A DNA stretch of 64,000 bases from Cyanobium sp. Cruz-8D1 (GTDB taxonomy: Bacteria; Cyanobacteriota; Cyanobacteriia; PCC-6307; Cyanobiaceae): positions 1 through 64,000 of the forward strand of contig NZ_JAGQCD010000007.1 of NCBI RefSeq assembly GCF_024345975.1, given 5' to 3'. Shown here in pieces: positions 1-64,000 of this stretch. A model generated the notes under the pieces. It ran no database searches, was not told the origin of the DNA, and saw nothing but the letters and a program-made list of their open reading frames with translations. Both the position numbers and the translations under genes were made by a program. Positions within the stretch are counted from its first letter, which is position 1. Every line of letters starts with the position of its first letter.

Positions 1-146
1 GAGCTGCGGCCCATCTGCTCTTCCAGCTGGGTGACACGGGCGGAAAGTGTTTCCAGCTGGGTAATCAGTTGGCCCACCAGTGCTCTCACGGTTGGCGGTG
101 TCGCCTCCCAGTCACTCTCAGAAATGCCGGCAGGTGGTGGATGCAT
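1..146 (-). CDS. IS66-type transposase, N-terminal fragment (runs off left edge)
   Basis: Reading the minus strand from the ATG at 144-146, the frame stays open to the window edge and gives 48 residues beginning MHPPPAGISESDWEATPP, then a leucine-zipper-like helix (VGQLITQLETLSARVTQLEEQ). This opening followed by a coiled coil is typical of IS66-family transposases and of the DUF6444 domain at their N-terminus. The DDE catalytic part would lie outside the window, so whether the element is intact cannot be judged. No terminal inverted repeat was recognised near 146-277. Confidence 0.6.
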   Translation of the reverse strand, partial: MHPPPAGISESDWEATPPTVRALVGQLITQLETLSARVTQLEEQMGRS

Positions 147-277
147 CTCGGGCAGTCTCTGCCTGAGATCCAAGCTGTTTTCAGAGGTCTGTCAAGAGCG
201 GAACTGCCCCGGAGCTTTCTCCCCCCCTGAACAGTTACGTTTATTGGAAGCCCAGTACGGGGAGCTTGTCGAGCGGG

Positions 278-553
278 ATGAACAGCGGAACCACCAAGCC
301 AAGCAAGGGTCCTGATGTCGGTACACCTCTCATGAGCTTGGGTGATCTTGTCGGCTCCAGGGCCAGTCAGGCGGAAGCCATGATCAAGCAACGGGGTTTT
401 CGCTTTTTGAAAGCCGATCCTTCTGGTAATGCAGTTTATGGCTATTGGCGTGAAGCCAGGACCAACAACTGTGTGGTCATCCGCACCGCCAATGGGCGTT
501 ACGACTCCATCGTCTACGGCACGCCCAGCTGTAACTGGTTCTCACGTTGTTGA
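278..553 (+). CDS. small conserved-type hypothetical protein
   Basis: A 91-residue product if it starts at the ATG at 278; an in-frame TTG at 266 lies only one base after a GGGGAG and is less likely. It has a Lys/Gly/Pro-rich start, then a helical stretch (LGDLVGSRASQAEAMIKQRG) and a Cys-containing block YGYWREARTNNCVVIRTANG followed by RYDSIVYG. The pattern Y-W-x(n)-C-V-x(2)-R-x(2)-NGRYDSI recurs in small proteins of cyanobacteria and proteobacteria whose function is not known. No signal peptide is obvious. It lies alone beside the transposase fragment. Confidence 0.6.
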   Translation: MNSGTTKPSKGPDVGTPLMSLGDLVGSRASQAEAMIKQRGFRFLKADPSGNAVYGYWREARTNNCVVIRTANGRYDSIVYGTPSCNWFSRC

Positions 554-957
554 TCGGCAATGGCGATGCCATGCCTGGCTGGCTGGCTGGCTGGTTCTCG
601 GCTGGCCAGCGATCCACAGGGGAAGCCACCCTCCTGGTGTCCCTTTTGGATGAAAAGGCCGCCATCCTGAGGCTGCCCATGGCCGCCATAGAGGTCGTGC
701 GTCCACGAAGGGCGGTGGCCAAGGGCTTGAAGACGGCTTGTCTGACCACCTTCCCGGGGGTGGGACACGGTGTGTTGTTGCCCCCGCCCACGGGGCCTGC
801 TGCCGCCTGTTCCATGCAGCTGCCTTTCCAGGATTCGGCCGGTGATCGGTGCGGGTCCGCCGACGGGGGAGACGGCCCGTGTCAGGGGCTACAGCCCAGC
901 AGGGCGGCGTCCTCTACAACACCGCGAAGCTCAGGCTTTCTCCATCGCAGCGATGCC
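554..957 (+). other. gene-poor stretch, no supported gene
   Basis: About 400 bases between two small genes. Open frames exist on both strands but none gives a protein with recognisable composition or domain. The region contains a short CTGG tandem repeat (575-594). It may be decayed sequence next to the insertion element, but nothing in it could be aligned by eye to a known family. Confidence 0.5.
575..594 (+). repeat. tetranucleotide repeat (CTGG)x5
   Basis: Five perfect tandem copies of CTGG lie just downstream of the small hypothetical gene. The tract is outside any supported coding sequence, so it probably has no phase-variation role. Slippage could change its length. Confidence 0.8.
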
Positions 958-1146
958 ATGACCTCCGAACAGGCGGCCCAGCTCATCGACAACACGCTCG
1001 ATCTGGTGCACCAGCGTCTGCAGGATCTCGAGGCGCAGGCCCTGAGCCATGAGCACCGCGCCCTGGCGGCGGAATTCCGCGAATGGCGCCAGCCCGCCGG
1101 TGGCCACATCGATCTGATGGTGTTTCCGGGGCTGGCCGAATCCTGA
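958..1146 (+). CDS. small hypothetical protein
   Basis: A 62-residue product starting MTSEQAAQLIDNTLDLVHQ and ending in FPGLAES. It is rich in Ala, Glu, Leu and His and looks amphipathic-helical over most of its length. The open frame extends upstream to 547, but that part has low-complexity composition unlike a real protein, so the ATG at 958 is preferred. No family is recognised. It faces the DUF2062 gene tail to tail with 15 bases between them. Confidence 0.5.
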   Translation: MTSEQAAQLIDNTLDLVHQRLQDLEAQALSHEHRALAAEFREWRQPAGGHIDLMVFPGLAES

Positions 1147-1161
1147 GGATGTCCGCCTCCC

Positions 1162-1647
1162 TCAGGAGGTCCGCTGACGGCGCTGCAGCCACCGCAGGCA
1201 CAGCAGGCCGCTGAGCGGAGCCAGCACCGTGCCCACCACGGTCGAGCCCAGCAGCAGGCGGGCGGTGAAGTCCCAGCCCAGTTGGCGCAGGCTGTCGTGG
1301 CGCAGCACCAGGCCGCCCGGCCAGCCCTTGCCGGGGCCCAGCAGCAGGCTGCCCAGCTGGTAGTTGAACCAATAAAGCGGCAGGTAGGTGATCGGGTTGC
1401 TGATCCAGGTGCCGGCGGCGGCGAGCAGGTGGTTGCCCCGCACCAGGCTGGCCAGGGCCACCCCCAGCAGGGTCTGGAAGCCGAAGATCGGAAAGCAGCC
1501 CATGAACACCCCGGCCGCCAGGCCCCGGGCCCGCTGGCCGTGGCTGCCCTCCTGGCGCCAGAGCCATTCGATCGCTTGCCGCAGCTTCCTTCTCACTCCC
1601 TTCAGGGCCAGCGGCAGGGACGGAGACTGGGGGCGAAACGCTGCCAT
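1162..1647 (-). CDS. DUF2062 membrane protein
   Basis: A 161-residue product starting MAAFRPQSP. A basic N-terminal region (RRKLRQAIEWLWRQEGS) is followed by the family signature AAGVFMGCFPIFGFQTLL, hydrophobic helices and the ISNPITYLPLYWFNYQLGS block, all typical of DUF2062 inner-membrane proteins. The function of the family is unknown. The ATG lies on the palindrome CCATGG and shares two bases with the oppositely oriented mnmE start, so both promoters would have to lie inside the other gene unless one start is wrong. An in-frame upstream ATG at 1719 would overlap mnmE more. Confidence 0.8.
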   Translation of the reverse strand: MAAFRPQSPSLPLALKGVRRKLRQAIEWLWRQEGSHGQRARGLAAGVFMGCFPIFGFQTLLGVALASLVRGNHLLAAAGTWISNPITYLPLYWFNYQLGSLLLGPGKGWPGGLVLRHDSLRQLGWDFTARLLLGSTVVGTVLAPLSGLLCLRWLQRRQRTS

Positions 1648-3064
1648 GGGACCAGTGACGCGGGCAGAGCTCCCGATTGGCGCGAACCCTAATGGCGACA
1701 CCATCGCCGCCATCGCCACCGCCGTCGCCGCCGGGGCCGGCAGCGTGGCGATCGTGCGCCTCTCGGGCCCGGCGGCCGAGGCGATCGGCCGGCGTCTGTT
1801 TCTGGCCCCCGGCGCCCAGGCCTGGGAAAGTCACCGGGTGCTCTACGGCCACGTGGTAGTTCCCGAAAGCGGTGAGCGCGTCGATGAGGCCCTGGTGCTG
1901 CTGATGCGGGCCCCGCGCAGCTTCACCCGCGAGGACGTGGTGGAGCTGCACTGCCACGGCGGGCTGGTCGCGGTGCGGCGGGTGCTGGAGCTGGTGCTGG
2001 CCGCCGGCGCCCGCCTGGCCGGGGCCGGCGAGTTCAGCCAGCGGGCCTTCCTTAATGGCCGCCTCGACCTCACCCGCGCCGAGGCCATCGCCGAGATGAT
2101 CGCCGCCCGCAGCCGGCGGGCGGCTGAGCTGGCCATGGCCGGCATCGACGGCGGTCTGCAGCGGCGCATCACCGGCCTGCGGGAGCGCCTGCTCGACCAG
2201 CTGGCCGAGCTGGAGGCCCGGGTCGACTTCGAGGAGGATCTGCCCCCGCTCGATGGTGCGTCGGTACGGGCCGAGCTGCTGGCGGTGCGGGGCGAGCTGG
2301 AGCAGCTGGTGGCCGACTCCCGCCAGGGGGAGCTGCTGCGCGAGGGCCTGCGGGTGGCCATCGTCGGCCGGCCCAACGTCGGCAAGTCGAGCCTGCTCAA
2401 CCTGCTCAGCCGCCGCGAGCGGGCCATCGTCACCGACCTCCCCGGCACCACCCGCGACCTGCTGGAAAGCGACCTGGTGCTCGATGGGGTGCCCCTCACC
2501 CTGCTCGACACCGCCGGGATCCGCCCAACCGAAGACCGGGTGGAGCAGCTGGGCATCGCCCGCAGCCGCCAGGCCCTGGCCGGGGCCGATGCGGTGCTGC
2601 TGCTCTTCGATCTGGTGGCTGGCTGGACGGCCGCTGATCAGGAGCTGAGGGCCCTGGTGCCCGAGGGGGTACCCCTGCTGCTGGTGGGCAACAAGCGCGA
2701 TGCTCTGCCGCCGGGGGCCGCTCCGGCCGGCGTCCCGTCGGCACCGCCGGAAGCCCCCGTCGTGGCCATCAGCGCCCTCACCGGCGCGGGTCGCGACGGA
2801 CTGGTGGCGGCCCTGCTGGGCCTCTGCGGCGCCAGCGAGCTCCAGGGGCTGCAGGTGGCCCTCAACGGCCGGCAGCGGGAGCTGGCGGCGGCGGCGGCCA
2901 CCAGCCTGGAGCGGTCGCTGGAGGCGGCCGACCAGGGCCTGCCCTGGGATTTCTGGACCATCGACCTGCGCGGCGCCATCGCCGGCCTGGGGGCGATCAC
3001 CGGCGAGGAGGTGAGCGAGGCGGTGCTGGAGCGGATCTTTTCCCGCTTCTGCATCGGCAAATAG
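1646..3064 (+). CDS. mnmE: tRNA modification GTPase MnmE (TrmE)
   Basis: A 472-residue product close to the usual family length. With MnmG, MnmE forms the 5-carboxymethylaminomethyl group on the wobble uridine of certain tRNAs. The N-terminal folate-binding domain opens GDTIAAIATA and contains REDVVELHCHGG. The inserted G domain shows GRPNVGKSSLLN (P-loop), DLPGTTRD (G2/switch I), DTAGI (G3) and NKRD (G4). The C-terminus ends in FCIGK, matching the catalytic Cys motif C-[IV]-GK of the family. The start is chosen at 1646, just before the conserved block. It is head to head with the DUF2062 gene. Confidence 0.96.
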   Translation: MGPVTRAELPIGANPNGDTIAAIATAVAAGAGSVAIVRLSGPAAEAIGRRLFLAPGAQAWESHRVLYGHVVVPESGERVDEALVLLMRAPRSFTREDVVELHCHGGLVAVRRVLELVLAAGARLAGAGEFSQRAFLNGRLDLTRAEAIAEMIAARSRRAAELAMAGIDGGLQRRITGLRERLLDQLAELEARVDFEEDLPPLDGASVRAELLAVRGELEQLVADSRQGELLREGLRVAIVGRPNVGKSSLLNLLSRRERAIVTDLPGTTRDLLESDLVLDGVPLTLLDTAGIRPTEDRVEQLGIARSRQALAGADAVLLLFDLVAGWTAADQELRALVPEGVPLLLVGNKRDALPPGAAPAGVPSAPPEAPVVAISALTGAGRDGLVAALLGLCGASELQGLQVALNGRQRELAAAAATSLERSLEAADQGLPWDFWTIDLRGAIAGLGAITGEEVSEAVLERIFSRFCIGK

Positions 3065-3153
3065 CCGGCGGCGCCGGCATCACGAAACACTCACCCCGGT
3101 TGACTGCTTGTCCTCGTGCGTCAATGCTTTGACGAACGGACTCCAGCGGGCGG

Positions 3154-3891
3154 ATGCAAACCATCGACTGGCTCTGGATCCTGCACCCCGCCCTGGCGGT
3201 GGTGCTGATCTACCCCCTGATCGGCATGGTGGTGCGGCTCGGGGTCCAGGCCCGCCAGCGCCGTGTCGACAAGGCGAAGCTGCCCCCCACCACCGGCCGC
3301 GACCACGCCGACCTGGGCCAGTGGCTGTCGGCGGGGGTGGTGCTGCTGGTGCTGGTGGCGCTCACGGTGGTGATCGTCACCAAGCAGCCGCCGGAGGGCT
3401 TCACGGGCGGCCCCGGCCGTGCCCTGCAGCTGCTGCTGGTGCTGGGGGGCACGCTGGTGTCATTGCTGGCCCTCTGGCGGGTGAAGGCCAAGGGCTACCG
3501 GCTCGTCTTCGCCCTGCTCACCTGGGCGGGCGTTCTCGGCCTCGGGGCCCAGCCGGAGGTGTGGCGCCTCAGTGACAACCCGCTGAGCCCCGCGTTCTGG
3601 CAGTCCCATTACTGGGCCGGGGTGGCCGTGGTGGGGCTGATGATCTTTTCGCTGGCCGCCCGCCCGGAGATCCTCAGGGATCTGCGCTGGCGCCGGCTGC
3701 ATCTCAGCGCCTCGATCCTGGCGGCGGTGCTGTTCGTGGCGCAGGGGATCACCGGCAGCCGCGACCTGCTGGAGATTCCCCTGGCCTGGCAGAAGCCCAC
3801 CATCTTTGCCTGCGATTCGGTGAAGCGGGTCTGTCCGCCCTTTGCCCCGCCTGAGGCGCCGGCCCCCGCCGCCGCTCCTGCCGGCAGCTGA
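3154..3891 (+). CDS. DUF4079 family integral membrane protein
   Basis: A 245-residue product with an N-terminal hydrophobic segment (WILHPALAVVLIYPLIGMVV), a cytoplasmic basic stretch, then further segments around residues 60-78, 88-110, 114-128, 148-166 and 190-205. The opening WxxHPALAVxxxYPxxG is typical of DUF4079 proteins found in cyanobacteria and plastids, with no assigned function. The Pro/Ala-rich tail is probably disordered. Its TGA overlaps the nadC ATG by one base (TGATG), indicating coupled translation. Confidence 0.85.
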   Translation: MQTIDWLWILHPALAVVLIYPLIGMVVRLGVQARQRRVDKAKLPPTTGRDHADLGQWLSAGVVLLVLVALTVVIVTKQPPEGFTGGPGRALQLLLVLGGTLVSLLALWRVKAKGYRLVFALLTWAGVLGLGAQPEVWRLSDNPLSPAFWQSHYWAGVAVVGLMIFSLAARPEILRDLRWRRLHLSASILAAVLFVAQGITGSRDLLEIPLAWQKPTIFACDSVKRVCPPFAPPEAPAPAAAPAGS

Positions 3892-4766
3892 TGTCGCCTG
3901 CTACTGCCGCTGTGCCGGTGCTGCCCTTCACCCCTGCCCTGGAGGCCCAGTTGCGCGGCTGGCTGGACGAGGACATCGGCCGCGGCGATCTCACCGCCCC
4001 GGCCCTGATCGGCCGCCCTGGCCGGGCCCACTGGGTCACCCGCGCCGATGGGGTGTTCTGCGGCGGGGTGCTGGTGGGGCCGCTGCTGGCGTTGTTGGAT
4101 CCCCAGACATCGGTGCGGCTGCTGGTGGCCGATGGGGAGCCGGTGGTTGCCGGCCAGCGGCTGCTGGCGCTGGAGGGGCCGGCGGCCGCCCTGGTGGCGG
4201 CGGAGCGCACGGCCCTCAACCTGGCCATGCGTCTGTCGGGCATCGCCACCGCCACCGCCGCCCTGGTGCAGGTGCTGGCGGGCACCGGCGTGCGCCTGGC
4301 CGACACTCGCAAGACCACCCCCGGCCTGCGGGTGCTGGAGAAGTACGCCGTGCGCTGCGGCGGCGGCTGCAACCACCGCCTCGGCCTCGACGATGCCGCC
4401 ATGCTCAAGGAGAACCACCTGGCCTGGTCGGGGGGCGTGGCGCCGGCCATCGCGGCGGTGCGGGCCGCGGCCCCCTGGCCGGCGCGGCTGATTGTGGAGG
4501 CGGAAACCCCGGCCGAGGCGATGGCGGCGGTGCAGGCCGGTGCTGATGCGGTGCTGCTCGACGACTTCACCCCCGCGGCGCTGGCGGCCCTGGTGCCCCA
4601 GCTGCGGGCCCTGGCGCCGGCGGTGCTGCTGGAGGCCTCCGGGGTGCGGCCCGAGCAGCTGGCGGCCTACGCCGCCACCGGCATCGATCTGATCTCCACC
4701 AGCGCCCCGGTCACCCGCAGCCCGTGGCTGGATCTGAGCATGCGCTTCGACCCCCTGCTGGCCTGA
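3891..4766 (+). CDS. nadC: nicotinate-nucleotide pyrophosphorylase (carboxylating)
   Basis: A 291-residue product. NadC converts quinolinate and PRPP to nicotinate mononucleotide, CO2 and pyrophosphate in de novo NAD synthesis. Family features in order are WLDEDIGRGDLT near residue 25, AERTALNLAMRLSGIAT near 105, ADTRKTTPGLRVLEKYAV near 135 with the Thr-Arg-Lys-Thr substrate loop, GGGCNHRLGLDDAAMLKENH near 160, VEAETPAEA near 200 and LLDDFTP near 220. The C-terminal LEASGV and GIDLISTSAPV complete the barrel. The start overlaps the DUF4079 stop by one base. Confidence 0.96.
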   Translation: MSPATAAVPVLPFTPALEAQLRGWLDEDIGRGDLTAPALIGRPGRAHWVTRADGVFCGGVLVGPLLALLDPQTSVRLLVADGEPVVAGQRLLALEGPAAALVAAERTALNLAMRLSGIATATAALVQVLAGTGVRLADTRKTTPGLRVLEKYAVRCGGGCNHRLGLDDAAMLKENHLAWSGGVAPAIAAVRAAAPWPARLIVEAETPAEAMAAVQAGADAVLLDDFTPAALAALVPQLRALAPAVLLEASGVRPEQLAAYAATGIDLISTSAPVTRSPWLDLSMRFDPLLA

Positions 4767-4846
4767 GCCGGGGCCTTGGTGAAGAATCGCCTGAGTCCCC
4801 CGGCAGCGCTGGCTCCGCCACCGATCGGTTGCCAGAGTGGGCGGGG

Positions 4847-5893
4847 ATGACCCCCGAGCCGACCCGCGTGCCGCAGCGACCCGTGCCGCATCCAGCCCTT
4901 CCGCACCCAGCAGCTCCGGCGAAGGCCGTCCCGATCGGGGTCGCCGCCCGAGCCAGGCGGTGCGGCGTGGTGGGACCCTCCCTGCTGCTGGCGCTGGTGG
5001 CGGCGCTGGGCAGCCCCACGCCAGCCAGGGCCGAATCGGTGCTCGAGCAGGCGGCGCGCACCGGCGAGATCACCATGGCCGGCCCCACCGACATGGTGCC
5101 CTTCGCCTACCGCGATGCCAGCAAGACGCTGGTGGGCTACAGCCTCGATGTGGCCCGGTTGATCGAGGCAGAGGTCTCCACCTATCTCAACCGGCCGGTG
5201 AAGATCGTCTACACCGTCAACGCGGATCCGCTGGCGGTGTTCCGTGACGTGAGCCGCGGTGATGTGGATCTGGCCTGTGGGGTTCAGTTCACCTGGGAGC
5301 GGGAGATGTTCGTCGACTTCTCGATGCCCTTCGCCCTCTCCGGGATTCGCGTGCTCACCCGGGAGGGGGGGCTCGATGGCTCGGCGGCCTCGATGGCGGG
5401 CAAGCGGATCGGCGTGGTGAAGGACTCCCTGGGCAGTGCCACCATCGCGGCCGTGCAGCCGACGGCGGTGCGGGTGCCCTTCGCCGGAATCGAGCCGGCG
5501 GTGCGGGCGTTGCTGGCCGGCCAGGTGGATGGCGTGGGGGGCGATTCCCTGCTGCTCGCCGGTGCTGTTCAGAGCTTTGGCGGCAAGGGTTACGGCCTGG
5601 TGCCCGCGGAGGCCTTCTCCCGCTTTGCGGTGGGTTGCATTCTTCCGGAAGACAACTCCACCTTCCGCAACCTGGTCAACCTGGCCATCGCCCGGCTGGT
5701 GCAGGGCTACCTCGACGATGAGCCGGCTGCCGTGGCCAGCGTCAACCGCTGGCTGGGTCCGAAGGGAGTCCTGGCGTTGCCCCCCGACGTGATCAAGGCC
5801 TATTTCCAGTCCGTTCTGCTCAACTACGAACGGGTCAGGCCCCTGTCGGCCACGAGCCCATCGCCTGTCGTCCCCACCTCACCTGCCCGTTAA
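4847..5893 (+). CDS. grrP: GrrP-type orphan periplasmic substrate-binding-like protein (copy 1)
   Basis: A 348-residue product from the ATG at 4847. A long Pro-rich start precedes a hydrophobic segment (LLLALVAALG) and an AxA-type signal peptidase site (TPARA/ES), so export is expected. The mature part follows the family-3 solute-binding fold: VLEQAARTGEITMAGPTDMV, FAYRDASKTLVGYSLDVA, then GDVDLACGVQFTWEREMFVDFS. No permease or ATPase gene is nearby. Placement directly before a Gly-rich precursor gene and upstream of a SPASM maturase matches the GrrP component of GRRM/OscB cyclophane systems. Its biochemical role is not established; ligand or product binding is a guess. A GTG at 4967 just before the signal core is an alternative start. 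Confidence 0.85.
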   Translation: MTPEPTRVPQRPVPHPALPHPAAPAKAVPIGVAARARRCGVVGPSLLLALVAALGSPTPARAESVLEQAARTGEITMAGPTDMVPFAYRDASKTLVGYSLDVARLIEAEVSTYLNRPVKIVYTVNADPLAVFRDVSRGDVDLACGVQFTWEREMFVDFSMPFALSGIRVLTREGGLDGSAASMAGKRIGVVKDSLGSATIAAVQPTAVRVPFAGIEPAVRALLAGQVDGVGGDSLLLAGAVQSFGGKGYGLVPAEAFSRFAVGCILPEDNSTFRNLVNLAIARLVQGYLDDEPAAVASVNRWLGPKGVLALPPDVIKAYFQSVLLNYERVRPLSATSPSPVVPTSPAR

Positions 5894-5906
5894 GGAGTGC
5901 CGCCCC

Positions 5907-6305
5907 ATGTCCATCACCTCCCGCGCGGCCCTGCTCGGTTTCTCCCTGGCTTTGGCGGCCTTGACCGCTCCGGCCGCCGGCCAGGCGGCCCTGCTGCTCT
6001 CCCCGGCCAGCACACCCTCCATCGAGCAACGGTTGCAGCGCATCAGCGCAGCGTTCCGCGCCCAGGGTGACGGGAGCGGGGCGGATGGCGCCTCCCCCGG
6101 CGACCAGCGGCTGGCCTATGGCTTCGCCAACGGCGGCCGGGGCGGCTTCGCCAACGCGGCCCGGGGCGGCTTCGTCAATGGGCACCCCTACTACGGCGGC
6201 GGCGGCGGCTTCCGCAACGGGGGCGGCGGTTTCGTCAATGCCAGGGGCGGGGGCGGCTTCGTGAATGGGGGCGGCATGCGCGGTGGGGCGTTCCGGAACT
6301 GGTAG
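5907..6305 (+). CDS. grrA: GrrA-type Gly-rich RiPP precursor (copy 1)
   Basis: A 132-residue product with an N-terminal signal-like helix (LLGFSLALAALTAPAAGQA), a leader block SIEQRLQRISAAF (residues 38-50), a linker, DQRLAYGFANGG (67-78) and a Gly-rich core. The core carries seven aromatic-x-Asn triplets: FAN 73 and 81, FVN 89, 109 and 118, FRN 102 and 129. The last is followed by a terminal Trp. Known GrrM/OscB maturases link the aromatic ring to the side chain two residues on, giving three-residue cyclophanes, so each triplet is a candidate ring. The spacing is irregular and the copies are diverged, unlike copy 2. It starts 13 bases after copy 1 of the binding protein. Confidence 0.88.
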   Translation: MSITSRAALLGFSLALAALTAPAAGQAALLLSPASTPSIEQRLQRISAAFRAQGDGSGADGASPGDQRLAYGFANGGRGGFANAARGGFVNGHPYYGGGGGFRNGGGGFVNARGGGGFVNGGGMRGGAFRNW

Positions 6306-6397
6306 GTCCCGCCAGGCCAGGGCGTTTCATGCCCCAACGCTGCCGTGGGCAAGCCCTGAAACCGCCCTTAAGGTGCAGCACGTGCACAGCTCTGCCC

Positions 6398-7360
6398 ATG
6401 GATTTTCCTGCTGCGCCGGTTGCCTCCGGTTCCGTCCGATCCCGCAGCAGCAGGCTCCTGGCCCTGGGAGCCCTGGCCTGCCTCTGGTCCCTGGGGGCCG
6501 CGACACCAGCCAGCGCCGCCGACGCCGTGCTGGAGCAGGCGGCCAAGTCCGGCGAGGTACTGATGGTCGGCCCCGCCGACAGCCCGCCCTTGGTCATGAT
6601 CGGGCCGAACGGGGAACCGGAGGGTTACGCCATCGAACTGGCCCGTCGCATCGACCGCCAGCTCAAGGCGGAACTGGGCAACAACGTCCGGATCCGCTTC
6701 GCCCCCGTGGACAACACCACCGTCACGGTGGGGGCTGTCTCCAGCGGCAAGGCCGGCCTGGCCTGTGGCGTGCCGTTCAGCTGGGAGAACGAGAAGCTGG
6801 TCGACTTTTCCCTCCCGATCGGTCTTTCCGGCCTGAGGCTGCTCACCCGCCGCGGCAGCCTTGATGGTTCCCCGGCCTCCCTCGCCGGTCAATCGATCGC
6901 TGTGGTGGAGGGGTCCCTTGGGGCCGGGCTGCTTGGTTCCCTCCAGCCCAACGCCAGGGCGGTCAGCTTCCCCACCCTGGCCCTGGCGGTTACGGGCCTG
7001 GAGCAGAACAAGGTGACGGGCGTGCTGGGCGATGCCAACGTGCTGGCGGGTCTGCGGCACCAGCGCCGACTGTCGGGCGTGCGCCTGGTGCCTGAGCAGC
7101 CCTACGTGAGCTATGGCGTCGGCTGCATCGTGCCGGAGAACAACTCCAGGCTGCTGAACGTGGTCAACCTGGCCATCGCGGGCCTCCTCCAGGGCTACCT
7201 GGAGGGCCGCCCCGAGGCCGTGGCCAGCATCGCCCCCTGGGTCGGCCCCACGGGTGTTCTGGTGGTTCCCACCGAGCGCGTCCGCGCCCTCTTCGAATCC
7301 GTGCTGCTGACCCGTGAAGGGTTCCACCTGGGGGCCCCTGCACCGGTGGCGCCCCGATGA
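6398..7360 (+). CDS. grrP: GrrP-type orphan periplasmic substrate-binding-like protein (copy 2)
   Basis: A 320-residue paralogue of the gene at 4847-5893. The start MDFPAAP at 6398 leaves a compact signal peptide (SRLLALGALACLWSLGAATPASA/AD). Matching blocks include VLEQAAKSGEVLMVGPADS, LACGVPFSWENEKLVDFSLP, IGLSGLRLLTRRGSLDGSPA, YVSYGVGCIVPENNSRLLN and WVGPTGVL. As in copy 1, no ABC transporter partner is present. Two diverged copies, each placed before its own precursor gene, suggest that each binding protein is matched to one peptide. That pairing is inferred only from gene order. Confidence 0.85.
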   Translation: MDFPAAPVASGSVRSRSSRLLALGALACLWSLGAATPASAADAVLEQAAKSGEVLMVGPADSPPLVMIGPNGEPEGYAIELARRIDRQLKAELGNNVRIRFAPVDNTTVTVGAVSSGKAGLACGVPFSWENEKLVDFSLPIGLSGLRLLTRRGSLDGSPASLAGQSIAVVEGSLGAGLLGSLQPNARAVSFPTLALAVTGLEQNKVTGVLGDANVLAGLRHQRRLSGVRLVPEQPYVSYGVGCIVPENNSRLLNVVNLAIAGLLQGYLEGRPEAVASIAPWVGPTGVLVVPTERVRALFESVLLTREGFHLGAPAPVAPR

Positions 7361-7433
7361 GCGCGCGGCCCTCCGCCCTGCAGCGGCCTGACCGCTCCGT
7401 CCCGCTCCCCCTTCCCTCCCTGGTAGCCCTCCG

Positions 7434-7823
7434 ATGACGAACCACCCCCGTGCCGGTTTGTTCAGTTTCCTGCTCCTGTTGGCGGCCCTGGCCCCCGCCG
7501 GCGCCTTGGCCCAGGCCTCGTCCCAGCTGGAGGCCGCGCCCGGGTCGATCGATGCCCGCCTGCGGCGCATCTCCGAGGCCATGGGGCAGGAGCCGTCCGG
7601 TCAGGAGCCAGCCGAGGGCCGGGCCAAAGCCCCCGATGGCCGCCTTGCCTACATCTTCGTGAACGGGGGCGGCCCCCGCTTCGGCTGGGGCAACGGCGGT
7701 TTCCGCAACGGCGGCTGGGGCAACGGGGGCTTCCGCAACGGCGGTTGGGGCAACGGCGGCTTCCGCAACGGCGGTTGGGGCAACGGTGGCTTCCGGAACG
7801 GTGGTTTCCGCAACTTCTGGTGA
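7434..7823 (+). CDS. grrA: GrrA-type Gly-rich RiPP precursor (copy 2), near-perfect repeats
   Basis: A 129-residue product with a signal-like helix (LFSFLLLLAALAPAGALA), a leader block SIDARLRRISEAM (residues 38-50), a linker, and DGRLAYIFVNGG (68-79), both blocks matching copy 1. The core holds FVN75, four copies of WGNGGFRNGG (85-124) and FRN125, ending FW. This gives ten aromatic-x-Asn triplets, alternating Trp and Phe every five residues. Each is a candidate three-residue cyclophane for the adjacent maturase. The stop overlaps the GTG start of the maturase by four bases, so precursor and enzyme are probably translationally coupled. Confidence 0.9.
   Translation: MTNHPRAGLFSFLLLLAALAPAGALAQASSQLEAAPGSIDARLRRISEAMGQEPSGQEPAEGRAKAPDGRLAYIFVNGGGPRFGWGNGGFRNGGWGNGGFRNGGWGNGGFRNGGWGNGGFRNGGFRNFW
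7686..7805 (+). repeat. four tandem 30-bp repeats in the grrA copy 2 core
   Basis: Four units encode WGNGGFRNGG and differ from one another only at scattered synonymous positions (GGC/GGG/GGT/GGA, CGC/CGG). The regular unit points to recent amplification by slippage or unequal exchange, while selection holds the Trp-Gly-Asn and Phe-Arg-Asn triplets. Confidence 0.9.
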
Positions 7824-8995
7824 TCGCCATCGGTACCCCGCCGCCCGGAAACCCTGAAGGCTTCGGGCCGTTGCAGCTGCTGGTGGTCCAGCCCACGCCT
7901 TACTGCAATCTCGACTGCGACTACTGCTACCTGCCCAACCGCGACGACCGGCACCGGTTACCGCTGGAGCTGCTGGAGGCGGCCCTGGACCGGGTGCTGG
8001 AGAGCCCGTATGTGGGTGGCGACTTCACCCTGCTGTGGCATGCCGGTGAACCGCTCACCGTGCCGATCGCCTTCTACGACGCGGCCAGCGCCTGCGTGCG
8101 GCGGGCGCTGGAGCGCTGGCAGGGGGAGCCCCTGGCGATCCACCAGTCGGTGCAGACCAACGCCACGCTGATCAACGCGGCCTGGTGCGACTGCTTCGAG
8201 CGCAACGGCATCTCTGTGGGCGTGAGCATGGACGGGCCGGCCTTCCTCCACGATCTCCACCGCCGCACCCGCACCGGCCTGGGGACCCATGCCGCCACCG
8301 TCCGCGGCATCGAGCATCTGCGCCGCCGCGGCATCCCCTTCCAGGTGATCGCCGTGATCACGGAGGAATCCCTCGGCCACGCCGATGAGCTGTTTGCCTT
8401 CTTCGTCGAGCACGGCATCACCGACGTGGCCTTCAACATGGAGGAGACCGAGGGGGAGAACCGGGTCTCCACCCTCAGCCGTCCCCATGCTGAGGCGGCC
8501 TATCGCCAGTTTCTGCAGCGGTTCTGGGGGCTGTGGCAGGAGCAGCCTGAGCGGATGCGGGTGCGGGAGTTTGAAGGCATCTGCAGCCTGGCCCAGGCCG
8601 ATGCCCGCCTGGAGTGCACCGACATGAACAACCCCTTTGCGATCGTCAATGTGGATGCCCGTGGGGCGATTTCCACCTTCGATCCCGAGTTGCTCTCGGT
8701 GCAGACAGACACCTACGGCGATTTCGTGCTGGGCCATGTGCAGAGCGACAGCCTGGTGTCGATCGCCGCCAGCCCCAAGTTTCGGCGCATCCTGGCGGAC
8801 ATGCGCGCCGGCACCGACCGCTGTCGCGCCGAGTGTGCCTACTTCGGTCTGTGTGGGGGAGGCGCCGGCAGCAACAAGTACTGGGAGCACGGCACCCTCG
8901 CCTGCACCGAAACCCAGGCCTGCCGCTACCGGATCAAGCTGACGGCCGATGTGGTGCTTGCCGGCCTGGAGGAAGCGCTGGGTCTGGCGTCCTGA
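7820..8995 (+). CDS. grrM: GrrM/OscB-type radical SAM/SPASM cyclophane maturase
   Basis: A 391-residue product from the GTG at 7820, whose last three bases are the grrA copy 2 stop (GTGA). The frame is open further upstream to 7745, but that part is the out-of-frame shadow of the repeats. The radical SAM cluster motif CNLDCDYC (CX3CX2C) lies at about residues 33-40. The C-terminal SPASM region has Cys residues in CSLAQADARLECTDMNN and DRCRAECAYFGLCGGG, with a final pair in LACTETQACRY. These fit auxiliary Fe-S clusters. The family builds a C-C bond between an aromatic ring and the side chain two residues downstream in GrrA-type peptides. One enzyme probably serves both precursors. Confidence 0.93.
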   Translation: MIAIGTPPPGNPEGFGPLQLLVVQPTPYCNLDCDYCYLPNRDDRHRLPLELLEAALDRVLESPYVGGDFTLLWHAGEPLTVPIAFYDAASACVRRALERWQGEPLAIHQSVQTNATLINAAWCDCFERNGISVGVSMDGPAFLHDLHRRTRTGLGTHAATVRGIEHLRRRGIPFQVIAVITEESLGHADELFAFFVEHGITDVAFNMEETEGENRVSTLSRPHAEAAYRQFLQRFWGLWQEQPERMRVREFEGICSLAQADARLECTDMNNPFAIVNVDARGAISTFDPELLSVQTDTYGDFVLGHVQSDSLVSIAASPKFRRILADMRAGTDRCRAECAYFGLCGGGAGSNKYWEHGTLACTETQACRYRIKLTADVVLAGLEEALGLAS

Positions 8996-9005
8996 TCCTC
9001 ACCCG

Positions 9006-9021
9006 ACATCCCTACGGATGT
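9006..9021 (+). terminator. possible weak hairpin after grrM
   Basis: ACATCC-CTAC-GGATGT forms a perfect 6-bp stem with a 4-base loop ten bases after the maturase stop. No clear T-tract follows, so intrinsic termination is uncertain. Confidence 0.3.
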
Positions 9022-9187
9022 TCATGTCCCCAATAAAGTTTGTAACGGCCTCCCGGCGGCCTGCCCTAGGCGATCTCGCAGCGCCGCATCCCGCGCCATT
9101 CCTGACTCCAGAAAGGGTGAGCCAAGGGGGATGGAGGAGGGGGAGGCCTTGTTGGTCCTCGTCAACCCCGCTCCCCCCTCCTGCTGG

Positions 9188-10081
9188 TCAATGGGCTGGG
9201 GGTTCTTCTTTCTCCGGAGGGGCCAAGGATTCAAAGAACTCCTCTTCGCGCTTGGAGGCCGACTTCTGGAACGGCATCCCAGGCCTGGCCTGGCCAGTTC
9301 CAGCCCGCCGAGGCCGGAGAGACGCCCAGAGGCGGCCTAGCAGGTCAGGCACTTCAACCAGGAATGGCACGATGCTGTTTTTTCTCTGGGCCAGCGTGGC
9401 GAAGGCGATGGCGAAGGCCATGGAAGAGATCATGACCCGCAAGCTCTCCCGGGTGATCCGTTCGCCCGTGGCAGGGTCGATGGGTGCGACCCTCGCCTTG
9501 AACTGGCCTTCCGCCTGATCCACTCGGGAAAGAAGTTGCCGTTTCAGTTGCGGCAGGGGAATGGCGGGGAATCGCTCGGGATCGAGGGTGATGCGCAGAT
9601 CAGGACGCTGCAACGCGAGAAGGCGTTTCTGAAGATCTTCGGTACTGGTGGCCTGCGTGATGGCCTGACGAACAGCATTTCCTCGTTCGGTGGCGCTGGC
9701 CTGCTGCTGGCTTGCGACGGAATTGGAACGGAGATAGGACGTCCAGACGACATGGCCCTGCAAGGGAACGATCAGCAGAAATCCGAGGCTGGCCAGGATG
9801 GCCAGCCGAGCCAAAGCATCCCGTCGCCTCTGAAGCCGGAGATTGGCCGGGTAGAGGTAAGCAGCTAGATGCAACAGAGCCAGACCGAGCAGTGGAATGG
9901 GTGCAGCTTCCACGGCGATCTTGATGCTGCTGAGTTGCCAGAGTGGATCGAGCAACTTTGGCGGCAGGATGAACGCCAGAACCGAGATCAGATAGACCGC
10001 AAACAGAGCCATGGCGACCACCGCCAGACGGTCGGCGAAAATCGCCTCCTCAAGACTTCTGATTTGTGGGGTCGTAGTCAT
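9188..10081 (-). CDS. HpsJ-like membrane protein (cyanoexosortase-associated type)
   Basis: A 297-residue product with four likely transmembrane segments: residues 20-40, 57-75, 91-106 and near 212-228. Between the third and fourth is a polar region with a helical Gln/Ala-rich part. The charged C-terminus (KSASKREEEFFESLAPPEKEE cut short here by rule at the lysine cluster) is cytoplasmic-looking. The architecture and the blocks PPKLLDPLWQL and RRRDALARLAILASLGFLLI resemble HpsJ-family proteins, known from hormogonium polysaccharide secretion and from loci with cyanobacterial exosortases. The neighbouring PEP-CTERM gene supports this. No exosortase gene is in the window. Confidence 0.65.
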   Translation of the reverse strand: MTTTPQIRSLEEAIFADRLAVVAMALFAVYLISVLAFILPPKLLDPLWQLSSIKIAVEAAPIPLLGLALLHLAAYLYPANLRLQRRRDALARLAILASLGFLLIVPLQGHVVWTSYLRSNSVASQQQASATERGNAVRQAITQATSTEDLQKRLLALQRPDLRITLDPERFPAIPLPQLKRQLLSRVDQAEGQFKARVAPIDPATGERITRESLRVMISSMAFAIAFATLAQRKNSIVPFLVEVPDLLGRLWASLRPRRAGTGQARPGMPFQKSASKREEEFFESLAPPEKEEPPAH

Positions 10082-10410
10082 TGTTGAGAGTATGGCGGTA
10101 AGTCAGGCTCTGAAAATGTGAACTCTTGATGTCTGAATCAGACGTGCTTAATCCTTGTCTTCGCCATTTATTCTGACATGTCTTTGGCCAGCCATGGTAT
10201 GAAGCTTATTCAGATAAAGCCTGGTCGAAGTCAGGCTGAGTTAGGCACTGGAGGTACAAGCCAGCCTGGGCCTAAATGGTCATAACCAGTCTGTCATCAA
10301 TAGGATGTCCGTCGCATTGTTGAGGCAGAATGCAAAAAGCCTGCTCAATATGAACAGGCTCATGAATCAATCACTAATTAACTGAGGGTAGCAGCTGAGT
10401 GATGTGACAA
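10082..10410. other. AT-richer intergenic region between the HpsJ-like and PEP-CTERM genes
   Basis: This stretch holds the upstream region of the HpsJ-like gene and the terminator of the PEP-CTERM gene (10334-10360). Its base composition is visibly lower in GC than that of the flanking genes. No open frame with protein-like composition was found. Confidence 0.6.
10334..10360 (-). terminator. Rho-independent terminator for the PEP-CTERM gene
   Basis: On the minus strand AGCCTGTTC and GAGCAGGCT pair as a 9-bp stem with one G-U pair around the loop ATATT, followed by TTTTT. It lies about 50 bases after the PEP-CTERM stop, which is the expected place and orientation. Confidence 0.85.
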
Positions 10411-11238
10411 TCAACCAATCACGGATTGGACTTTCATGCGGCGGCGCAGTTTCCGGCTGTAACCAAAAGCGGCTGCGGCGCCGAGCAGGGGAAGTGGGCC
10501 AGGCACTTCATCCCCAGGGGTTTGAGGGACGCCACCCCCGGTTCTGATGCTTGTTGCCCATACTTTATCGCTTCCTTCTCCAATCGGAATATCCTTCCAC
10601 CGCATAAAGAAGTTACCAGGGAATTGGCCCGCGGACGGAGTACCATCTGGCGCACCGGTGTCGTTGAACAACGCCACGAAGGCATCGCGGTATTGGGTGG
10701 CGGTGGTCAAAGGATCATTAGTGCTACTAAAAGTGAATGTTCCTACTGTAGTGGAATCGCCGTTCGCCAAGCCGTCAGCGGGAGATCCACTAGCGTCACA
10801 GTCACTCGGAGGGTTAATTGACGCACAGATGTCGAATGTTGTATTATCTAGCATGCCGTTAGTTACTATATTCCATTTTGGGTCTGACGCTACAAAGCTG
10901 TCGCTGACATAGCTAATATCGGAGACGGTTGGAGGGTTGGTGGGTAGATTGAAGCCAGTGCTAACAAGCTTGGAGCTCGTTGTCGAGAGATTGTTCAGAC
11001 TAAGAACCATCTTTCCGGGCGTGCCCGAAAGAAAGGTGTAAGTGGCTTCGCCAAGGATTCCATTGATACCCCCATTCGTACTGCTGGCGGAGGTGGACTC
11101 AAAATGAAGCGTGAAGAAGGGGTCGTCGACGGCTAAGGCGGGAAAAGCTGCTAGGAGGCTCAGGATCCCAGCTGCAGACACGGTGCCGACGGACCTGGCA
11201 ACCACACGGGTTGCTGAACGCGTGGTGAGTGGGCCCAT
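10411..11238 (-). CDS. PEP-CTERM surface protein with cyanobacterial sorting signal
   Basis: A 275-residue product. The N-terminal signal peptide runs to about residue 36 (ILSLLAAFPALA/VDDP). The body is rich in Ser, Thr, Asn and Gly and predicted to be beta-rich, with no recognised enzymatic domain. The C-terminus carries VPGPLPLLGAAAAFGYSRKL followed by RRRMK. This short Pro-rich motif, hydrophobic helix and basic tail are typical of substrates of cyanobacterial exosortases, which cleave near the motif during export. Codon use is less GC-biased than in the neighbours (TTA, AGT and ATA occur), which suggests acquisition or relaxed selection. Confidence 0.85.
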   Translation of the reverse strand: MGPLTTRSATRVVARSVGTVSAAGILSLLAAFPALAVDDPFFTLHFESTSASSTNGGINGILGEATYTFLSGTPGKMVLSLNNLSTTSSKLVSTGFNLPTNPPTVSDISYVSDSFVASDPKWNIVTNGMLDNTTFDICASINPPSDCDASGSPADGLANGDSTTVGTFTFSSTNDPLTTATQYRDAFVALFNDTGAPDGTPSAGQFPGNFFMRWKDIPIGEGSDKVWATSIRTGGGVPQTPGDEVPGPLPLLGAAAAFGYSRKLRRRMKVQSVIG

Positions 11239-11575
11239 GGTGAAAGCAGTAGGATAAGTGAAGAGTGCACCACCTTTCCTGTGCTGATTTTCAGGTTGGT
11301 CATAGTTGTTCGCGTAGGCGGCTGAATCCCGGCCTGTGCCGGCTTCGGTCCTCGCCGGTTCGGTTCCTGAAAGCCGTTGCGGGAGCAGGGTATTTGCTGG
11401 CTACGGGGTTGGTACTCTCGTGGCGATGGGCCTGAGCCGTCGTGGGCCGGGGTCAGGGAATGGCCATGTCCGATGGGTGATCCTGCAGCAGGTCTGCAGC
11501 AAACGGCCCTTCGGGTGCCGGCTCTCTCCTCCCGTCTGCCCGGCGCAAGGGAGCTCTCAAGTCCCCCACAGGTCG
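11239..11575. other. intergenic, no supported gene
   Basis: This holds the upstream region of the PEP-CTERM gene and about 250 bases that do not resemble any family. Open frames are present, but their translations are Arg/Cys/Gly-rich and look like noise. The right side merges into the argS relic. Confidence 0.5.
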
Positions 11576-11697
11576 GCCGACGCGTCATGTCTGCCGCCGC
11601 AGATCGCCGCCCCGGTGATGGTGGATGTCTCCAGCCCCAACACCGCCAAGGAGAGACACGTGCGCTCCACGACCATCGGTGATTCCACCCTCAGGAC
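11576..11697 (+). pseudogene. relic of an argS N-terminal segment
   Basis: The translation reads DASCLPPQIAAPVMVDVSSP, then NTAKERHVRSTTIGDSTLR. It matches two non-adjacent parts of the intact ArgS encoded 1.2 kb downstream: [12 protein letters not shown] and [19 protein letters not shown] followed by [14 protein letters not shown]. Relative to argS, about 36 codons are missing between the first two parts and the GHL of the HVGH motif is deleted. The DNA matches closely, including AGCCCCAACA and CGCCAAGGAGA. This is a rearranged partial duplication, not a functional gene. Confidence 0.75.
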
Positions 11698-11736
11698 GCA
11701 TCCAGGAGCCAGCCCCCTTTCACCTGAATTGATCGG

Positions 11737-12097
11737 ATGAGGGTGTCCGACCCCCATCGTCGCCACTGGCAGGAGCGCCAGGTCCGGGAGCGTGAGGCTT
11801 GCGTGAGTCTTCTGCTGAGGGCCTTGCCGGCGGCCAGCCGCTGCGCCGAGGCCCTGCAACGCCGCTGGCCGGCGATCGATGGCGTGTGGCTGTTCGTGTT
11901 CGACCATCGACGGGAGGTTCGGCATGGCTTCCGATAGCGACCTCGCCGTGGATGGCTTGCCAAAGCTGGATCTGCTTGAGCCCATGGCGGAAGCGGAATT
12001 CACCGCTGGCAACATCCCCGTTGACCTGGTGCGCCTGGAAAGCCTGCCGCCCCACTGGCAGCAGCGGATACGGGAACGCGGCCAGCGCCTGCTGTGA
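11737..12097 (+). pseudogene. frameshifted MNT-type nucleotidyltransferase
   Basis: The first frame (11737 onward) gives helical sequence ending ALQRRWPAIDGVWLF, then runs to a stop at 11935-11937. The second frame, usable from about 11895, continues STIDGRFGMASDSDLAVDGL and PVDLVRLESLPPHWQQRI up to a stop at 12095. Joined at TTCGTGTTCGACC they give the family motif WLFGS-x(n)-DSDLAV if one base is removed (TTCGGTTCGACC). The GSx(n)DxD active site is therefore split by a +1 frameshift. MNT proteins are antitoxin partners of HEPN toxins, and the next gene is of that kind. Confidence 0.75.
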
Positions 12098-12381
12098 CAT
12101 CCGACGGTCCTTCCAGGCAGAAGCTGGATGATCTTCTGCTCGACCTCCGTGTGGAGCGCTCGAAGCTGGACACGCTGGTGGAGAGCTTGCGGGACATCGA
12201 ACGGTCCATGGAGCAGGACCCCCTCCCGCCCCTCTGGGTGGACGCGGTCGCCCTGCGCCTGCAGAGCTTTCATACCGGCATCGAGCGCTGCTTCGTGCCC
12301 ATCGTTCGCGTCATCAACGGCGCAACCCCTGACGGCGCCGATTGGCATCGCCGGGTGCAGGAGCTCAACGAGGGTCTGTGA
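12094..12381 (+). pseudogene. truncated HEPN (HepT-like) protein
   Basis: A 95-residue product from the GTG at 12094, overlapping the MNT stop by four bases as in intact MNT-HEPN pairs. The block FHTGIERCFVPIVRVINGAT followed by PDGADWHR matches the middle of HepT-like proteins. The protein stops soon after (ELNEGL), before the region that in relatives carries the catalytic R-x4-6-H motif. It is read as a 3'-truncated remnant; a functional short form cannot be excluded. The 61 bases to the argS start hold no continuation that could be recognised. Confidence 0.7.
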
Positions 12382-12442
12382 CCCCTCGCTCCACCGGGGA
12401 GGATGATCACGGCCACGCCCGCCATTGCATCGGTTTCGTTCC

Positions 12443-14248
12443 ATGCTGCGCCTTTCCCAAGCCCTGAACACCCTGTTGGTGGGGGCAGTGGAGAGGGCGT
12501 TCCCCGAGGCGGCGGCCGCCGCCCGAGAGGCTGGCGCGCCACTGGATCCCCAGCTGGGGCCGGCCTCGAAACCGGAGTTCGGTGATTTCCAGGCCAATGG
12601 CGCCCTGGCCCTGGCCCGGCCCCTGAAGCTGGCCCCCCGTGCCATTGCCGCCGCGATCGTGGCCCAGCTGGAGGCCGACCCGGCCTTTGCGGCCCTGTGC
12701 CTGCCGCCTGAGATCGCTGGCCCGGGCTTCATCAACCTCACCCTCAAGCCCGAGCTGCTGGCCGCCGAGGTGGCGCGCTGCCTGGCCGATCCCCGGCTGG
12801 GGGTGGAGGCCGTGGCCGCAGGCGGCGCCCCGGTGGTGGTGGACTTTTCAAGCCCCAACATCGCCAAGGAGATGCACGTGGGCCATCTGCGCTCCACGAT
12901 CATCGGCGACGCCCTGGCGCGGGTGCTGGAGTTCCGCGGCCATCCGGTGCTGCGGCTCAATCACGTCGGCGACTGGGGCACCCAGTTCGGCATGCTCATC
13001 ACCCACCTCAAGCAGGAGGCCCCCGAGGCCCTCGACACCGCCGACGCCGTCGATCTGGGCGATCTGGTGGCCTTCTACCGCCAGGCCAAGGCCCGCTTCG
13101 ACGCCGATGAGGCTTTCCAGGCCACGGCGCGCGAGGAGGTGGTGAAGCTGCAGAGCGGCGATCCGGTGTCCCGCAAGGCTTGGCAACTGCTCTGCGATCA
13201 GTCGCGCCGCGAATTCCAGCGCCTCTACGACCGCCTCGACATCCGTCTTGAGGAGCGCGGCGAGTCTTTTTACAACCCCTACCTGGAGTCGGTGGTGGCC
13301 GACCTGGCCGTCGAGGGCCTGCTCGTCAGCGACGGTGGCGCCCAGTGTGTGTTCCTCAAGGGGGAGGACGGGGCGGCCAGCCAGGCGCCGCCGGTGATCG
13401 TGCGCAAGAGCGATGGCGGCTTCAACTACGCCACCACCGACCTGGCGGCCATCCGTTATCGCTTCGCCGCATCTCCCGATGGTGATGGGGCCCGGCGGGT
13501 GATCTATGTGACCGACGCCGGCCAGGCCAGCCATTTCGCCGGGGTGTTCCAGGTGGCCCGCCGCGCCGGCTGGATTCCCGACGACGGCTGCCTGGAGCAT
13601 GTGCCCTTCGGGCTGGTGCAGGGGGAGGACGGCAAGAAGCTCAAGACTCGCTCCGGCGACACCGTGCGGCTCAAGGAGCTGCTGGATGAGGCGGTGGAGC
13701 GCTGCGAGGCCGATCTGCACCGCCGCCTGGTCGAAGAGGAGCGCCACGAGGACGCCGCCTTCATCCGTGAGGTCTCCACCACCGTGGGCCTGGCGGCAGT
13801 GAAGTACGCCGACCTGAGTACCAACCGAATCACCAACTACCAGTTCAGCTTCGATCGCATGCTGGCCCTCAGCGGCAACACCGCCCCCTATCTGCTCTAT
13901 GCGGTGGTGCGGATCGCCGGGATTGCCCGCAAGGGCGGCGCCGATGCCGCCGGCGCCGCTTTCCCCGCCCCCCTGGTGTTCGGCGAACCCCAGGAGTGGG
14001 CGCTGGTGCGCCAGTTGCTGCAGTTCGATGCGGTGATCCTGGAGGTGGAACAGGAACTGCTGCCCAACCGGCTGTGCAGCTACCTGTTTGAGCTCTCCCA
14101 GGTGTTCAACCGCTTCTACGACCAGGTGCCCGTGCTCAAGGCCGAAGAACCGGCCCGCGGATCGCGGCTGGCCCTCTGCCGCCTCAGCGCCGACACCCTC
14201 AAGCTGGGCCTGGGGCTGCTCGGCATCACCACTCTGGAGAGGATGTGA
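12443..14248 (+). CDS. argS: arginyl-tRNA synthetase
   Basis: A 601-residue product from the ATG at 12443 ([10 protein letters not shown]); an ATG at 12425 is also in frame. It charges tRNA-Arg. The N-terminal tRNA-D-loop-binding domain contains [15 protein letters not shown] and [10 protein letters not shown]. The class I signature is [20 protein letters not shown] (HVGH). KMSK is represented by [11 protein letters not shown]. The C-terminal anticodon-binding DALR domain includes [17 protein letters not shown] and ends near [12 protein letters not shown]. The 3' end overlaps the convergent acetyltransferase gene by 23 bases. A short relic of its 5' part lies upstream (11576-11697). Confidence 0.97.
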
Positions 14249-14774
14249 GGCTGGGTGATCTGGCCAGATAATCCTCCTGAAGGATGTACATGCGTTTGAC
14301 GTCGCGGTACTGGCCTTCGATGAAGAACTCGCCCACCAGGTGACCTTCTTCGACAAAGCCGCATTGTTCATAGAGGTGCAGCGCCTTGGCGTTGTCGACG
14401 GAGACGGAAAGGTAGATCTTGTGCAGGTTCAGGATCGTGAAGGAGTAGTCGAGGGCCTTGTGGATGCAGAAGCGTGCAAAGCCTTTGCCCTGGTGGGCAG
14501 GGGCCACGATGATCTGAAACTCAGCCCGACGATGAATGTAATCAATCTCGATCAGTTCCACCAAGCCGATCAATTCCTTGTCCTTGTTCTCGACGACAAA
14601 GCGACGCTCGGCGTTGTCGTGGATATGGCGCATGTAGAGCTCTTCCAGTTCGTCGAACGACTCGTAGGGTTCTTCGAACCAGTAGGCCATGACGCTCCTG
14701 TTGTTCACCTGGTCGTGAATGAATCGCAGGTCGCCTCGCTCCAGGGCCCGCAGGACCAGCTCCGCTTTCGCCAC
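14226..14774 (-). CDS. speG: SpeG-like spermidine/spermine N-acetyltransferase
   Basis: A 182-residue product from the GTG at 14774, chosen because [20 protein letters not shown] then aligns with the start of SpeG (about 186 residues). SpeG transfers acetyl from acetyl-CoA to polyamines. Near-diagnostic blocks are [53 protein letters not shown] and the acetyl-CoA loop QGKGFARF. The C-terminal [20 protein letters not shown] also matches. A longer frame reaches back to 14927 but would overlap the divergent aminotransferase. It is isolated from other polyamine genes here. Confidence 0.85.
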
Positions 14775-14850
14775 CGGATTCCTCGCGCAGGTGATCAAAC
14801 GGTAGGGCTGCGCTGCAGGATGGCTCCCGTAGCGATCCGATTCCGGCTCC

Positions 14851-16005
14851 GTGAGCAGCCCGACCCCAGGCGAGAGCCCGGCCGTTTCCCCAGGCCCCCT
14901 GGCCCGCCCCGAGGTGGAAACCCTCACGGCCTACAGCGCCCCCCTGGAGGGGCGCCGGGGCCTGCTGCGGCTCGATTTCAACGAGAACACCATCGGCCCC
15001 AGTCCGAAGGTGGTGGAGGCCATCCGCGCCATCCCTGCGGAGCACTACGCCATCTACCCGGAATATGACGGACTGCGGGAGGCCGTGGTGGCCTCGCTCG
15101 GGGGTCGTGGTCTCTCACCGGCCTGCGTCGGTCTGTTCAACGGGGTGGACGGGGCCATCCATGCGATCTTCCATGCCTTCGGTGCCCCTGGCGACCTGCT
15201 GCTGACCACCAGTCCCACCTTCGGCTACTACGCCCCCTGCGCCCGCATGCAGGGCATGGCGATCGAGGCGATCCCCTACCGCCTGCCCGATTTCGACTTC
15301 CCCTTCGAGGAGATCCGCGCGGCCCTCGCACCGGCTGGATCGGCGGCGGCCCCGAGGATCCTGCTGCTCTGCAACCCCAACAACCCCACCGGCACCCGGC
15401 TGGCGCCCGAGCGGATCCTGGAGCTGGCGGCGGCGGCGCCGCACACCCTGGTGGTGGTCGATGAGCTCTACGAGGCCTTCACTGGCGACAGCGTGCTGCC
15501 CCTGCTGCTGGCGGCTGGGGCGAATGGCGATCCCTTCGCCGCGGCTCCCAACCTGCTGGTGCTGCGTTCCCTGGCCAAGACGGCCGGCCTGGCGGGCCTG
15601 CGCATCGGCTTCGCCATCGGTGCCCCCGCCCTGGTGGAGCGGGTGGGCCGGGTCTGCGGCCCGTACGACATCAACAGCTTCGCGGTGACGGCGGCCCAGG
15701 CCGCCCTGGCCGACCAGGCCTACGTGGACGCCTATGTGGCCGAGGTGCTGCGCGCCCGCGACTGGCTCCTGGGCCAGCTGCGGCAGGCGGGGGTGCGCCA
15801 CCACGCCGCCGGCGGCAACTACCTGCTGCTCTGGCCCCGTCGCCCCGCAGCAGAGGTGGAGGCTGACCTGCGCCGGGCCGGCATTCTGGTGCGCTCGATG
15901 GCCGGCAAGCCGCTGATCGACGGCTCCCTACGGGTCAGCCTGGGCAGCACGGAGCAGATGGGCCAGTTCTGGGAGGCCTACCGGCGGATCGATGGGCTGA
16001 ACTGA
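14851..16005 (+). CDS. hisC: histidinol-phosphate aminotransferase-like class I/II PLP enzyme
   Basis: A 384-residue product from a GTG. The fold type I features are LRLDFNENTIGPSPKV near residue 40, GVDGAIHAIFHAFGAPGD near 98 (PLP phosphate loop), LLCNPNNPTGTRLAPE near 172, VVDELYEAF near 203 and the Schiff-base lysine in RSLAKTAGLAGLRIGFAIG near 235. The final block GSLRVSLGSTEQM carries the substrate-binding Arg. HisC converts imidazole acetol-phosphate to histidinol-phosphate with glutamate as donor. Related aminotransferases share these motifs and no his gene is adjacent, so the substrate is not certain. Confidence 0.8.
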   Translation: MSSPTPGESPAVSPGPLARPEVETLTAYSAPLEGRRGLLRLDFNENTIGPSPKVVEAIRAIPAEHYAIYPEYDGLREAVVASLGGRGLSPACVGLFNGVDGAIHAIFHAFGAPGDLLLTTSPTFGYYAPCARMQGMAIEAIPYRLPDFDFPFEEIRAALAPAGSAAAPRILLLCNPNNPTGTRLAPERILELAAAAPHTLVVVDELYEAFTGDSVLPLLLAAGANGDPFAAAPNLLVLRSLAKTAGLAGLRIGFAIGAPALVERVGRVCGPYDINSFAVTAAQAALADQAYVDAYVAEVLRARDWLLGQLRQAGVRHHAAGGNYLLLWPRRPAAEVEADLRRAGILVRSMAGKPLIDGSLRVSLGSTEQMGQFWEAYRRIDGLN

Positions 16006-16023
16006 CGCCCCAACTGGGACGCC

Positions 16024-16788
16024 TCAGCGCAACACCTCGACCACCACCCCATCCCCCAGCGGCGGCACCAGGCTGACCGAGGGGCCGCTGCGCCGGACCG
16101 TGGCACCCGCCATCGCCTTCAGGAATGGCTCCACTGACCCCTGATCGCAGCCGGCCGGGGGTTTGCCACTGTTGTATTGCACAGGAATCACCCGGCGGGC
16201 CTGCAGCTCCCGCGCCACTTCGGCCGCTTCCTGGCCTGTGTAGACCTTGCCGCCGCCGCCGACGCCGATGATCAGCACGTCCGGGCGTCCCAGCAGCACG
16301 CGATCGGCGGGGCTGAGGCGGCCGGCGGTGCCGCCGAGGTGGGCGATGTCGAGGCCGCCCTGGCGCCAGCGCCAGAGGGTCGCGTTGCCGAAGCGGCGGC
16401 CTCCCACCCGGTCGTGGGGGGCGGCGATGCCTTCAATCTGCAGCCCGGCCAGGCGGTAGGAGCCCGGCTTGACCAGGAACTTGCCGCTGGCCACCGGTGC
16501 GCCCTCATCCTTCAGCAGGCTGCTGGCCAGGATCACATCGGCGCTCACCTTCGGCGCGGGCAGGCCGGCGGCACACCCCACCGGCTGGAAGGGATTGAGC
16601 AGCACCCGGGAACCGCCCCCCTGGATCATCAGGGCGCTGTGGCCCAGGCTGGTGATCGTGACCCCGCCACCCTTCTGGGCCATCGCCGGCAGCGGCAGGG
16701 TCAGTCCGGCTGCCAGGGCCAGACTGACCCCCAGGCGCAGGCCGCCGGTGGTGGTCCTGCAGGTGGGGTGAACCATGGAATTGGTCAT
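16024..16788 (-). CDS. secreted MBL-fold protein with degenerate metal motif
   Basis: A 254-residue product with a Tat/Sec-like signal ([23 protein letters not shown]). The remainder resembles UlaG-like metallo-beta-lactamase-fold proteins: [20 protein letters not shown], the SADVILASS strand, [29 protein letters not shown] and a [14 protein letters not shown] strand. The usual HxHxDH zinc ligands after the ADVILAS strand are replaced by SLLKDEG, so hydrolase activity by the normal mechanism is doubtful. It overlaps the trpG/pabA stop by four bases (ATGA), which suggests co-transcription. Confidence 0.75.
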
Positions 16789-17396
16789 GTGGCGCGAAAA
16801 TAGCAGTGGGCTGCCTGACGCAGGAAATTGGCCAGCAGTTGGTGACCGGCCTGGGTGAGCACGCTCTCCGGGTGGAACTGCACCCCCTGCAGGTGGCGAT
16901 AGTGGCGGTGCTGCAATCCCATGATCGTGCCGTCCTCCAGCCAGGCGGTGATCTCCAGGCAGTCGGGCAGGCTGTCGCGCTCGGCGATCAGGCTGTGGTA
17001 ACGGGTGGCGGTGAGGGGTTCGGGCAGGCCTTCGAACACCCCCGCGCCCCGGTGGTGCACCGGTGAGGTCTTGCCGTGCATCAGCTCGCCGGCCCGCACC
17101 ACCCGCCCCCCGAACACCTGGGCCAGGCACTGGTGCCCCAGGCAGACCCCCAGCACCGGCACGGTGGGCCCCAGTTCCCGCAGCACCTCCTGACAGACCC
17201 CGGCCTGGTCAGGATCGCCGGGGCCAGGAGAGATGAGAATCGCCGCCGGCTCGAGCGCCCGGATCTGCTCCAGGTCGAGGGCGTCGTTGCGCTCCACCCG
17301 CACCTCGGCGGCCAGGGGATGATCGGCGGCCAGTTCACCCAGGTACTGCACCAGGTTGAAGGTGAAGCTGTCGTAGTTGTCGAGAACCAGAAGCAT
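16785..17396 (-). CDS. trpG: glutamine amidotransferase subunit TrpG/PabA
   Basis: A 203-residue product. The class I glutamine amidotransferase supplies ammonia for anthranilate (TrpE) or aminodeoxychorismate (PabB) synthesis; many cyanobacteria use one amphibolic subunit. It opens [20 protein letters not shown]. It carries [12 protein letters not shown], the nucleophile loop [13 protein letters not shown] and the His-Glu pair in [11 protein letters not shown], plus the contact block [11 protein letters not shown]. No large subunit is adjacent. The stop overlaps the following MBL gene by four bases and dgkA lies upstream on the same strand. Confidence 0.93.
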
Positions 17397-17405
17397 GGGA
17401 ATGGT

Positions 17406-17873
17406 CTAGACGCCGAGGCGGATCAGCAGGGGGGGCACGAGCAGCAGCAGGGCAATCAGCAGCGAGGAGAGGGCGGCGACGAGCACGGCGGCGGCGGCGC
17501 AATCCTTGGCGATGCGGGCCAGGGGGTGGAACTGGCGGCCGATGGCCAGATCCACCACCGCCTCGGTGGCGGTGTTGAGCAGCTCCAGCACCAGCACCGC
17601 CGCCACCGTCAGCACCAGCACGGCCAGGCGATCGGCGGCCAGCCGCAACCACAGCCCCAGGCCGAACACCACAACACCGGTGAAGACGTGGATACGGAAG
17701 TTGCGCTGGCTGGCGAAGCCGTAGGCCAGACCCTGGGCGGCATAGCGGAAGCTCGCCGGCAAGTCGCCGGCCACTTTCCAGGCCCCCACCCGCAGGCGCC
17801 TGCCGCGCCGCTGAACGTCACTGGTCACGTCGCGCAGAGCCGGCGGTTGTTCCTCGGGAACGAGCATTGGCAT
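17406..17873 (-). CDS. dgkA: diacylglycerol/undecaprenol kinase family protein
   Basis: A 155-residue product with three transmembrane segments. The signature ELLNTATEAVVDLA with a later KDCAAAAVLVAA matches the DgkA family motif E-x-LNTAIE-x(n)-D, where the Glu and Asn contact lipid and ATP-Mg. The middle region FASQRNFRIHVFTGVVVFGL is the usual amphipathic/TM1 start. The N-terminal 45 residues are a polar extension. The enzyme probably recycles diacylglycerol or undecaprenol. It lies between ybeY and trpG on the same strand, as is common in cyanobacteria. Confidence 0.9.
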   Translation of the reverse strand: MPMLVPEEQPPALRDVTSDVQRRGRRLRVGAWKVAGDLPASFRYAAQGLAYGFASQRNFRIHVFTGVVVFGLGLWLRLAADRLAVLVLTVAAVLVLELLNTATEAVVDLAIGRQFHPLARIAKDCAAAAVLVAALSSLLIALLLLVPPLLIRLGV

Positions 17874-17935
17874 CGCACCGCCTTTGGAGGGGCAAGGCCA
17901 ACACTACCGCCGTTGGACGCGTCGAACAGCCTTTG

Positions 17936-18496
17936 TCAGGACGGCGACGCCCGCAGCAGCGCCGTCTGCCGCTCCAGCATCGCCGCCAGGCTGGCCCCAT
18001 CGGGGTGGTCCCAGCCCAGCAGATGCAGCAGCCCGTGGCTGGCCAGAAACAACAACTCCTCCGCCAAGCCGTGGCCGGCATCGTGGGCCTGCCGCTGGGC
18101 CGTGTCCAGGGAGATGACGATGTCGCCCAGCTCCAACCAGGCCTCGCCGCAACCCTCTAGGGCTGGCGGCGCCTCCTCCTGGGCGGCGAAGGCCAGCACG
18201 TCGGTGGGGCCGCTGCGGTGGCGCCAGGTCTGGTTGAGGCCTGCGATGGTGGCGTCGTCGCAGAGTTGCAGCCCCAGGCTGTAGCCCGGCGCCCGCAGCT
18301 GGGCCGGCAGCTCCGGGCCCAGCTGGGCCAGCCAGGCTCCGAGGTGGTTGCCCCAGAGCGTTTCGGCCAGGGCGGGATCCACCAGGGGGCTGCCTGGGGT
18401 GGCGATGGCGGCGGCCCCGGCCCCCGGCTCCAGGCTGAAGGCCAGATCAATCTCCGGTGTTGCCCCCGCCGCTGGGTCTGTCATCGCTGTGCTCAT
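17936..18496 (-). CDS. ybeY: endoribonuclease YbeY (16S rRNA maturation)
   Basis: A 186-residue product with a 20-residue acidic start. The zinc site H-x3-H-x5-H appears as SHGLLHLLGWDH. Upstream blocks are the nucleic-acid-contacting NQTWRHRSGPTDVLAF and LGDIVISLDTAQRQA. YbeY is a single-strand-specific RNase involved in 16S rRNA 3'-end processing and ribosome quality control. The ATG at 18496 overlaps the stop of the DUF3285 gene (ATGA). A second ATG at 18484 is possible. Confidence 0.94.
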   Translation of the reverse strand: MSTAMTDPAAGATPEIDLAFSLEPGAGAAAIATPGSPLVDPALAETLWGNHLGAWLAQLGPELPAQLRAPGYSLGLQLCDDATIAGLNQTWRHRSGPTDVLAFAAQEEAPPALEGCGEAWLELGDIVISLDTAQRQAHDAGHGLAEELLFLASHGLLHLLGWDHPDGASLAAMLERQTALLRASPS

Positions 18497-18681
18497 CCGG
18501 GCAGGCTGGGCCTCCCCAGCCAGGCGATCAGCAACAGGAAACCGCTCAGCCCCAGGGCGGTGAGGCCGAAGTGGAGCAGGCTCTGGCGTCCCTTGCGCAC
18601 CATGTTGCGCATGGCCAGCTTCACGAAGCTGGGGTTCTCCTGGCCGGGGGCAGCGGCGCTGGAAGTGGCGGATTCGGGCAT
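18493..18681 (-). CDS. DUF3285 single-span membrane protein
   Basis: A 62-residue product with a polar start, the block PSFVKLAMRNMVRKGRQSLL, and a C-terminal membrane helix (HFGLTALGLSGFLLLIAWLG). This is the DUF3285 family, confined to cyanobacteria and always small; no function is assigned. It sits between prfB and ybeY and overlaps ybeY by four bases. Confidence 0.9.
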   Translation of the reverse strand: MPESATSSAAAPGQENPSFVKLAMRNMVRKGRQSLLHFGLTALGLSGFLLLIAWLGRPSLPG

Positions 18682-18701
18682 CGGGTGGCTGGAGCAGGGG
18701 A

Positions 18702-19827
18702 TCAGGCGGCCGCGTCGGCGGCGATCTCCACACCCTGGCGCAGCAGCGCCTGGATGAAGGGATCCAGATCGCCGTTCATCACCCCCTGCACGTCGGTGGT
18801 CTCCTGGGCGGTGCGCAGGTCCTTCACCATCTGGTACGGGTGGAACACGTAGTTGCGGATCTGGTTGCCCCAGGCGGCCTCCACGATGTCGCCGCGGATG
18901 TCGGCGATTTCCGCCGCCCGTTGCTCCTGGGCGATCACCAGCAGCTTGGCCATCAGCAGGGCCATGGCCTTCTCCTTGTTCTGGAGCTGGGAGCGCTCCT
19001 GGGTGCAGCGCACCGCCAGGCCGGTGGGGACGTGCAGGATGCGCACCGCTGTTTCCACCTTGTTGACGTTCTGACCGCCGGCGCCGCCGGAGCGGGAGGT
19101 GGTGACCTCCAGGTCCTTCTCAGGGATGTCGAGCTTGACGTCCTCGTCGAGCTTCGGCATCACCTCCACCCCGGCGAAGCTGGTCTGGCGCTTGTCGTTG
19201 GCGTTGAAGGGCGAGATCCGCACCAGGCGGTGGGTGCCCTTCTCGTTGCGCAGGTAGCCGTAGGCGTAGCGGCCGTCGATCTCGATCGTGCAGCTCTTGA
19301 TGCCCGCCTCCTCCCCTTCGGAGAGCTCGTCCACGGTCACCTTCATGCCGTGGTCCTCGGCCCAGCGGGTGTACATCCGCATCAGCATCAGGGCCCAGTC
19401 CTGGGCGTCGGTGCCGCCGGCACCCGCATTGATCGAGATCACGGCGCCCTCCTTGTCGTAGGGGCCGTTGAGCAGGCGCTCCAGTTCCCAGCGGTCGAGG
19501 TCGGCGCGCAGCAACTGCAGCGAGGTGTTCGACTCCGCCAACAACTCGTCGTCGGGTTCGAGGTCGTAGAGCTCAAGGGTGGCCTGGCCGTCATTGATGC
19601 TGGCCCGCCAGGCGGAGAGTTGCTCCAGCTGGGCTTTGACGTCATCCAACTGACGCATCTTTTTCTGCGCCGTCGCCTGGTCGTCCCAGAAGCCGGGCTG
19701 GGAGGCCAGCTGCTCGAGGTCCCGTTGACGCGCCTTCAGAGCCGGTACGTCAAAGACAGTCCTGGGCATGGCCCAGGCGGTCGGTGAGTTCGGAGAGGTC
19801 GCGCTTGAAATCGGTGAGGTCGAGCAC
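18702..19827 (-). CDS. prfB: peptide chain release factor 2 (programmed +1 frameshift)
   Basis: RF2 recognises UGA and UAA stop codons. The first reading frame starts at a GTG (19827; another GTG at 19851 is possible), encodes [19 protein letters not shown] and HAQDCL, and stops at an in-frame TGA in CTTTGAC (19749-19755). Translation must slip +1 to continue [20 protein letters not shown] in the second frame down to 18702. The second frame carries the [16 protein letters not shown] peptidyl-hydrolysis loop. The region aligning with the tripeptide determinant lies upstream of it. The stop codon read is the one the factor itself recognises, giving autoregulation. The whole span is one gene despite the frame change. 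Confidence 0.93.
19749..19755 (-). promoter_or_regulatory. prfB programmed frameshift site CTTTGAC
   Basis: The conserved slippery sequence CUU-UGA-C sits after codon 25 of the GTG-started frame. An AGGA a few bases upstream could serve as the stimulatory Shine-Dalgarno-like element, though it is weaker than the AGGGGG of E. coli. Confidence 0.92.
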
Positions 19828-19916
19828 CGCAACCAGCAAGTCTTGTGCCACGACCGTATCAGGTGGGGCGTGGTGTCTCCCCCTTAGGCTGGGCGGAGAT
19901 GGCCGCGTGAGACTGG

Positions 19917-20240
19917 ATGGAGATCCCAGGAGTCCCCCCAGAGGTATCCGGGCAGGACGCCGTGGAGGTGAAGCCGCCCGCCAAGGTCGAGATCTACACC
20001 TACCGCTTCTCCTCCGATTGCGTCCGGGCCAAGGGTCTGCTGGACAGGCTCGGTTTGACCTACAACGAATTCATCATCGACGACGATGAAATCAACAATC
20101 TCGCCATGATGAAGCGCTCGGGAGGTTGCACCAGCGTTCCCCAGATCTTCATCGACGGCATCGCCATCGGCGGCTACGCCGAGCTTGAAAAACTGAATGC
20201 TGGCGGTGAGCTGGCCGCCCTGCTGCGTCTGGTCGCGTGA
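19917..20240 (+). CDS. glutaredoxin-fold protein with atypical SSDC active site
   Basis: A 107-residue product aligning with GrxC-type glutaredoxins: VEIYTYRF, then [20 protein letters not shown], and [20 protein letters not shown] with the cis-Pro loop and GG glutathione site. The usual CPFC/CPYC dithiol site is SSDC here, so the N-terminal nucleophilic Cys is missing while the resolving Cys remains. Normal disulfide reduction is therefore doubtful; it could bind glutathione or an Fe-S cluster, or be non-catalytic. An extra Cys lies in SGGCTSVP. It overlaps the gshB start by four bases. Confidence 0.88.
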
Positions 20241-21226
20241 TCGGCAATCGGGACGCCCAGCTGTTCGTGGTCGATCCGATCACGCGCCTGCGGCCGGCCA
20301 AGGATTCCAGTGTGGCCCTGATGCAGGCGGCGCAGCGGGCTGGTCTGGCGGTGTGGGCCTGTACCCAGGCGGATCTCTCCACCGCCGGGAGGGCCGATGG
20401 CGCCCATTGCCCCCGGGCCTGGGCCCAGCCGCTGCATCTGGCGGAGATGGCCGCCACGCCGGAGGGCTGGACCGTGCCGGACCCCTGGTTCGAGGCCGGT
20501 GAGCCCCGCGAGCTGCCGCTGGATCATTTCCGCTGGATCTGGATGCGCAAGGATCCACCCGTCGATGAGGCCTACCTCTACGCCACCCAGTTGCTGGAGA
20601 TGGCTGAAGCCACCGGTGTGCGTGTCCTCAATCGCCCTGCGGCCCTGCGGGCCTGGAACGAGAAGCTGGGTGCCCTGCGCTTCAGCCATCTGATGGCGCC
20701 GTCGATGGTGAGTGCGCGGGTGGAGCAGCTGGCGGCCTTCGCCGCAGGTCACGAGGAGGTGGTGCTCAAGCCCCTGGCGGGGCGGGCCGGACAAGGGGTG
20801 GTGCGGGCCGCGGCGGCGGCTCCCGGCCTGCGGGCGTTGCTGGAGCTGGTCACCCTCCAGGAAACGCTGCCCGTCATGGTTCAGGCCTTTCTGCCGGGGG
20901 TCAGCGCCGGCGACAAGCGGATCTTGCTGGTGGATGGGGAGCCCCTGGGCGCCGTGAATCGGCTGCCCAAGGCGGGTGAGTTCCGCAGCAACCTGGCCCT
21001 GGGTGGCGCCCCCGTCGCTGCCGATCTGAGCGACACCGAGCAGCGCATCTGCGCCGAGCTTGCCCCGGTGCTGCGGGCCGAGGGGCTCTTCTTCGTCGGC
21101 ATCGACGTGATCGATGGCCGGCTCAGTGAGATCAACGTCACCAGCCCCACCGGGGTGCGGGAGGTGGAGTGGCTGGGGCGCCGCCCCCTGGCCGATCAGG
21201 TCATCGAGCGCCTGCTGGTCAGCTGA
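20237..21226 (+). CDS. gshB: glutathione synthetase
   Basis: A 329-residue product from a GTG overlapping the glutaredoxin stop. GshB joins gamma-glutamylcysteine and glycine with ATP. It opens [20 protein letters not shown]. The central block is [23 protein letters not shown]-grasp features are [54 protein letters not shown] and [20 protein letters not shown]. All key blocks are intact and length is normal. Pairing with a glutaredoxin-like gene is common in cyanobacteria. Confidence 0.96.
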
Positions 21227-22643
21227 AGGAGGTGGCCAGCGGCAGGTTGAGTTGCTGCTGCAGGACCCCCAGCTTCAGCGCCACCTCCTGCAGTTCCCGC
21301 TCAGGGTGGGATCCGCGCACCAGCCCCGCCCCGGCTGTCAGCTCCAGCTGCCGGCCCCGCAGGGTGCCACTGCGGATGGCCACCCGCAGATCCGTATCGC
21401 CTTCGGTGTCGATCCAGCCGATTGGCGCGGCGTAGTTGCCCCGCTCGAACGGCTCGAGGCTGCGCAGCCAGGCCATCGCCTCGCGCCGGGGCAGGCCCGC
21501 CACCGCGGGGGTGGGGTGCAGGGCTTCGGCCAGGGTGAGTGGGGCCTGGCCCTGCAGTGAGGCCGTGATCGGCGTGTGCAGATGCACCAGGGAGCCGTGC
21601 CGGGCCAGCCGCGGCCGCCGTGGCCGCCGTGGCTCCAGGCCCGCCTTCTGCAGCACGGCCGTGATCGTTTCCACCACCAGCTCATGCTCGTGGCGGTCCT
21701 TGCCCGACTGCAGCAGGTCGTCGGCTGGTTCCCCCAGCGGGGCGGTGCCGGCCAAGGCATCACTGCGCAACTGGCCCTGCCGCAGGGTGAGCAGCCGCTC
21801 CGGTGAGGCCCCCACCAGGGCTTGCCGCTCCGATTGCTGCCACAGGAAGCGGCAGCTGCCGGGCTGGCTGCGGCGCAGGTGCGACAGCAGGCTGAGGGGA
21901 TCGAGCGGACCATCGAGCACCAGCTGCTGGCGCACCGCCAGCACCAGCTTCTGCAGCTCGCCGCGCTCCACCAGCTCCAGGGCCCGATCCAGGGCGGAGC
22001 GGTAGCCCGCCTGCCAGTTGGAGCCATGGGCGATGCCCACCGGAAGGCCCCGGCTCGTCCCGAAGTGCCCTGAAGAGTCCAGGGCTTCGAGTCGCTGGCG
22101 GGTGTCCCAGAGCTCTTCGGCCACGCTGCGGGCCGTGATGCCGCCGCCGAGGGAGCGCTGCAGCCGCAGCCAGCAGTGGCGGCCCTGGCGGCTCAGCTGC
22201 CAGCTGGGCAGGACCGCCTGCACCCCCGCTGCACCGGTGCCGGGGTGCAGCGGGCTCTCGAAGAAGGCGAAGGCCAGCAGCACCCTGGGCCTGGCCAGGG
22301 CCGGACAGGGGGCTGCTTCCCGGGCCAGGCGGCTCAGGCTCAGGCTGCTGAAACGCTGGGCCAGCTCGAAGCGGCGCGGACCGCTCAGCTCCAGGCCATT
22401 GCATTGGCCGGCGGCGGCGATGCTGAGCCCCGGGGCGCCGTCCCAGAGGAAGCGGAAGTCGCCGCTGCCACCCAGGTGGGGCAGGGCAACAAGGGGGTCG
22501 AGGGCCGCCATCGGCAGGCCGAGGCTGAGCACTCCCTCCTCCTCCAGACGCCGGCTGGCGGCGGTGGCTGCCGAGAGCAGCGCGGAGAAGCTGGCAGGGG
22601 CCTGCACCAAGGGGCCGCGGGACCGGGGCGGAAGGCTGCTCAA
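21219..22643 (-). CDS. menF: isochorismate synthase (menaquinone/phylloquinone type)
   Basis: A product of about 474 residues. It converts chorismate to isochorismate, the first step to phylloquinone. The chorismate-binding domain has [57 protein letters not shown] and [17 protein letters not shown], with [11 protein letters not shown] and [20 protein letters not shown] near the end. The start is uncertain: a TTG at 22643 has an AAAGG nine bases upstream, a GTG lies at 22607, and the frame is open to 22706, which would overlap menA. The 3' end overlaps gshB by eight bases. Confidence 0.92.
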
Positions 22644-22681
22644 ATGTATGGGCCTTTCCCCGCCGAACGCCCGCGGCCCCC

Positions 22682-23662
22682 ATGTCTGAGCCACAGGTCG
22701 TCGCAAGCCGTTACGCCGCGGGGAGCATCGCCGCCGCCGATCGCGGTCGCCTCTGGCGCGCCGCCGTGAAGTGGCCCATGTACGCCGTGGCGGTGATGCC
22801 GGTGCTGCTGGCCGCCGGCTGGCGGTTCGGCCAGGGGCTGGGCCTGCGGCCCGATCAGCTGCTGCTGTTCCTGCTGGCGGCGGTGCTGTTGCTGGCCTGG
22901 GAGAACCTCGCCAACGACGTCTTCGATGCCGACACCGGCGTGGACACCCACGGCAAGCCCCATTCCGTGGTCAACCTCACCGGCCGGCGCGACCGGGTGC
23001 TCGCTCTGGCCAACGGCTGCCTGCTGCTCGGGCTGGCCCTGATGGCCCTGGTGGCCCTGCGCAGCAGCGCCGTGGTGCTGCTGCTGGTGCTGCTCTGCTG
23101 CGGCCTGGGTTACCTGTACCAGGGGCCACCGTTCCGACTTGGCTACCGCGGCCTGGGGGAACCCCTCTGCTGGCTGGCCTTCGGCCCCTGCGCCACGGCT
23201 GCCGCCCTGCTGGCCCTGGCCCCAGCTGGGGAGGGAGCCGGTGGGGCGCCATGGGGACCGGCGCTGGTGCTGGGCAGCGGGCCGGCGGTGGCCACCTGCC
23301 TGGTGCTGTTCTGCTCCCATTTCCACCAGGTGGACGAGGACGCCGCCCACGGCAAGCGTTCGCCGGTGGTGCGCCTCGGCAGCCAGCGGGCCGCCGCCCT
23401 GGTGCCCTGGTTCGTGGCCACCGCCCTGGCGCTGCAGTGGGCGCCGGTGCTGCTGGGCTGGTGGCCGCCCACGGCCCTGCTGGGGGCCATCGGCCTGCCG
23501 CCGGCCCGGGCCCTGATCCGGCTCCTCGGCGAGGAGCACCACCGGCCCGAGCGCCTCATCGGCAGCAAGTTCCTGGCCCTGCGCTTCCAGGCCCTCAACG
23601 GCCTGGGGCTCGCCTGCGGCCTGGCCCTCGGCCCCTGGCTGACGGCGCTGGCGGGCCGGTGA
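22682..23662 (+). CDS. menA: 1,4-dihydroxy-2-naphthoate polyprenyl/phytyl transferase
   Basis: A 326-residue integral membrane UbiA-family prenyltransferase with about eight or nine hydrophobic helices. It attaches the phytyl chain to DHNA. The first Asp-rich motif is WENLANDVFDADTGVDTHGK. The second Asp-rich site is FHQVDEDAAHGKRSPVVRLG. GYLYQGPPFRLGYRGLGEPL matches the loop between helices in cyanobacterial MenA. It diverges from menF and overlaps menC by four bases. Confidence 0.95.
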   Translation: MSEPQVVASRYAAGSIAAADRGRLWRAAVKWPMYAVAVMPVLLAAGWRFGQGLGLRPDQLLLFLLAAVLLLAWENLANDVFDADTGVDTHGKPHSVVNLTGRRDRVLALANGCLLLGLALMALVALRSSAVVLLLVLLCCGLGYLYQGPPFRLGYRGLGEPLCWLAFGPCATAAALLALAPAGEGAGGAPWGPALVLGSGPAVATCLVLFCSHFHQVDEDAAHGKRSPVVRLGSQRAAALVPWFVATALALQWAPVLLGWWPPTALLGAIGLPPARALIRLLGEEHHRPERLIGSKFLALRFQALNGLGLACGLALGPWLTALAGR

Positions 23663-24657
23663 GCGCCCCTGCGGCCGGGGGAAGGCCCGAGGGGTGGCTG
23701 GGGCTGGAGATTCGGCCCTTCGCCTTCCAGTTGCCCAGGCCGCTGCAGACGTCCAGCGGTCGGCTGGCGTCCAAGCGGGGCTGGCTGCTGCGGCTGCAGG
23801 CCCCGGACGGCGGCGTCGGCTGGGGGGAGGCGGCGCCGCTGGAGCCCAGCGAGACGCCGGCCGTGGCGGAGGCCCTCCAGGCTCTGGGCCCTGCCGTGGA
23901 GCGGAGCGCTCTGGAGGACAGGCTACCGGCCCTGCCGCCCAGTCTGGCCTTCGCCCTGGGGGCCGCCCTGGCGGAATGCGATGGGGCGGTGGGAGCGGCT
24001 GCCGGTGGCGGCTGGCTCGCCGCGCCGCCGTCGGCCTGGCTGCTCCCGGCCGGGGAGGCGATGCTCGCGGCTCTAGAACAACGGCTCGCCGGCCCAGCGG
24101 CCACGGCGCTCACCGCCAAGTGGAAGGTGGCGGTGGCAGCCGATGGGCTGGAGCGGCAGTGGTTGGAGCGGCTGCTCGAGCGCCTGCCGGCGGCTGGCCG
24201 CCTGCGGCTCGATGCCAACGGCGGCTGGGACCGGGCCACCGCCGCCGCCTGGGCCGAGCGGCTGGCGCAGGAACCGCGGCTGGAGTGGCTGGAGCAGCCC
24301 CTGGCCGCCGGCGACCAGGAGGGCCACGAGCGGCTGGCCCTGAAGATTCCCGTGGCCCTGGATGAATCCCTGCGGCGGTGGCCGGAGCTCCGCCAGCACT
24401 GGGGTGGCTGGCAGGTGCGGCGCCCGTCCCAGGACGGTGATCCCAGGCCCCTGCTGGGCCAGCTGCAGCAGGGGGTGCCCCGGCTGATGCTCAGCACCGG
24501 CTTCGAGACCGGCATCGGCGCCCGCTGGACGGCCCACCTGGCGGCCTTGCAATGGCGCGGGCCGACGCCGGTGGCCCCCGGCCTGGCCCCGGACTGGTCG
24601 CCCGGCGGCCCCCTGTTCGCCCATGACCCGCAGCGGGTCTGGGCGGCGGCGGCCTGA
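23659..24657 (+). CDS. menC: o-succinylbenzoate synthase
   Basis: A 332-residue enolase-superfamily protein starting at a GTG that overlaps the menA stop. It dehydrates SHCHC to o-succinylbenzoate. The acid/base lysine pair is TAKWKVAV. Metal ligands are in RLRLDANGG, LEWLEQPL and PVALDESL. The distal site, usually I-K-P with the second catalytic lysine, reads QVRRPSQDG, so Lys is replaced by Arg. LMLSTGFETGIG closes the barrel. The long frame upstream is the shadow of menA and is not part of the gene. Confidence 0.93.
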   Translation: MSAPAAGGRPEGWLGLEIRPFAFQLPRPLQTSSGRLASKRGWLLRLQAPDGGVGWGEAAPLEPSETPAVAEALQALGPAVERSALEDRLPALPPSLAFALGAALAECDGAVGAAAGGGWLAAPPSAWLLPAGEAMLAALEQRLAGPAATALTAKWKVAVAADGLERQWLERLLERLPAAGRLRLDANGGWDRATAAAWAERLAQEPRLEWLEQPLAAGDQEGHERLALKIPVALDESLRRWPELRQHWGGWQVRRPSQDGDPRPLLGQLQQGVPRLMLSTGFETGIGARWTAHLAALQWRGPTPVAPGLAPDWSPGGPLFAHDPQRVWAAAA

Positions 24658-24701
24658 GCCCCTGGCGGGGCCCTTAGCGTGGCGGTAAGCGGAGACCCTG
24701 C

Positions 24702-25955
24702 GTGGCCGACCCCTCCTGGGCGCCCCTGCTGTTCGAACCCGCCCGGGCTGACCCCGAGGCGGCGGCGGCCCAGCTGGAGCAGGCCTGGGGACAGCAGCGC
24801 CTGGTGGCCCTGGCCGGGCCCGGCCAACAGGGGGAGCTGGCCGAGGCCCTGGGTGGGGCCACCGAGGAGATGGCGGCGCTGGCCCGGTTCGGGGCGGCGG
24901 TGGTGGTGGGCAGCGGTGGCAGCGCCGGCGGGCGTCACTGGTGTCTGCAACCCCTGGCCCACCTGCAGGCTTCCGCCGAGGCCACCGTCACCTGGGTGGA
25001 GGCCCTGGGGCTGGAGCCGGCCGCCTGCCTGCACCTCGACCCCCTGCCGTTGCACCACGTCAGCGGCCTGCTGCCCCTGGTGCGCGCCCGCCACTGGGGG
25101 GGGGCGTGGCGCTGGCTGGCCCCGTCGCTGCTGCGCCGGCCGCAGGACTTGCCCCAGGCCTGCCCCCTGCCCCGGGATCGCCCGGTGCTGCTCTCGCTGG
25201 TGCCCACCCAGTTGGCCCGGTTGCTGGCCAGCCCCGAGGCCACCGCCTGGCTGGCGGGCTGTGCCGTGATCTGGGTCGGGGGTGCGGGCCTGCCGGCACC
25301 GCTGGCCGCCGCTGCCCGCCGCGCCCGCCTGCCCCTGGCCCCCTGCTACGGCGCCACCGAAACCGCCGCCATGGTGTGTGCCTTGCCGCCGCAGCGGTTC
25401 CTGGCCGGAGCCGCGGGCTGTGGTGAGCCCCTGGGCGACGTGGCCCTGCGCCTCGATGGTGCCACCGGCGCGGTGGAGGTGCGCTGCGGCCGCCTCAGCC
25501 CCGGCCGGCTGGTGGCGGGCCGGCTGCTGCCCCTGCCGCTGCAACCGGGCGGCTGGTGGCGCAGCGGCGACGCCGGGCGGCTCGACGCCGAGGGACTGGC
25601 GGTGCTGGGCCGCCTGGATGGGGCCTTGCACAGCGGTGGCGAGACGGTCTTCCCGGAGCGGCTGGAGGAACGGTTGCAGGCCCAGGCGGAATGCGCGGGG
25701 GCGGGCCTCGACGCGCTGCTGCTGCTGGCCCGGCCCGATCCGGAATGGGGCGAGCAGCTCGTGGCCCTGGTGCGCCCCCGGCAGGAGGGCGAAGGGGCGG
25801 AACTGCTGGGGGCGCTGCAGGCCCTCACGGCCGCCTGGCCGCCCGCCGAGCGGCCCCGCTCCTGGCACCTCTGCCCGTCGCTGGCACCCACCGCCGCGGG
25901 CAAATGGGAACGGGGACGTTGGCAGCGGTGGCTGGACTCGCTAGAAGCCTTCTGA
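24702..25955 (+). CDS. menE: o-succinylbenzoate-CoA ligase
   Basis: A 417-residue product from a GTG. This adenylate-forming enzyme activates o-succinylbenzoate with ATP and CoA. Features in order are the shortened P-loop [15 protein letters not shown], the LDPLPLHHVSGLLPLVRA block, PCYGATETAAMVCALPP (A5), WWRSGDAGRLDAEGLAVLGR (A7), GALHSGGETVFPERLE (A8) and AAGKWERGRW with the C-terminal catalytic lysine. The N-terminal domain is shorter than in general acyl-CoA ligases, as usual for cyanobacterial MenE. It follows menC by 44 bases. Confidence 0.94.
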   Translation: MADPSWAPLLFEPARADPEAAAAQLEQAWGQQRLVALAGPGQQGELAEALGGATEEMAALARFGAAVVVGSGGSAGGRHWCLQPLAHLQASAEATVTWVEALGLEPAACLHLDPLPLHHVSGLLPLVRARHWGGAWRWLAPSLLRRPQDLPQACPLPRDRPVLLSLVPTQLARLLASPEATAWLAGCAVIWVGGAGLPAPLAAAARRARLPLAPCYGATETAAMVCALPPQRFLAGAAGCGEPLGDVALRLDGATGAVEVRCGRLSPGRLVAGRLLPLPLQPGGWWRSGDAGRLDAEGLAVLGRLDGALHSGGETVFPERLEERLQAQAECAGAGLDALLLLARPDPEWGEQLVALVRPRQEGEGAELLGALQALTAAWPPAERPRSWHLCPSLAPTAAGKWERGRWQRWLDSLEAF

Positions 25956-26237
25956 ATGGCACCCGCACCGATGACCGACAGCCAACAGGTCGAGACCAGC
26001 AACAAGAAGCTGGCGGCAGGGCTGCTGGCCATCTTCCTGGGATCGCTGGGTATCCACAAATTCGTTCTGGGCTACAACAAACCCGGGCTGATCATGCTGC
26101 TGGTCACGGTGCTCACCTGTGGCTTCGGCGCGTCGGTGATGGGGATCATCGGGGTGATTGAAGGTGTCATCTACCTCACCAAGTCGACGGAGGAATTCCA
26201 GGCCCAGTACATCGACGCCACCCGGGAGTGGTTCTGA
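25956..26237 (+). CDS. TM2 domain membrane protein
   Basis: A 93-residue product with the TM2 signature: KKLAAGLLAIFLGSLGIHKF, VLGYNKPGLIMLLVTVLTCG and GIIGVIEGVIYL, giving two membrane helices separated by a short conserved loop with GxHxFYxG-like sequence. TM2 proteins have no single known function. It begins immediately after the menE stop; MTDSQQVETS at 25971 is an alternative start. Its stop overlaps the next start (TGATG). Confidence 0.9.
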   Translation: MAPAPMTDSQQVETSNKKLAAGLLAIFLGSLGIHKFVLGYNKPGLIMLLVTVLTCGFGASVMGIIGVIEGVIYLTKSTEEFQAQYIDATREWF

Positions 26238-26410
26238 TGGCGGCCCCCCACCCACGGCTGGGCCTCGCCCTGCTGGTGGGGGGTGGGCTGGTCAGTTTCG
26301 TGGCCCTGGGGGCAACGCCGCACGATGGCCTGCACCCCCTGGCCCTGACGGGGGCGCTGCTGCCCCTGCAGTTGGCCGCCCTGGTGTGGGCCCTGCTGAA
26401 CCGCCGCTAG
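26237..26410 (+). CDS. small two-helix membrane protein
   Basis: A 57-residue product with two hydrophobic segments (LGLALLVGGGLVSFVALGA and LTGALLPLQLAALVWALLN) joined by TPHDGLHP. It is coupled to the TM2 gene by a one-base overlap, so it is probably translated. No family is recognised. The stop overlaps the convergent menI stop by four bases. Confidence 0.6.
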   Translation: MAAPHPRLGLALLVGGGLVSFVALGATPHDGLHPLALTGALLPLQLAALVWALLNRR

Positions 26411-26892
26411 GCGTCCGGCCGACTGGCCTCCAGCCATTTCACGAGGCTGCCGGGGAGATCCGTCCGCTGCCGGCTGGCTGACTCCATGGCCAGGTGCCGG
26501 GTCAGGCCGGTGGCCGCTTCCTTGCCGTCGTGCACAAAGCGGTAGCGAATCTCGAAGCTGCCGCGATCGCGCTGCAGGGGCCGCAACTCGATGGCCAGGG
26601 GATCCCCGCAGACGAGGGGCCTGAGAAAGTCGGCGCTGATGTGCACGATCGGCAGCGCTACGGGCGGTGTCCGGCCAGGCCCGGGAAAGATGGCGCCGGA
26701 CGCCACGCCGAACCGCTCCAGGCTTTCCTCGTAGGCCACATGGCACCAGCGCAGCAGCTGGTGAAAGTGCATCACCCCGGCGGCGTCGGTGTCACCGAAG
26801 CGCACGGTGCGGCAGAGCAGCAGCCAGTCCGCCGGCGTGCTTGGTGGGTTGGATGGGGACATCAACCTCCGTGGCGTCGCCATCTTGCCCAT
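26407..26892 (-). CDS. menI: 1,4-dihydroxy-2-naphthoyl-CoA hydrolase (hotdog thioesterase)
   Basis: A 161-residue hotdog-fold protein; a start at 26862 (MSPSNPP) is also possible. It hydrolyses DHNA-CoA in phylloquinone synthesis, as Slr0204 does in Synechocystis. The catalytic block is VRFGDTDAAGVMHFHQLLRW, followed by CHVAYEESLERFG. PIVHISADFLRPLVCGDPLA is the central helix-to-strand region. Its location beside menF-A-C-E supports the assignment over a general 4-hydroxybenzoyl-CoA thioesterase. Confidence 0.88.
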   Translation of the reverse strand: MGKMATPRRLMSPSNPPSTPADWLLLCRTVRFGDTDAAGVMHFHQLLRWCHVAYEESLERFGVASGAIFPGPGRTPPVALPIVHISADFLRPLVCGDPLAIELRPLQRDRGSFEIRYRFVHDGKEAATGLTRHLAMESASRQRTDLPGSLVKWLEASRPDA

Positions 26893-26978
26893 GAGCCCAT
26901 CCTGGCGCCCCTTGCCGCCGCCGGCACCCTGCCCGTTGCTGGCCTCCTGGAACGCCCCTAGGTTCCGCGCAGAACGGA

Positions 26979-27321
26979 ATGCCTCCCTTGGCCGCCGGCA
27001 TCGCCTACGAGCCGCCCACCATCACCAAGGCCTGGGCCGCTTTCCTGGCCCACATCCCCACGATCCTGCTGATCTGGGTGGTCACGATTGTCCTGACGGT
27101 CATCGGTGTCGTGGCCTCCCTGGCGCTCACGGTCCTCGGCCTCATTTCAGGCCGTGTATGGATCAGCGAAGGGCCGTACCTTCGCGGGCATTGAACTGAT
27201 CGCCTGGCTGCTGGTGCTGGTGGTGACGATCTTCAACTGCGGCCTGGGCCCTCTGGTCGCAGTTCCGGTGGCCACGTATTACATCCAGAACGCCGCCTAT
27301 CACCAGGGCGTGCTCAGCTGA
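26979..27321 (+). pseudogene. multi-span membrane protein gene with internal deletion and frameshift
   Basis: The first frame from 26979 gives MPPLAAGIAYEPPTITKAW, two hydrophobic segments, then LTVLGLIS before running into a different frame context. A second frame resumes with SFQAVYGSAKGRTFAGIELI, AWLLVLVVTIFNCGLGPLVA and VPVATYYIQNAAYHQGVLS. These two ends look like the start and finish of one longer cyanobacterial membrane protein that ends with a similar FQAVYG...YIQNAAYH block. The middle, probably over 100 codons, is missing at about 27145-27150. Two independent small proteins are a less likely reading. Confidence 0.6.
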
Positions 27322-28456
27322 GTGTTGAGGCCCCGGCCTTTGGAGCCGTGGGCACGCTGAGCGGACACGGCTGGGTGATGGCCCCACAGCTGCTGGCGAA
27401 GGTGGTGGCATCCAGGTAATGCCGGGGGGTTTGCCTCAGCAGTTGCCAGGCGTGGGGGGCGCTCAGCAGATTGAAGCGATCCGGATAATGCTCCTGCAGC
27501 AGGGCCCTCACATGGGGGTAGTAATCGGGATTCATGCCCGGAAAAATATGGTGCTCGGTGTGATAGGAGAAGTTGAAGTGAAGTGTGTCAAAAATGGCTG
27601 GCATCTTCAGCGAAATGCTGTTGATGAGGGGGTCGTTGGTTTCGGTGGCCTGGCAGGCCATGTGATTGGTGTAGATATAGGCCATCACCACGCTGTAGCC
27701 GATCCAGATGGGCAGAAAGTAGCCCAGAAGCAGGGGCACAGGGCGTAGACCGATGAAGCTAATGATTAACGCGTGGATCAACACGATGACGGCCAGTTCG
27801 ATGGCAATCTGGCGCCTCTCCCGGCTGCTCACCCGGAAGGAGAAAACCGGATAACGCGTGGAACCATTGTTGAACAGCAGCACCGATGAAAGGTTTCGGA
27901 AGGCGTGCACACCCCAGGCTGAGGTCATGCCCACAGTCAGCCAGAACGGGTGCACTTCAAGCGATGGCACAAACAGATTCTGGATCCATTTTCCCCAGCT
28001 CGCTGGCTGGTTGGCGTTGTAGTTACGATCCGGATCCTGTTCGGAATTGGTCTTGCCGTGATGTTCCCGGTTGTGAACGGCTTTCCACAGGGTCGGCGGC
28101 ATCCACAACAGGGCCAGGCCGAGCAGCTGAACCAGCCAGCGCAGCTGGGGCTGGCGGATGGCCTTGCTGTGCATCAGGTCGTGGGTGCCGAACAGCATCA
28201 CCACCACGGCATTGCCCATCACCAGGGCGAAGGGCAGAAACAGAATCAGACCTTGCCAGTGGCTGAGCTGTAGCTGGCGGGCCATGGCCCAGCCCAGCGC
28301 CAGAATCGCCCCATTGAGGCCGAGGATGGTGAGGGTGCCCCGATCGGGCGTGAAGGCGTCGGCTGGCAGAAGGGGGCGGAGCTGTTTGGCGTAGTCGGGC
28401 TGGGCGATCAGAGGCTGGGCACCGGCCGGTGCTGCGGTGCTGGACGGGTGGGGCAA
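27314..28456 (-). CDS. fatty acid desaturase family membrane protein
   Basis: A 380-residue product from a TTG. Three His boxes are present: GTHDLMHSK, KAVHNREHHGK and FSYHTEHHIFPG. They are separated by hydrophobic helices, which is the di-iron desaturase/hydroxylase pattern. IYTNHMACQATETNDPLINS resembles the segment before the third box in this family. Substrate (acyl lipid, carotenoid or other) cannot be decided. It is not the standard DesA/DesC sequence by eye. It ends eight bases inside the downstream pseudogene region. Confidence 0.85.
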   Translation of the reverse strand: MPHPSSTAAPAGAQPLIAQPDYAKQLRPLLPADAFTPDRGTLTILGLNGAILALGWAMARQLQLSHWQGLILFLPFALVMGNAVVVMLFGTHDLMHSKAIRQPQLRWLVQLLGLALLWMPPTLWKAVHNREHHGKTNSEQDPDRNYNANQPASWGKWIQNLFVPSLEVHPFWLTVGMTSAWGVHAFRNLSSVLLFNNGSTRYPVFSFRVSSRERRQIAIELAVIVLIHALIISFIGLRPVPLLLGYFLPIWIGYSVVMAYIYTNHMACQATETNDPLINSISLKMPAIFDTLHFNFSYHTEHHIFPGMNPDYYPHVRALLQEHYPDRFNLLSAPHAWQLLRQTPRHYLDATTFASSCGAITQPCPLSVPTAPKAGASTLS

Positions 28457-28571
28457 GGAGTGTCTGGTGTGGACCGGGGAGCAACGGGTAGGTCCATCCA
28501 GGCTTCAGCGTAGGTGGGCCCTTTGCGCCGCCGTGGCGGTTGTGGGTTCGGTCTGTGGCCTCCCGGCTGGA

Positions 28572-28985
28572 TTAGGGGAGGGGAAAAGCCTGCAGGCCGG
28601 CGCCGTAGGTCAGACCCATCCGAGCGGCCCAGTAGAGCAACAGCAGCAGGCCGATGCCGGCCAGGTGGCGGCCCCGCAGGACCCGGGGCACGAGCCGGCC
28701 GGTCCGCAGGGCCTGCAGCGACCAGATCACCAGGCCGGCGGCCAGCACCGGCCCGAAGGCGTGCAGGGCCAGGGAGTCGTCGAAGCGCCCCACCAAGCTC
28801 GCTGCCGTTGCCCGGGTCAGGTAGCAGGTGGGGCAGGGAAGGCCGGTGAGGGCGCGCAGGGGGCAGCTGAATCCGGGCAGGCCTGGGTGCAGCCCCTTCA
28901 ACACCAGCAGGCCTGTGACCCCGAGGGGCAGGAGGGGGCCGCAGCGCTCCAGCCGGCGAATCCAGCGCCGACCGACGCTGTTCAC
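28572..28985 (-). CDS. DUF2752 membrane protein
   Basis: A 137-residue product from a GTG whose bases overlap the ndhH stop (GTGA). It has hydrophobic helices at both ends and the family block [20 protein letters not shown], a variant of the usual CPxCGxTRA with Tyr for Gly. [20 protein letters not shown] follows. Function of DUF2752 is unknown. Translational coupling to ndhH suggests it is expressed with that subunit. Confidence 0.85.
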
Positions 28986-30166
28986 CGGTCGACGGAGCCC
29001 ATGATTACGTCGATCGAACCGAGGATGGCCATGATGTCGGCCACCTTGGCCCCCTTGAGGATGTGGGGCAGGATCTGGAGGTTGTTGAAATCGGCGGCAC
29101 GGATCTTCCAGCGCCAGGGGGTGACGTCGTTGTTGCCCATGATGAAGACACCCAGTTCGCCCTTGCCCGACTCCAGGCGGCAATAGAGCTCACCGTCGGG
29201 AATCTTGAAGGTTGGAGCTACCTTCTTGGCGACGTACTGGTAGTCGAAGCCATACCACTCGCTCTTCTTGCCCTCGGCCATCCGCCGGGCCTCGAGATTC
29301 TCGGTGGGGCCACCGGGAATCATGCTGATGGCCTGGCGCAGGATCTTCAGCGACTGGCGCATTTCCTCGATCCGCACCCGGTAGCGGGCGTAGCAGTCAC
29401 CCTCTTTTTCCCAGGCCACGGACCATTCGAAGTCGTCGTAGCACTCGTAGTGATCCACCTTGCGCAGATCCCAGGGCACACCGGAAGCCCGCAGCATCGG
29501 ACCAGACAGACTCCAGTTGATCGCCTGCTCCTTGCCGATCACCCCGAGCCCTTCAATCCGCTTGCGGAAGATGGGATTGTTGGTGATCAGTTTTTCGTAC
29601 TCATCGATCTTGGGGCCAAACCAATCGCAGAAGTCAGCGCACTTCTCAAGCCAGCCGTAGGGAAGATCAACGGCCACGCCGCCAATACGGAAGTAGTTGT
29701 TGTTGATCAGTCGCTGGCCGGTGGCCGCCTCCCAGAGGTCGTAGATCATCTCCCGCTCCCGGAAGATGTAGAAGAAGGGTGTCTGGGCCCCCACGTCGGC
29801 GAGGAACGGGCCGAGCCAGAGCAGGTGGTTGGCGATGCGGTTGAGTTCCAGCATCAGCACCCGGATGTAGCTGGCCCGCTTCGGCACGGGCACGTCGGCC
29901 AGCCGTTCCGGCGCATTCACCGTGATCGCCTCGTTGAACATGCCCGCCGCGTAGTCCCAGCGACTCACGTAGGGCACGAACATCACGTTGGTGCGGTTCT
30001 CGGCGATCTTCTCCATGCCGCGGTGGAGATAGCCGATCACCGGCTCGCAGTCGATCACGTCCTCGCCGTCGAGGGTCACCACCAGCCGCAGTACCCCGTG
30101 CATCGACGGGTGATGGGGGCCGAAATTGACCACCATCGGCTCGGTGCGGGTCTCGAGCTGGGTCAT
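28982..30166 (-). CDS. ndhH: NAD(P)H-quinone oxidoreductase subunit H
   Basis: A 394-residue product, the 49-kDa-type subunit of the peripheral arm of photosynthetic NDH-1. The start [20 protein letters not shown] is typical. Other blocks are [40 protein letters not shown] and [20 protein letters not shown] (NNYFRIGG). The C-terminal [13 protein letters not shown] matches the family end. All regions look intact and length is normal. It is separated from the other ndh genes here, as in many cyanobacteria. Confidence 0.97.
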
Positions 30167-30322
30167 GAAGGAGGGCGGCCGACGGGCCGGGTCCGAGTTG
30201 GAGCGGAGTCTAAGTAGGCGAAAGCCATGCGGGCCTGGCTCGGAGCCTGATCCGGGTGGGGCTCCGGCGCAGCTGGGGGGCTTGCGCTGGGGCGATCATG
30301 ACCACGACCCTGCTGGCCCCGC

Positions 30323-31300
30323 ATGAATGCGCAGCTGCTGCGCAACAGCCTCAAGCTGGCGGTGGCGGCCCTGATCACCGCGGCTCTGGTGGAGCGCTTC
30401 GACCGCATTGCCTTCGCCTGGTACCCGTTGCTGGCGGTGGTGATCGTGGTCGACGACAACGACGATCTGACCGTGAAGGCCGCCACCGGCCGCATCCTGG
30501 GCACGGCGGCCGGTGGGTTGATCACCTTTCTGGTGCACGGCATCGCCGCCGGCTGGCCCGGGGTGCTCCTGTCGCTGCTGCTGATCGCCCCGATGCTGCG
30601 GCTGCTGGGCTGGCAGAGCGCCCTGAGCACGGCCGCCTTGATCCCGGTGATGTTCCTGATGATCCCCGGCCACGCCGCCCTCAACTGGGATTACGTGTTC
30701 AACCGTGCCCTCGACACCTCGATCGGCTGCATCGTGGCCATTGCCGTGGGGCTGATCTTCTGGCCCCGCAATGGCCTGCAGCAGCTCGAGGCGGCGGAGC
30801 ATGAGCTGGTGGCGTTGCTGCGCGGCCAGCTGGCGGGCTACAGGCGCTGGCTGGCCGGGGCGGGCAGCCTCCCCGGCCCGTTGCCGCCAGCCTCCCTGGG
30901 TGCTGGCCTGGAGCGGATGGAGACCCTGCTGCATCAGGAGCTCAGCGGGCCGCGCTGGCGGCGCCTGCAGGCGGGTGACTGGCGCCGCCGGCTGCAGCTC
31001 TGGCAGAGCCTGCGCCTGCATTGGCTGCAGTGGGAGCGGCTGCTCGTGGCGAGCGATCCGCCGCCTCCCGATCCGGCCTGTCCCAGCCCGCTCAGCGTTG
31101 CCATCGAGGTGCTGGCGGCCCAGTGCGAGGGGGGTGGCGGTGCCGATCTCCCGGTCATCCCGCTGGAGGACTGGACGGCCCTGGCCGCCGGCAGCGGCCG
31201 TTCGCTGCTCACCCTGCTGGCCCTGGCCCAGGAGCAGCGCCCGCTCCTGGAGAGCGGTCAGGAGCTCGCCCGCCTGCGTGGTGTCGCCCCATGCCCCTGA
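30323..31300 (+). CDS. FUSC-type membrane protein, first of a pair
   Basis: A 325-residue product. The N-terminal half carries about six hydrophobic helices ([50 protein letters not shown] and later) with the acidic block [20 protein letters not shown], as in FUSC/aromatic-acid exporter proteins. The C-terminal half is a soluble helical domain rich in Leu, Arg and Gln. Transport of an organic acid or drug is the family expectation, but no substrate is known. It overlaps the second gene by ten bases. Confidence 0.75.
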
Positions 31301-32400
31301 TCACCCGTGTCGATCTGCGGCTCGCCCTCACCACCGGGCTGGTCAACGGCTTCAGCAGCCTCAGTGGCCTCGCCTTCGGTTACTACGCCCCCCTGGCGGT
31401 GCTGGCGGTCTGCAGCGGCACCTATGGCTCCTCGCTGGAGCTGGGCCGCCAGCGGATCCTGGGCTCGCTGCTGGGCGGGGTTCTGCTGGTGGTCGGCGTG
31501 CGCGGTCTGCAGGGCCTGCCAATGCCCGTGGGCCTGGCGATCGCCCTGGGATCGCTGCGGCTGATCGGCGGCGCCCTGGGACTGAAGGTCGGTTACAAGG
31601 TGGGCGGCATGATCATGGTGATGGGCTGGATCGTTCACGACAACGAGCTCGGCTCCTGGCTGCCGCTGCGGCTGATCTGGACCGTCGCGGGCATCATGGC
31701 GGCGTTGCTGAGCTTGCGCCTGTTCTGGCCGAGCCGCAGTCAGAGGGCCGTGCTGGCGAGTCTGGCCGAGCTGTTCGCCGGCCTGGCCGACGATCTGGCG
31801 TTCGAGGCCGCGGCCCTGCCCCCGGCTGCGACGCCCGCCGATCCGGTGGAGGGCGCTGCCCGCCTGCGGGCCCGCCAGGCGACCCTGCAGAAGCTGCGCG
31901 GCCAGCGGCCGGCCCTCGATGCGGAGCTGGGAACCAAGCCCTTCCGCCATCCCCTGCACCGGTTGGTGGAGACCCTGGAGGGGGCCGGTTCGCGGCTGCT
32001 CAGCGCCAGCCGCGATCTCGCCGACCAGCCCCCGCTGGAGCCCGATGCCGGGGCGCTGCTGGAATCGCTTCAGGCCGATCAGGCCGAGCTGCTGCGGGTG
32101 CTGGCGGCACGCCTGGCCCTCTGGAGCCGCCTGATCGGCCGGGAAGCGGGGTCCCTGCCGCCGCCTCCCGCCTCCCCCCTGCAGCTGCCCCCGGCCTGGC
32201 AGGGGCTCGAGGAGCGCTTCAACGATCCCCGGCTCGATCGGCTGCCGGCGGCGCAGCTGGAGAGGCTGGCGATCCGCTTCACCCTCGGCCGCCTGCTGCA
32301 CGAGGCGATCGAGACCGCCGAGCGCGGCTGGCGCCTTCTCAGCAAGGACCTCAACCAGGGGCGGCGGGGGCCGCCACCCCTGCAGGCCAGGATAGGGTGA
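31291..32400 (+). CDS. FUSC-type membrane protein, second of a pair
   Basis: A 369-residue product starting [20 protein letters not shown]. Helices follow in the first half ([66 protein letters not shown] and [19 protein letters not shown]). The second half is a long soluble helical region that may be coiled coil. Sequence and layout parallel the preceding gene, so the two may assemble together. The stop overlaps the rsmH ATG (TGATG). Confidence 0.75.
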
Positions 32401-33302
32401 TGGTGGCTTCGGGGTCCTTTGCGCACGTGCCCGTTCTGGCGGATGCGGTGCAGGAGGGCCTGGCCCCGCTGTCCGCCCTGCTGGCGGAGCGACCCGGCGG
32501 TGGCGTGCTGATCGACTGCACCCTCGGCGGCGGCGGCCACAGCGCCCTGCTGCTGAAGGCCCATCCCGCCCTGCGGCTGATCGGCCTCGATAGGGATCCC
32601 GCCGCCCGGGCCGCGGCCGCCGAACGGCTCGCCCCCTTTGGCGATCGGATTGCGATCCAAGCCGCCAACTTCGCCGACCACCTCCCCGCCGAGCCGGCCC
32701 TGGCCGTGCTGGCCGATCTTGGGGTCAGCAGTCCCCAGCTGGATGAGCCCAGCCGGGGGTTCAGCTTCCGGGCTCCCGGCCCCCTGGACATGCGCATGGA
32801 CCCCGACGCCGGCGAAACCGCCGCCGAACTGATCGACCGGCTGGAGGAATCGGCCTTGGCGGATCTGATCCACGCCTATGGAGAAGAACGCCTGTCGCGC
32901 CGCATCGCCCGGCGTCTGGTGGCCGAGCGCCCCTGGGCCGGCAGCGGCCGCAGCACCGCCGACCTGGCCTATGCCGTGGCCGGTTGCTTCCCCCCCAAGG
33001 CGCGCCACGGCCGCATCCACCCGGCCACCCGCACCTTCCAGGCCCTGCGGATCGCCGTCAACGACGAGCTCGGGGCCCTCGACCATCTGCTCGCTGAAGC
33101 CCCCGGCTGGCTGGTTCCGGGGGGTCTGCTGGCGGTGATCAGCTTCCACTCCCTCGAGGACCGGCGCGTCAAGACGGCCTTCCTGGCCGATCCGCGCCTG
33201 GAGCGGCTCACCCGCAAGCCCCTGGTGGCCAGTGAGGAGGAGGAGCAGGCCAATCCCCGCAGCCGGTCCGCCAAGCTGAGGCTGGCCCGCCGCGTGGCCT
33301 GA
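32400..33302 (+). CDS. rsmH: 16S rRNA (cytosine-1402-N4) methyltransferase
   Basis: A 300-residue product starting [17 protein letters not shown]. RsmH (MraW) methylates C1402 of 16S rRNA with SAM. Motifs are [16 protein letters not shown] (SAM binding), [57 protein letters not shown] and [15 protein letters not shown]. The frame upstream of 32400 is the shadow of the FUSC genes. It is coupled to the preceding gene and followed by DUF456 after ten bases. Confidence 0.96.
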
Positions 33303-33312
33303 TCCTGCCGCC

Positions 33313-33897
33313 ATGACCCCGGCCAGCCTGCCGAGCCTCGATCGTGTCGATGTCCTCTGGTGGATCGCCCTGCTGATCCAGGCCCTGGCCATCCCCGGCA
33401 CCGTGTTGCCAGTGGCCCCCGGCCTCACCCTGCTGCCCCTGGGCGCCCTGCTGTGGTGCTGGGCCGTGGGCTGGGCCGCCGGCTGGCCGGTCCTGCTGCT
33501 GGGTGTCGTGCTGCTCGCCCTGGGCTGGGGGGCCGAGGCCCTGGGCCTGCTGCTCGGCCCGGCCCGGCTGCAGGCCACCCGCTGGAGTTATGTCGGCGCC
33601 GGCCTCGGCCTGGTGGTGGGCCTGCTGGGGCTGTTGCCGGCCCTGCCGGTGGGTGGGCCCCTGCTCGGGGCCCTGGTGGGCCCCCTGCTCGGGGCCAGCC
33701 TCGGCGAGCTGCTCACCGCCCCGCCCTCCCTGGGGCCGCCGGGCCTGGGGCGGTTGCGCCGCTCCCTGCTGGTGGGTTTGGCGGTGGTGGCCGGGATGCT
33801 GGTCAGTCGGCTGGCCCAGCTGCTGCTGGCCCTGGTGGGGGTGCTGGGGTTCGTGCTGCTCACCGCAGGCCCCTTCGCCACCCGCCTCGGCGCCTGA
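33313..33897 (+). CDS. DUF456 family membrane protein
   Basis: A 194-residue, strongly hydrophobic product rich in Leu, Gly, Val and Pro. It contains PGTVLPVAPGLTLLPLGALL near residue 30 and a second half with repeated Gly-rich helices (LVVGLLGLLPALPVGGPLLG). The Pro-x-Leu-Pro-x-x-PG pattern is typical of DUF456. Function is unknown. It lies directly downstream of rsmH. Confidence 0.85.
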   Translation: MTPASLPSLDRVDVLWWIALLIQALAIPGTVLPVAPGLTLLPLGALLWCWAVGWAAGWPVLLLGVVLLALGWGAEALGLLLGPARLQATRWSYVGAGLGLVVGLLGLLPALPVGGPLLGALVGPLLGASLGELLTAPPSLGPPGLGRLRRSLLVGLAVVAGMLVSRLAQLLLALVGVLGFVLLTAGPFATRLGA

Positions 33898-33917
33898 GGC
33901 GTGCGGCTGCGTCGCCC

Positions 33918-34751
33918 TCAGCGGCTGGGGTGGGGCGGCAGGGGATCGGCGCCACCGCTGGCCAGCACCAGCTGCCGGTAGGCCGCCGTGGCGATGCAGA
34001 CCACCAGGGGCCAGGCCACGAAGGCCCCCACCAGGCAGGCCAGCAGACCCAGCAGCAGCAGCAGGCCCTCGATCAGGGTGAGCAGCAGCACCATCAGCCA
34101 GCTGGGGTCCACCAGGGCCCGCCCCCGTTGCAGGGCGGAGCGGGAGCCGGCCCGCTCGAACAACACGATCTGGGTGAGGAAGCTCTGGTTGATCGCCAGA
34201 TAGATCACCCCCAGCAGCAGCACGCCCAGGAGCAGGGCGAACACCACCGCCAGGCTCAGGCCCAGCACCTCCACCAGGGTGCGGCTGAACGGCACCAGCT
34301 GCTCGGCGTAGACCCCGAGCAGCGCCAGGGGACCGCCCACGAGGAGCACAAGGCCGATCAGGGGCACGAGCACCACGACCGCCAGCAGCAGCCAGACCCG
34401 CAGCAGCCGCAGGAACACCTCGCCGTCCCAGCGCATCAACTGCCCCAGGGAAGGGTGGCCGCCCTGGAGGGCGCTGCCGGCGCCGCGCACCAGTCCGATG
34501 GCACACCAGAGGTTGAGCAGCAGGTTGGCCGTCAGCCCGATCAGGTAGAGGAGCCAGTCGAGGGGATCGCTGGAGGCCACACCGCCATTGCTGATGCGGC
34601 TCTGCAGGGGCTGGATCAGAAACTGGAGGGCGATCACCACCAAGGGGAAGCCAACGAAGGGCCCCGGGCTGCGGCTGAAGGCTCGCCAGCCTTCCTGGAG
34701 GGCATCACCGAAGTCGAGCCGGGCCCCCTGCCGGCCGACGGGCGTGGTCAT
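33918..34751 (-). CDS. polytopic membrane protein of unknown function
   Basis: A 277-residue product starting MTTPVGRQGARLDFGDALQE, followed by GWRAFSRSPGPFVGFPLVVI. It has about six hydrophobic segments. The pattern 'alpha-amphipathic start, GW-x(2)-F, then membrane helices with an FERAGSRSALQRGRALVDPS loop' recalls DUF975/glycerophosphoryl-diester-phosphodiesterase-like membrane domains found widely in bacteria. No catalytic residues are recognised. It is 25 bases downstream of the cysteine desulfurase on the same strand. Confidence 0.7.
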   Translation of the reverse strand: MTTPVGRQGARLDFGDALQEGWRAFSRSPGPFVGFPLVVIALQFLIQPLQSRISNGGVASSDPLDWLLYLIGLTANLLLNLWCAIGLVRGAGSALQGGHPSLGQLMRWDGEVFLRLLRVWLLLAVVVLVPLIGLVLLVGGPLALLGVYAEQLVPFSRTLVEVLGLSLAVVFALLLGVLLLGVIYLAINQSFLTQIVLFERAGSRSALQRGRALVDPSWLMVLLLTLIEGLLLLLGLLACLVGAFVAWPLVVCIATAAYRQLVLASGGADPLPPHPSR

Positions 34752-34776
34752 CAACCCAAGGTTATAGACCAGAAAG

Positions 34777-35919
34777 CTAGACAGGCACTCGCAACTCCGC
34801 CACGGCGGCGCCAACGGCTGCCACGGCGGCATCGATGTCCGCCGCCGTGGTGCCCCGTCCCAGCCCGAAGCGGACCGTGGCGCCAGCGGCGCGGCGGTCG
34901 AGGCCGAGGGCGGCCAGCACGTGGGAGGGGCTGCCCTGGCTGCAGGCCGAACCGCTGCTCACCGCCACGGTGCGGCGCAGTTGCCGGTGCAGGCGGGTGC
35001 CGTCCACCCCCTCCACCGTGATGCTGAGGCTGTGGGGGAGGGTATGGAGTGGGTGGCCGTTGCGGCGCACACTGCCGAGGGCCTCCAGCTCTTTCCACAG
35101 CCGGTCGCGCAGGGTTCCCAGGCGTTCGGCCCGCTCCTGGCGGTCGGTCAGGGCCCTGGCCACGGCGGTGCCGAGGCCCACGATCAATGGCACCGGCAGG
35201 GTGCCACCCCGCAGCCCGCCCTCCTGGCCGCCGCCGAGCTGCTGGGGGGCCAGGGGCACCCCCGGGCGCCGCAGCAGGGCGCCGACACCCTTGGGGCCAT
35301 AGAACTTGTGGCCGCTGAGGCTGAGCAGGTCGATGCCGAGGTCGGCCATGGCCAGGGGGATGTGACCCACCGCCTGGGCGGCGTCGCAGTGGAACAGCAC
35401 CCCCCGCTCGCGGCAGAGGGCGCCGATGTCGGCCAGGGGCTGCAGCACGCCGATCTCGTTGTTCGCCGCCATCACCGACAGCAGCAGGGTGTCGGGGCCC
35501 AGGGCCTCGGCGAGCCGCTCGGGGGCGACCAGGCCATCGGCCCCCACCGGCAGCACGGTGAGTGGAAAGCCGTGGCGCTCCAGCCAGGCCAGCGGCTCCA
35601 GCACGGCCCGATGCTCGCTGGCCAGGGTCACCAGCCGGCGGCGGGGCTCCCGCCGCTCCAGGGCGGCCTCGGCCACCCCGCGCAGGGCCAGGTTGTTGGC
35701 TTCGGTGGCGCCGCTGGTGAAGATCACCGCGTCGCTGCCCACGCCCAGAGCCTCGGCCACCCGGTCCCGGGCGATGTCCACGGCCGCCCCCGCTTCCAGG
35801 GCCGGCCGATACAGGCGGCTGGAGGGGTTGGCAGCGTTCTGGCTCCACCAGGGCGCCATCGCCGCCAGCACCGCCGGATCGCACGGGGTGCTCGCGTGGT
35901 GGTCGAGGTAGGTCAGCAT
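34777..35919 (-). CDS. cysteine desulfurase (NifS/IscS family)
   Basis: A 380-residue PLP enzyme starting MLTYLDHHASTPCDPAVLAA. It mobilises sulfur from cysteine for Fe-S clusters and other thio-products. Key blocks are [58 protein letters not shown], the Schiff-base lysine in LSLSGHKFYGPKGVGAL, and GGGQEGGLRGGT. The mobile catalytic Cys loop is VSSGSACSQGSPSHVLAALG. The upstream open frame is non-coding shadow. It is divergent from the secreted protein gene. Confidence 0.94.
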   Translation of the reverse strand: MLTYLDHHASTPCDPAVLAAMAPWWSQNAANPSSRLYRPALEAGAAVDIARDRVAEALGVGSDAVIFTSGATEANNLALRGVAEAALERREPRRRLVTLASEHRAVLEPLAWLERHGFPLTVLPVGADGLVAPERLAEALGPDTLLLSVMAANNEIGVLQPLADIGALCRERGVLFHCDAAQAVGHIPLAMADLGIDLLSLSGHKFYGPKGVGALLRRPGVPLAPQQLGGGQEGGLRGGTLPVPLIVGLGTAVARALTDRQERAERLGTLRDRLWKELEALGSVRRNGHPLHTLPHSLSITVEGVDGTRLHRQLRRTVAVSSGSACSQGSPSHVLAALGLDRRAAGATVRFGLGRGTTAADIDAAVAAVGAAVAELRVPV

Positions 35920-35925
35920 GGGGCC

Positions 35926-36486
35926 ATGCTGAACCGTCCCCGCTCCTCCGGTGCCCTGCCCCTGCGGCTGGGGGCTGCGCTTTGCCGGGCCTTGCTGGCG
36001 GCGTCCTGCCTGGTGGCGGCTTCTGTGGGGGTGGCCTGGCCCGCGGCCGCCCAGGAGGATTCGCGCAGCAACGCCGAGAATCGACCGCCGGGCTTCCAGG
36101 TGCTGCTGGACCGGGTGACCCACCGCGGCCGGGAGGTGGTGGGCGTCTACGGCCTGGTTCCCGAGCCAGCCCAGCCGGGGATGTGGCGCGTGCAGGTGTG
36201 GGAGGAGCTCGATGACCGGGTCACCGTCGCCACCGACAAGATCGGTTGCAGCCTCACCAGCCCCCTGAGGATCACCGGCTCTTCGCGCCGGCTGATCATT
36301 CGTGAGCTCAATCCCGGCGGTGTGATCACCCCGGCCAATCGCCTCGACCACCTCATGTGGTGGGCCGTCTGCGTGCCCGCCCAGGCCGGCAAGGATCCCG
36401 CCAGCCTCGGCCCCCTGGCCCTCCAGCTCGGCTACAGCGGCCGGTTGCCGGAACGGGAACAGGTGGTGCTTGGTCCCGGTCGATAG
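35926..36486 (+). CDS. secreted hypothetical protein
   Basis: A 186-residue product with a signal peptide (CRALLAASCLVAASVGVAWP, cleavage after AAAQ or nearby). The mature part is predicted beta-rich: FQVLLDRVTHRGREVVGVYG, WRVQVWEELDDRVTVATDK, SRRLIIRELNPGGVITPANR and LDHLMWWAVCVPAQAG. Two Cys residues (in IGCSLTS and WWAVCVP) could form a disulfide. No family is recognised. It starts seven bases from the divergent desulfurase start and is followed by the response regulator after nine bases. Confidence 0.7.
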   Translation: MLNRPRSSGALPLRLGAALCRALLAASCLVAASVGVAWPAAAQEDSRSNAENRPPGFQVLLDRVTHRGREVVGVYGLVPEPAQPGMWRVQVWEELDDRVTVATDKIGCSLTSPLRITGSSRRLIIRELNPGGVITPANRLDHLMWWAVCVPAQAGKDPASLGPLALQLGYSGRLPEREQVVLGPGR

Positions 36487-36495
36487 ATTGGACCC

Positions 36496-37272
36496 ATGAG
36501 CCAAGACCCTTCCGCCGCCGCCGGCCCCATCTCCGAGCCGTCCGGGTCGGAGGAGACGCTCGAGGCCGCCGCCAGCACCCCGGTGCGGCTGTTGCTGGTG
36601 GACGACGAGCCCGGACTGCGCACGGCGGTCAAGGCCTACCTGGAAGACGAGGGGTTCGCCGTCACGACAGCCAACGACGGCGAGGAGGGCTGGACGGCGG
36701 CCCAGGCCCAGATGCCTGATGTGGTGATCACCGACGTGATGATGCCCCGCTGCGACGGCTACGGCCTGCTGAAGCGGCTCCGGGACGATGAGCGGCTCGG
36801 GGGCACGCCGGTGATCTTTCTCACCGCCAAAGGCATGACGGCCGACCGCATCGCCGGTTTCCAGGCCGGCGCCGACGACTACATCCCCAAGCCGTTCGAC
36901 CCGGATGAACTGGTGGCCAGGGTGCGCAACGTGGTGCGCCGCCAGGAGCGGCTGCTGGCGGAGGCGGCCCGTTTCGCCGATGCCGACATCGGTGCCATGG
37001 CCCGCCAGATCACCGAGATCCGTTCGATGCTGGGCGGCGGTGGCGCCAGTGCCCGCAAGCCCGTCACCGACGTCAAACTCGACTTCACCCCCCGCGAGGC
37101 CAGCGTCCTGCAGCTGGTGGCGGAGGGAATGATGAACAAGGAGATCGCCCGCCGGCTGGAAACCTCGATCCGCAATGTGGAGAAGTACGTGAGCCGGCTG
37201 TTCATCAAGACCGGCACCGCCAGCCGCACCGAGCTGGTGCGTTTCGCCCTCGAGCACGGGCTGGTGGATTGA
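36496..37272 (+). CDS. response regulator, receiver plus LuxR-type HTH (Ycf29-like)
   Basis: A 258-residue product. After a 28-residue disordered start comes a receiver domain: LLLVDDEPGLRTAVKAYLED with the acidic pair, VVITDVMMPRCDGYGLLKRL with the phospho-acceptor Asp, VIFLTAKGMT and DYIPKPFDPDEL with the conserved Lys. A long linker precedes the HTH: LDFTPREASVLQLVAEGMMN, KEIARRLETSIRNVEKYVSR. This layout matches the cyanobacterial/plastid Ycf29 (TctD-like) family. No histidine kinase is adjacent. Confidence 0.88.
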   Translation: MSQDPSAAAGPISEPSGSEETLEAAASTPVRLLLVDDEPGLRTAVKAYLEDEGFAVTTANDGEEGWTAAQAQMPDVVITDVMMPRCDGYGLLKRLRDDERLGGTPVIFLTAKGMTADRIAGFQAGADDYIPKPFDPDELVARVRNVVRRQERLLAEAARFADADIGAMARQITEIRSMLGGGGASARKPVTDVKLDFTPREASVLQLVAEGMMNKEIARRLETSIRNVEKYVSRLFIKTGTASRTELVRFALEHGLVD

Positions 37273-37384
37273 GGCCCTCCACCCCCCACCGCTGAGCCTG
37301 CCACCGGGCTGGCTGCCGGCCCAGCGCAACGCCGGCTGGACCTATCGCGACCGTGTTCCCCTCGCCGGGGCCGGGAGGGGGATC

Positions 37385-38263
37385 GTGGCCTATTACGCCG
37401 GCCGTTACCCCCACTCCGGAGCGGCCGAATGGCAACGGCGCCTCGACGCCGGCGAGATCAGCCGCAACGGCGAGCCGCTGCGGGCTGAGGCGATCCTCGC
37501 CGCGGGCGACCGGCTGCTCTGGCGGCGTTCCCCTTGGCTGGAGCCCGCCGTGCCGGTGGGTTGGGGGGTGATCCATGACGACGGCGATCTGCTGGTGATC
37601 GACAAGCCCAGCGGCCTGCCCGTGCTGCCGGCGGGTGGCTTCCTGGAACACACCCTGCTGCGGCTGCTGGAGCGCCAGAGCGCCGCCGGGCCGGCCGGGG
37701 CGCCGCCCCCGCGGCCGGTGCACCGGCTCGGCCGCTTCACCTCCGGCTTGCTGGTCTGCGCCCGCCGCCCCGCCACCCGCGCCTGGTTGAGCCAGCGGTT
37801 GCGGGACAGCAGCGCCGCGGGCGAAGGCGAGGCCCCGTCCTGTCGCAAGCTCTATCGCACGCTGCTGCGGCCGGGGGCCCTGGAGCTGGAGCTGGGCGTT
37901 CCCCTGCCGATCACCACGGCCATCGGCCGTCGGGCCCACCCGTTGCTGGGGACGATCTGGTGCGCCTCCCCTGCTGGGCTGGCCGCCAGCAGCCTGCTGA
38001 CCATGCTGCGGCGTCATCCGGACGGGGATCTGGCGCAGGTGGAGATCGCCACGGGCCGGCCCCACCAGATCCGCATCCATTGCGCCGCCATTGGGGCGCC
38101 GCTGCTGGGGGATCCCCTGTATCTGGCCGGTGGATCGGCCCGTGCGGAGGTGCTGCCGGGGGAGGGGGGCTACCGGCTGCACGCCCATCGGCTGGATCTG
38201 GCCGGACCCGACGGGGCCAGCTTCACGTGGGAGGCGCCCCTGCCGGCGTGGGGTTCGGGCTGA
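37385..38263 (+). CDS. RluA-family pseudouridine synthase
   Basis: A 292-residue product from the GTG at 37385. The S4-like start WQRRLDAGEISRNGEPLRAE is followed by the synthase domain: GDLLVIDKPSGLPVLPAGGF, then RPVHRLGRFTSGLLVCARRP. The HRLGRFTSG loop replaces the more usual HRLDxxTSG: the catalytic Asp position reads Gly. ATGRPHQIRIHCAAIGAPLL closes the fold. The same frame continues upstream with protein-like sequence (LPAQRNAGWTYRDRV from about 37316), so the real start may be non-ATG and near 37268. The target RNA is unknown. Confidence 0.8.
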   Translation: MAYYAGRYPHSGAAEWQRRLDAGEISRNGEPLRAEAILAAGDRLLWRRSPWLEPAVPVGWGVIHDDGDLLVIDKPSGLPVLPAGGFLEHTLLRLLERQSAAGPAGAPPPRPVHRLGRFTSGLLVCARRPATRAWLSQRLRDSSAAGEGEAPSCRKLYRTLLRPGALELELGVPLPITTAIGRRAHPLLGTIWCASPAGLAASSLLTMLRRHPDGDLAQVEIATGRPHQIRIHCAAIGAPLLGDPLYLAGGSARAEVLPGEGGYRLHAHRLDLAGPDGASFTWEAPLPAWGSG

Positions 38264-38290
38264 TGGCGGCCAGGGCGGGAGAGCGCCAGC

Positions 38291-39025
38291 TCAGCCGCGC
38301 TCGAAGGCGATCAGGCGGGAGAAGTAGAAGGGGGCCTGGTTGAGGCTGCGGTGGACGGGGCGGAAGCCTGCGGCGGCCGCGGCCGCCACGATCCCGTCTT
38401 CGCGCAGGGTGTAGGCGCGGGTGGTCTTGCTCGGCCCGGGGAACAGCTGGCCGATCTGCTTGAGCACCGCCAGCAGCGGCGTGTAGGGGGCGAAGCTGAC
38501 GATCAGCTGGCGCTCGGCCATGGCGGCCAGGTGCCGCACCATGGCTTCGGCGGCCGCCTGGGGGTAGTGGATGAACACATCCAGGCAGATCACCGTGTCG
38601 TAGCGACCCTGGAGGCTCTCCAGATCGGAAGCGCTGAAGCTCAGCCGCTCCGAGGCCAGACCGGCCTCGGCGGCGCGGCGGCTGGCCTCGGCCACCATCG
38701 CCGCCGAGAGGTCACTGGCGGCGATCGAGCCGGCCCCGAGGGCGGCCAGGGGCAGGCTGAGGCTGCCGACCCCGCAGCCGGCATCACAGAAGCTGCGGCT
38801 CGACAGATCGCCTTGCTGCTGCAGCCAGGCCAGCACCGCATCCACCGTCTTCTGGTGGCCGAGGCGGATGTTGCGCTGGACCCGGTTCACCTCCTCGCTG
38901 TCGCTGTAGATGCGGTTCCAGCGCTCGAAGCCGGTGCTTTCGAAGTAGGCCTGCACCTCGGCTTTCTCGGCCTGCGTCTCAGCCTGTGTCTCGGCTGACG
39001 CGGGGGGTTGCGGTTCCGGGGGCAT
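38291..39025 (-). CDS. chlM: magnesium-protoporphyrin IX methyltransferase
   Basis: A 244-residue product. ChlM methylates the 13-propionate of Mg-protoporphyrin IX in chlorophyll synthesis. It opens with a polar Glu/Ala segment, then VQAYFESTGFERWNRIYSDS, EEVNRVQRNIRLGHQKTVD and the SAM site FCDAGCGVGSLSLPLAALGA with SDLSAAMVAEA. CLDVFIHYPQAAAEAMVRHL and RAYTLREDGI are family-typical. It is intact and of normal length. It is convergent with the pseudouridine synthase gene and lies downstream of nagA on the same strand. Confidence 0.95.
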   Translation of the reverse strand: MPPEPQPPASAETQAETQAEKAEVQAYFESTGFERWNRIYSDSEEVNRVQRNIRLGHQKTVDAVLAWLQQQGDLSSRSFCDAGCGVGSLSLPLAALGAGSIAASDLSAAMVAEASRRAAEAGLASERLSFSASDLESLQGRYDTVICLDVFIHYPQAAAEAMVRHLAAMAERQLIVSFAPYTPLLAVLKQIGQLFPGPSKTTRAYTLREDGIVAAAAAAGFRPVHRSLNQAPFYFSRLIAFERG

Positions 39026-39084
39026 GGGGCGCAGGGCCGTTCGGGTGGGCCGGATCCTAGGGAGTTGGGGCCAAGGTCACCCCC

Positions 39085-40302
39085 CTAGGGCTCGCCAGCC
39101 GCCGTGTCCGGACGCCGCCAGTCCAGGCGCCCGTCAGCCGCCGTGCTCCAGCGCAGGGTGTCCACCAGGGGCAACCCCAGCAGCAGCTGCTCCAGCGGCC
39201 GCCGCTCCCCCAGCAGGCGCCGGGGGGCGAGGGTGGCGGCGGCGATCGAGGCCGGCACCAGGCCGCTCCAGCCGGCCAGCCGCCGCACCCCCTCCAGCAG
39301 CGGCAGGGTGACCCCCGCCAGGGTGCCGTCCTCCAGTCGGCAGCTGCCGTCCTGCACCAGCAGGAGCCGTTCGTCCCAGCGGTGGCTGCCGTCGGCGAGC
39401 CCGTAGGGAGCCAGGGCATCGCTGACGATCACCAGCTGGTGGGGCGCCAGCCGCTGCAGCAGCACGGCCATGGTCGGAGCCACGTGGACACCGTCGGCGA
39501 TCAGCCCCAGGGCCACTTCCCCCTGGAGCAACGCCGCCCCCACAGGTCCCGGGGCGCGGTGGTGCAGCCCGGCCATGGCGTTGAAGCTGTGGGTGAGCAT
39601 CCCCACCCCCCGCCCAAAGGACTGCCTGGCCTGCTCCTCATTGGCGCCGCTGTGGCCCAGGCTCACCACCACGCCGGCGGCCCGCAGGTCGTCGATCACC
39701 TCGGTGGCGCCCTCCAGTTCCGGCGCCAGGGTCACCAGGGCGACATCGGCCTCGGGGCCCGCATGGAAGCCGGCGATCAGGCTGTCGAGGGCAGCCCGGC
39801 TGGGGGCCTGCAGGTGCTGGGCCGGGTGGGCACCGCGCCGCTCCGGCGCCAGGAACGGTCCCTCCAGATGGGCGCCCAGCAGCCGGCAGTGCCCCGGACG
39901 GTGCCGGCGGCGGGCTTCGGCCAGCACCGTCAGGGCCTGGCGTACGTCCTGCGGGTCGCAGGTCACCAGGGTGGGACAGATGGCCTCCACCCCATCCCGC
40001 CAGAGGTGCGCCAGCAGCGCCTGCAGGCGGGGCAGGTCCCCGTGGGTCAGTTCGGGGAAGGCCAGGCCCAGGCCGCCGTTGATCTGCAGGTCCACACCCC
40101 CCGGGGACAGCCAGTCGCCACCCCAGTCCTCGCCGGCGGCCCGGCTCCCCGGCGGCGTCGGCCGCACCCGGGCAATCAGTCCGTCGCGGTCGACACCGAC
40201 CTGCCAGCGCCGCTCCGCCTCGCCGCAGGCCGGGTCATCGCCTGCCAGTCGCAGGTTGGTCAGCCAACGCATCCGGGCAGCCGCGGGACGGGACAATGCC
40301 AT
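39085..40302 (-). CDS. nagA: N-acetylglucosamine-6-phosphate deacetylase
   Basis: A 405-residue product from the ATG at 40302, or 395 from 40272. NagA deacetylates GlcNAc-6-phosphate in amino-sugar recycling. Features are GVDLQINGGLGLAFPE (metal-site strand with D-Q-N-G), PTLVTCDPQDVRQAL, LLGAHLEGPFLAPERRGAHP with the metal Glu, VSLGHSGANEEQ, MLTHSFNAMAGLHHRAPGPV and VSDALAPYGLADG with the catalytic Asp. The start is 18 bases from the divergent purE start. Confidence 0.92.
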   Translation of the reverse strand: MALSRPAAARMRWLTNLRLAGDDPACGEAERRWQVGVDRDGLIARVRPTPPGSRAAGEDWGGDWLSPGGVDLQINGGLGLAFPELTHGDLPRLQALLAHLWRDGVEAICPTLVTCDPQDVRQALTVLAEARRRHRPGHCRLLGAHLEGPFLAPERRGAHPAQHLQAPSRAALDSLIAGFHAGPEADVALVTLAPELEGATEVIDDLRAAGVVVSLGHSGANEEQARQSFGRGVGMLTHSFNAMAGLHHRAPGPVGAALLQGEVALGLIADGVHVAPTMAVLLQRLAPHQLVIVSDALAPYGLADGSHRWDERLLLVQDGSCRLEDGTLAGVTLPLLEGVRRLAGWSGLVPASIAAATLAPRRLLGERRPLEQLLLGLPLVDTLRWSTAADGRLDWRRPDTAAGEP

Positions 40303-40320
40303 CCTCGCCGTCCCTGCCCC

Positions 40321-40878
40321 ATGGATCCCACCCCCGCCGCTTCCGTGCCCGCCCCACCGCCCCGGGTCGCGGTCGTGATGGGCAGTGATTCCGACCTGCC
40401 GACGCTGGAGCCGGCCGTGCGGATCCTGGAGCAGCTGGGGGTGGCCAGCGAAGTGCGGGTGCTCTCGGCCCATCGCACCCCATGGGAGATGGCGGCTTTC
40501 GCCGAGGCGGCGGCCTCGCGCGGCTTTCGGGTGATCATTGCCGGGGCCGGCGGTGCCGCCCACCTGCCCGGCATGGTGGCGGCCTTCTGCCTGCTGCCGG
40601 TGATCGGTGTGCCGGTGCGCAGCCAGGCCCTTTCCGGCATGGATTCCCTGCACTCCATCGTGCAGATGCCGGCGGGTGTCCCGGTGGCCACGGTGGCCAT
40701 CGGCGGCGGCCTCAATGCCGGCCTGCTGGCGGCCTCGATCCTGGCCATCGCCGATCCGGTGCTCGCTGAAGCTCTGGAGGCCTACCGGCGCGGACTGCAT
40801 GATCAGGTGGTGGCCAAGGATGGGCGCCTGCAGGCCCTGGGCAGCGCCGCCTACCTGGAGGCCATGGGCCAGGGGTGA
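40321..40878 (+). CDS. purE: N5-carboxyaminoimidazole ribonucleotide mutase
   Basis: A 185-residue product with a 15-residue Pro/Ala start, then VAVVMGSDSDLPTLEPAVRI, SEVRVLSAHRTPWEMAAFAE (with the active-site His), VIIAGAGGAAHLPGMVAAFC, VIGVPVRSQALSGMDSLHSI and VQMPAGVPVATVAIGGGLNA. These are the class I PurE signatures. It converts N5-CAIR to CAIR in purine synthesis, with PurK as partner elsewhere. The long frame upstream is the antisense of nagA. Confidence 0.96.
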   Translation: MDPTPAASVPAPPPRVAVVMGSDSDLPTLEPAVRILEQLGVASEVRVLSAHRTPWEMAAFAEAAASRGFRVIIAGAGGAAHLPGMVAAFCLLPVIGVPVRSQALSGMDSLHSIVQMPAGVPVATVAIGGGLNAGLLAASILAIADPVLAEALEAYRRGLHDQVVAKDGRLQALGSAAYLEAMGQG

Positions 40879-40957
40879 AGCGCTGGCGGTTGCCGGCCCG
40901 GCAGGCCAAGCTGAGCAGCGTTCGTTGCTTCACCGGGGCTGTGCCCGGCTCCCGCTG

Positions 40958-42043
40958 ATGCTTGAGCGGCTGGTGCTGCCCCCCTGGCTGCGGTTCTCCC
41001 TGGCCCTGCCCCTGCTGGTGCTCAACCTGTGGGTGCTGCGCCAGTTACTGGTTCCCCTGGCGCCCTTCCCGGCCCTGTTCCTGACGGCCGCCCTGCTGGC
41101 GTTCCTGCTCGACATCCCCAGCCGTTGGCTGATCCAGCGCGGTCTGCCGCGGCCACTGGCCCTGGTGCTGGTGCTGGGGCTGAGCCTTTCGGTGGTGGTG
41201 CTGGCGGCCCTGGTGCTGGTGCCCCGGCTGGTGGAGCAGCTCGGTGACCTGGTGCTGGCCCTGCCCAGCTGGCTGGCCCAGGGGGAAACCCTGCTGGGGC
41301 AGCTGCAGAGCTGGGCCACCGAGCGGGGGCTGCCCACCGACTTCGGCGGGATCAGCAGCGATCTGATCACCCGCACCAGCAAGATCGCCTCCCAGCTCAG
41401 CCAGCAGGTGCTGGGAATCCTGGGGGCCACGGTGAGCATCACCGTCAACACGGTGATCGTCCTGGTGCTGGCGGTGTTCCTGCTGCTGGGGGGCGAGGGC
41501 ATCGCCAGGGGGCTGGTGGAGTGGTTGCCCAGCGGCACCCGCGCCCTGGTGCTCAGCACCCTCGACCGCACCTTCCGGGGCTACTTCGCTGGCCAGGTGG
41601 TGCTGGCCCTGATCCTCAGCGGCGCCCAGAGCCTGGTGTTCACCCTGCTCGGGATCCCCTATGGGGTGCTGTTTGCGGTGGCCATCGGCTTCACCACCCT
41701 GATTCCTTACGCCAGTGCCCTCACCATCGTGGGGGTGAGCGTGTTGCTGGCGCTCCAGGATCCGCGTACCGGCCTGGAGGTGCTGGCGGTGGCGATCAGC
41801 GTCGGCCAGGTGGTCGACCAGGTGATCCAGCCGCGCCTGATGGGGTCGATCGTGGGACTGCAGCCGGCCTGGCTGCTGATCAGCCTGCCGATCGGCGCCC
41901 GGCTGGGGGGGCTGCTGGGGCTGGGGGAACTGCTGGGTCTGCTGCTGGCGGTGCCAGTCGCCAGCTGCTCCAAGACCTTCCTCGATGCCTGGGCCCTGCG
42001 CCTGAGGGCAGAGCCATTCAGGGCTCTGCCGGAGCCGGAATGA
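40958..42043 (+). CDS. AI-2E family membrane permease
   Basis: A 361-residue product with the typical eight-helix layout: an N-terminal hydrophobic pair, a soluble segment (residues about 90-135), then helices around ITVNTVIVLVLAVFLLLGG, FAGQVVLALILSGAQSLVFT, GIPYGVLFAVAIGFTTLIPY, EVLAVAISVGQVVDQVIQPR (a conserved family block) and a final pair. The family includes exporters of signalling molecules and Na+/H+ antiporters; the substrate here is unknown. It converges with cysC and overlaps its 3' end by 26 bases. Confidence 0.88.
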   Translation: MLERLVLPPWLRFSLALPLLVLNLWVLRQLLVPLAPFPALFLTAALLAFLLDIPSRWLIQRGLPRPLALVLVLGLSLSVVVLAALVLVPRLVEQLGDLVLALPSWLAQGETLLGQLQSWATERGLPTDFGGISSDLITRTSKIASQLSQQVLGILGATVSITVNTVIVLVLAVFLLLGGEGIARGLVEWLPSGTRALVLSTLDRTFRGYFAGQVVLALILSGAQSLVFTLLGIPYGVLFAVAIGFTTLIPYASALTIVGVSVLLALQDPRTGLEVLAVAISVGQVVDQVIQPRLMGSIVGLQPAWLLISLPIGARLGGLLGLGELLGLLLAVPVASCSKTFLDAWALRLRAEPFRALPEPE

Positions 42044-42680
42044 TGCCGCGCCGCTCCAGTTCGGCCATCACCTGGGCCACCGAGTCGTCGAGGCTCTGCT
42101 CGCCGGTGGCCACCCGCAGCTCGGGGGCTTCGGGGGCTTCATAGGGACTCGAGATACCGGTGAATTCCTTGATCTCCCCGGCCCGGGCCTTGGCGTAGAG
42201 CCCCTTGGTGTCCCGTTGTTCGCAGACCTCCAGGTCGGCGGCGCAATGGATTTCCAGGAAATCGCCCGACTCCACCAGGTCACGGGCCCGTTGGCGGTCG
42301 GCCTGGAAGGGGGAGACGAAGGCGGTGAGCACCACCACGCCGGCATCCAGGAACAGCTTCGCCACCTCACCGATCCGGCGGATGTTCTCCTCGCGATCGG
42401 CGTCGGAGAAGCCCAGATCGCTGCACAACCCGTGGCGCACGTTGTCGCCATCGAGCACGTAACAGGCCAGCCCCTGCTCAAACAAGGCCGAGTTCACGGC
42501 ATTGGCCAGGGTGCTCTTGCCCGCTCCCGAGAGCCCCGTGAACCAGAGGATGGCGCTGCGGTGGCCCCGCTGGTGGGCCCGGGCGGCGCGGCTCACGGTG
42601 GAGTGGTGCCAGACGATGTTGGTGGCCTTGGACGGCGAGGTCATCTCGGACACAGAACGGACAGGAGCTTTGTGCCGCAT
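42018..42680 (-). CDS. cysC: adenylylsulfate kinase
   Basis: A 220-residue product; an inner ATG at 42644 is also possible. CysC phosphorylates APS to PAPS for sulfate assimilation. It has the block IVWHHSTVSRAARAHQRGHR, the P-loop ILWFTGLSGAGKSTLANAVN, LDGDNVRHGLCSDLGFSDAD, REENIRRIGEVAKLFLDAG, AFVSPFQADRQRAR with the mobile loop, and GLYAKARAGEIKEFTGISSP with the lid. Length and motifs are complete. It lies six bases downstream of the SUI1 gene on the same strand. Confidence 0.95.
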   Translation of the reverse strand: MRHKAPVRSVSEMTSPSKATNIVWHHSTVSRAARAHQRGHRSAILWFTGLSGAGKSTLANAVNSALFEQGLACYVLDGDNVRHGLCSDLGFSDADREENIRRIGEVAKLFLDAGVVVLTAFVSPFQADRQRARDLVESGDFLEIHCAADLEVCEQRDTKGLYAKARAGEIKEFTGISSPYEAPEAPELRVATGEQSLDDSVAQVMAELERRGIIPAPAEP

Positions 42681-42686
42681 TCTCCC

Positions 42687-43013
42687 CTACCCCCCCGCCT
42701 GCTTCGGGCGGAACCCCTGCACCTCCAGCTCGGCCAGGCTGAGGGCCACCTGGTCACCCTGGAGTTCGATCACCCCGTCTTTGAGGGTGCCGCCGGTGCC
42801 GGCGCGGGTCTTGAGCCGCTGCAGCAGGGCGCGCGCCTCGGCATCTGGAATGTCCAGCCCCGTGATCGCCGTGACCAGCTTGCCGCCCTTGCCCGCCTTG
42901 GTGCGCTGCACCCGCACGCGCTGCTGGGCCCGGGCCACGCCAGGGCCGCCAGGGGCCGGAGGCCGCTGCAGGCTCTCTGAGCCGCTGAATTCCCTCCAGC
43001 CGCCTTTAGGCAT
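42687..43013 (-). CDS. SUI1/eIF1-like translation factor
   Basis: A 108-residue product with a polar start and the conserved core VRVQRTKAGKGGKLVTAITG, LQRLKTRAGTGGTLKDGVIE, LQGDQVALSLAELEVQGFRP. This matches YciH/SUI1-family proteins, which resemble eukaryotic eIF1 and are thought to affect initiation fidelity. The start is overlapped for eight bases by the upstream PhyH gene. Adjacency to cysC is a common cyanobacterial order. Confidence 0.92.
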   Translation of the reverse strand: MPKGGWREFSGSESLQRPPAPGGPGVARAQQRVRVQRTKAGKGGKLVTAITGLDIPDAEARALLQRLKTRAGTGGTLKDGVIELQGDQVALSLAELEVQGFRPKQAGG

Positions 43014-44016
43014 GGTTGCGGACCTCCCTGAAGAGCTGCTGCATGCGGCGGCCGGCGGCGGAGACCAGCCGGGAAGGCAGCGAGCGGGGGCGCATCATTT
43101 CGGGCAAGGTCGGCGGTTCGGAAAAGTCGACGCCCTCCCCGACGCGATGGCGGGCCAGGGCCTTGTGGTTGGCGGCGGCCGTGTAGTGGCAGACGTAGGA
43201 GCGGCGGGTGAGCGAGGGATCGCCCATGGGGGTGCCGCCGTGAATCAGCGCCCCATGCCAGATCAGCAGATCGCCGCGCCGGGGCAGGTAGATGCTCGGT
43301 GACCAGCCCTGCTGGCGGATCAGGGTCTCCAGGTACTGGCCGTACCCCGCGGCCGTCTGGGGGTCGGTGTCGCGGCTGGCGAGAATTCCACCCTGGTGCC
43401 AGTCGTAAAACTGATGGCCTTCCAGGAGATGGGAGCCCTTGTAGTAAACGAGCGGTCCGGCCTGATCGCTGATGTCTTCCAGGGGAATCCAGGCGGCGGC
43501 CAGATGGCCCAGCCGCTTGTGATGGTGAACGTAGGAGAAATCCTGGTGCAGCGATTGCTCGCTGCTTTTCCAGAAGGTGAGCGATTGGATCAGGGCCGGT
43601 GCCGATCCGAACAGCTCGTCGAGAAACCGGATGATGGGCTCTGAGAAGGCAAGGTCGCGGGCTGAATCGAAGTAGCGATGCAGGTCATTGAGCTTGAGCC
43701 CGGGGCCCGCCTGCCGCAGATCCGTGATACCCAGTTTTGGCAGATTGCGCAGCACCCTGGCTTCGTAGTGATCCACCTTGCCGTCGATGCCGATCATGCC
43801 GTGCAGCAGGGACGTCTGGGCCAGGCGTGGCAGGGCGTCCAGGTCGGCGTCGATCCGATCGAGGAGATCAGAGTCGATCACCTGGGGAAAGATGATCACA
43901 CCGTCTCGAAGGAAGTGCAGCATCTCCGGTGAGTAAATCTGGCCCGCCACTTCGGGTTTCTGGCGATGCAACCGTTCCGCCAGTGTCAGGGACGAGAGGT
44001 AGTGGTGGGGAAGCAT
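43006..44016 (-). CDS. phytanoyl-CoA dioxygenase (PhyH) family oxygenase
   Basis: A 336-residue Fe(II)/2-oxoglutarate-type oxygenase. Iron ligands are likely His and Asp in SLHQDFSYVHHHKRLGHLAA and a distal His in RGDLLIWHGALIHGGTPMGD, with the following RRSYVCHYTAA carrying the co-substrate Arg. The N-terminal part (LRDGVIIFPQVIDSDLLDRI) is the usual helical cap. Substrate is unknown; it could be a lipid or a small secondary metabolite. It stands divergent from trpB and overlaps SUI1 by eight bases. Confidence 0.88.
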   Translation of the reverse strand: MLPHHYLSSLTLAERLHRQKPEVAGQIYSPEMLHFLRDGVIIFPQVIDSDLLDRIDADLDALPRLAQTSLLHGMIGIDGKVDHYEARVLRNLPKLGITDLRQAGPGLKLNDLHRYFDSARDLAFSEPIIRFLDELFGSAPALIQSLTFWKSSEQSLHQDFSYVHHHKRLGHLAAAWIPLEDISDQAGPLVYYKGSHLLEGHQFYDWHQGGILASRDTDPQTAAGYGQYLETLIRQQGWSPSIYLPRRGDLLIWHGALIHGGTPMGDPSLTRRSYVCHYTAAANHKALARHRVGEGVDFSEPPTLPEMMRPRSLPSRLVSAAGRRMQQLFREVRNHA

Positions 44017-44112
44017 CTCTGGCGTTCGTTTGGAACGGGGTCGGCACCCACTGCCGCCCGTGATTCTGCCGGGCCCATCGGAATCCCAGGGTCCGTCCCA
44101 GCCATGCCGGGT

Positions 44113-44148
44113 GGTGCCTCCCTACTCTGGACCATCCCCGTAGGCACC
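44113..44148 (+). promoter_or_regulatory. inverted repeat just before the trpB start
   Basis: GGTGCCT (44113-44119) and AGGCACC (44142-44148) are perfect 7-bp complements 22 bases apart. The second arm ends four bases before the trpB GTG and would include any Shine-Dalgarno sequence. This could limit initiation. No leader peptide rich in Trp codons was found. Confidence 0.35.
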
Positions 44149-44152
44149 GCCG

Positions 44153-45412
<1,260 letters not shown>

Positions 45413-45522
45413 TCGGCACCGGTCACCGCGCCGGGCAGGCACTGGCCAAGCTCTGGGGCCTGGGATGGGGACGCGGGATCGGAAACTCGACGTAAGCTCG
45501 GCTTCCATACTGGCGAATCGCC

Positions 45523-46806
45523 ATGGCGAAGCACACGGCTGATCGCCAGGGCCATGATCGGCTGGACCGCCTTCTTCTTCTCGCCTTCGGCCTTGCGTTC
45601 GCGGCCCGTCTTGCTGAGCGCCTGGTTTATGTGTTCCACCTCGCCGGGAGAACACTCGATTTCACGACGAACTATGGACTCACGGAGTGGTTGACCAACT
45701 ACGCCGGAGGTTTTCAGCGCAGGGGTTTGCCGGGCGCCTTCATCCATGGGCTGTATGAACAATTGGGTGTGGCGCCCAATGCCAGCATTGTCACGGCCTG
45801 CATCATTCTTTATGCCGTCTTCAGTGTTTATTTGTGGCGTCGATCTGCCGGCATCGTGCCCCGATGGGTCCTGCTGTCAACCCCCCTGCTCGGCTATCCA
45901 GTGTTCATCGATCGCATCCTGATTCGTAAGGATCTTCTTGTTCTGCTGCTGTTGGCCTGGGCGGTGCGGTTGATCTGTTCCCAGCGGCAGCCCTGGCATG
46001 GGTTCCTGGCGGGCCTGGTTCTGGCGGTGGGGATCCTGTCCCATGAGGTCATCGCCTTCCTGGCCCTGCCTTCGTTCTCGGCTCTGATCCTCCTGCGTGC
46101 CCTGGCCGGGGGCCGTTCCGGTGTGACCTGTGTCGTCCGTCGTGTCACGACCAGCCTGACCTGGCTGGTACTTCCGCTCCTATCCCTGGCTGCGGTGCTG
46201 TGGTTCCGAGGCACGAACTCCCGGGTTCAGGCCATCGCCCAGTCCTGGAGGGGCGCCTTCGATCCGGGTGTCCTTTTCCCTGGACCCCAGGGGGCCATCG
46301 CCTGGCTTTCGCTTCCAGCCGAAAAGTACATCGCCGATTCCCAGGGCGTGCTGGCCGAGCTCCATTACGGCGTCCCGCTCTGGTTGATCGTTCTCCTGGC
46401 CAGCGTCAGTGGTGTCGTTCTGCTGGCGGCGGTGATCGGACGCCAGTCGCGGATCCGTGCCTGGTTCTTTGTGGCGGCAGCCCTGCTGCAGTTTCTCTGC
46501 ATGGCGCCCGTCTTCTTCTCCGCCTGGGACCATGGGCGCTGGGTGATTCTTTGTCTGATGTCGGCCTTCATTCTCGCCATTGAAATCCCATTGGACTGGC
46601 AACAGACATGGGCCTCACTCTCCAGATTTCCACCGCGACTTCAAGCTGTCGTCCTGCCGGTATGGATCGCCCCTGTGGGATTTGCGTTCTGGGGAATTCA
46701 GGTGGTTTCTTGGAGCGTCTATGGCTGGCTTGCCAGCGCACCCGTCGGTCTGCTGCTGCAGGTCTATTTCTACCTGCGAACGCTTGGGATGGAGCGTCCC
46801 TTCTGA
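45523..46806 (+). CDS. polytopic membrane protein, unrecognised
   Basis: A 427-residue product with at least ten hydrophobic segments: about residues 14-32, 52-66, 83-105, 112-130, 133-150, 157-177, 183-200, 223-238, 285-305, 312-330, 338-356, 370-395 and 402-420. An N-terminal polar stretch is followed by LAERLVYVFHLAGRTLDFTT. No transporter or glycosyltransferase signature was recognised, though the layout resembles membrane-embedded GT-C or O-antigen-type proteins. Codons ending in T and A are more frequent than in the neighbours. It is probably an accessory gene. It converges with the Anbu gene seven bases away. Confidence 0.75.
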   Translation: MAKHTADRQGHDRLDRLLLLAFGLAFAARLAERLVYVFHLAGRTLDFTTNYGLTEWLTNYAGGFQRRGLPGAFIHGLYEQLGVAPNASIVTACIILYAVFSVYLWRRSAGIVPRWVLLSTPLLGYPVFIDRILIRKDLLVLLLLAWAVRLICSQRQPWHGFLAGLVLAVGILSHEVIAFLALPSFSALILLRALAGGRSGVTCVVRRVTTSLTWLVLPLLSLAAVLWFRGTNSRVQAIAQSWRGAFDPGVLFPGPQGAIAWLSLPAEKYIADSQGVLAELHYGVPLWLIVLLASVSGVVLLAAVIGRQSRIRAWFFVAAALLQFLCMAPVFFSAWDHGRWVILCLMSAFILAIEIPLDWQQTWASLSRFPPRLQAVVLPVWIAPVGFAFWGIQVVSWSVYGWLASAPVGLLLQVYFYLRTLGMERPF

Positions 46807-46813
46807 TCCTGCC

Positions 46814-47599
46814 TCAGAGCGGGTCCTGCTCCCAGGGGAAGCGGGGCAGTTTGTTGAGCCCTTCCTGCATGTGGCGGGCCCATACATCCATGGTGTGCTG
46901 GATCTCCGGGGCCTCCTTTTCGAGTTTGAGGTGACGGCTTACCTTGAACTCGTCGCGGCGCACCAGGGCGATCTCGAAGGGTGGCCCGACGGTGAGATTG
47001 GAGCGTCGGGTGACGATCTCCGACACCAGGCAGAGGCGCGCCGCATCCTCGAGGGAGAGGTCGGGGCGGCCGATGTAATCGAGGGGGGGCTTGCCGTACT
47101 TGGTTTCGCCGATCTGCAGGAAGGGCGTGTCGGCGGTGGCCATGATCGCGTTCCCCTGGGGATACACCATGTAGAGCCCGTGGGGCTGGCCGGCGATCTG
47201 GCCGCCGAGGATGAAGCTGGCCTCGCCGCTGGCTCCCGCCTGGCGCAGGTTGGGATTGAACTCCTTCTGGACCATCACATTGAGCCGGCCGATGTAATCG
47301 GCCACCTCAAACAGATAGCGGGCGGTGAGCATGCTCGGTCCGGCTGGGGTGTCGTCCGGGCGGCCCCACTGGGGGCTGGGGCCGGCGCCATGGTTCTCGA
47401 TGTCGCGGCGGATGCGGTTAAGCACGGCCTGGGTGGTGCCCAGATTGCCGGCCGCCATCAGCACGAACAGCCGATCAGGAGCCGGCGCCAGCACATGCAT
47501 CTTGCTGTAGCTGGAGATGTAATCCACGCCTGCGTTGGTGCGGGAGTCGGAGGCGAACACCAGGCCGCTCTGGAGCAGAAAACCGAGGCAATAGGTCAT
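46814..47599 (-). CDS. Anbu-type bacterial proteasome homologue
   Basis: A 261-residue Ntn-hydrolase. It starts MTYCLGFLLQSGLVFASDSR; after Met removal Thr2 would be the nucleophile, as in Anbu/HslV-like peptidases. TNAGVDYISSYSKMHVL, the FVLMAAGNLGTTQAVLNRI strand, ASFILGGQIAG and QIGETKYGKPPLDYIGRPDL are typical of the family. Anbu assembles into an open-ring particle and its cellular role is unresolved. Its start overlaps the hrcA stop by one base, so the two are co-expressed. The usual Anbu neighbours (alpha-E, ATP-grasp, transglutaminase) are not here. Confidence 0.88.
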   Translation of the reverse strand: MTYCLGFLLQSGLVFASDSRTNAGVDYISSYSKMHVLAPAPDRLFVLMAAGNLGTTQAVLNRIRRDIENHGAGPSPQWGRPDDTPAGPSMLTARYLFEVADYIGRLNVMVQKEFNPNLRQAGASGEASFILGGQIAGQPHGLYMVYPQGNAIMATADTPFLQIGETKYGKPPLDYIGRPDLSLEDAARLCLVSEIVTRRSNLTVGPPFEIALVRRDEFKVSRHLKLEKEAPEIQHTMDVWARHMQEGLNKLPRFPWEQDPL

Positions 47600-48642
47600 C
47601 AGCTGAGCAGTCTCTCCAGAATCGAGGCCACCGACTGGACCGCCGCGCGGGCGGTGGCATAGGCCATGCGCATCGGCCCCACCAGGGCCACCTGGCCGCG
47701 ACCGCCGTGGCCCGTCCGGTAGGTGGCCTGGACCACGGCGCACTGCCCGAGGGCCGCATGGGGATGCTCCGTGCCGATCAAGATGGCGTGGCTGGCGATC
47801 GCCTCGGGGTTGTCGCTGAGCCCCAGCAGGGCGCGGGGGCCATGCTCCACGAGCTGCACCACCGGAAGCAGGCTGGAACTGTGGCTGAATTCGGGCTGGG
47901 CCAGCAGCCCCCCCAGGCCGGCCGCCACGACGGCGTCGAGCTCCTCGCCGCGGATGCGGCTGTGGCTCTCCAGGGCCTGGCGCAGCAGGCCGCCGCTGCG
48001 GCGCAGTTCGGCCGGCAGCCGCTCCCAGGGGATGCGGCCGTCGCCGCTGGCGCGGAGCTGCTGGTTGCACCAGCGCTCCAGGATGGGCAGCTCCTCCTCC
48101 AGGCCGGCGCCAAGGCGCAGGTTCAGGCTGGTGCTGAAGTCGGGCCCCTGGACGAGGAACACCAGCAACCGGTCGCCGCTGGGCACGAGCCGCACCGCCT
48201 GCAGCAGGGGGCTGGGGCGCTGGGGGCGGGTGATCAGGCTGAGCAGGCCGGTGAGGTCGGCCAGGCGGCGGGCCAGATGCAGCAGCAGATCATCCAGGGC
48301 GGCCCACTGCAGGCTGATTCCGGCCAGCTCCCGCTCCAGCTGCAGGGCGGCCGCCCCCGGGGCTGGCAGCAATTGATCGACGTACAGGCGATAACCCCGC
48401 TGGCTGGGGATCCGGCCGGCGGAGGTGTGGGGCTGGGTCAGCAGGCCGCGCTGTTCCAGGGCCCCCATGGCCGTGCGCACCGTGGCGGGGCTGGCGGGCA
48501 GCCCGAAACGTCGCACCAGCGTGTGGCTGCCCACGGGCTCGACGGTATCCACGTAGTGCCGCACCGTGGCCCGTAGGACCTCCTGTTGTCGGCGCGGCAG
48601 CGTGTCCAAGGACGGGGGGAAAACAGCAAAGAAATCGATCAT
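47599..48642 (-). CDS. hrcA: heat-inducible transcription repressor HrcA
   Basis: A 347-residue product. HrcA represses groESL/dnaK-type genes at CIRCE operators. The winged helix spans LPRRQQEVLRATVRHYVDTV, EPVGSHTLVRRFGLPASPAT, VRTAMGALEQRGLLTQPHTS and AGRIPSQRGYRLYVD. The C-terminal GAF-like region has HAILIGTEHPHAALGQCAVV and VALVGPMRMAYATARAAVQS, the family end. The sequence is intact. No CIRCE element was recognised nearby. The stop overlaps the Anbu start. Confidence 0.94.
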   Translation of the reverse strand: MIDFFAVFPPSLDTLPRRQQEVLRATVRHYVDTVEPVGSHTLVRRFGLPASPATVRTAMGALEQRGLLTQPHTSAGRIPSQRGYRLYVDQLLPAPGAAALQLERELAGISLQWAALDDLLLHLARRLADLTGLLSLITRPQRPSPLLQAVRLVPSGDRLLVFLVQGPDFSTSLNLRLGAGLEEELPILERWCNQQLRASGDGRIPWERLPAELRRSGGLLRQALESHSRIRGEELDAVVAAGLGGLLAQPEFSHSSSLLPVVQLVEHGPRALLGLSDNPEAIASHAILIGTEHPHAALGQCAVVQATYRTGHGGRGQVALVGPMRMAYATARAAVQSVASILERLLS

Positions 48643-48687
48643 TAATCCTAGGTAGGTGAGGTCCCTTCCCAGGCCCGTCAGGTGCGC

Positions 48688-49050
48688 TCAGTAACGGGGA
48701 ACCAGGGGATCCACCTCCCGGCTCCAGGCGTCGATGCCCCCCTTCAGGTTCCAGACCTCCCCAAAGCCCTGGTCCTGGATCAGCCAGCAGCCGAAGTCCC
48801 AGCTGCGGATGCCGGCATGGCAGAGCACCACCACTGGCTGCTGCCGGTCGAGCAGGGTCTCCAGTTGCGGCAGCCACTCCCGGTGGCGACTCAGGGGCAG
48901 ATGCAGCACCTCGAGGGGCAGTTTGGCCAGGGCCAGTTCGCCGTCTTCGCGCACGTCGACGATCCGGAGCGGCTCCCCCGCCTCAAGGCGCCGTTGCAGG
49001 TCCGTGGCGGTGAGGGTGCGGGGGGTCCCCGGGCGGTTCGGCTCGTCCAT
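48688..49050 (-). CDS. single-domain rhodanese
   Basis: A 120-residue product starting MDEPNRPGTPRTLTATDLQR. It has the rhodanese pattern LRIVDVREDGELALAKLPLE and the active-site loop VVVLCHAGIRSWDFGCWLIQ with Cys as sulfur carrier, then GFGEVWNLKGGIDAWSREVD. It probably transfers sulfane sulfur in the cytoplasm. The open frame upstream to 49281 is shadow. It lies 45 bases upstream of hrcA on the same strand but with no overlap. Confidence 0.9.
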   Translation of the reverse strand: MDEPNRPGTPRTLTATDLQRRLEAGEPLRIVDVREDGELALAKLPLEVLHLPLSRHREWLPQLETLLDRQQPVVVLCHAGIRSWDFGCWLIQDQGFGEVWNLKGGIDAWSREVDPLVPRY

Positions 49051-49104
49051 GGCGGGCGTCGGAGGGGGGGTGGCGTCAGGATGGTCCCATCCTGCTGAGA
49101 ACGC

Positions 49105-50724
49105 ATGAAGGCCCGCCCTTTCCTGGCGGTGCTGCTGGCCCTGGTGCTGGTGGTGTTCGGACTGGGGCTCGGTGGCTGGTGGCTGGTGTGGCAACGCAGC
49201 GCCCTGCGGCTGCAGCGCCTGCCGCTGGTGGTCCCGCGGGCGGCCCAGTTCGTGCCCAGGGATGCGCCCCTCAGCTTCCACCTGTTCAGCGACGGCGACC
49301 AGCCCCTGGACTACGCCCGTGCCGTCGCCCCGCCCCGCCAGCGACGCCAGGCAGCCGAGGCGGTCGGCCGGCTGCGTGACGGGGCCTTCGCCGCGGCGGG
49401 CCTCGACTACGACAGTGAACTGCGCTCCTGGCTGGCGGCGCCGGTGGGTCTGGCCCTGTTCGAGGCGGACTCAGCCATCGCAGCAGGGGGCTCCAGGGGG
49501 GGCTGGCTGCTGGCCCTGGGCAGCCGTGACGACGACGGCGCCCGCCTGTTCTTGCAACGGTTCTGGCAGACCCGCAGCCTGGCGGGCACCGATCTTCAGA
49601 TCAGCACCTACAGGGGCATGGGGCTGATCAGCGGCAAGGGCGCCCTGCTGGGCCGGACACCGATGCCGCTGGCCACGGCTCTGGTGGATGACGACCTCGT
49701 TCTGATCGCCTCGGGGCGGGGGGTGCTGGAGCAGGCGCTGGATGTGTCCCAGATCCCTGAACTCAACCAGGCTGGCCAGGCGTCCTTCCAGGAGGGGCTC
49801 AGGCGGCTCGGCACCGGTGCCGCCCTGCTCCAGGCCGCCCCCGGCGCCCTCGAGCGCTGGCTGGGGCTGCCGCTGCCGGCCCCCGCCGACCAGCGGCCCG
49901 GCGCGCTGCTGCTGGCCCTGCGACCCGAGGGGCCAAGCCTGCGGCTGTCCGCCCTGCTGGGGCTGCCGCCGGAGATCGCCCTGCCGGAGGTCGGCGCCGA
50001 CGCCGGCCTTGGCCAGGCCCTGCTGGCCGCCCTGCACCGTCCGGCCTCCAGCCTCGCCCTGGTGCAGGATCCCGCCAGCCTCGCCATGATCCCCCTGCTG
50101 CGGCCGCTGCTTGCCCGCCTGGTGGGGGCGGCGGATGCGGCAGGTCCGGTGCCCGCCCTGGTGGTGGGGTCCGACGGGGGGCCGCTGCTGGCGGCAGCCA
50201 GCGGCGATCGCTGGCTGCTGGGCACGGCGGCCGATCGCCCCGATCCCTCGGTGCTGGAGGCGGCCCTGGCGGTCGATGGCCTGATCGCGGCGCCCCTGGA
50301 GGTCGACGGCCACCCGTTGCTGGCCTGGACGCGGCTGCAGGCCGTCCCGGGCCGCCGCGACGGCAGGTCGGAGAGGTCGGAGCAGCTGCAGGCGCCGCTG
50401 CTGGGCTGGCGCTGGCAACGGGGCGAGCAGGCCTGGTGGGGCGAGTCCCTCGGCCAGCTGGAGAGCCTGGATGGACCTGAGGCGAAGGGGGCCGGCCGCC
50501 TGCAGGGGCAGCTGGAGGCCCTTGCCGTTCCGGAGGCCCCCCTGCAGTGGGCCCTCGACGGTCCGCGGGCCCGCGAGGTGCTGGCGTCCTGGCGGCCGTG
50601 GCAGCGCCTCACCGCCCTGGCCGGGGGCCCGCTCAGTGAGCCCGTCACCGGCCTGGCTCTGGCTCTGGGGGGAGAGCCAGGCGTCCTGGTGCTGGAAGCT
50701 CGCCTCGACTTCGGAGGATCCTGA
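49105..50724 (+). CDS. DUF3352 family membrane-anchored protein
   Basis: A 539-residue product with an N-terminal hydrophobic anchor (FLAVLLALVLVVFGLGLGGW). The long, Ala/Leu-rich remainder has the DUF3352 features: FVPRDAPLSFHLFSDGDQPL near residue 50 and LAAPVGLALFEADSAIAAGG near 110. Later come the repeated PASSLALVQDPASLAMIPLL and VPALVVGSDGGPLL strands. The family is cyanobacterial with unknown function. It is followed two bases later by sixA. Confidence 0.85.
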   Translation: MKARPFLAVLLALVLVVFGLGLGGWWLVWQRSALRLQRLPLVVPRAAQFVPRDAPLSFHLFSDGDQPLDYARAVAPPRQRRQAAEAVGRLRDGAFAAAGLDYDSELRSWLAAPVGLALFEADSAIAAGGSRGGWLLALGSRDDDGARLFLQRFWQTRSLAGTDLQISTYRGMGLISGKGALLGRTPMPLATALVDDDLVLIASGRGVLEQALDVSQIPELNQAGQASFQEGLRRLGTGAALLQAAPGALERWLGLPLPAPADQRPGALLLALRPEGPSLRLSALLGLPPEIALPEVGADAGLGQALLAALHRPASSLALVQDPASLAMIPLLRPLLARLVGAADAAGPVPALVVGSDGGPLLAAASGDRWLLGTAADRPDPSVLEAALAVDGLIAAPLEVDGHPLLAWTRLQAVPGRRDGRSERSEQLQAPLLGWRWQRGEQAWWGESLGQLESLDGPEAKGAGRLQGQLEALAVPEAPLQWALDGPRAREVLASWRPWQRLTALAGGPLSEPVTGLALALGGEPGVLVLEARLDFGGS

Positions 50725-50726
50725 CC

Positions 50727-51251
50727 ATGGCGCCGCACACCTGGGAGCTGCTGCTGCTGCGCCACGGCATCGCCGAGGAACGCAGCCCCACCCGAACGGA
50801 TGCGGGGCGAGAGCTCACCGCCGCCGGCCGGGCCCGCACCCGGGCGGTGCTGGAGCGGGCCAACCGCCTGGGTCTGCGTGCCGATCGGCTGTTCTCCAGT
50901 CCCCTGGCCCGCGCCTGGCAAACCGCGGAGATCGCCCGGATGGTCGGCCTGGCCCCTGCCATCGAACTGGCCCAGGCCCTGGAGCCCGGCGGCGATCCCC
51001 TGCCCCTGCTGCAGGGCTGGCTCACCCAGGGCGGTGCTTCGCCATCCTGCCGCCTGCTGCTGGTGGGCCATGAGCCGGATCTGGGGCTGCTGGCGTCCCG
51101 CCTCCTCGGGGCCCCGCCTGGCGCCATCGCCTTGCGCAAGGCAGGCCTGGCGCTGCTGCGCCTTCCGCTGCTGGAGGTTGGCAGCTCGCTCGCCGGCAAA
51201 GCCGGTCTGGAGTGGCTGATGCGCCCCAGGCTCTGGCTTCCCCGCCCCTGA
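50727..51251 (+). CDS. sixA: phosphohistidine phosphatase SixA
   Basis: A 174-residue histidine-phosphatase-superfamily protein. The phospho-acceptor motif is ELLLLRHGIAEERSPTRTDA, with RLFSSPLARAWQTAEIARMV and LLVGHEPDLGLLASRLLG carrying the second His. SixA removes phosphate from phosphohistidine proteins; in cyanobacteria the target is not known. It begins two bases after the DUF3352 stop. Confidence 0.88.
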   Translation: MAPHTWELLLLRHGIAEERSPTRTDAGRELTAAGRARTRAVLERANRLGLRADRLFSSPLARAWQTAEIARMVGLAPAIELAQALEPGGDPLPLLQGWLTQGGASPSCRLLLVGHEPDLGLLASRLLGAPPGAIALRKAGLALLRLPLLEVGSSLAGKAGLEWLMRPRLWLPRP

Positions 51252-51319
51252 GCCGGCAGCGGGCGCTACGTCAGGTGACGGTTCCTGCTCCTAAGTTCTT
51301 CTCATCCACAGGAAGCGGT

Positions 51320-52537
51320 ATGGCGGCGGAGAGCACCCCAGAGGCGAACGACCCTCAGGGAACCCCTCCCTCGCCATCGGCGCCGGCGCCGGCGCCGCCG
51401 GCCTTTCGCCCTGGGCTCGAAGGGGTGCCGGCCACCCAGTCGGCCATCTGCGACATCGAAGGGCAATGTGGACTGCTCACCTACCGGGGCTACCCCATCG
51501 AGCAGCTCGCCAACCAGAGCAGCTTCCTTGAAACCGCCTATCTGCTGATCTGGGGGGAGCTGCCGACAATCTTCCAGCTGCGGGAGTTCGAGCAGGAGGT
51601 GCAGATGCACCGACGGCTCAGCTTCCGCATCCGGGACATGATGAAGTGCTTCCCGGCCACGGGCCATCCGATGGATGCCCTCCAGGCCAGTGCGGCGTCC
51701 CTGGGACTCTTCTATTCCCGGCGTGCCCTGTACGACCCCCAGTACATCGTCGATGCGGTGGTGCGGTTGATCGCCAAGATCCCCACGATGGTGGCGGCGT
51801 TCCAGCTGATCCGGAAGGGTCAGGATCCGATCCAGCCCCGGGACGACCTCGCCTACTCGGCCAACTTCCTCTACATGCTCACGGAGCGGGAGCCCGATCC
51901 CCTGGCGGCACGGATCTTCGATGCCTGTCTGATCCTGCACGCCGAGCACAGCCTCAACGCCAGCACCTTCAGCGCCCGGGTCACCGCCAGCACCCTCACT
52001 GACCCTTACGCCGTGGTGGCTTCCGCTGTGGGCACCCTGGCCGGGCCCCTGCATGGTGGCGCCAACGAGGACGTCCTCGACATGCTCGACCAGATCGGCA
52101 GCACCGATCAGGTGGAGCCCTGGCTCGATCGGGCCATCGCCCAGAAGCAGAAGATCATGGGCTTCGGCCATCGCGAGTACCGGGTCAAGGACCCCCGGGC
52201 CGTGATCCTGCAGGGCCTGGCCGAGGAGCTCTTCCAGCGCTTCGGCCATGACGCCATGTACGACGTGGCCCTCAAGCTCGAGGAGGTGGCGGAGCGGCGC
52301 CTCGGGCCGAAGGGAATTTTCCCGAACGTCGACTTCTATTCCGGTCTTGTCTATCGAAAGCTAGGTATTCCCCGCGACCTGTTCACCCCCATCTTCGCCA
52401 TCGCCCGTACGGCAGGATGGCTGGCCCACTGGAAGGAACAACTGGGTGCCAACCGCATCTACCGTCCCTCGCAGATCTACACCGGTTCCGCCGAACGGGG
52501 CTGGTTGCCCCTGGAAAGCCGTCCGGTTCCTGGCTGA
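51320..52537 (+). CDS. gltA: citrate synthase
   Basis: A 405-residue product from the ATG at 51320 (MAAESTPEAND); the frame is open upstream to 51212, overlapping sixA. It condenses oxaloacetate and acetyl-CoA. Features are CDIEGQCGLLTYRGYPIEQL, FSFRIRDMMKCFPATGHPMD-like sequence, ILHAEHSLNASTFSARVTAS with a catalytic His, GPLHGGANEDVLDMLDQIG with the second, and GFGHREYRVKDPRA. PNVDFYSGLVYRKLGIPRDL includes the catalytic Asp. All three catalytic residues are present. Confidence 0.96.
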   Translation: MAAESTPEANDPQGTPPSPSAPAPAPPAFRPGLEGVPATQSAICDIEGQCGLLTYRGYPIEQLANQSSFLETAYLLIWGELPTIFQLREFEQEVQMHRRLSFRIRDMMKCFPATGHPMDALQASAASLGLFYSRRALYDPQYIVDAVVRLIAKIPTMVAAFQLIRKGQDPIQPRDDLAYSANFLYMLTEREPDPLAARIFDACLILHAEHSLNASTFSARVTASTLTDPYAVVASAVGTLAGPLHGGANEDVLDMLDQIGSTDQVEPWLDRAIAQKQKIMGFGHREYRVKDPRAVILQGLAEELFQRFGHDAMYDVALKLEEVAERRLGPKGIFPNVDFYSGLVYRKLGIPRDLFTPIFAIARTAGWLAHWKEQLGANRIYRPSQIYTGSAERGWLPLESRPVPG

Positions 52538-52577
52538 CCCCGTTTCCCCCTAGGTTCCCTTCCACCGGAGTTCTCTG

Positions 52578-53729
52578 ATGCTGTCCACTGGCCCGTTGGG
52601 TGCCGCCGTCGCTCCCCCTGGTCTCGATCTCCAGTCGAGCTTCATCGACCTGGCCCAGGGCCTGGGCCTCACGGCCGGCGCCGCCCGCCTGCTGTGGCTG
52701 CCGCTGCCGATGGTGCTGGTGCTGGTGGGCGCCGTGGTCGGCGTCCTGGTGAGCGTCTGGCTGGAGCGCAAGATCTCCGCGGCGGTGCAGCAGCGCATCG
52801 GCCCCGAATACGCCGGTGCCCTGGGTGTGCTCCAGCCCCTGGCCGATGGTCTCAAGCTGGTGTTCAAGGAGGACATCATCCCGGCCCGGGCCGACTCCGT
52901 GCTCTTCAGCCTCGGCCCGGTGCTGGTGGTGGTGCCGGTGATCCTGTCCTGGCTGGTGGTGCCGTTCGGTCAGAACCTGCTGATCAGCAACGTGGGCGTG
53001 GGCATCTTCCTCTGGATCGCCCTCAGCAGCATCCAGCCGATCGGTCTGCTGATGAGTGGCTACTCCAGCAATAACAAGTACTCCCTTCTCGGTGGGCTGC
53101 GGGCCGCGGCCCAGTCGATCAGCTATGAGATCCCCCTGGCCCTGGCGGTTCTGGCGGTGGTGATGATGAGCAACTCCCTCAGCACCGTTGACATCGTCGC
53201 CCAGCAGACGGGGGCTGGCATCCTCAGCTGGAACATCTGGCGCCAGCCCGTCGGCTTCGTGATCTTCTGGATCTGTGCCCTGGCGGAGTGCGAGCGCCTT
53301 CCCTTCGACCTTCCAGAGGCTGAAGAGGAGCTGGTGGCCGGCTACCAGACGGAATACTCCGGCATGAAGTTCGCCCTCTTTTACCTGGGCAGCTACATCA
53401 ACCTGGTGCTCTCGGCCCTGCTCGTGTCGGTGCTTTACCTGGGGGGCTGGAGTTTCCCGATCCCCGTCGAGTGGATCACCGGCTGGCTGGGAGTCTCCCC
53501 CGACGCCCCCCTGGTCCAGGTGATCACCGGTTCGGTCGGCATCGTCAGCACGATCCTGAAGGCCTACCTGCTGGTGTTCTTCGCCATCCTGCTGCGCTGG
53601 ACCACCCCACGGGTGCGGATCGACCAACTGCTCGACCTGGGCTGGAAGTTCCTGCTGCCGATCGCCCTGGTCAACCTCCTGGTCACCGCCGGCCTCAAGC
53701 TGGCCTTCCCGGCGGCTTTCGGCGGCTGA
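52578..53729 (+). CDS. ndhA: NAD(P)H-quinone oxidoreductase subunit 1
   Basis: A 383-residue membrane subunit of NDH-1 at the junction with the peripheral arm. It has about eight helices. Blocks include [80 protein letters not shown] and [20 protein letters not shown]. The family's quinone-chamber acidic residues in [20 protein letters not shown] are intact. It heads the ndhA-ndhI-ndhG-ndhE operon. Confidence 0.97.
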
Positions 53730-53807
53730 AGCTGCTGCCCGGATACCAACAGCGCCGCCACCCTGGGCCATCATGGTCCCCATCCCGTAACCCCCTCGCC
53801 CCCAGCC

Positions 53808-54440
53808 ATGTTCGGGTTTCTCAAACAAGTCGGTGACTACACCCGGGAGGCGGTGAGCGCGGCCCAGACCCTGACCCAGGGTCTGGCGGTCACCTTCGAC
53901 CACCTGCGCCGGCGGCCGATCACGGTGCAGTACCCCTACGAGAAGTTGATCCCCTCCGAGCGTTACCGGGGTCGGATCCACTACGAACTCGACAAGTGCA
54001 TCTCCTGCGAGGTGTGTGTGCGGGTGTGCCCCATCAACCTGCCCGTGGTCGACTGGGTGATGAACAAGGCCACCAAGAAGAAGGAGCTGCGTAATTATTC
54101 GATCGACTTCGGGGTGTGCATTTTCTGCGGCAACTGCGTGGAGTATTGCCCCACCAATTGCCTCTCCATGACCGAGGAGTACGAGTTGGCGGCCTTCGAC
54201 CGCCACAGCCTCAACTACGACAACGTCGCCCTCGGCCGCTTGCCCACCAGCGTCACGTCTGATCCGGCGGTGTTCGCCCTGCGGGAGCTGGCCTACCTGC
54301 CCAAGGGTGTCCTCGATCCCCATGGGGTGCCCGCCAGTGAGCCCCGGGCCGGCCAGTTGCCGTCCCAGGTGCTGGAGGCCTTGCAAAAGGAGACAGCCTC
54401 GAGCGGCGCCGCCCCTTCCGACAGCACTGGAGAGTCCTGA
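53808..54440 (+). CDS. ndhI: NAD(P)H-quinone oxidoreductase subunit I
   Basis: A 210-residue ferredoxin-like subunit with two 4Fe-4S motifs: [12 protein letters not shown] and [12 protein letters not shown]. Flanking family sequence is [20 protein letters not shown] and [20 protein letters not shown]. The first ~20 residues form an amphipathic helix that lies on the membrane. It is the last Fe-S step before quinone. The stop overlaps the ndhG ATG by one base. Confidence 0.97.
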
Positions 54441-55066
54441 TGTCGATCGCCTCCACCACCCAGCAGATCTGCTTCGCTGTGCTCTCGGCCACCACGGTGG
54501 TCGGTTCGATCGGGGTCGTCCTGCTGCCCAACATCGTCTATTCCGCCTTCCTTCTGGGCGGTGTCTTTCTATCGGTGGCCGGGCTCTACCTGCTGCTCAA
54601 CGCCAGCTTCGTCGCGGCGGCCCAGATCCTCGTCTATGTGGGCGCCGTCAATGTCCTGATCCTGTTCGCGATCATGCTCGTGAACAAGCAGGAAACCCTC
54701 GCTGCGATCCCCGGCCTGCTGGTGCGTCGTCTGCTGTCGGGGGCGGTCTGCGCCGGCCTGTTCGCCCTGCTGCTGCGGGTGGCCTTCACCACCGCCTGGG
54801 CCCTGCCGGGGCCCCCTCCGGTCGGCGAAGAGGCCACGATCCGGATCGGCGAGCACCTGTTCACCGATTACCTGCTGCCCTTCGAGCTGGCGTCGGTCCT
54901 GCTGCTGATGGCGATGATCGGTGCCATTGTCCTGGCCCGTCGCGACGTCTTCACGACCGACGTGATCACCGGTGAGCCCGCCGATCAGGGGCTGATCGAG
55001 AAGGAGCGGACGCCACTTCTGATCGAGACGACCACCCCAGAGCCCACGCTGCTTTCCAAGCCATGA
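54440..55066 (+). CDS. ndhG: NAD(P)H-quinone oxidoreductase subunit 6
   Basis: A 208-residue membrane subunit with five helices: residues about 7-24, 30-48, 54-75, 93-116 and 146-170. [20 protein letters not shown] and [20 protein letters not shown] are the conserved parts. The polar C-terminal tail is typical of cyanobacterial NdhG. It overlaps ndhE by four bases. Confidence 0.95.
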
Positions 55067-55392
55067 GCACCGACCTCGCCTCACCGATCCCGCTCGAGGG
55101 GTTTCTCACCGTCGCGGCGATGCTGTTCTGCGTCGGCGTCTGGGGGCTGATCAACAGTCGCAATGCCGTGCGGGTGTTGATGAGCATCGAGCTGATGCTG
55201 AACGCCGTCAACATCAACCTGATGGCCTTCTCCAACTACCTCGATGGCCAGCTCATCCGCGGCCAGGTTTTCGCCATCTTCGTGATCACCGTGGCGGCGG
55301 CCGAGGCGGCCGTCGGTCTGGCTATCCTCCTGTCGCTCTATCGCAACCGCGAAACAGTCGACATGGAGCGCTTCAACCTGTTGCGCTGGTAA
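55063..55392 (+). CDS. ndhE: NAD(P)H-quinone oxidoreductase subunit 4L
   Basis: A 109-residue product with three helices, homologous to NuoK. The conserved Glu-containing helices are [20 protein letters not shown] and [20 protein letters not shown]. It is the final gene of the ndhA-I-G-E operon and overlaps ndhG by four bases. Confidence 0.96.
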
Positions 55393-55419
55393 CGGTGCAA
55401 GTGTCGCGCGATCCGGCCC

Positions 55420-56409
55420 ATGCGGCTTGAGAGGGTCTGGCTGATTCTTCGCAAGGGAAGCCAGGCGGCCCAACGCCAGGCTCGACGCTGTGCCCAGGAT
55501 CTGCGTTCCCAGGGGGTGATCGTCACCACCGCCGTCAGCGGTCTGGGGCTGAATCCGTTCCCTGGTCTGCTCGCCACCGAAGCCGAACTCCCCGACCTGG
55601 CCGTGGTGCTCGGCGGGGATGGCACGGTCCTGGCGGCGGCCCGCCACCTGGCGAGCTTTGCCGTGCCGCTGCTCAGCTTCAACGTTGGCGGCCACCTGGG
55701 CTTCCTCACCCATGAACGGCGTCTGCTGCGGCTGCGGGGCGAGGCCAACGGGGAGGCCGGCAGCCAGGATCCCGACGACAACCTCTGGCAACGCCTGCGC
55801 GACGACCGCTTCGCGATCGAGAAGCGCATGATGCTGGAAGCCCGGATCGACCGGGGGGACGGCGTGCCCCAGGACGGGGATGCCTCCGTCGACGGGGATC
55901 TGAACGAGGTCGGTGATGGCCCCCACGGCGCCCTCAACGACTTCTATTTCCGCCCCTGCCTCGATGAACTCTCGCCCACCTGCATGCTGGAGCTCGAGAT
56001 CGACGGGGAGGTGGTGGATCAATACCGGGGCGATGGCCTGATCATCGCCACCCCCACCGGTTCCACCGGCTACGCGATGGCCGCTGGTGGGCCGATCCTG
56101 CATCCGGGCATCGAAGCGATCGTGGTCACGCCGATCTGCCCGATGAGCCTCTCCAGTCGGGCCGTGGTGGTTCCGCCGGGATCGCGGCTTTCGGTTTGGC
56201 CCCTGGGGGAGGCCAGCCGTCGGGTGAAGCTCTGGAAGGATGGCGCCCATGCCACCGTGCTGGAACCGGGTGATCGCTGCGTCCTGCAGCGGGGTCGCCA
56301 CCCGGTGCTGATGCTCCAGCTGGAGCACAGCCCCTCGTACTACAGCACCCTCACCCACAAGCTCCACTGGGCCGGCAGCCTCACTGCCGGCGAACCGTCC
56401 CGCAACTGA
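55420..56409 (+). CDS. nadK: NAD(+) kinase
   Basis: A 329-residue product starting [20 protein letters not shown]. NadK makes NADP from NAD and ATP. Motifs are [20 protein letters not shown] (GGDGT), [40 protein letters not shown] with the NxE-type region shifted, [20 protein letters not shown] and [20 protein letters not shown]. The ALNDFYF block has Asp-Phe where NE usually appears. It lies 27 bases after ndhE and is probably part of the same transcription unit, linking NADP supply with NDH-1. Confidence 0.95.
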
Positions 56410-56442
56410 CCAGCTCCGCTCCGCCCTGAAGTCCCTTTCCCC

Positions 56443-56991
56443 ATGGCCCTGGAAATCGAGCGTCGCTTCCTCGTCAGCGGCGACCAGTGGCGCTCCCACG
56501 CGCACCGGGCCAGGGCGATCCGCCAGGGCTACCTGGTGACCGGGAACGGGGAACTCACCCTGCGGGTGCGGCTGGCCCAGGCCCCGGACGGCGCCATGGA
56601 GGCGTTCCTCACCCTCAAGCTGCCGGCCGCAGGAGCGGCGGAGTCACCTCCCGTCGGTCAGGCCCTGACGCGGCAGGAGTACGAGTACCCGATCCCGGCC
56701 GCCGATGCTGAGGCCCTGCTGGAGGGCAGTGCCCATCAGCTCTGCAAGACGCGTTATGGCCTGGATCTGCCCGGCGGCGACTGGGTGCTGGATGTGTTTG
56801 AGGCCGCCAATGCTCCCCTGGTGGTAGCGGAGGTGGAACTGGAGCGGGCCGATCAGGCTGTTGCCGTTCCCGCCTGGTGTTCCAGGGAGATCACCGGCCG
56901 CCGCGAGCTCAGCAATGCCGCCTTGGCCCACCGTCCCCTGGCGTCGTGGCCAGTGGCCGAGCGGGAGTCTCTGCTACCCCAGGACAGCTGA
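56443..56991 (+). CDS. CYTH domain protein (triphosphate tunnel family)
   Basis: A 182-residue product. It starts MALEIERRFLVSGDQWRS, the CYTH ExEx(K) signature with Arg at the Lys position. Later blocks are IRQGYLVTGNGELTLRVRLA, FLTLKLPAAG, RQEYEYPIPAADAEALLE, KTRYGLDLPGGDWVLDVFEA and VAEVELERADQAV. Members hydrolyse inorganic tripolyphosphate or act on other organophosphates. It is three bases from the convergent pedR-like stop. Confidence 0.9.
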   Translation: MALEIERRFLVSGDQWRSHAHRARAIRQGYLVTGNGELTLRVRLAQAPDGAMEAFLTLKLPAAGAAESPPVGQALTRQEYEYPIPAADAEALLEGSAHQLCKTRYGLDLPGGDWVLDVFEAANAPLVVAEVELERADQAVAVPAWCSREITGRRELSNAALAHRPLASWPVAERESLLPQDS

Positions 56992-56993
56992 AA

Positions 56994-57356
56994 TCAGCCG
57001 GGCCTGGTCGCGTCGTCGTGGGGCAGGGCACAGCAATTGAAACCATCGCGGCAGATCTTGCCGTGGTCCATGGCCCAGTTCAGCAGGGCCACCCGGTTCT
57101 TGGCGCCGGTCTTGGTGAAGATGTTGCTGACGTGGTTGTCGACGGTGCGCTTGCTGATCGTCAGCTGGCCGGCGATTTCCAGGTTGGTGAGGCCCGTGGC
57201 CACCAGCTCAATGATCTCGAGTTCCCTCTCCGATAACTCGCTGCGTGCATGCACCATGGGCCGCTCCGGGGACGGGGGCATCGATGGAGCCGGGGGCCTG
57301 CGCTCAGCCATCGGCTCCTCGGCGGTTGCACTCACTCTAGGCAGCGTCTGCTCCAT
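56994..57356 (-). CDS. pedR: LuxR-type regulator, PedR-like
   Basis: A 120-residue product. A Pro-rich start is followed by the HTH: LSERELEIIELVATGLTNLE, IAGQLTISKRTVDNHVSNIF, TKTGAKNRVALLNWAMDHGK. The C-terminal ICRDGFNCCALPHDD holds three Cys residues. PedR of Synechocystis is a small LuxR-type protein whose activity depends on thioredoxin-controlled Cys, linking photosynthetic electron flow to gene expression. No receiver domain is present. The start overlaps that of metF on the other strand. Confidence 0.85.
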   Translation of the reverse strand: MEQTLPRVSATAEEPMAERRPPAPSMPPSPERPMVHARSELSERELEIIELVATGLTNLEIAGQLTISKRTVDNHVSNIFTKTGAKNRVALLNWAMDHGKICRDGFNCCALPHDDATRPG

Positions 57357-57357
57357 G

Positions 57358-58314
57358 ATGACCCTGTCATGGAGATCGCCGTTGCAGCTTCGACAGGCCC
57401 TGGCGGAAGGCCGCTTCGCCATCACAGCGGAAGTGACCCCGCCCCGTGGGGGCAACGCCGGCCGCACCCTCGAGGCCGCGGCGGCGCTGCGGGGCCTGGT
57501 GCAGGCGGTCAACGTCACCGACGGCAGCCGGGCGGTGATGCGAATGAGCAGCCTGGCGATGTGCCGCCTGCTGCTGGAGGCCGGCATCGAGCCCGTGCTG
57601 CAGATGACCTGCCGCGACCGCAACCGCATCGCCCTCCAGGCCGACCTGCTCGGCGCCCATGCCCTCGGCATCCGCAACCTGCTCTGCCTGACCGGTGACC
57701 CGGTGCGGGCCGGGGATCAGCCTGAAGCCCGACCGGTGAATGAGCTGGAGGCGGTGCGGCTGCTGCAGCTGGTGCGGACCCTCAACGCCGGCGAGGATCC
57801 GGTGAAGGGGACGCTGCCGGATGGGGCCACGGCGTTGTTCCCCGGCGCCGCCGCCGATCCCCAGTCGCCCAGCTGGAGCGGACTGTGCTCCCGGGTGCGG
57901 CGCAAGCAGGAGGCCGGAGCCCGCTTCGTCCAGACCCAGATGGTGATGGACACGGCCTGTCTGCGCCGCTTCGTGGAGGAGATCACCGCCCCGCTCGGTC
58001 TGCCGGTGCTGGCCGGGGTGTTTCTGCTCAAGTCGGCCCGCAATGCCCAGTTCATCAACCGTGTGGTGCCCGGGGCCCGCATCCCCCAAGCCCTGATCGA
58101 TCGCCTCGCCGGCGCCGAGGATGCGGCGGCGGAAGGCGTGGCGATCGCCGCCGAACAGGTGGCTGCCTACCGCTCCATCGCCCAGGGTGTGCACCTGATG
58201 GCGATCAAGGCCGAGCACCGCATCCCCCAGATCCTTCAGCTGGCGGGCCTAGGGGGCACCGCTGGCGGCGAGGTCAGTGCCGAGCAGCTCGGCCATGGCC
58301 TTCTGTTGCGGTGA
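57358..58314 (+). CDS. metF: methylenetetrahydrofolate reductase
   Basis: A 318-residue TIM-barrel flavoprotein starting MTLSWRSPLQLRQALAEGRF (an ATG three bases earlier is possible). It reduces 5,10-methylene-THF to 5-methyl-THF for methionine synthesis. Features are AITAEVTPPRGGNAGRTLEA with the catalytic Glu, AVNVTDGSRAVMRMSSLAMC, LQMTCRDRNRIALQADLLGA, LGIRNLLCLTGDPVR with the FAD-contacting Asp, and ARFVQTQMVMD. The start region overlaps pedR head to head, and the 3' end overlaps the convergent nucleotidyltransferase by 66 bases. Confidence 0.93.
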   Translation: MTLSWRSPLQLRQALAEGRFAITAEVTPPRGGNAGRTLEAAAALRGLVQAVNVTDGSRAVMRMSSLAMCRLLLEAGIEPVLQMTCRDRNRIALQADLLGAHALGIRNLLCLTGDPVRAGDQPEARPVNELEAVRLLQLVRTLNAGEDPVKGTLPDGATALFPGAAADPQSPSWSGLCSRVRRKQEAGARFVQTQMVMDTACLRRFVEEITAPLGLPVLAGVFLLKSARNAQFINRVVPGARIPQALIDRLAGAEDAAAEGVAIAAEQVAAYRSIAQGVHLMAIKAEHRIPQILQLAGLGGTAGGEVSAEQLGHGLLLR

Positions 58315-59430
58315 CGGCGTGCCCACGTCCTGGCGGCGGGCGTCGGTGATCAGCCAGTCGAGGGCGGCTTCCTGCAGATCGAAGTGGTCGCCGTTGCGGT
58401 CGACGCAATAGCGGCCGTAGACGAGCTTCTCGACGAGCTGAACGCCGGCCCCGATCCGGGAATAATCAAAGATGATCGAGTTGTCGATCGTGGCGCCTTC
58501 ACAGATGTGGCAACTGGGCCCGATCATGGCCGGCCCGATGATGGTCACACCGTTCTCGATGCGGGTCATGCCGCCCACGAAGATCGGCCCCTCAACGTGG
58601 ATCTTGTCCCAGTCGGCCGCCACGTTCAGACCCGCATAGATCCCCGGACGCACCTCCTTGCCGGGAATCTGCACCTGACGCACATGCCCTTGCAGAACAC
58701 TGCGGATCGCCTGCCAGTAATCCGGCACCTTGCCGATGTCGACCCACTCGAACTCCATGGGCAGGGCATAGAAGGGGGCCCCGGATTCGACCAGCCTTGG
58801 GAACAGATCGGCGGCGATATCGAAGGGTTCTCCACTGGGGATGAAGTCGAGGACTTTCGGCTCGAAGATGTAGATGCCCGTGTTGATCATGTCGCTGGCG
58901 GCCTCTTCCACCGATGGCTTCTCCTGGAAGGAGAGCACTCGGCCGGCCTCATCGGTCACCACCACTCCGTAACTGCTCACCTGATCGCGGGGCACCCGCT
59001 TGGTGATCAGGCTGGCCATGGCCCCCTTCTCGCGGTGGCGCCGCATGGCTTCGCTGAGGTCGAGGTCGATCAGGGCATCGCCGCAGAGCACCACGAAGGT
59101 GTCGTCGAAGAAGGCCTGGAAGTCCTGGATCTTCTTCAGCCCTCCGGCCGAACCCATCGCTTCACCGATCAGCTCCCCGTCACTGATGCGTCCTTCGAAG
59201 CTATAGGCGATCTGAACATCGAAGCGCTGCCCATCGCGGAAGTAGTTCTCGATCTCCTCCGACAGGTGGGAGACGTTGACCATGATTTCGTTGAAGCCGT
59301 GCTCCCGGAGCAACTCGAGCAGAAACTCCATCACGGGTTTCTGCAGGATCGGAATCATCGGCTTGGGGGTGGTGTGCGTGATCGGCCGCACCCGTGTTCC
59401 CTTGCCTGCCGCCAGGATCATCGCCTTCAT
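58249..59430 (-). CDS. NDP-sugar pyrophosphorylase with left-handed beta-helix tail
   Basis: A 393-residue product. The nucleotidyltransferase domain begins MKAMILAAGKGTRVRPITHT and continues PKPMIPILQKPVMEFLLELL, CGDALIDLDLSEAMRRHREK, QEKPSVEEAASDMINTGIYI and FEWVDIGKVPDYWQAIRSVL. The C-terminal part has hexapeptide-like repeats (IYAGLNVAADWDKIHVEGPI, GVTIIGPAMIGPSCHICEGA, TIDNSIIFDYSRIGAG). These fit mannose-1-phosphate guanylyltransferase-like or glucose-1-phosphate nucleotidyltransferases; the sugar is uncertain. Its C-terminus overlaps metF by 66 bases. Confidence 0.9.
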   Translation of the reverse strand: MKAMILAAGKGTRVRPITHTTPKPMIPILQKPVMEFLLELLREHGFNEIMVNVSHLSEEIENYFRDGQRFDVQIAYSFEGRISDGELIGEAMGSAGGLKKIQDFQAFFDDTFVVLCGDALIDLDLSEAMRRHREKGAMASLITKRVPRDQVSSYGVVVTDEAGRVLSFQEKPSVEEAASDMINTGIYIFEPKVLDFIPSGEPFDIAADLFPRLVESGAPFYALPMEFEWVDIGKVPDYWQAIRSVLQGHVRQVQIPGKEVRPGIYAGLNVAADWDKIHVEGPIFVGGMTRIENGVTIIGPAMIGPSCHICEGATIDNSIIFDYSRIGAGVQLVEKLVYGRYCVDRNGDHFDLQEAALDWLITDARRQDVGTPSPQQKAMAELLGTDLAASGAP

Positions 59431-59477
59431 CGGCGTCGTTTCATGTCGGAGTTGTAAAGCCAGCCTAAGGAGAAAAC

Positions 59478-60419
59478 TCAGGCTGCCACTGCCTCCAGAG
59501 CCGGCCCCCTATCTGACCCCTGAGCCGGCAGCCGCGGCAGGCTCAACGTTTCGGCCCTTTCCTCGCGCCGGCGCCGCAGGCTGAGCGGACCGTAGAGGCC
59601 GCCGGCCTGCTCCAACTCCACCTTGCCCTGGGAGGAGAGGAACAGCAGGGCCCAGAACACCCCCACCCGATCCCGGTCCAGGTCCTCCTCCGCCGGCGAG
59701 GCGGCGGGCGTGCTTTCGACGGCTTCCGCCCAGGCGCCCACCAAGGCATCGAAGCCCACCCATTCGAGGCTTTCGGCGGTGGGTGTCCAGTGCAGCAGAA
59801 AGCGGCTGAGGGCGGCGGTGGTCTCCGGCAGTTTCTCCCGGTGGGCCAGGGAGGCCACCTGGGCGATCGCGGCCCGTTCGCTGTAACGGCGGGCGCGGGG
59901 CCTGGGGCGCCCTTCCCCCCCGTCCTGCTCGAGCCGCTCGGCGATGTCCTCGAGCTGCCGGATCAGGTCTCCCAGGGTGACGGGGCGCTGCAGGGGCGGG
60001 GGGGCCACCGGACGGCGTTGCAGGTGCCGCTCCGGCCGCCGGGGCAGCGCCAGCGCTCCCGGGTCCCAATCGGCGGCGGCGTCCTCGGCACAGAAGGGGT
60101 CTTCCGGCAGGGGCTCGGGCGGGAAGGTGGCCGACTCCAGCAACTCCGCCTTCAGCCCCACCAGCACCGACGCCGCCAGGAACGCCTCGCTGGATTCGGC
60201 CAGATCCCGTTCGTAGCTCCCCCCCTGGGGGGCCAGCCGCCTGGGCTGTTCGATGCGCTGGCGCAGCTGGTCGAGGAAGCCGTCGACGACGGCGATCACA
60301 TCGACGTCCCAGGGGTCGATGTCACCCCGCTCGGCCGCGTCCTGGAGCAACCGGATGGCGAGTCTGGCGCCCGCTTCTGCCACGCGCGTTGTCCTGCTCG
60401 GGGGGGCTTCCGAGCGCAA
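59478..60419 (-). CDS. scpA: chromosome segregation/condensation protein ScpA
   Basis: A 313-residue product; a GTG start at 60386 is also possible. ScpA is the kleisin that bridges the SMC heads with ScpB. The N-terminal helical region is AIRLLQDAAERGDIDPWDVD, VIAVVDGFLDQLRQRIEQ, SSEAFLAASVLVGLKAELLE. The middle is a long Pro/Arg-rich linker. The C-terminal winged helix is DRVGVFWALLFLSSQGKVEL, EQAGGLYGPLSL. The linker is longer than in well-studied ScpA, as in many cyanobacteria. Confidence 0.88.
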   Translation of the reverse strand: MRSEAPPSRTTRVAEAGARLAIRLLQDAAERGDIDPWDVDVIAVVDGFLDQLRQRIEQPRRLAPQGGSYERDLAESSEAFLAASVLVGLKAELLESATFPPEPLPEDPFCAEDAAADWDPGALALPRRPERHLQRRPVAPPPLQRPVTLGDLIRQLEDIAERLEQDGGEGRPRPRARRYSERAAIAQVASLAHREKLPETTAALSRFLLHWTPTAESLEWVGFDALVGAWAEAVESTPAASPAEEDLDRDRVGVFWALLFLSSQGKVELEQAGGLYGPLSLRRRREERAETLSLPRLPAQGSDRGPALEAVAA

Positions 60420-60479
60420 GCTACCGGCTGTGGCCCGTTGGCACCAGTCGCGGTGAGCACCGAACTGTCCCCTAGGGCC

Positions 60480-60866
60480 TCAGTCGGCGGCCAGCGAAAG
60501 GCTTCCCTCGTCCTCGGGGGACAGGGCAGAACTCTCTCCGGCCGCCGGCAGCAGGCCGAGCTGGGCGTCGACGGTGGCCCGGTAGCGGCGCAGATCGTTC
60601 TCCAGTTCGCTGATCCGCACCTGCTGGGCCTCCGCGTCACCGTTGCTCTGCAGGGTTTCCACCTTGCGCACCACACCGCTCCAGACCGCGTAGATCCAGG
60701 CGGCGGTGGCGCCGATGCCGCCCACCAGCAGCAGCAGGGCGGCCAACGGCAGGGTGGAGCTGACACCCGGCAGGAAATGCACCGTGGTGGCCGTGGTGTT
60801 CTCCAGGGTGAACATCACCGTGGCCAAGCCGAAGCTGAAGATCAGAAGGAAATTGATCTGCCGCAT
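60480..60866 (-). CDS. LapA-domain membrane protein
   Basis: A 128-residue product starting MRQINFLLIFSFGLATVMFT. Two transmembrane segments are followed by a helical, coiled-coil-like tail (VETLQSNGDAEAQQVRISEL, ENDLRRYRATVDAQLG). ENTTATTVHFLPGVSSTLPL between the helices matches the LapA/DUF1049 loop. LapA-type proteins help lipopolysaccharide assembly in E. coli; the cyanobacterial role is not known. An upstream ATG at 60902 is in frame but less likely. Confidence 0.8.
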   Translation of the reverse strand: MRQINFLLIFSFGLATVMFTLENTTATTVHFLPGVSSTLPLAALLLLVGGIGATAAWIYAVWSGVVRKVETLQSNGDAEAQQVRISELENDLRRYRATVDAQLGLLPAAGESSALSPEDEGSLSLAAD

Positions 60867-60973
60867 GGAGACCCTCGCTGTGCGATGGAGGAGCGTAGGC
60901 ATCCTCCCCGCAGGATGGCGCCATCACCTCGGCCCTGCGCAGAGTTTCGTAACCGGCCCTCTGCGGCTGGGGG

Positions 60974-62653
60974 TCAACCGAGGGCCGGGGCGTGCAGCAG
61001 GGCCGGGGGCAGGGTGCCGAAGGCCCCGGCCGCCATCACCGCCGGGACGGGGGCTCGTCCCACCTTCACCAGGGCGATGGCCTCCCGGTCGACCAGGGCC
61101 TCGATGGCGGCCCGGTAGCTGTCGGTGACCAGGCGTGGGTACAGACCGATGCCGATGATCGGCACCAGCAGGCAGGAGATGACATAGATCTCCCGCGGTT
61201 CGGCGTCGACCAGTTGGCTGTGGGAGACGAGCTCGGGATTCTCCTTGCCGAAAAAGATCTCCCGCAGCATCGACAGCAGGTAGATCGGGGTGAGGATCAC
61301 GCCGATGGCGGCCAGAACCGAGATCACGATGCGGAAGCTGAGGCTGTAGGCCTCGCTGGTGGCGAAGCCCACGAAGACCATCAGCTCAGAGACGAAGCCG
61401 CTCATGCCCGGCAGGGCGAGGGAAGCCAGGGAACAGACGGTCCAGAGGGCGAACATCTTGCGCATCTTCTGGCCGATGCCACCCATCTCGTCGAGCTGCA
61501 GAGTGTGGGTGCGGTCGTAGGTGGCTCCCACCAGGAAGAACAGACTGGCGCCGATCAGGCCATGGCTGATCATCTGCAGCATGGCGCCGCTGGTGCCCAG
61601 GGCACTGAAGCTGCCGATGCCGATCAGCACGAAGCCCATGTGGCTGATCGAGCTGTAGGCGATCTTGCGCTTGAGGTTGCGCTGGGCGAAGGAGGTGAGG
61701 GCGGCGTAGATGATGTTGACCACCCCCAGGATCACCAGCAGGGGGGCGAACTGGGCGTGGGCCTCCGGCAGCAGCTGCACGTTGAAACGCAGCAGCGCGT
61801 AGCCGCCCATCTTCAGCAGGATGCCGGCCAGGAGCATGTGCACCGGGGCGGTGGCCTCCCCGTGGGCATCGGGAAGCCAGGTGTGCAGCGGCACCACCGG
61901 CAGCTTGACGCCGAAGGCGATCAGCAGGGCGGCGTAGCAGAGCACCTGGAAGCCGGTGCCGAACTCCTTGGCGGCCAGGACCGTGTACTCGAAGCTGGGG
62001 GCACCGCCGCCGTAGAAGGCCATCGCCAGGCCCGCCAGCAGGATGAACAGGGAGCTGCCGGCGGTGTAGAGGATGAACTTGGTGGCGGCGTACTGGCGCT
62101 TCTTGCCGCCCCAGATGGCCAGGAGCAGGTACACCGGCAGCAGTTCAAGCTCCCAGGCCAGGAAGAACAGGAGCATGTCCTGCACGGCAAACACGGCGAT
62201 CTGGCCGCCGTCCATGGCCAGGAGCAGGAAGTAGAAGAGCTTCGGCTTGAAGGTCACCGGCCAGGCCGCCAGGCAGGCCAGGGAGGTGATGAAGCTGGTG
62301 AGCAGGATCAACGGCATGGAGATGCCATCGGCCCCCACCGACCAGGCCAGGCCCAGATCGGGCAGCCACTGCACCCGCTCCACCAGCTGCAGTCCGGGGT
62401 CGGCAGGGTCGTAGCCGCGCAGGTAAGCCCCCACGGTCACCAGGAAAGTGGTGAGCGCCACGCCGAGGGCGTACCAGCGCACCTGCTTGCCATCGCCCTT
62501 GTCGGGAACGAAGGGGATCAGCAGAGCGGCGCCGATCGGGAACAGAATCGCGGTGCTCAGCCAGGGAAAGGGCACAGAACGGTGCTGTCCATCTGGCCGG
62601 AGTGTAGAAATCCCGGCCTCCACAACACCCACCGCATGGGCGTTGTCACACAC
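60974..62653 (-). CDS. ndhD: NAD(P)H-quinone oxidoreductase subunit 4 (NdhD)
   Basis: A 559-residue antiporter-like membrane subunit of NDH-1, with about 14 helices. Key sequence includes [60 protein letters not shown] and [20 protein letters not shown]. The start is uncertain: the GTG at 62653 gives a 27-residue extension, and the GTG at 62575 (VPFPWLS) may be the true start. Between them an ATG at 62592 is in another frame. The gene follows ndhF by nine bases and is probably co-transcribed with it. Confidence 0.94.
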
Positions 62654-62662
62654 AGAGGGGGC

Positions 62663-64000
62663 TCAGCCGAAGGCGCTGAACAGCAGCACCAGGCCGATGA
62701 CCCCGCCGAACACGATCAGGGCATAAAACTGGACGCGGCCGGTCTCGAAGTACTTCAGCCCCTCGCCACTGCCCAGGGTGAGCAGGCCGGTCAGGTTGAC
62801 CACCCCATCCACCACCTTGGAGTCGACGTCGAGCACCTGGCGGGCCAGCCGGCGGCTGCCCTGCACGAAGATCTTCTCGTTGATGGCATCGAGGTACCAC
62901 TTGTTGGCCAGGAACCGGTTGATCGCCGGGAAGCGTCCCGCCACGGCGGTGCCAAGGTCGATGCGGTGGAGGGCGTAGGCCAGCACCGCCAGGCCGATGC
63001 CGAGGCTGGAGATGGCCACCGAAGCCCCGGCCAGGGGCAGGAACTCCCCCCAGCTGAAATGCTCGGCCACCTCGGCGGCTTCAACGGGATCGACGAGGTG
63101 GCCGAAGCGGCTGTTCCAGGGGGTGCCGAGCAGACCGATCAGCACCGAAGGGACCGCCAGCACCACCAGCGGGGCGGCCATCTGCCAGCCGGATTCGTGC
63201 GGATGGCTGGCGTGACCGTGGTGGCCGTCCTCTGTGGACTCCGGAGTGGCCTGGCCCGCAGCGCTGAGCAACTGGGCACGGAGGCCGGCGTCAAGGCCGC
63301 GGAAGGGCCCCTCGAAGGTGAGGAAGTAGAGCCGGAACATGTAGAAGGCGGTCATCCCGGCGGTCAGGAAGCCCATCGCCCACAGCAGCGGGAAGCTGTT
63401 GAAGGCCTGGCCGAGGATCTCGTCCTTGCTCCAGAAGCCCGCCAGGGGAGGGATGCCGCTGATCGCGATGCAGCCCACCAGGAAGGTGGCGGAGGTGATC
63501 GGCATGTGTTTCCTGAGGCCGCCCATCAGGCGCATGTCCTGGGCCAGCACAGGCTCGTGGCCCACCACCTCCTCCATGGCATGGATCACCGAGCCGGAGC
63601 CGAGGAAGAGCATCGCCTTGAAGAAGGCGTGGGTGACGAGGTGGAACATGCCCGCCACCGGGGCCCCGCAGCCCATGGCCAGCATCATGTAACCCAGCTG
63701 GGAGACGGTGCTGTAGGCCAGCCCCTTCTTGAGATCCATCTGGGTGAGGGCAATGGTGGCGCCCAGAAACAACGTGATGGTGCCGATCACGGCGATCACC
63801 AGCTGCACCTGCGGAAAAGGCTCGTAGACCGGCTGCAGGCGGGCCACCAGGAAGACGCCGGCCGCCACCATGGTGGCCGCGTGGATCAGGGCCGAGATGG
63901 GGGTGGGGCCCTCCATGGCATCGGGCAGCCACACGTGCAGGGGGAACTGGGCCGACTTTGCCATCGGTCCCATGAACACCAGCAGGCAGAGGAGAACGGC
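62663..64000 (-). CDS. ndhF: NAD(P)H-quinone oxidoreductase subunit 5 (NdhF), 3' part
   Basis: The last 445 codons of a proton-pumping antiporter-like subunit; the 5' part is outside the window. It contains KSAQFPLHVWLPDAMEGPTP, ISALIHAATMVAAGVFLVAR, GLAYSTVSQLGYMMLAMGCG, LVTHAFFKAMLFLGSGSVIH, GCIAISGIPPLAGFWSKDEI and the C-terminal region with the lateral helix (NKWYLDAINEKIFVQGSRRL). A His-rich loop (GHHGHASHPHESGW) lies in the middle. The pairing with ndhD suggests the respiratory NDH-1L set. Confidence 0.95.
   Translation of the reverse strand, partial: AVLLCLLVFMGPMAKSAQFPLHVWLPDAMEGPTPISALIHAATMVAAGVFLVARLQPVYEPFPQVQLVIAVIGTITLFLGATIALTQMDLKKGLAYSTVSQLGYMMLAMGCGAPVAGMFHLVTHAFFKAMLFLGSGSVIHAMEEVVGHEPVLAQDMRLMGGLRKHMPITSATFLVGCIAISGIPPLAGFWSKDEILGQAFNSFPLLWAMGFLTAGMTAFYMFRLYFLTFEGPFRGLDAGLRAQLLSAAGQATPESTEDGHHGHASHPHESGWQMAAPLVVLAVPSVLIGLLGTPWNSRFGHLVDPVEAAEVAEHFSWGEFLPLAGASVAISSLGIGLAVLAYALHRIDLGTAVAGRFPAINRFLANKWYLDAINEKIFVQGSRRLARQVLDVDSKVVDGVVNLTGLLTLGSGEGLKYFETGRVQFYALIVFGGVIGLVLLFSAFG

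What the first reader, a model, noticed from the sequence alone, without database searches (positions are those of the whole stretch)
4847..8995. Cyclophane-RiPP cassette with duplicated precursor and binding-protein genes
The order is grrP-grrA-grrP-grrA-grrM on one strand within 4.2 kb. Seen directly: two secreted Gly-rich peptides with aromatic-x-Asn triplets, two family-3 binding-like proteins without transporter genes, and one radical SAM/SPASM enzyme. Known: GrrM/OscB enzymes make three-residue cyclophanes in GrrA-type precursors. Inferred: the duplication gives two different multi-ring products from a single maturase, each with its own binding protein. The biological role of such products in cyanobacteria is undescribed.
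Basis: partly seen in the sequence, partly recalled or inferred. Interest (0 to 1): 0.9.

Follow-up and report, generated by a model that had tools for sequence, protein, structure and literature searches.

The report
Two peptide–receptor pairs, one maturase
A Cyanobium-like cyanobacterium carries two long-diverged pairs of a glycine-rich peptide gene and a binding-protein gene in front of a single enzyme gene that likely builds rings into both peptides, an arrangement that was probably made by stacking two versions of one locus rather than by copying one pair on the spot.

Summary
Window 4847-8995 encodes grrP-grrA-grrP-grrA-grrM on the + strand; all five proteins pass NCBIfam cut-offs for GrrP, GrrA/OscA1 and GrrM/OscB. 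The precursors have 7 and 10 aromatic-x-Asn triplets. The genome shows two GrrP matches and one GrrM match.

"Duplication" is not how the pairs came together. GrrP1 groups with GrrPs of single-pair loci that have another GrrM type (100*); a clade of both local GrrPs is rejected (p-AU 6e-55). The window's GrrM belongs with the second pair's lineage. After nadC, near relatives hold either pair alone: L036 only pair 1, with its own GrrM type; L010, L011, L013, L131 only pair 2. Each pair keeps its own upstream DNA.

So two versions of a locus are stacked on one maturase, which likely modifies both precursors. That each GrrP binds its own product is inferred; co-variation tests did not settle it. 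I count 11 distinct paired loci, those with a genus code all in the window's genus, plus one independent case in another genus whose first precursor frame is broken. New variant of a known kind.

The parts
3891..4766 (+). nadC, left neighbour that marks the site
   Evidence: TIGR00078 277.8 bits, cut-off 198.4; upstream of the cassette in 57 of 63 type-2-side loci
4767..4846 (+). upstream region of pair 1, similar to that of the other paired loci aligned and more weakly to L036
   Evidence: alignment of 11 loci
4847..5893 (+). GrrP1, family-3 binding-like protein, type 1 (Gln131 at 5285-5287, Arg136 at 5300-5302 in the numbering)
   Evidence: TIGR04262 265.7 bits; fold model and matches
5907..6305 (+). 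GrrA1, type-1 precursor with 7 FxN triplets
   Evidence: TIGR04260 69.5 bits; triplet count
6018..6044 (+). leader helix SIEQRLQRI of GrrA1, likely maturase recognition
   Evidence: motif; role inferred
6177..6200 (+). NGHPYYGG, element typical of type-1 GrrA
   Evidence: HxYYG in 23 of 116 distinct GrrAs
6306..6397 (+). upstream region of pair 2; in L010, L011, L013 and L131 the same stretch follows nadC directly
6398..7360 (+). GrrP2, family-3 binding-like protein, type 2 (Asn at 6788-6790 where most GrrPs have Arg)
   Evidence: TIGR04262 219.8 bits
7434..7823 (+). GrrA2, type-2 precursor with 10 triplets in a WGN/FRN array
   Evidence: TIGR04260 65.1 bits
7545..7571 (+). leader helix SIDARLRRI of GrrA2
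   Evidence: motif; role inferred
7820..8995 (+). GrrM, radical SAM/SPASM maturase of the type-2 lineage
   Evidence: TIGR04261 571.1 bits; trees

Best explanation
This is a GrrM/OscB-type cyclophane-peptide locus in which two long-diverged grrP-grrA pairs stand in front of one radical SAM maturase that likely cross-links both precursors, and each product would then be exported and bound by the GrrP encoded beside it. Shown here: the five genes and their families; that pair 1 groups with loci of another GrrM type while the maturase belongs with pair 2; that single-pair versions of both kinds sit next to nadC in near relatives; that each pair keeps its own upstream DNA. Inferred: pair 1 was added to a pair-2 locus by recombination between two versions of the site after nadC. 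Inferred from published OscB chemistry: the enzyme joins the aromatic ring to C-beta of Asn in the triplets (up to 7 and 10 rings). Inferred from a leader helix present in both precursors: the enzyme recognises that helix, so a precursor of the other type can still be processed. Inferred from the signal-peptide-like N-termini: rings form in the cytosol, export follows by Sec, and GrrP meets the product outside the inner membrane. Least certain: that each GrrP is matched to its own peptide.
For: Families over curated cut-offs. GrrP1s of ten paired loci plus the GrrPs of six type-1 single loci are one side of a branch, 100*; P1+P2 as one clade rejected, p-AU 6e-55. Eight type-1 GrrMs are one side of a branch, 100/99.8; paired-locus GrrM together with L036's or with the eight type-1 GrrMs as one clade rejected, p-AU 1e-113 and 6e-78. 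L036 carries nadC-P-A-M with nadC 87% identical but GrrM only 66%. L010, L011, L013 and L131 have nadC followed directly by the pair-2 upstream region, P2, A2, M. Median synonymous distance of P1 across paired loci (0.156) is lower than of P2 (0.248), M (0.256) and three flanking genes (0.206-0.277); P1 is below P2 in 51, below M in 52 and below nadC in 46 of 55 pairs, which suggests that pair 1 spread later than the neighbours diverged. Purifying selection on all five genes. Similar leader helix in both precursors. OscB chemistry: passages of PMC11002830. One GrrM match in the genome.
Against: No chemistry was tested. In 37 single-pair loci the P-A distance correlation after removing M, nadC and argS is modest (0.35) and below P-M (0.68); with the core alone it is 0.16 (13 of 500 permutations as high), so the data do not show that GrrP tracks the mature core. 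The link between Gln131 in GrrP and HxYYG in GrrA (21 of 22 against 0 of 90) rests on two independent contrasts. Paired-locus GrrMs are not a clade without pair-2-only loci (p-AU 4.5e-5), so loss of pair 1 in some strains is also possible. L036's right flank is not on its contig, so its place is shown by the left flank alone. GrrP2 of the window lacks the Arg that most GrrPs have. Lower P1 dS could partly be codon bias.
Confidence: 0.55

Rival explanations
1. The paired locus is ancestral: an old duplication, after which most lineages lost one pair and kept a maturase fitted to the other.
For: Pair-2-only loci L010, L011, L013 and L131 nest among paired loci in the GrrM tree, and paired GrrMs alone are rejected as a clade, p-AU 4.5e-5.
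Against: GrrM itself splits into a type-1 and a type-2 branch, so type-1 loci did not inherit the window's maturase; P1 is the least diverged at synonymous sites; pairing was seen in one genus-level group plus one independent case.
Confidence: 0.2
2. GrrP is a stand-alone amino-acid or nutrient sensor whose ligand is not the GrrA product; the gene order only reflects a shared regulon.
Against: No transporter genes on the contig; P and A of one type stay together when the maturase differs; the Arg is replaced in 3 of 11 P2s and in 20 of 92 other rows.
Confidence: 0.25
3. GrrP is an immunity protein against its own GrrA, a secreted inhibitor; stacking pairs widens both attack and protection.
For: Each precursor is preceded by its own GrrP, whole cassettes seem to be exchanged at one site and differ more than the flanks (L036: flanks dS 0.28-0.37, cassette 0.59-0.82).
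Against: No activity is known from any call here; a ligand-binding fold is an unusual immunity protein (recalled, not searched).
Confidence: 0.12
4. Only GrrA2 is processed; pair 1 is a passenger that this type-2 maturase does not accept.
For: GrrM is not of pair 1's lineage; A1 has the highest median dN/dS of the five (0.317).
Against: Median dN/dS of A1 is still far below 1 and its frame is open in all 11 paired loci; both precursors bear the leader helix. In L185 by contrast the upstream frame is broken.
Confidence: 0.13
5. Recent tandem duplication of one pair followed by divergence, as first proposed.
For: The two pairs are homologous and adjacent.
Against: P1+P2 clade rejected, p-AU 6e-55.
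Confidence: 0.02

Closest known systems
GrrA/OscA1 - GrrM/OscB triceptide (three-residue cyclophane) loci
   Same: Precursor, maturase and binding-like protein belong to NCBIfam TIGR04260, TIGR04261, TIGR04262 over cut-off; OscB cross-links Trp or Phe to C-beta of Asn or Asp (PMC11002830, passages; the original 2020 and 2022 papers seen only in its reference list).
   Different: Two diverged P-A pairs on one maturase; 59 of 87 census loci read PAM and 6 of 87 PAPAM.
Single-pair type-1 loci (L034, L036, L042, L045, L047, L059)
   Same: GrrP of pair 1's kind, and HxYYG in the precursor.
   Different: Own type of GrrM, no second pair; only L036 of the eight type-1 loci shows nadC beside it.
Single-pair type-2 loci nearest the window (L010-L014, L016-L018, L131)
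   Same: Same GrrM lineage, pair-2 kind of GrrP and GrrA, nadC as left neighbour.
   Different: Pair 1 absent.
DEBP, glutamate/aspartate-binding protein (2vha, 2ia4)
   Different: No permease gene on grrP's contig; Ser/Thr residues next to the first Cys are replaced.

Membership tests
GrrA/OscA1 precursor (TIGR04260) | score over the curated cut-off of 31 bits | tested here: met
   69.5 and 65.1 bits
GrrA/OscA1 precursor (TIGR04260) | aromatic-x-Asn triplets in a Gly-rich C-terminal part | tested here: met
   7 and 10 triplets
GrrM/OscB maturase (TIGR04261) | score over 310 bits, full length | tested here: met
   571.1 bits, profile 1-363 of 363
GrrM/OscB maturase (TIGR04261) | forms C-C three-residue cyclophanes | not testable with these tools
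   known for OscB (passages); not assayed here
GrrP (TIGR04262) | score over 190 bits | tested here: met
   265.7 and 219.8 bits
ABC-transporter binding component (family 3) | binding-protein fold | tested here: met
ABC-transporter binding component (family 3) | permease genes alongside | tested here: not met
   none of 19 PF00528 matches in the genome lies on contig C76
Tandem gene duplication in place | copies are each other's nearest relatives | tested here: not met
   p-AU 6e-55 against P1+P2
Cognate peptide-receptor pair | receptor and peptide co-vary beyond what linked genes share | tested here: inconclusive
   P-A partial r 0.35, P-core 0.16; Gln131-HxYYG link has two independent contrasts

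The most novel reading that the evidence does not exclude
grrP-grrA pairs are specificity cassettes: each exported multi-ring peptide has its own periplasmic receptor, pairs are inherited and exchanged as units at a fixed site after nadC, and one maturase serves whichever pairs stand in front of it, so this strain runs two peptide types at once, much as pherotypes work in Gram-positive signalling.
Probability: 0.2. Interest if true: 0.78.

Novelty: new variant of a known kind. Interest (0 to 1): 0.55.

Why it matters
What GrrP does and what the ringed GrrA products are for is not described in any paper that my searches listed. The paired locus is a natural experiment: a maturase of one lineage stands with a precursor of another, so maturase tolerance can be tested directly, and two GrrPs with their two peptides in one cell allow a clean cross-binding test of whether GrrP is the product's partner. 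Single-pair relatives of both kinds supply matched controls.

Tried and rejected
Local duplication: rejected by the AU test. A first test of 'all type-1 GrrM one clade' gave p 9e-7; that set held L068, which sits beside L034 but whose contig showed no P or A, and it was counted outside. Without L068 the careful tree has the eight on one branch. The mirror-tree test for P-A matching gave no clear answer. The Gln131-HxYYG link is 21 of 22 against 0 of 90 (the exception is L176, which has RRYYG) but has two independent contrasts only. Loss of the amino-acid clamp in GrrP: not general, since the Arg is kept in most rows. The 13 'PM' census loci are at least partly a failure of my GrrA profile: GrrA-like frames are visible in L120, L173, L077 and L134 (four looked at). 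The mnmE query was translated in a wrong frame and still tagged the gene; redone in frame, confirmed as MnmE. The label DUF4079 for window 3154-3888 is recalled; NCBIfam gives no family.

Limits: the 80 loci are the best 80 of 89 and lean to close GrrM relatives; the family census drew 201 genomes from a larger group; several contigs end inside the cassette. Trees are quick (SH-aLRT only) and leave out rows: one search uses 55 rows, searches use 48, with long-branched rows and every second other type-2 row left out.
Full report
Observation. NCBIfam places each over its curated cut-off: GrrP 265.7 and 219.8 bits (cut-off 190), GrrA 69.5 and 65.1 (cut-off 31), GrrM 571.1 (cut-off 310). GrrA1 has 7 FxN triplets, GrrA2 has 6 FxN and 4 WGN. 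The genome has two GrrP-family matches, both over cut-off, and one GrrM match. Of 19 permease-domain matches in the genome none is on the window's contig; two of them lie near two family-3 binding proteins on another contig, C65.

How common. Among the 80 loci found with GrrM (best 80 of 89), P-A-P-A-M occurs in nine: L003-L009, L015, L038. In a census of 201 genomes of the family GrrM is over its cut-off in 78. I fetched 86 stretches around matches, some below cut-off; with the window that is 87 loci: 59 PAM, 13 PM, 6 PAPAM, 4 M, 2 AM, 1 PPAM (one GrrP in two frames, L132), 1 PAMM (one GrrM in two pieces, L165), 1 PPM (L185). The six paired loci are in six genomes of the window's genus code g1, of 11 g1 genomes listed with a match. 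Four of the six lie on contigs of the same length as paired loci, so I count 11 distinct paired loci: the window, nine, and L119. L185, of another genus (g5), also reads P-A-P-A-M, but its upstream precursor frame is broken; its downstream GrrP groups with neighbours' GrrPs (100/99) and its upstream one lies outside them (99/97), so that stacking is independent. In a phylum-wide sample 52 of 292 genomes have a GrrP match at E<=1e-30; reading that table, two matches within 5 kb occur only in the window's genome (three g1 genomes were in the sample).

Origin. The two pairs are 43% (GrrP) and 46% (GrrA) identical. GrrP1 of ten paired loci and the GrrPs of six single-pair loci (L034, L036, L042, L045, L047, L059) are one side of a branch with support 100*, and a tree holding P1s and P2s together is rejected, p-AU 6e-55 (55 rows). 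GrrM tells the other half: eight GrrMs of type-1 loci are one side of a branch (100/99.8, 48 rows), and paired-locus GrrM lies with type-2 loci. So pair 1 stands with a maturase that is not of its own lineage.

The site. Setting aside eight type-1 and nine distant loci, nadC lies upstream in 57 of 63 loci, argS downstream in 51, both in 46; mnmE, nadC and argS pass their NCBIfam cut-offs in the window, the hisC-like gene does not. L036 has the same left neighbours, nadC 87% identical, but holds only a type-1 P-A-M whose GrrM is 66% identical to the window's; its contig ends before any right neighbour. L010, L011, L013 and L131 have nadC (88-94%) followed at once by the pair-2 upstream stretch, GrrP2, GrrA2 and GrrM (90-93%). 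In the window the same stretch starts just after the grrA1 stop (GCGTTTCA at 6322, GCACGTGC at 6378), while the DNA before grrP1 resembles that of the other paired loci and, more weakly, of L036. Synonymous distances fit an exchange: against paired loci L036 has 0.28-0.37 in three flanking genes but 0.59, 0.82 and 0.69 in P1, A1 and M; among paired loci P1 has 0.156 against 0.248 (P2), 0.256 (M) and 0.206-0.277 (flanks); A1 has 0.228 and A2 0.364. In 37 single-pair loci GrrP distance does not follow nadC once argS is accounted for (partial r -0.23), as expected if whole cassettes are swapped at this site. I infer that pair 1 was added to a pair-2 locus by recombination between two versions of the site. 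Because pair-2-only loci nest among paired ones in the GrrM tree (p-AU 4.5e-5 against the paired ones alone), later loss of pair 1 in some strains, or spread by further exchange, must be part of the story.

Mechanism. OscB, of the same family, joins C7 of Trp or C4 of Phe to C-beta of Asn on coexpression with its precursor in E. coli (passages of PMC11002830). GrrA1 and GrrA2 share a leader helix, SIEQRLQRI and SIDARLRRI; a strict form of the motif occurs in 100 of 116 distinct GrrAs, of which some are contig fragments. I take it as the likely recognition element, which would let one GrrM accept both. Both precursors begin with a signal-peptide-like stretch (by eye), so export by Sec after modification is the simplest route; I recognised no exporter or protease gene beside the cassette by eye, and ran no search for one.

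Verdict. A known kind of RiPP locus in a new arrangement: two versions stacked on one maturase. The ring chemistry is a firm prediction, the pairing of GrrP with product a testable one.

Noticed in passing
window 11609-11704 (+): A degenerate 32-codon fragment of argS (57.5% identity over 40 alignment columns, E 6e-6) upstream of the intact argS at 12425-14248.
   Followed up: partly
window 9188-11238 (-); L006, L007, L009, L015 downstream of grrM: An HpsJ-family gene (62.9 bits, cut-off 60) next to a weakly PEP-CTERM-like gene is single in the window; matches to one or both recur two or three times in these relatives at the same place.
   Followed up: no
L185:4756-8769: Second, independent P-A-P-A-M arrangement in another genus; the upstream precursor frame is broken.
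   Followed up: partly
L134:2676-9540 and L198:2024-9341: grrP and grrM lie more than 4 kb apart, with a GrrA-like frame next to grrP in L134, so the tight gene order is not obligatory.
   Followed up: no
L072: A record titled Bifidobacterium breve MAG carries this cassette and groups inside cyanobacterial trees; probably mis-binned.
   Followed up: no
window 6378-6385: Palindrome GCACGTGC in the pair-2 upstream region, present in 10 of the 15 loci aligned; a possible regulator site.
   Followed up: no
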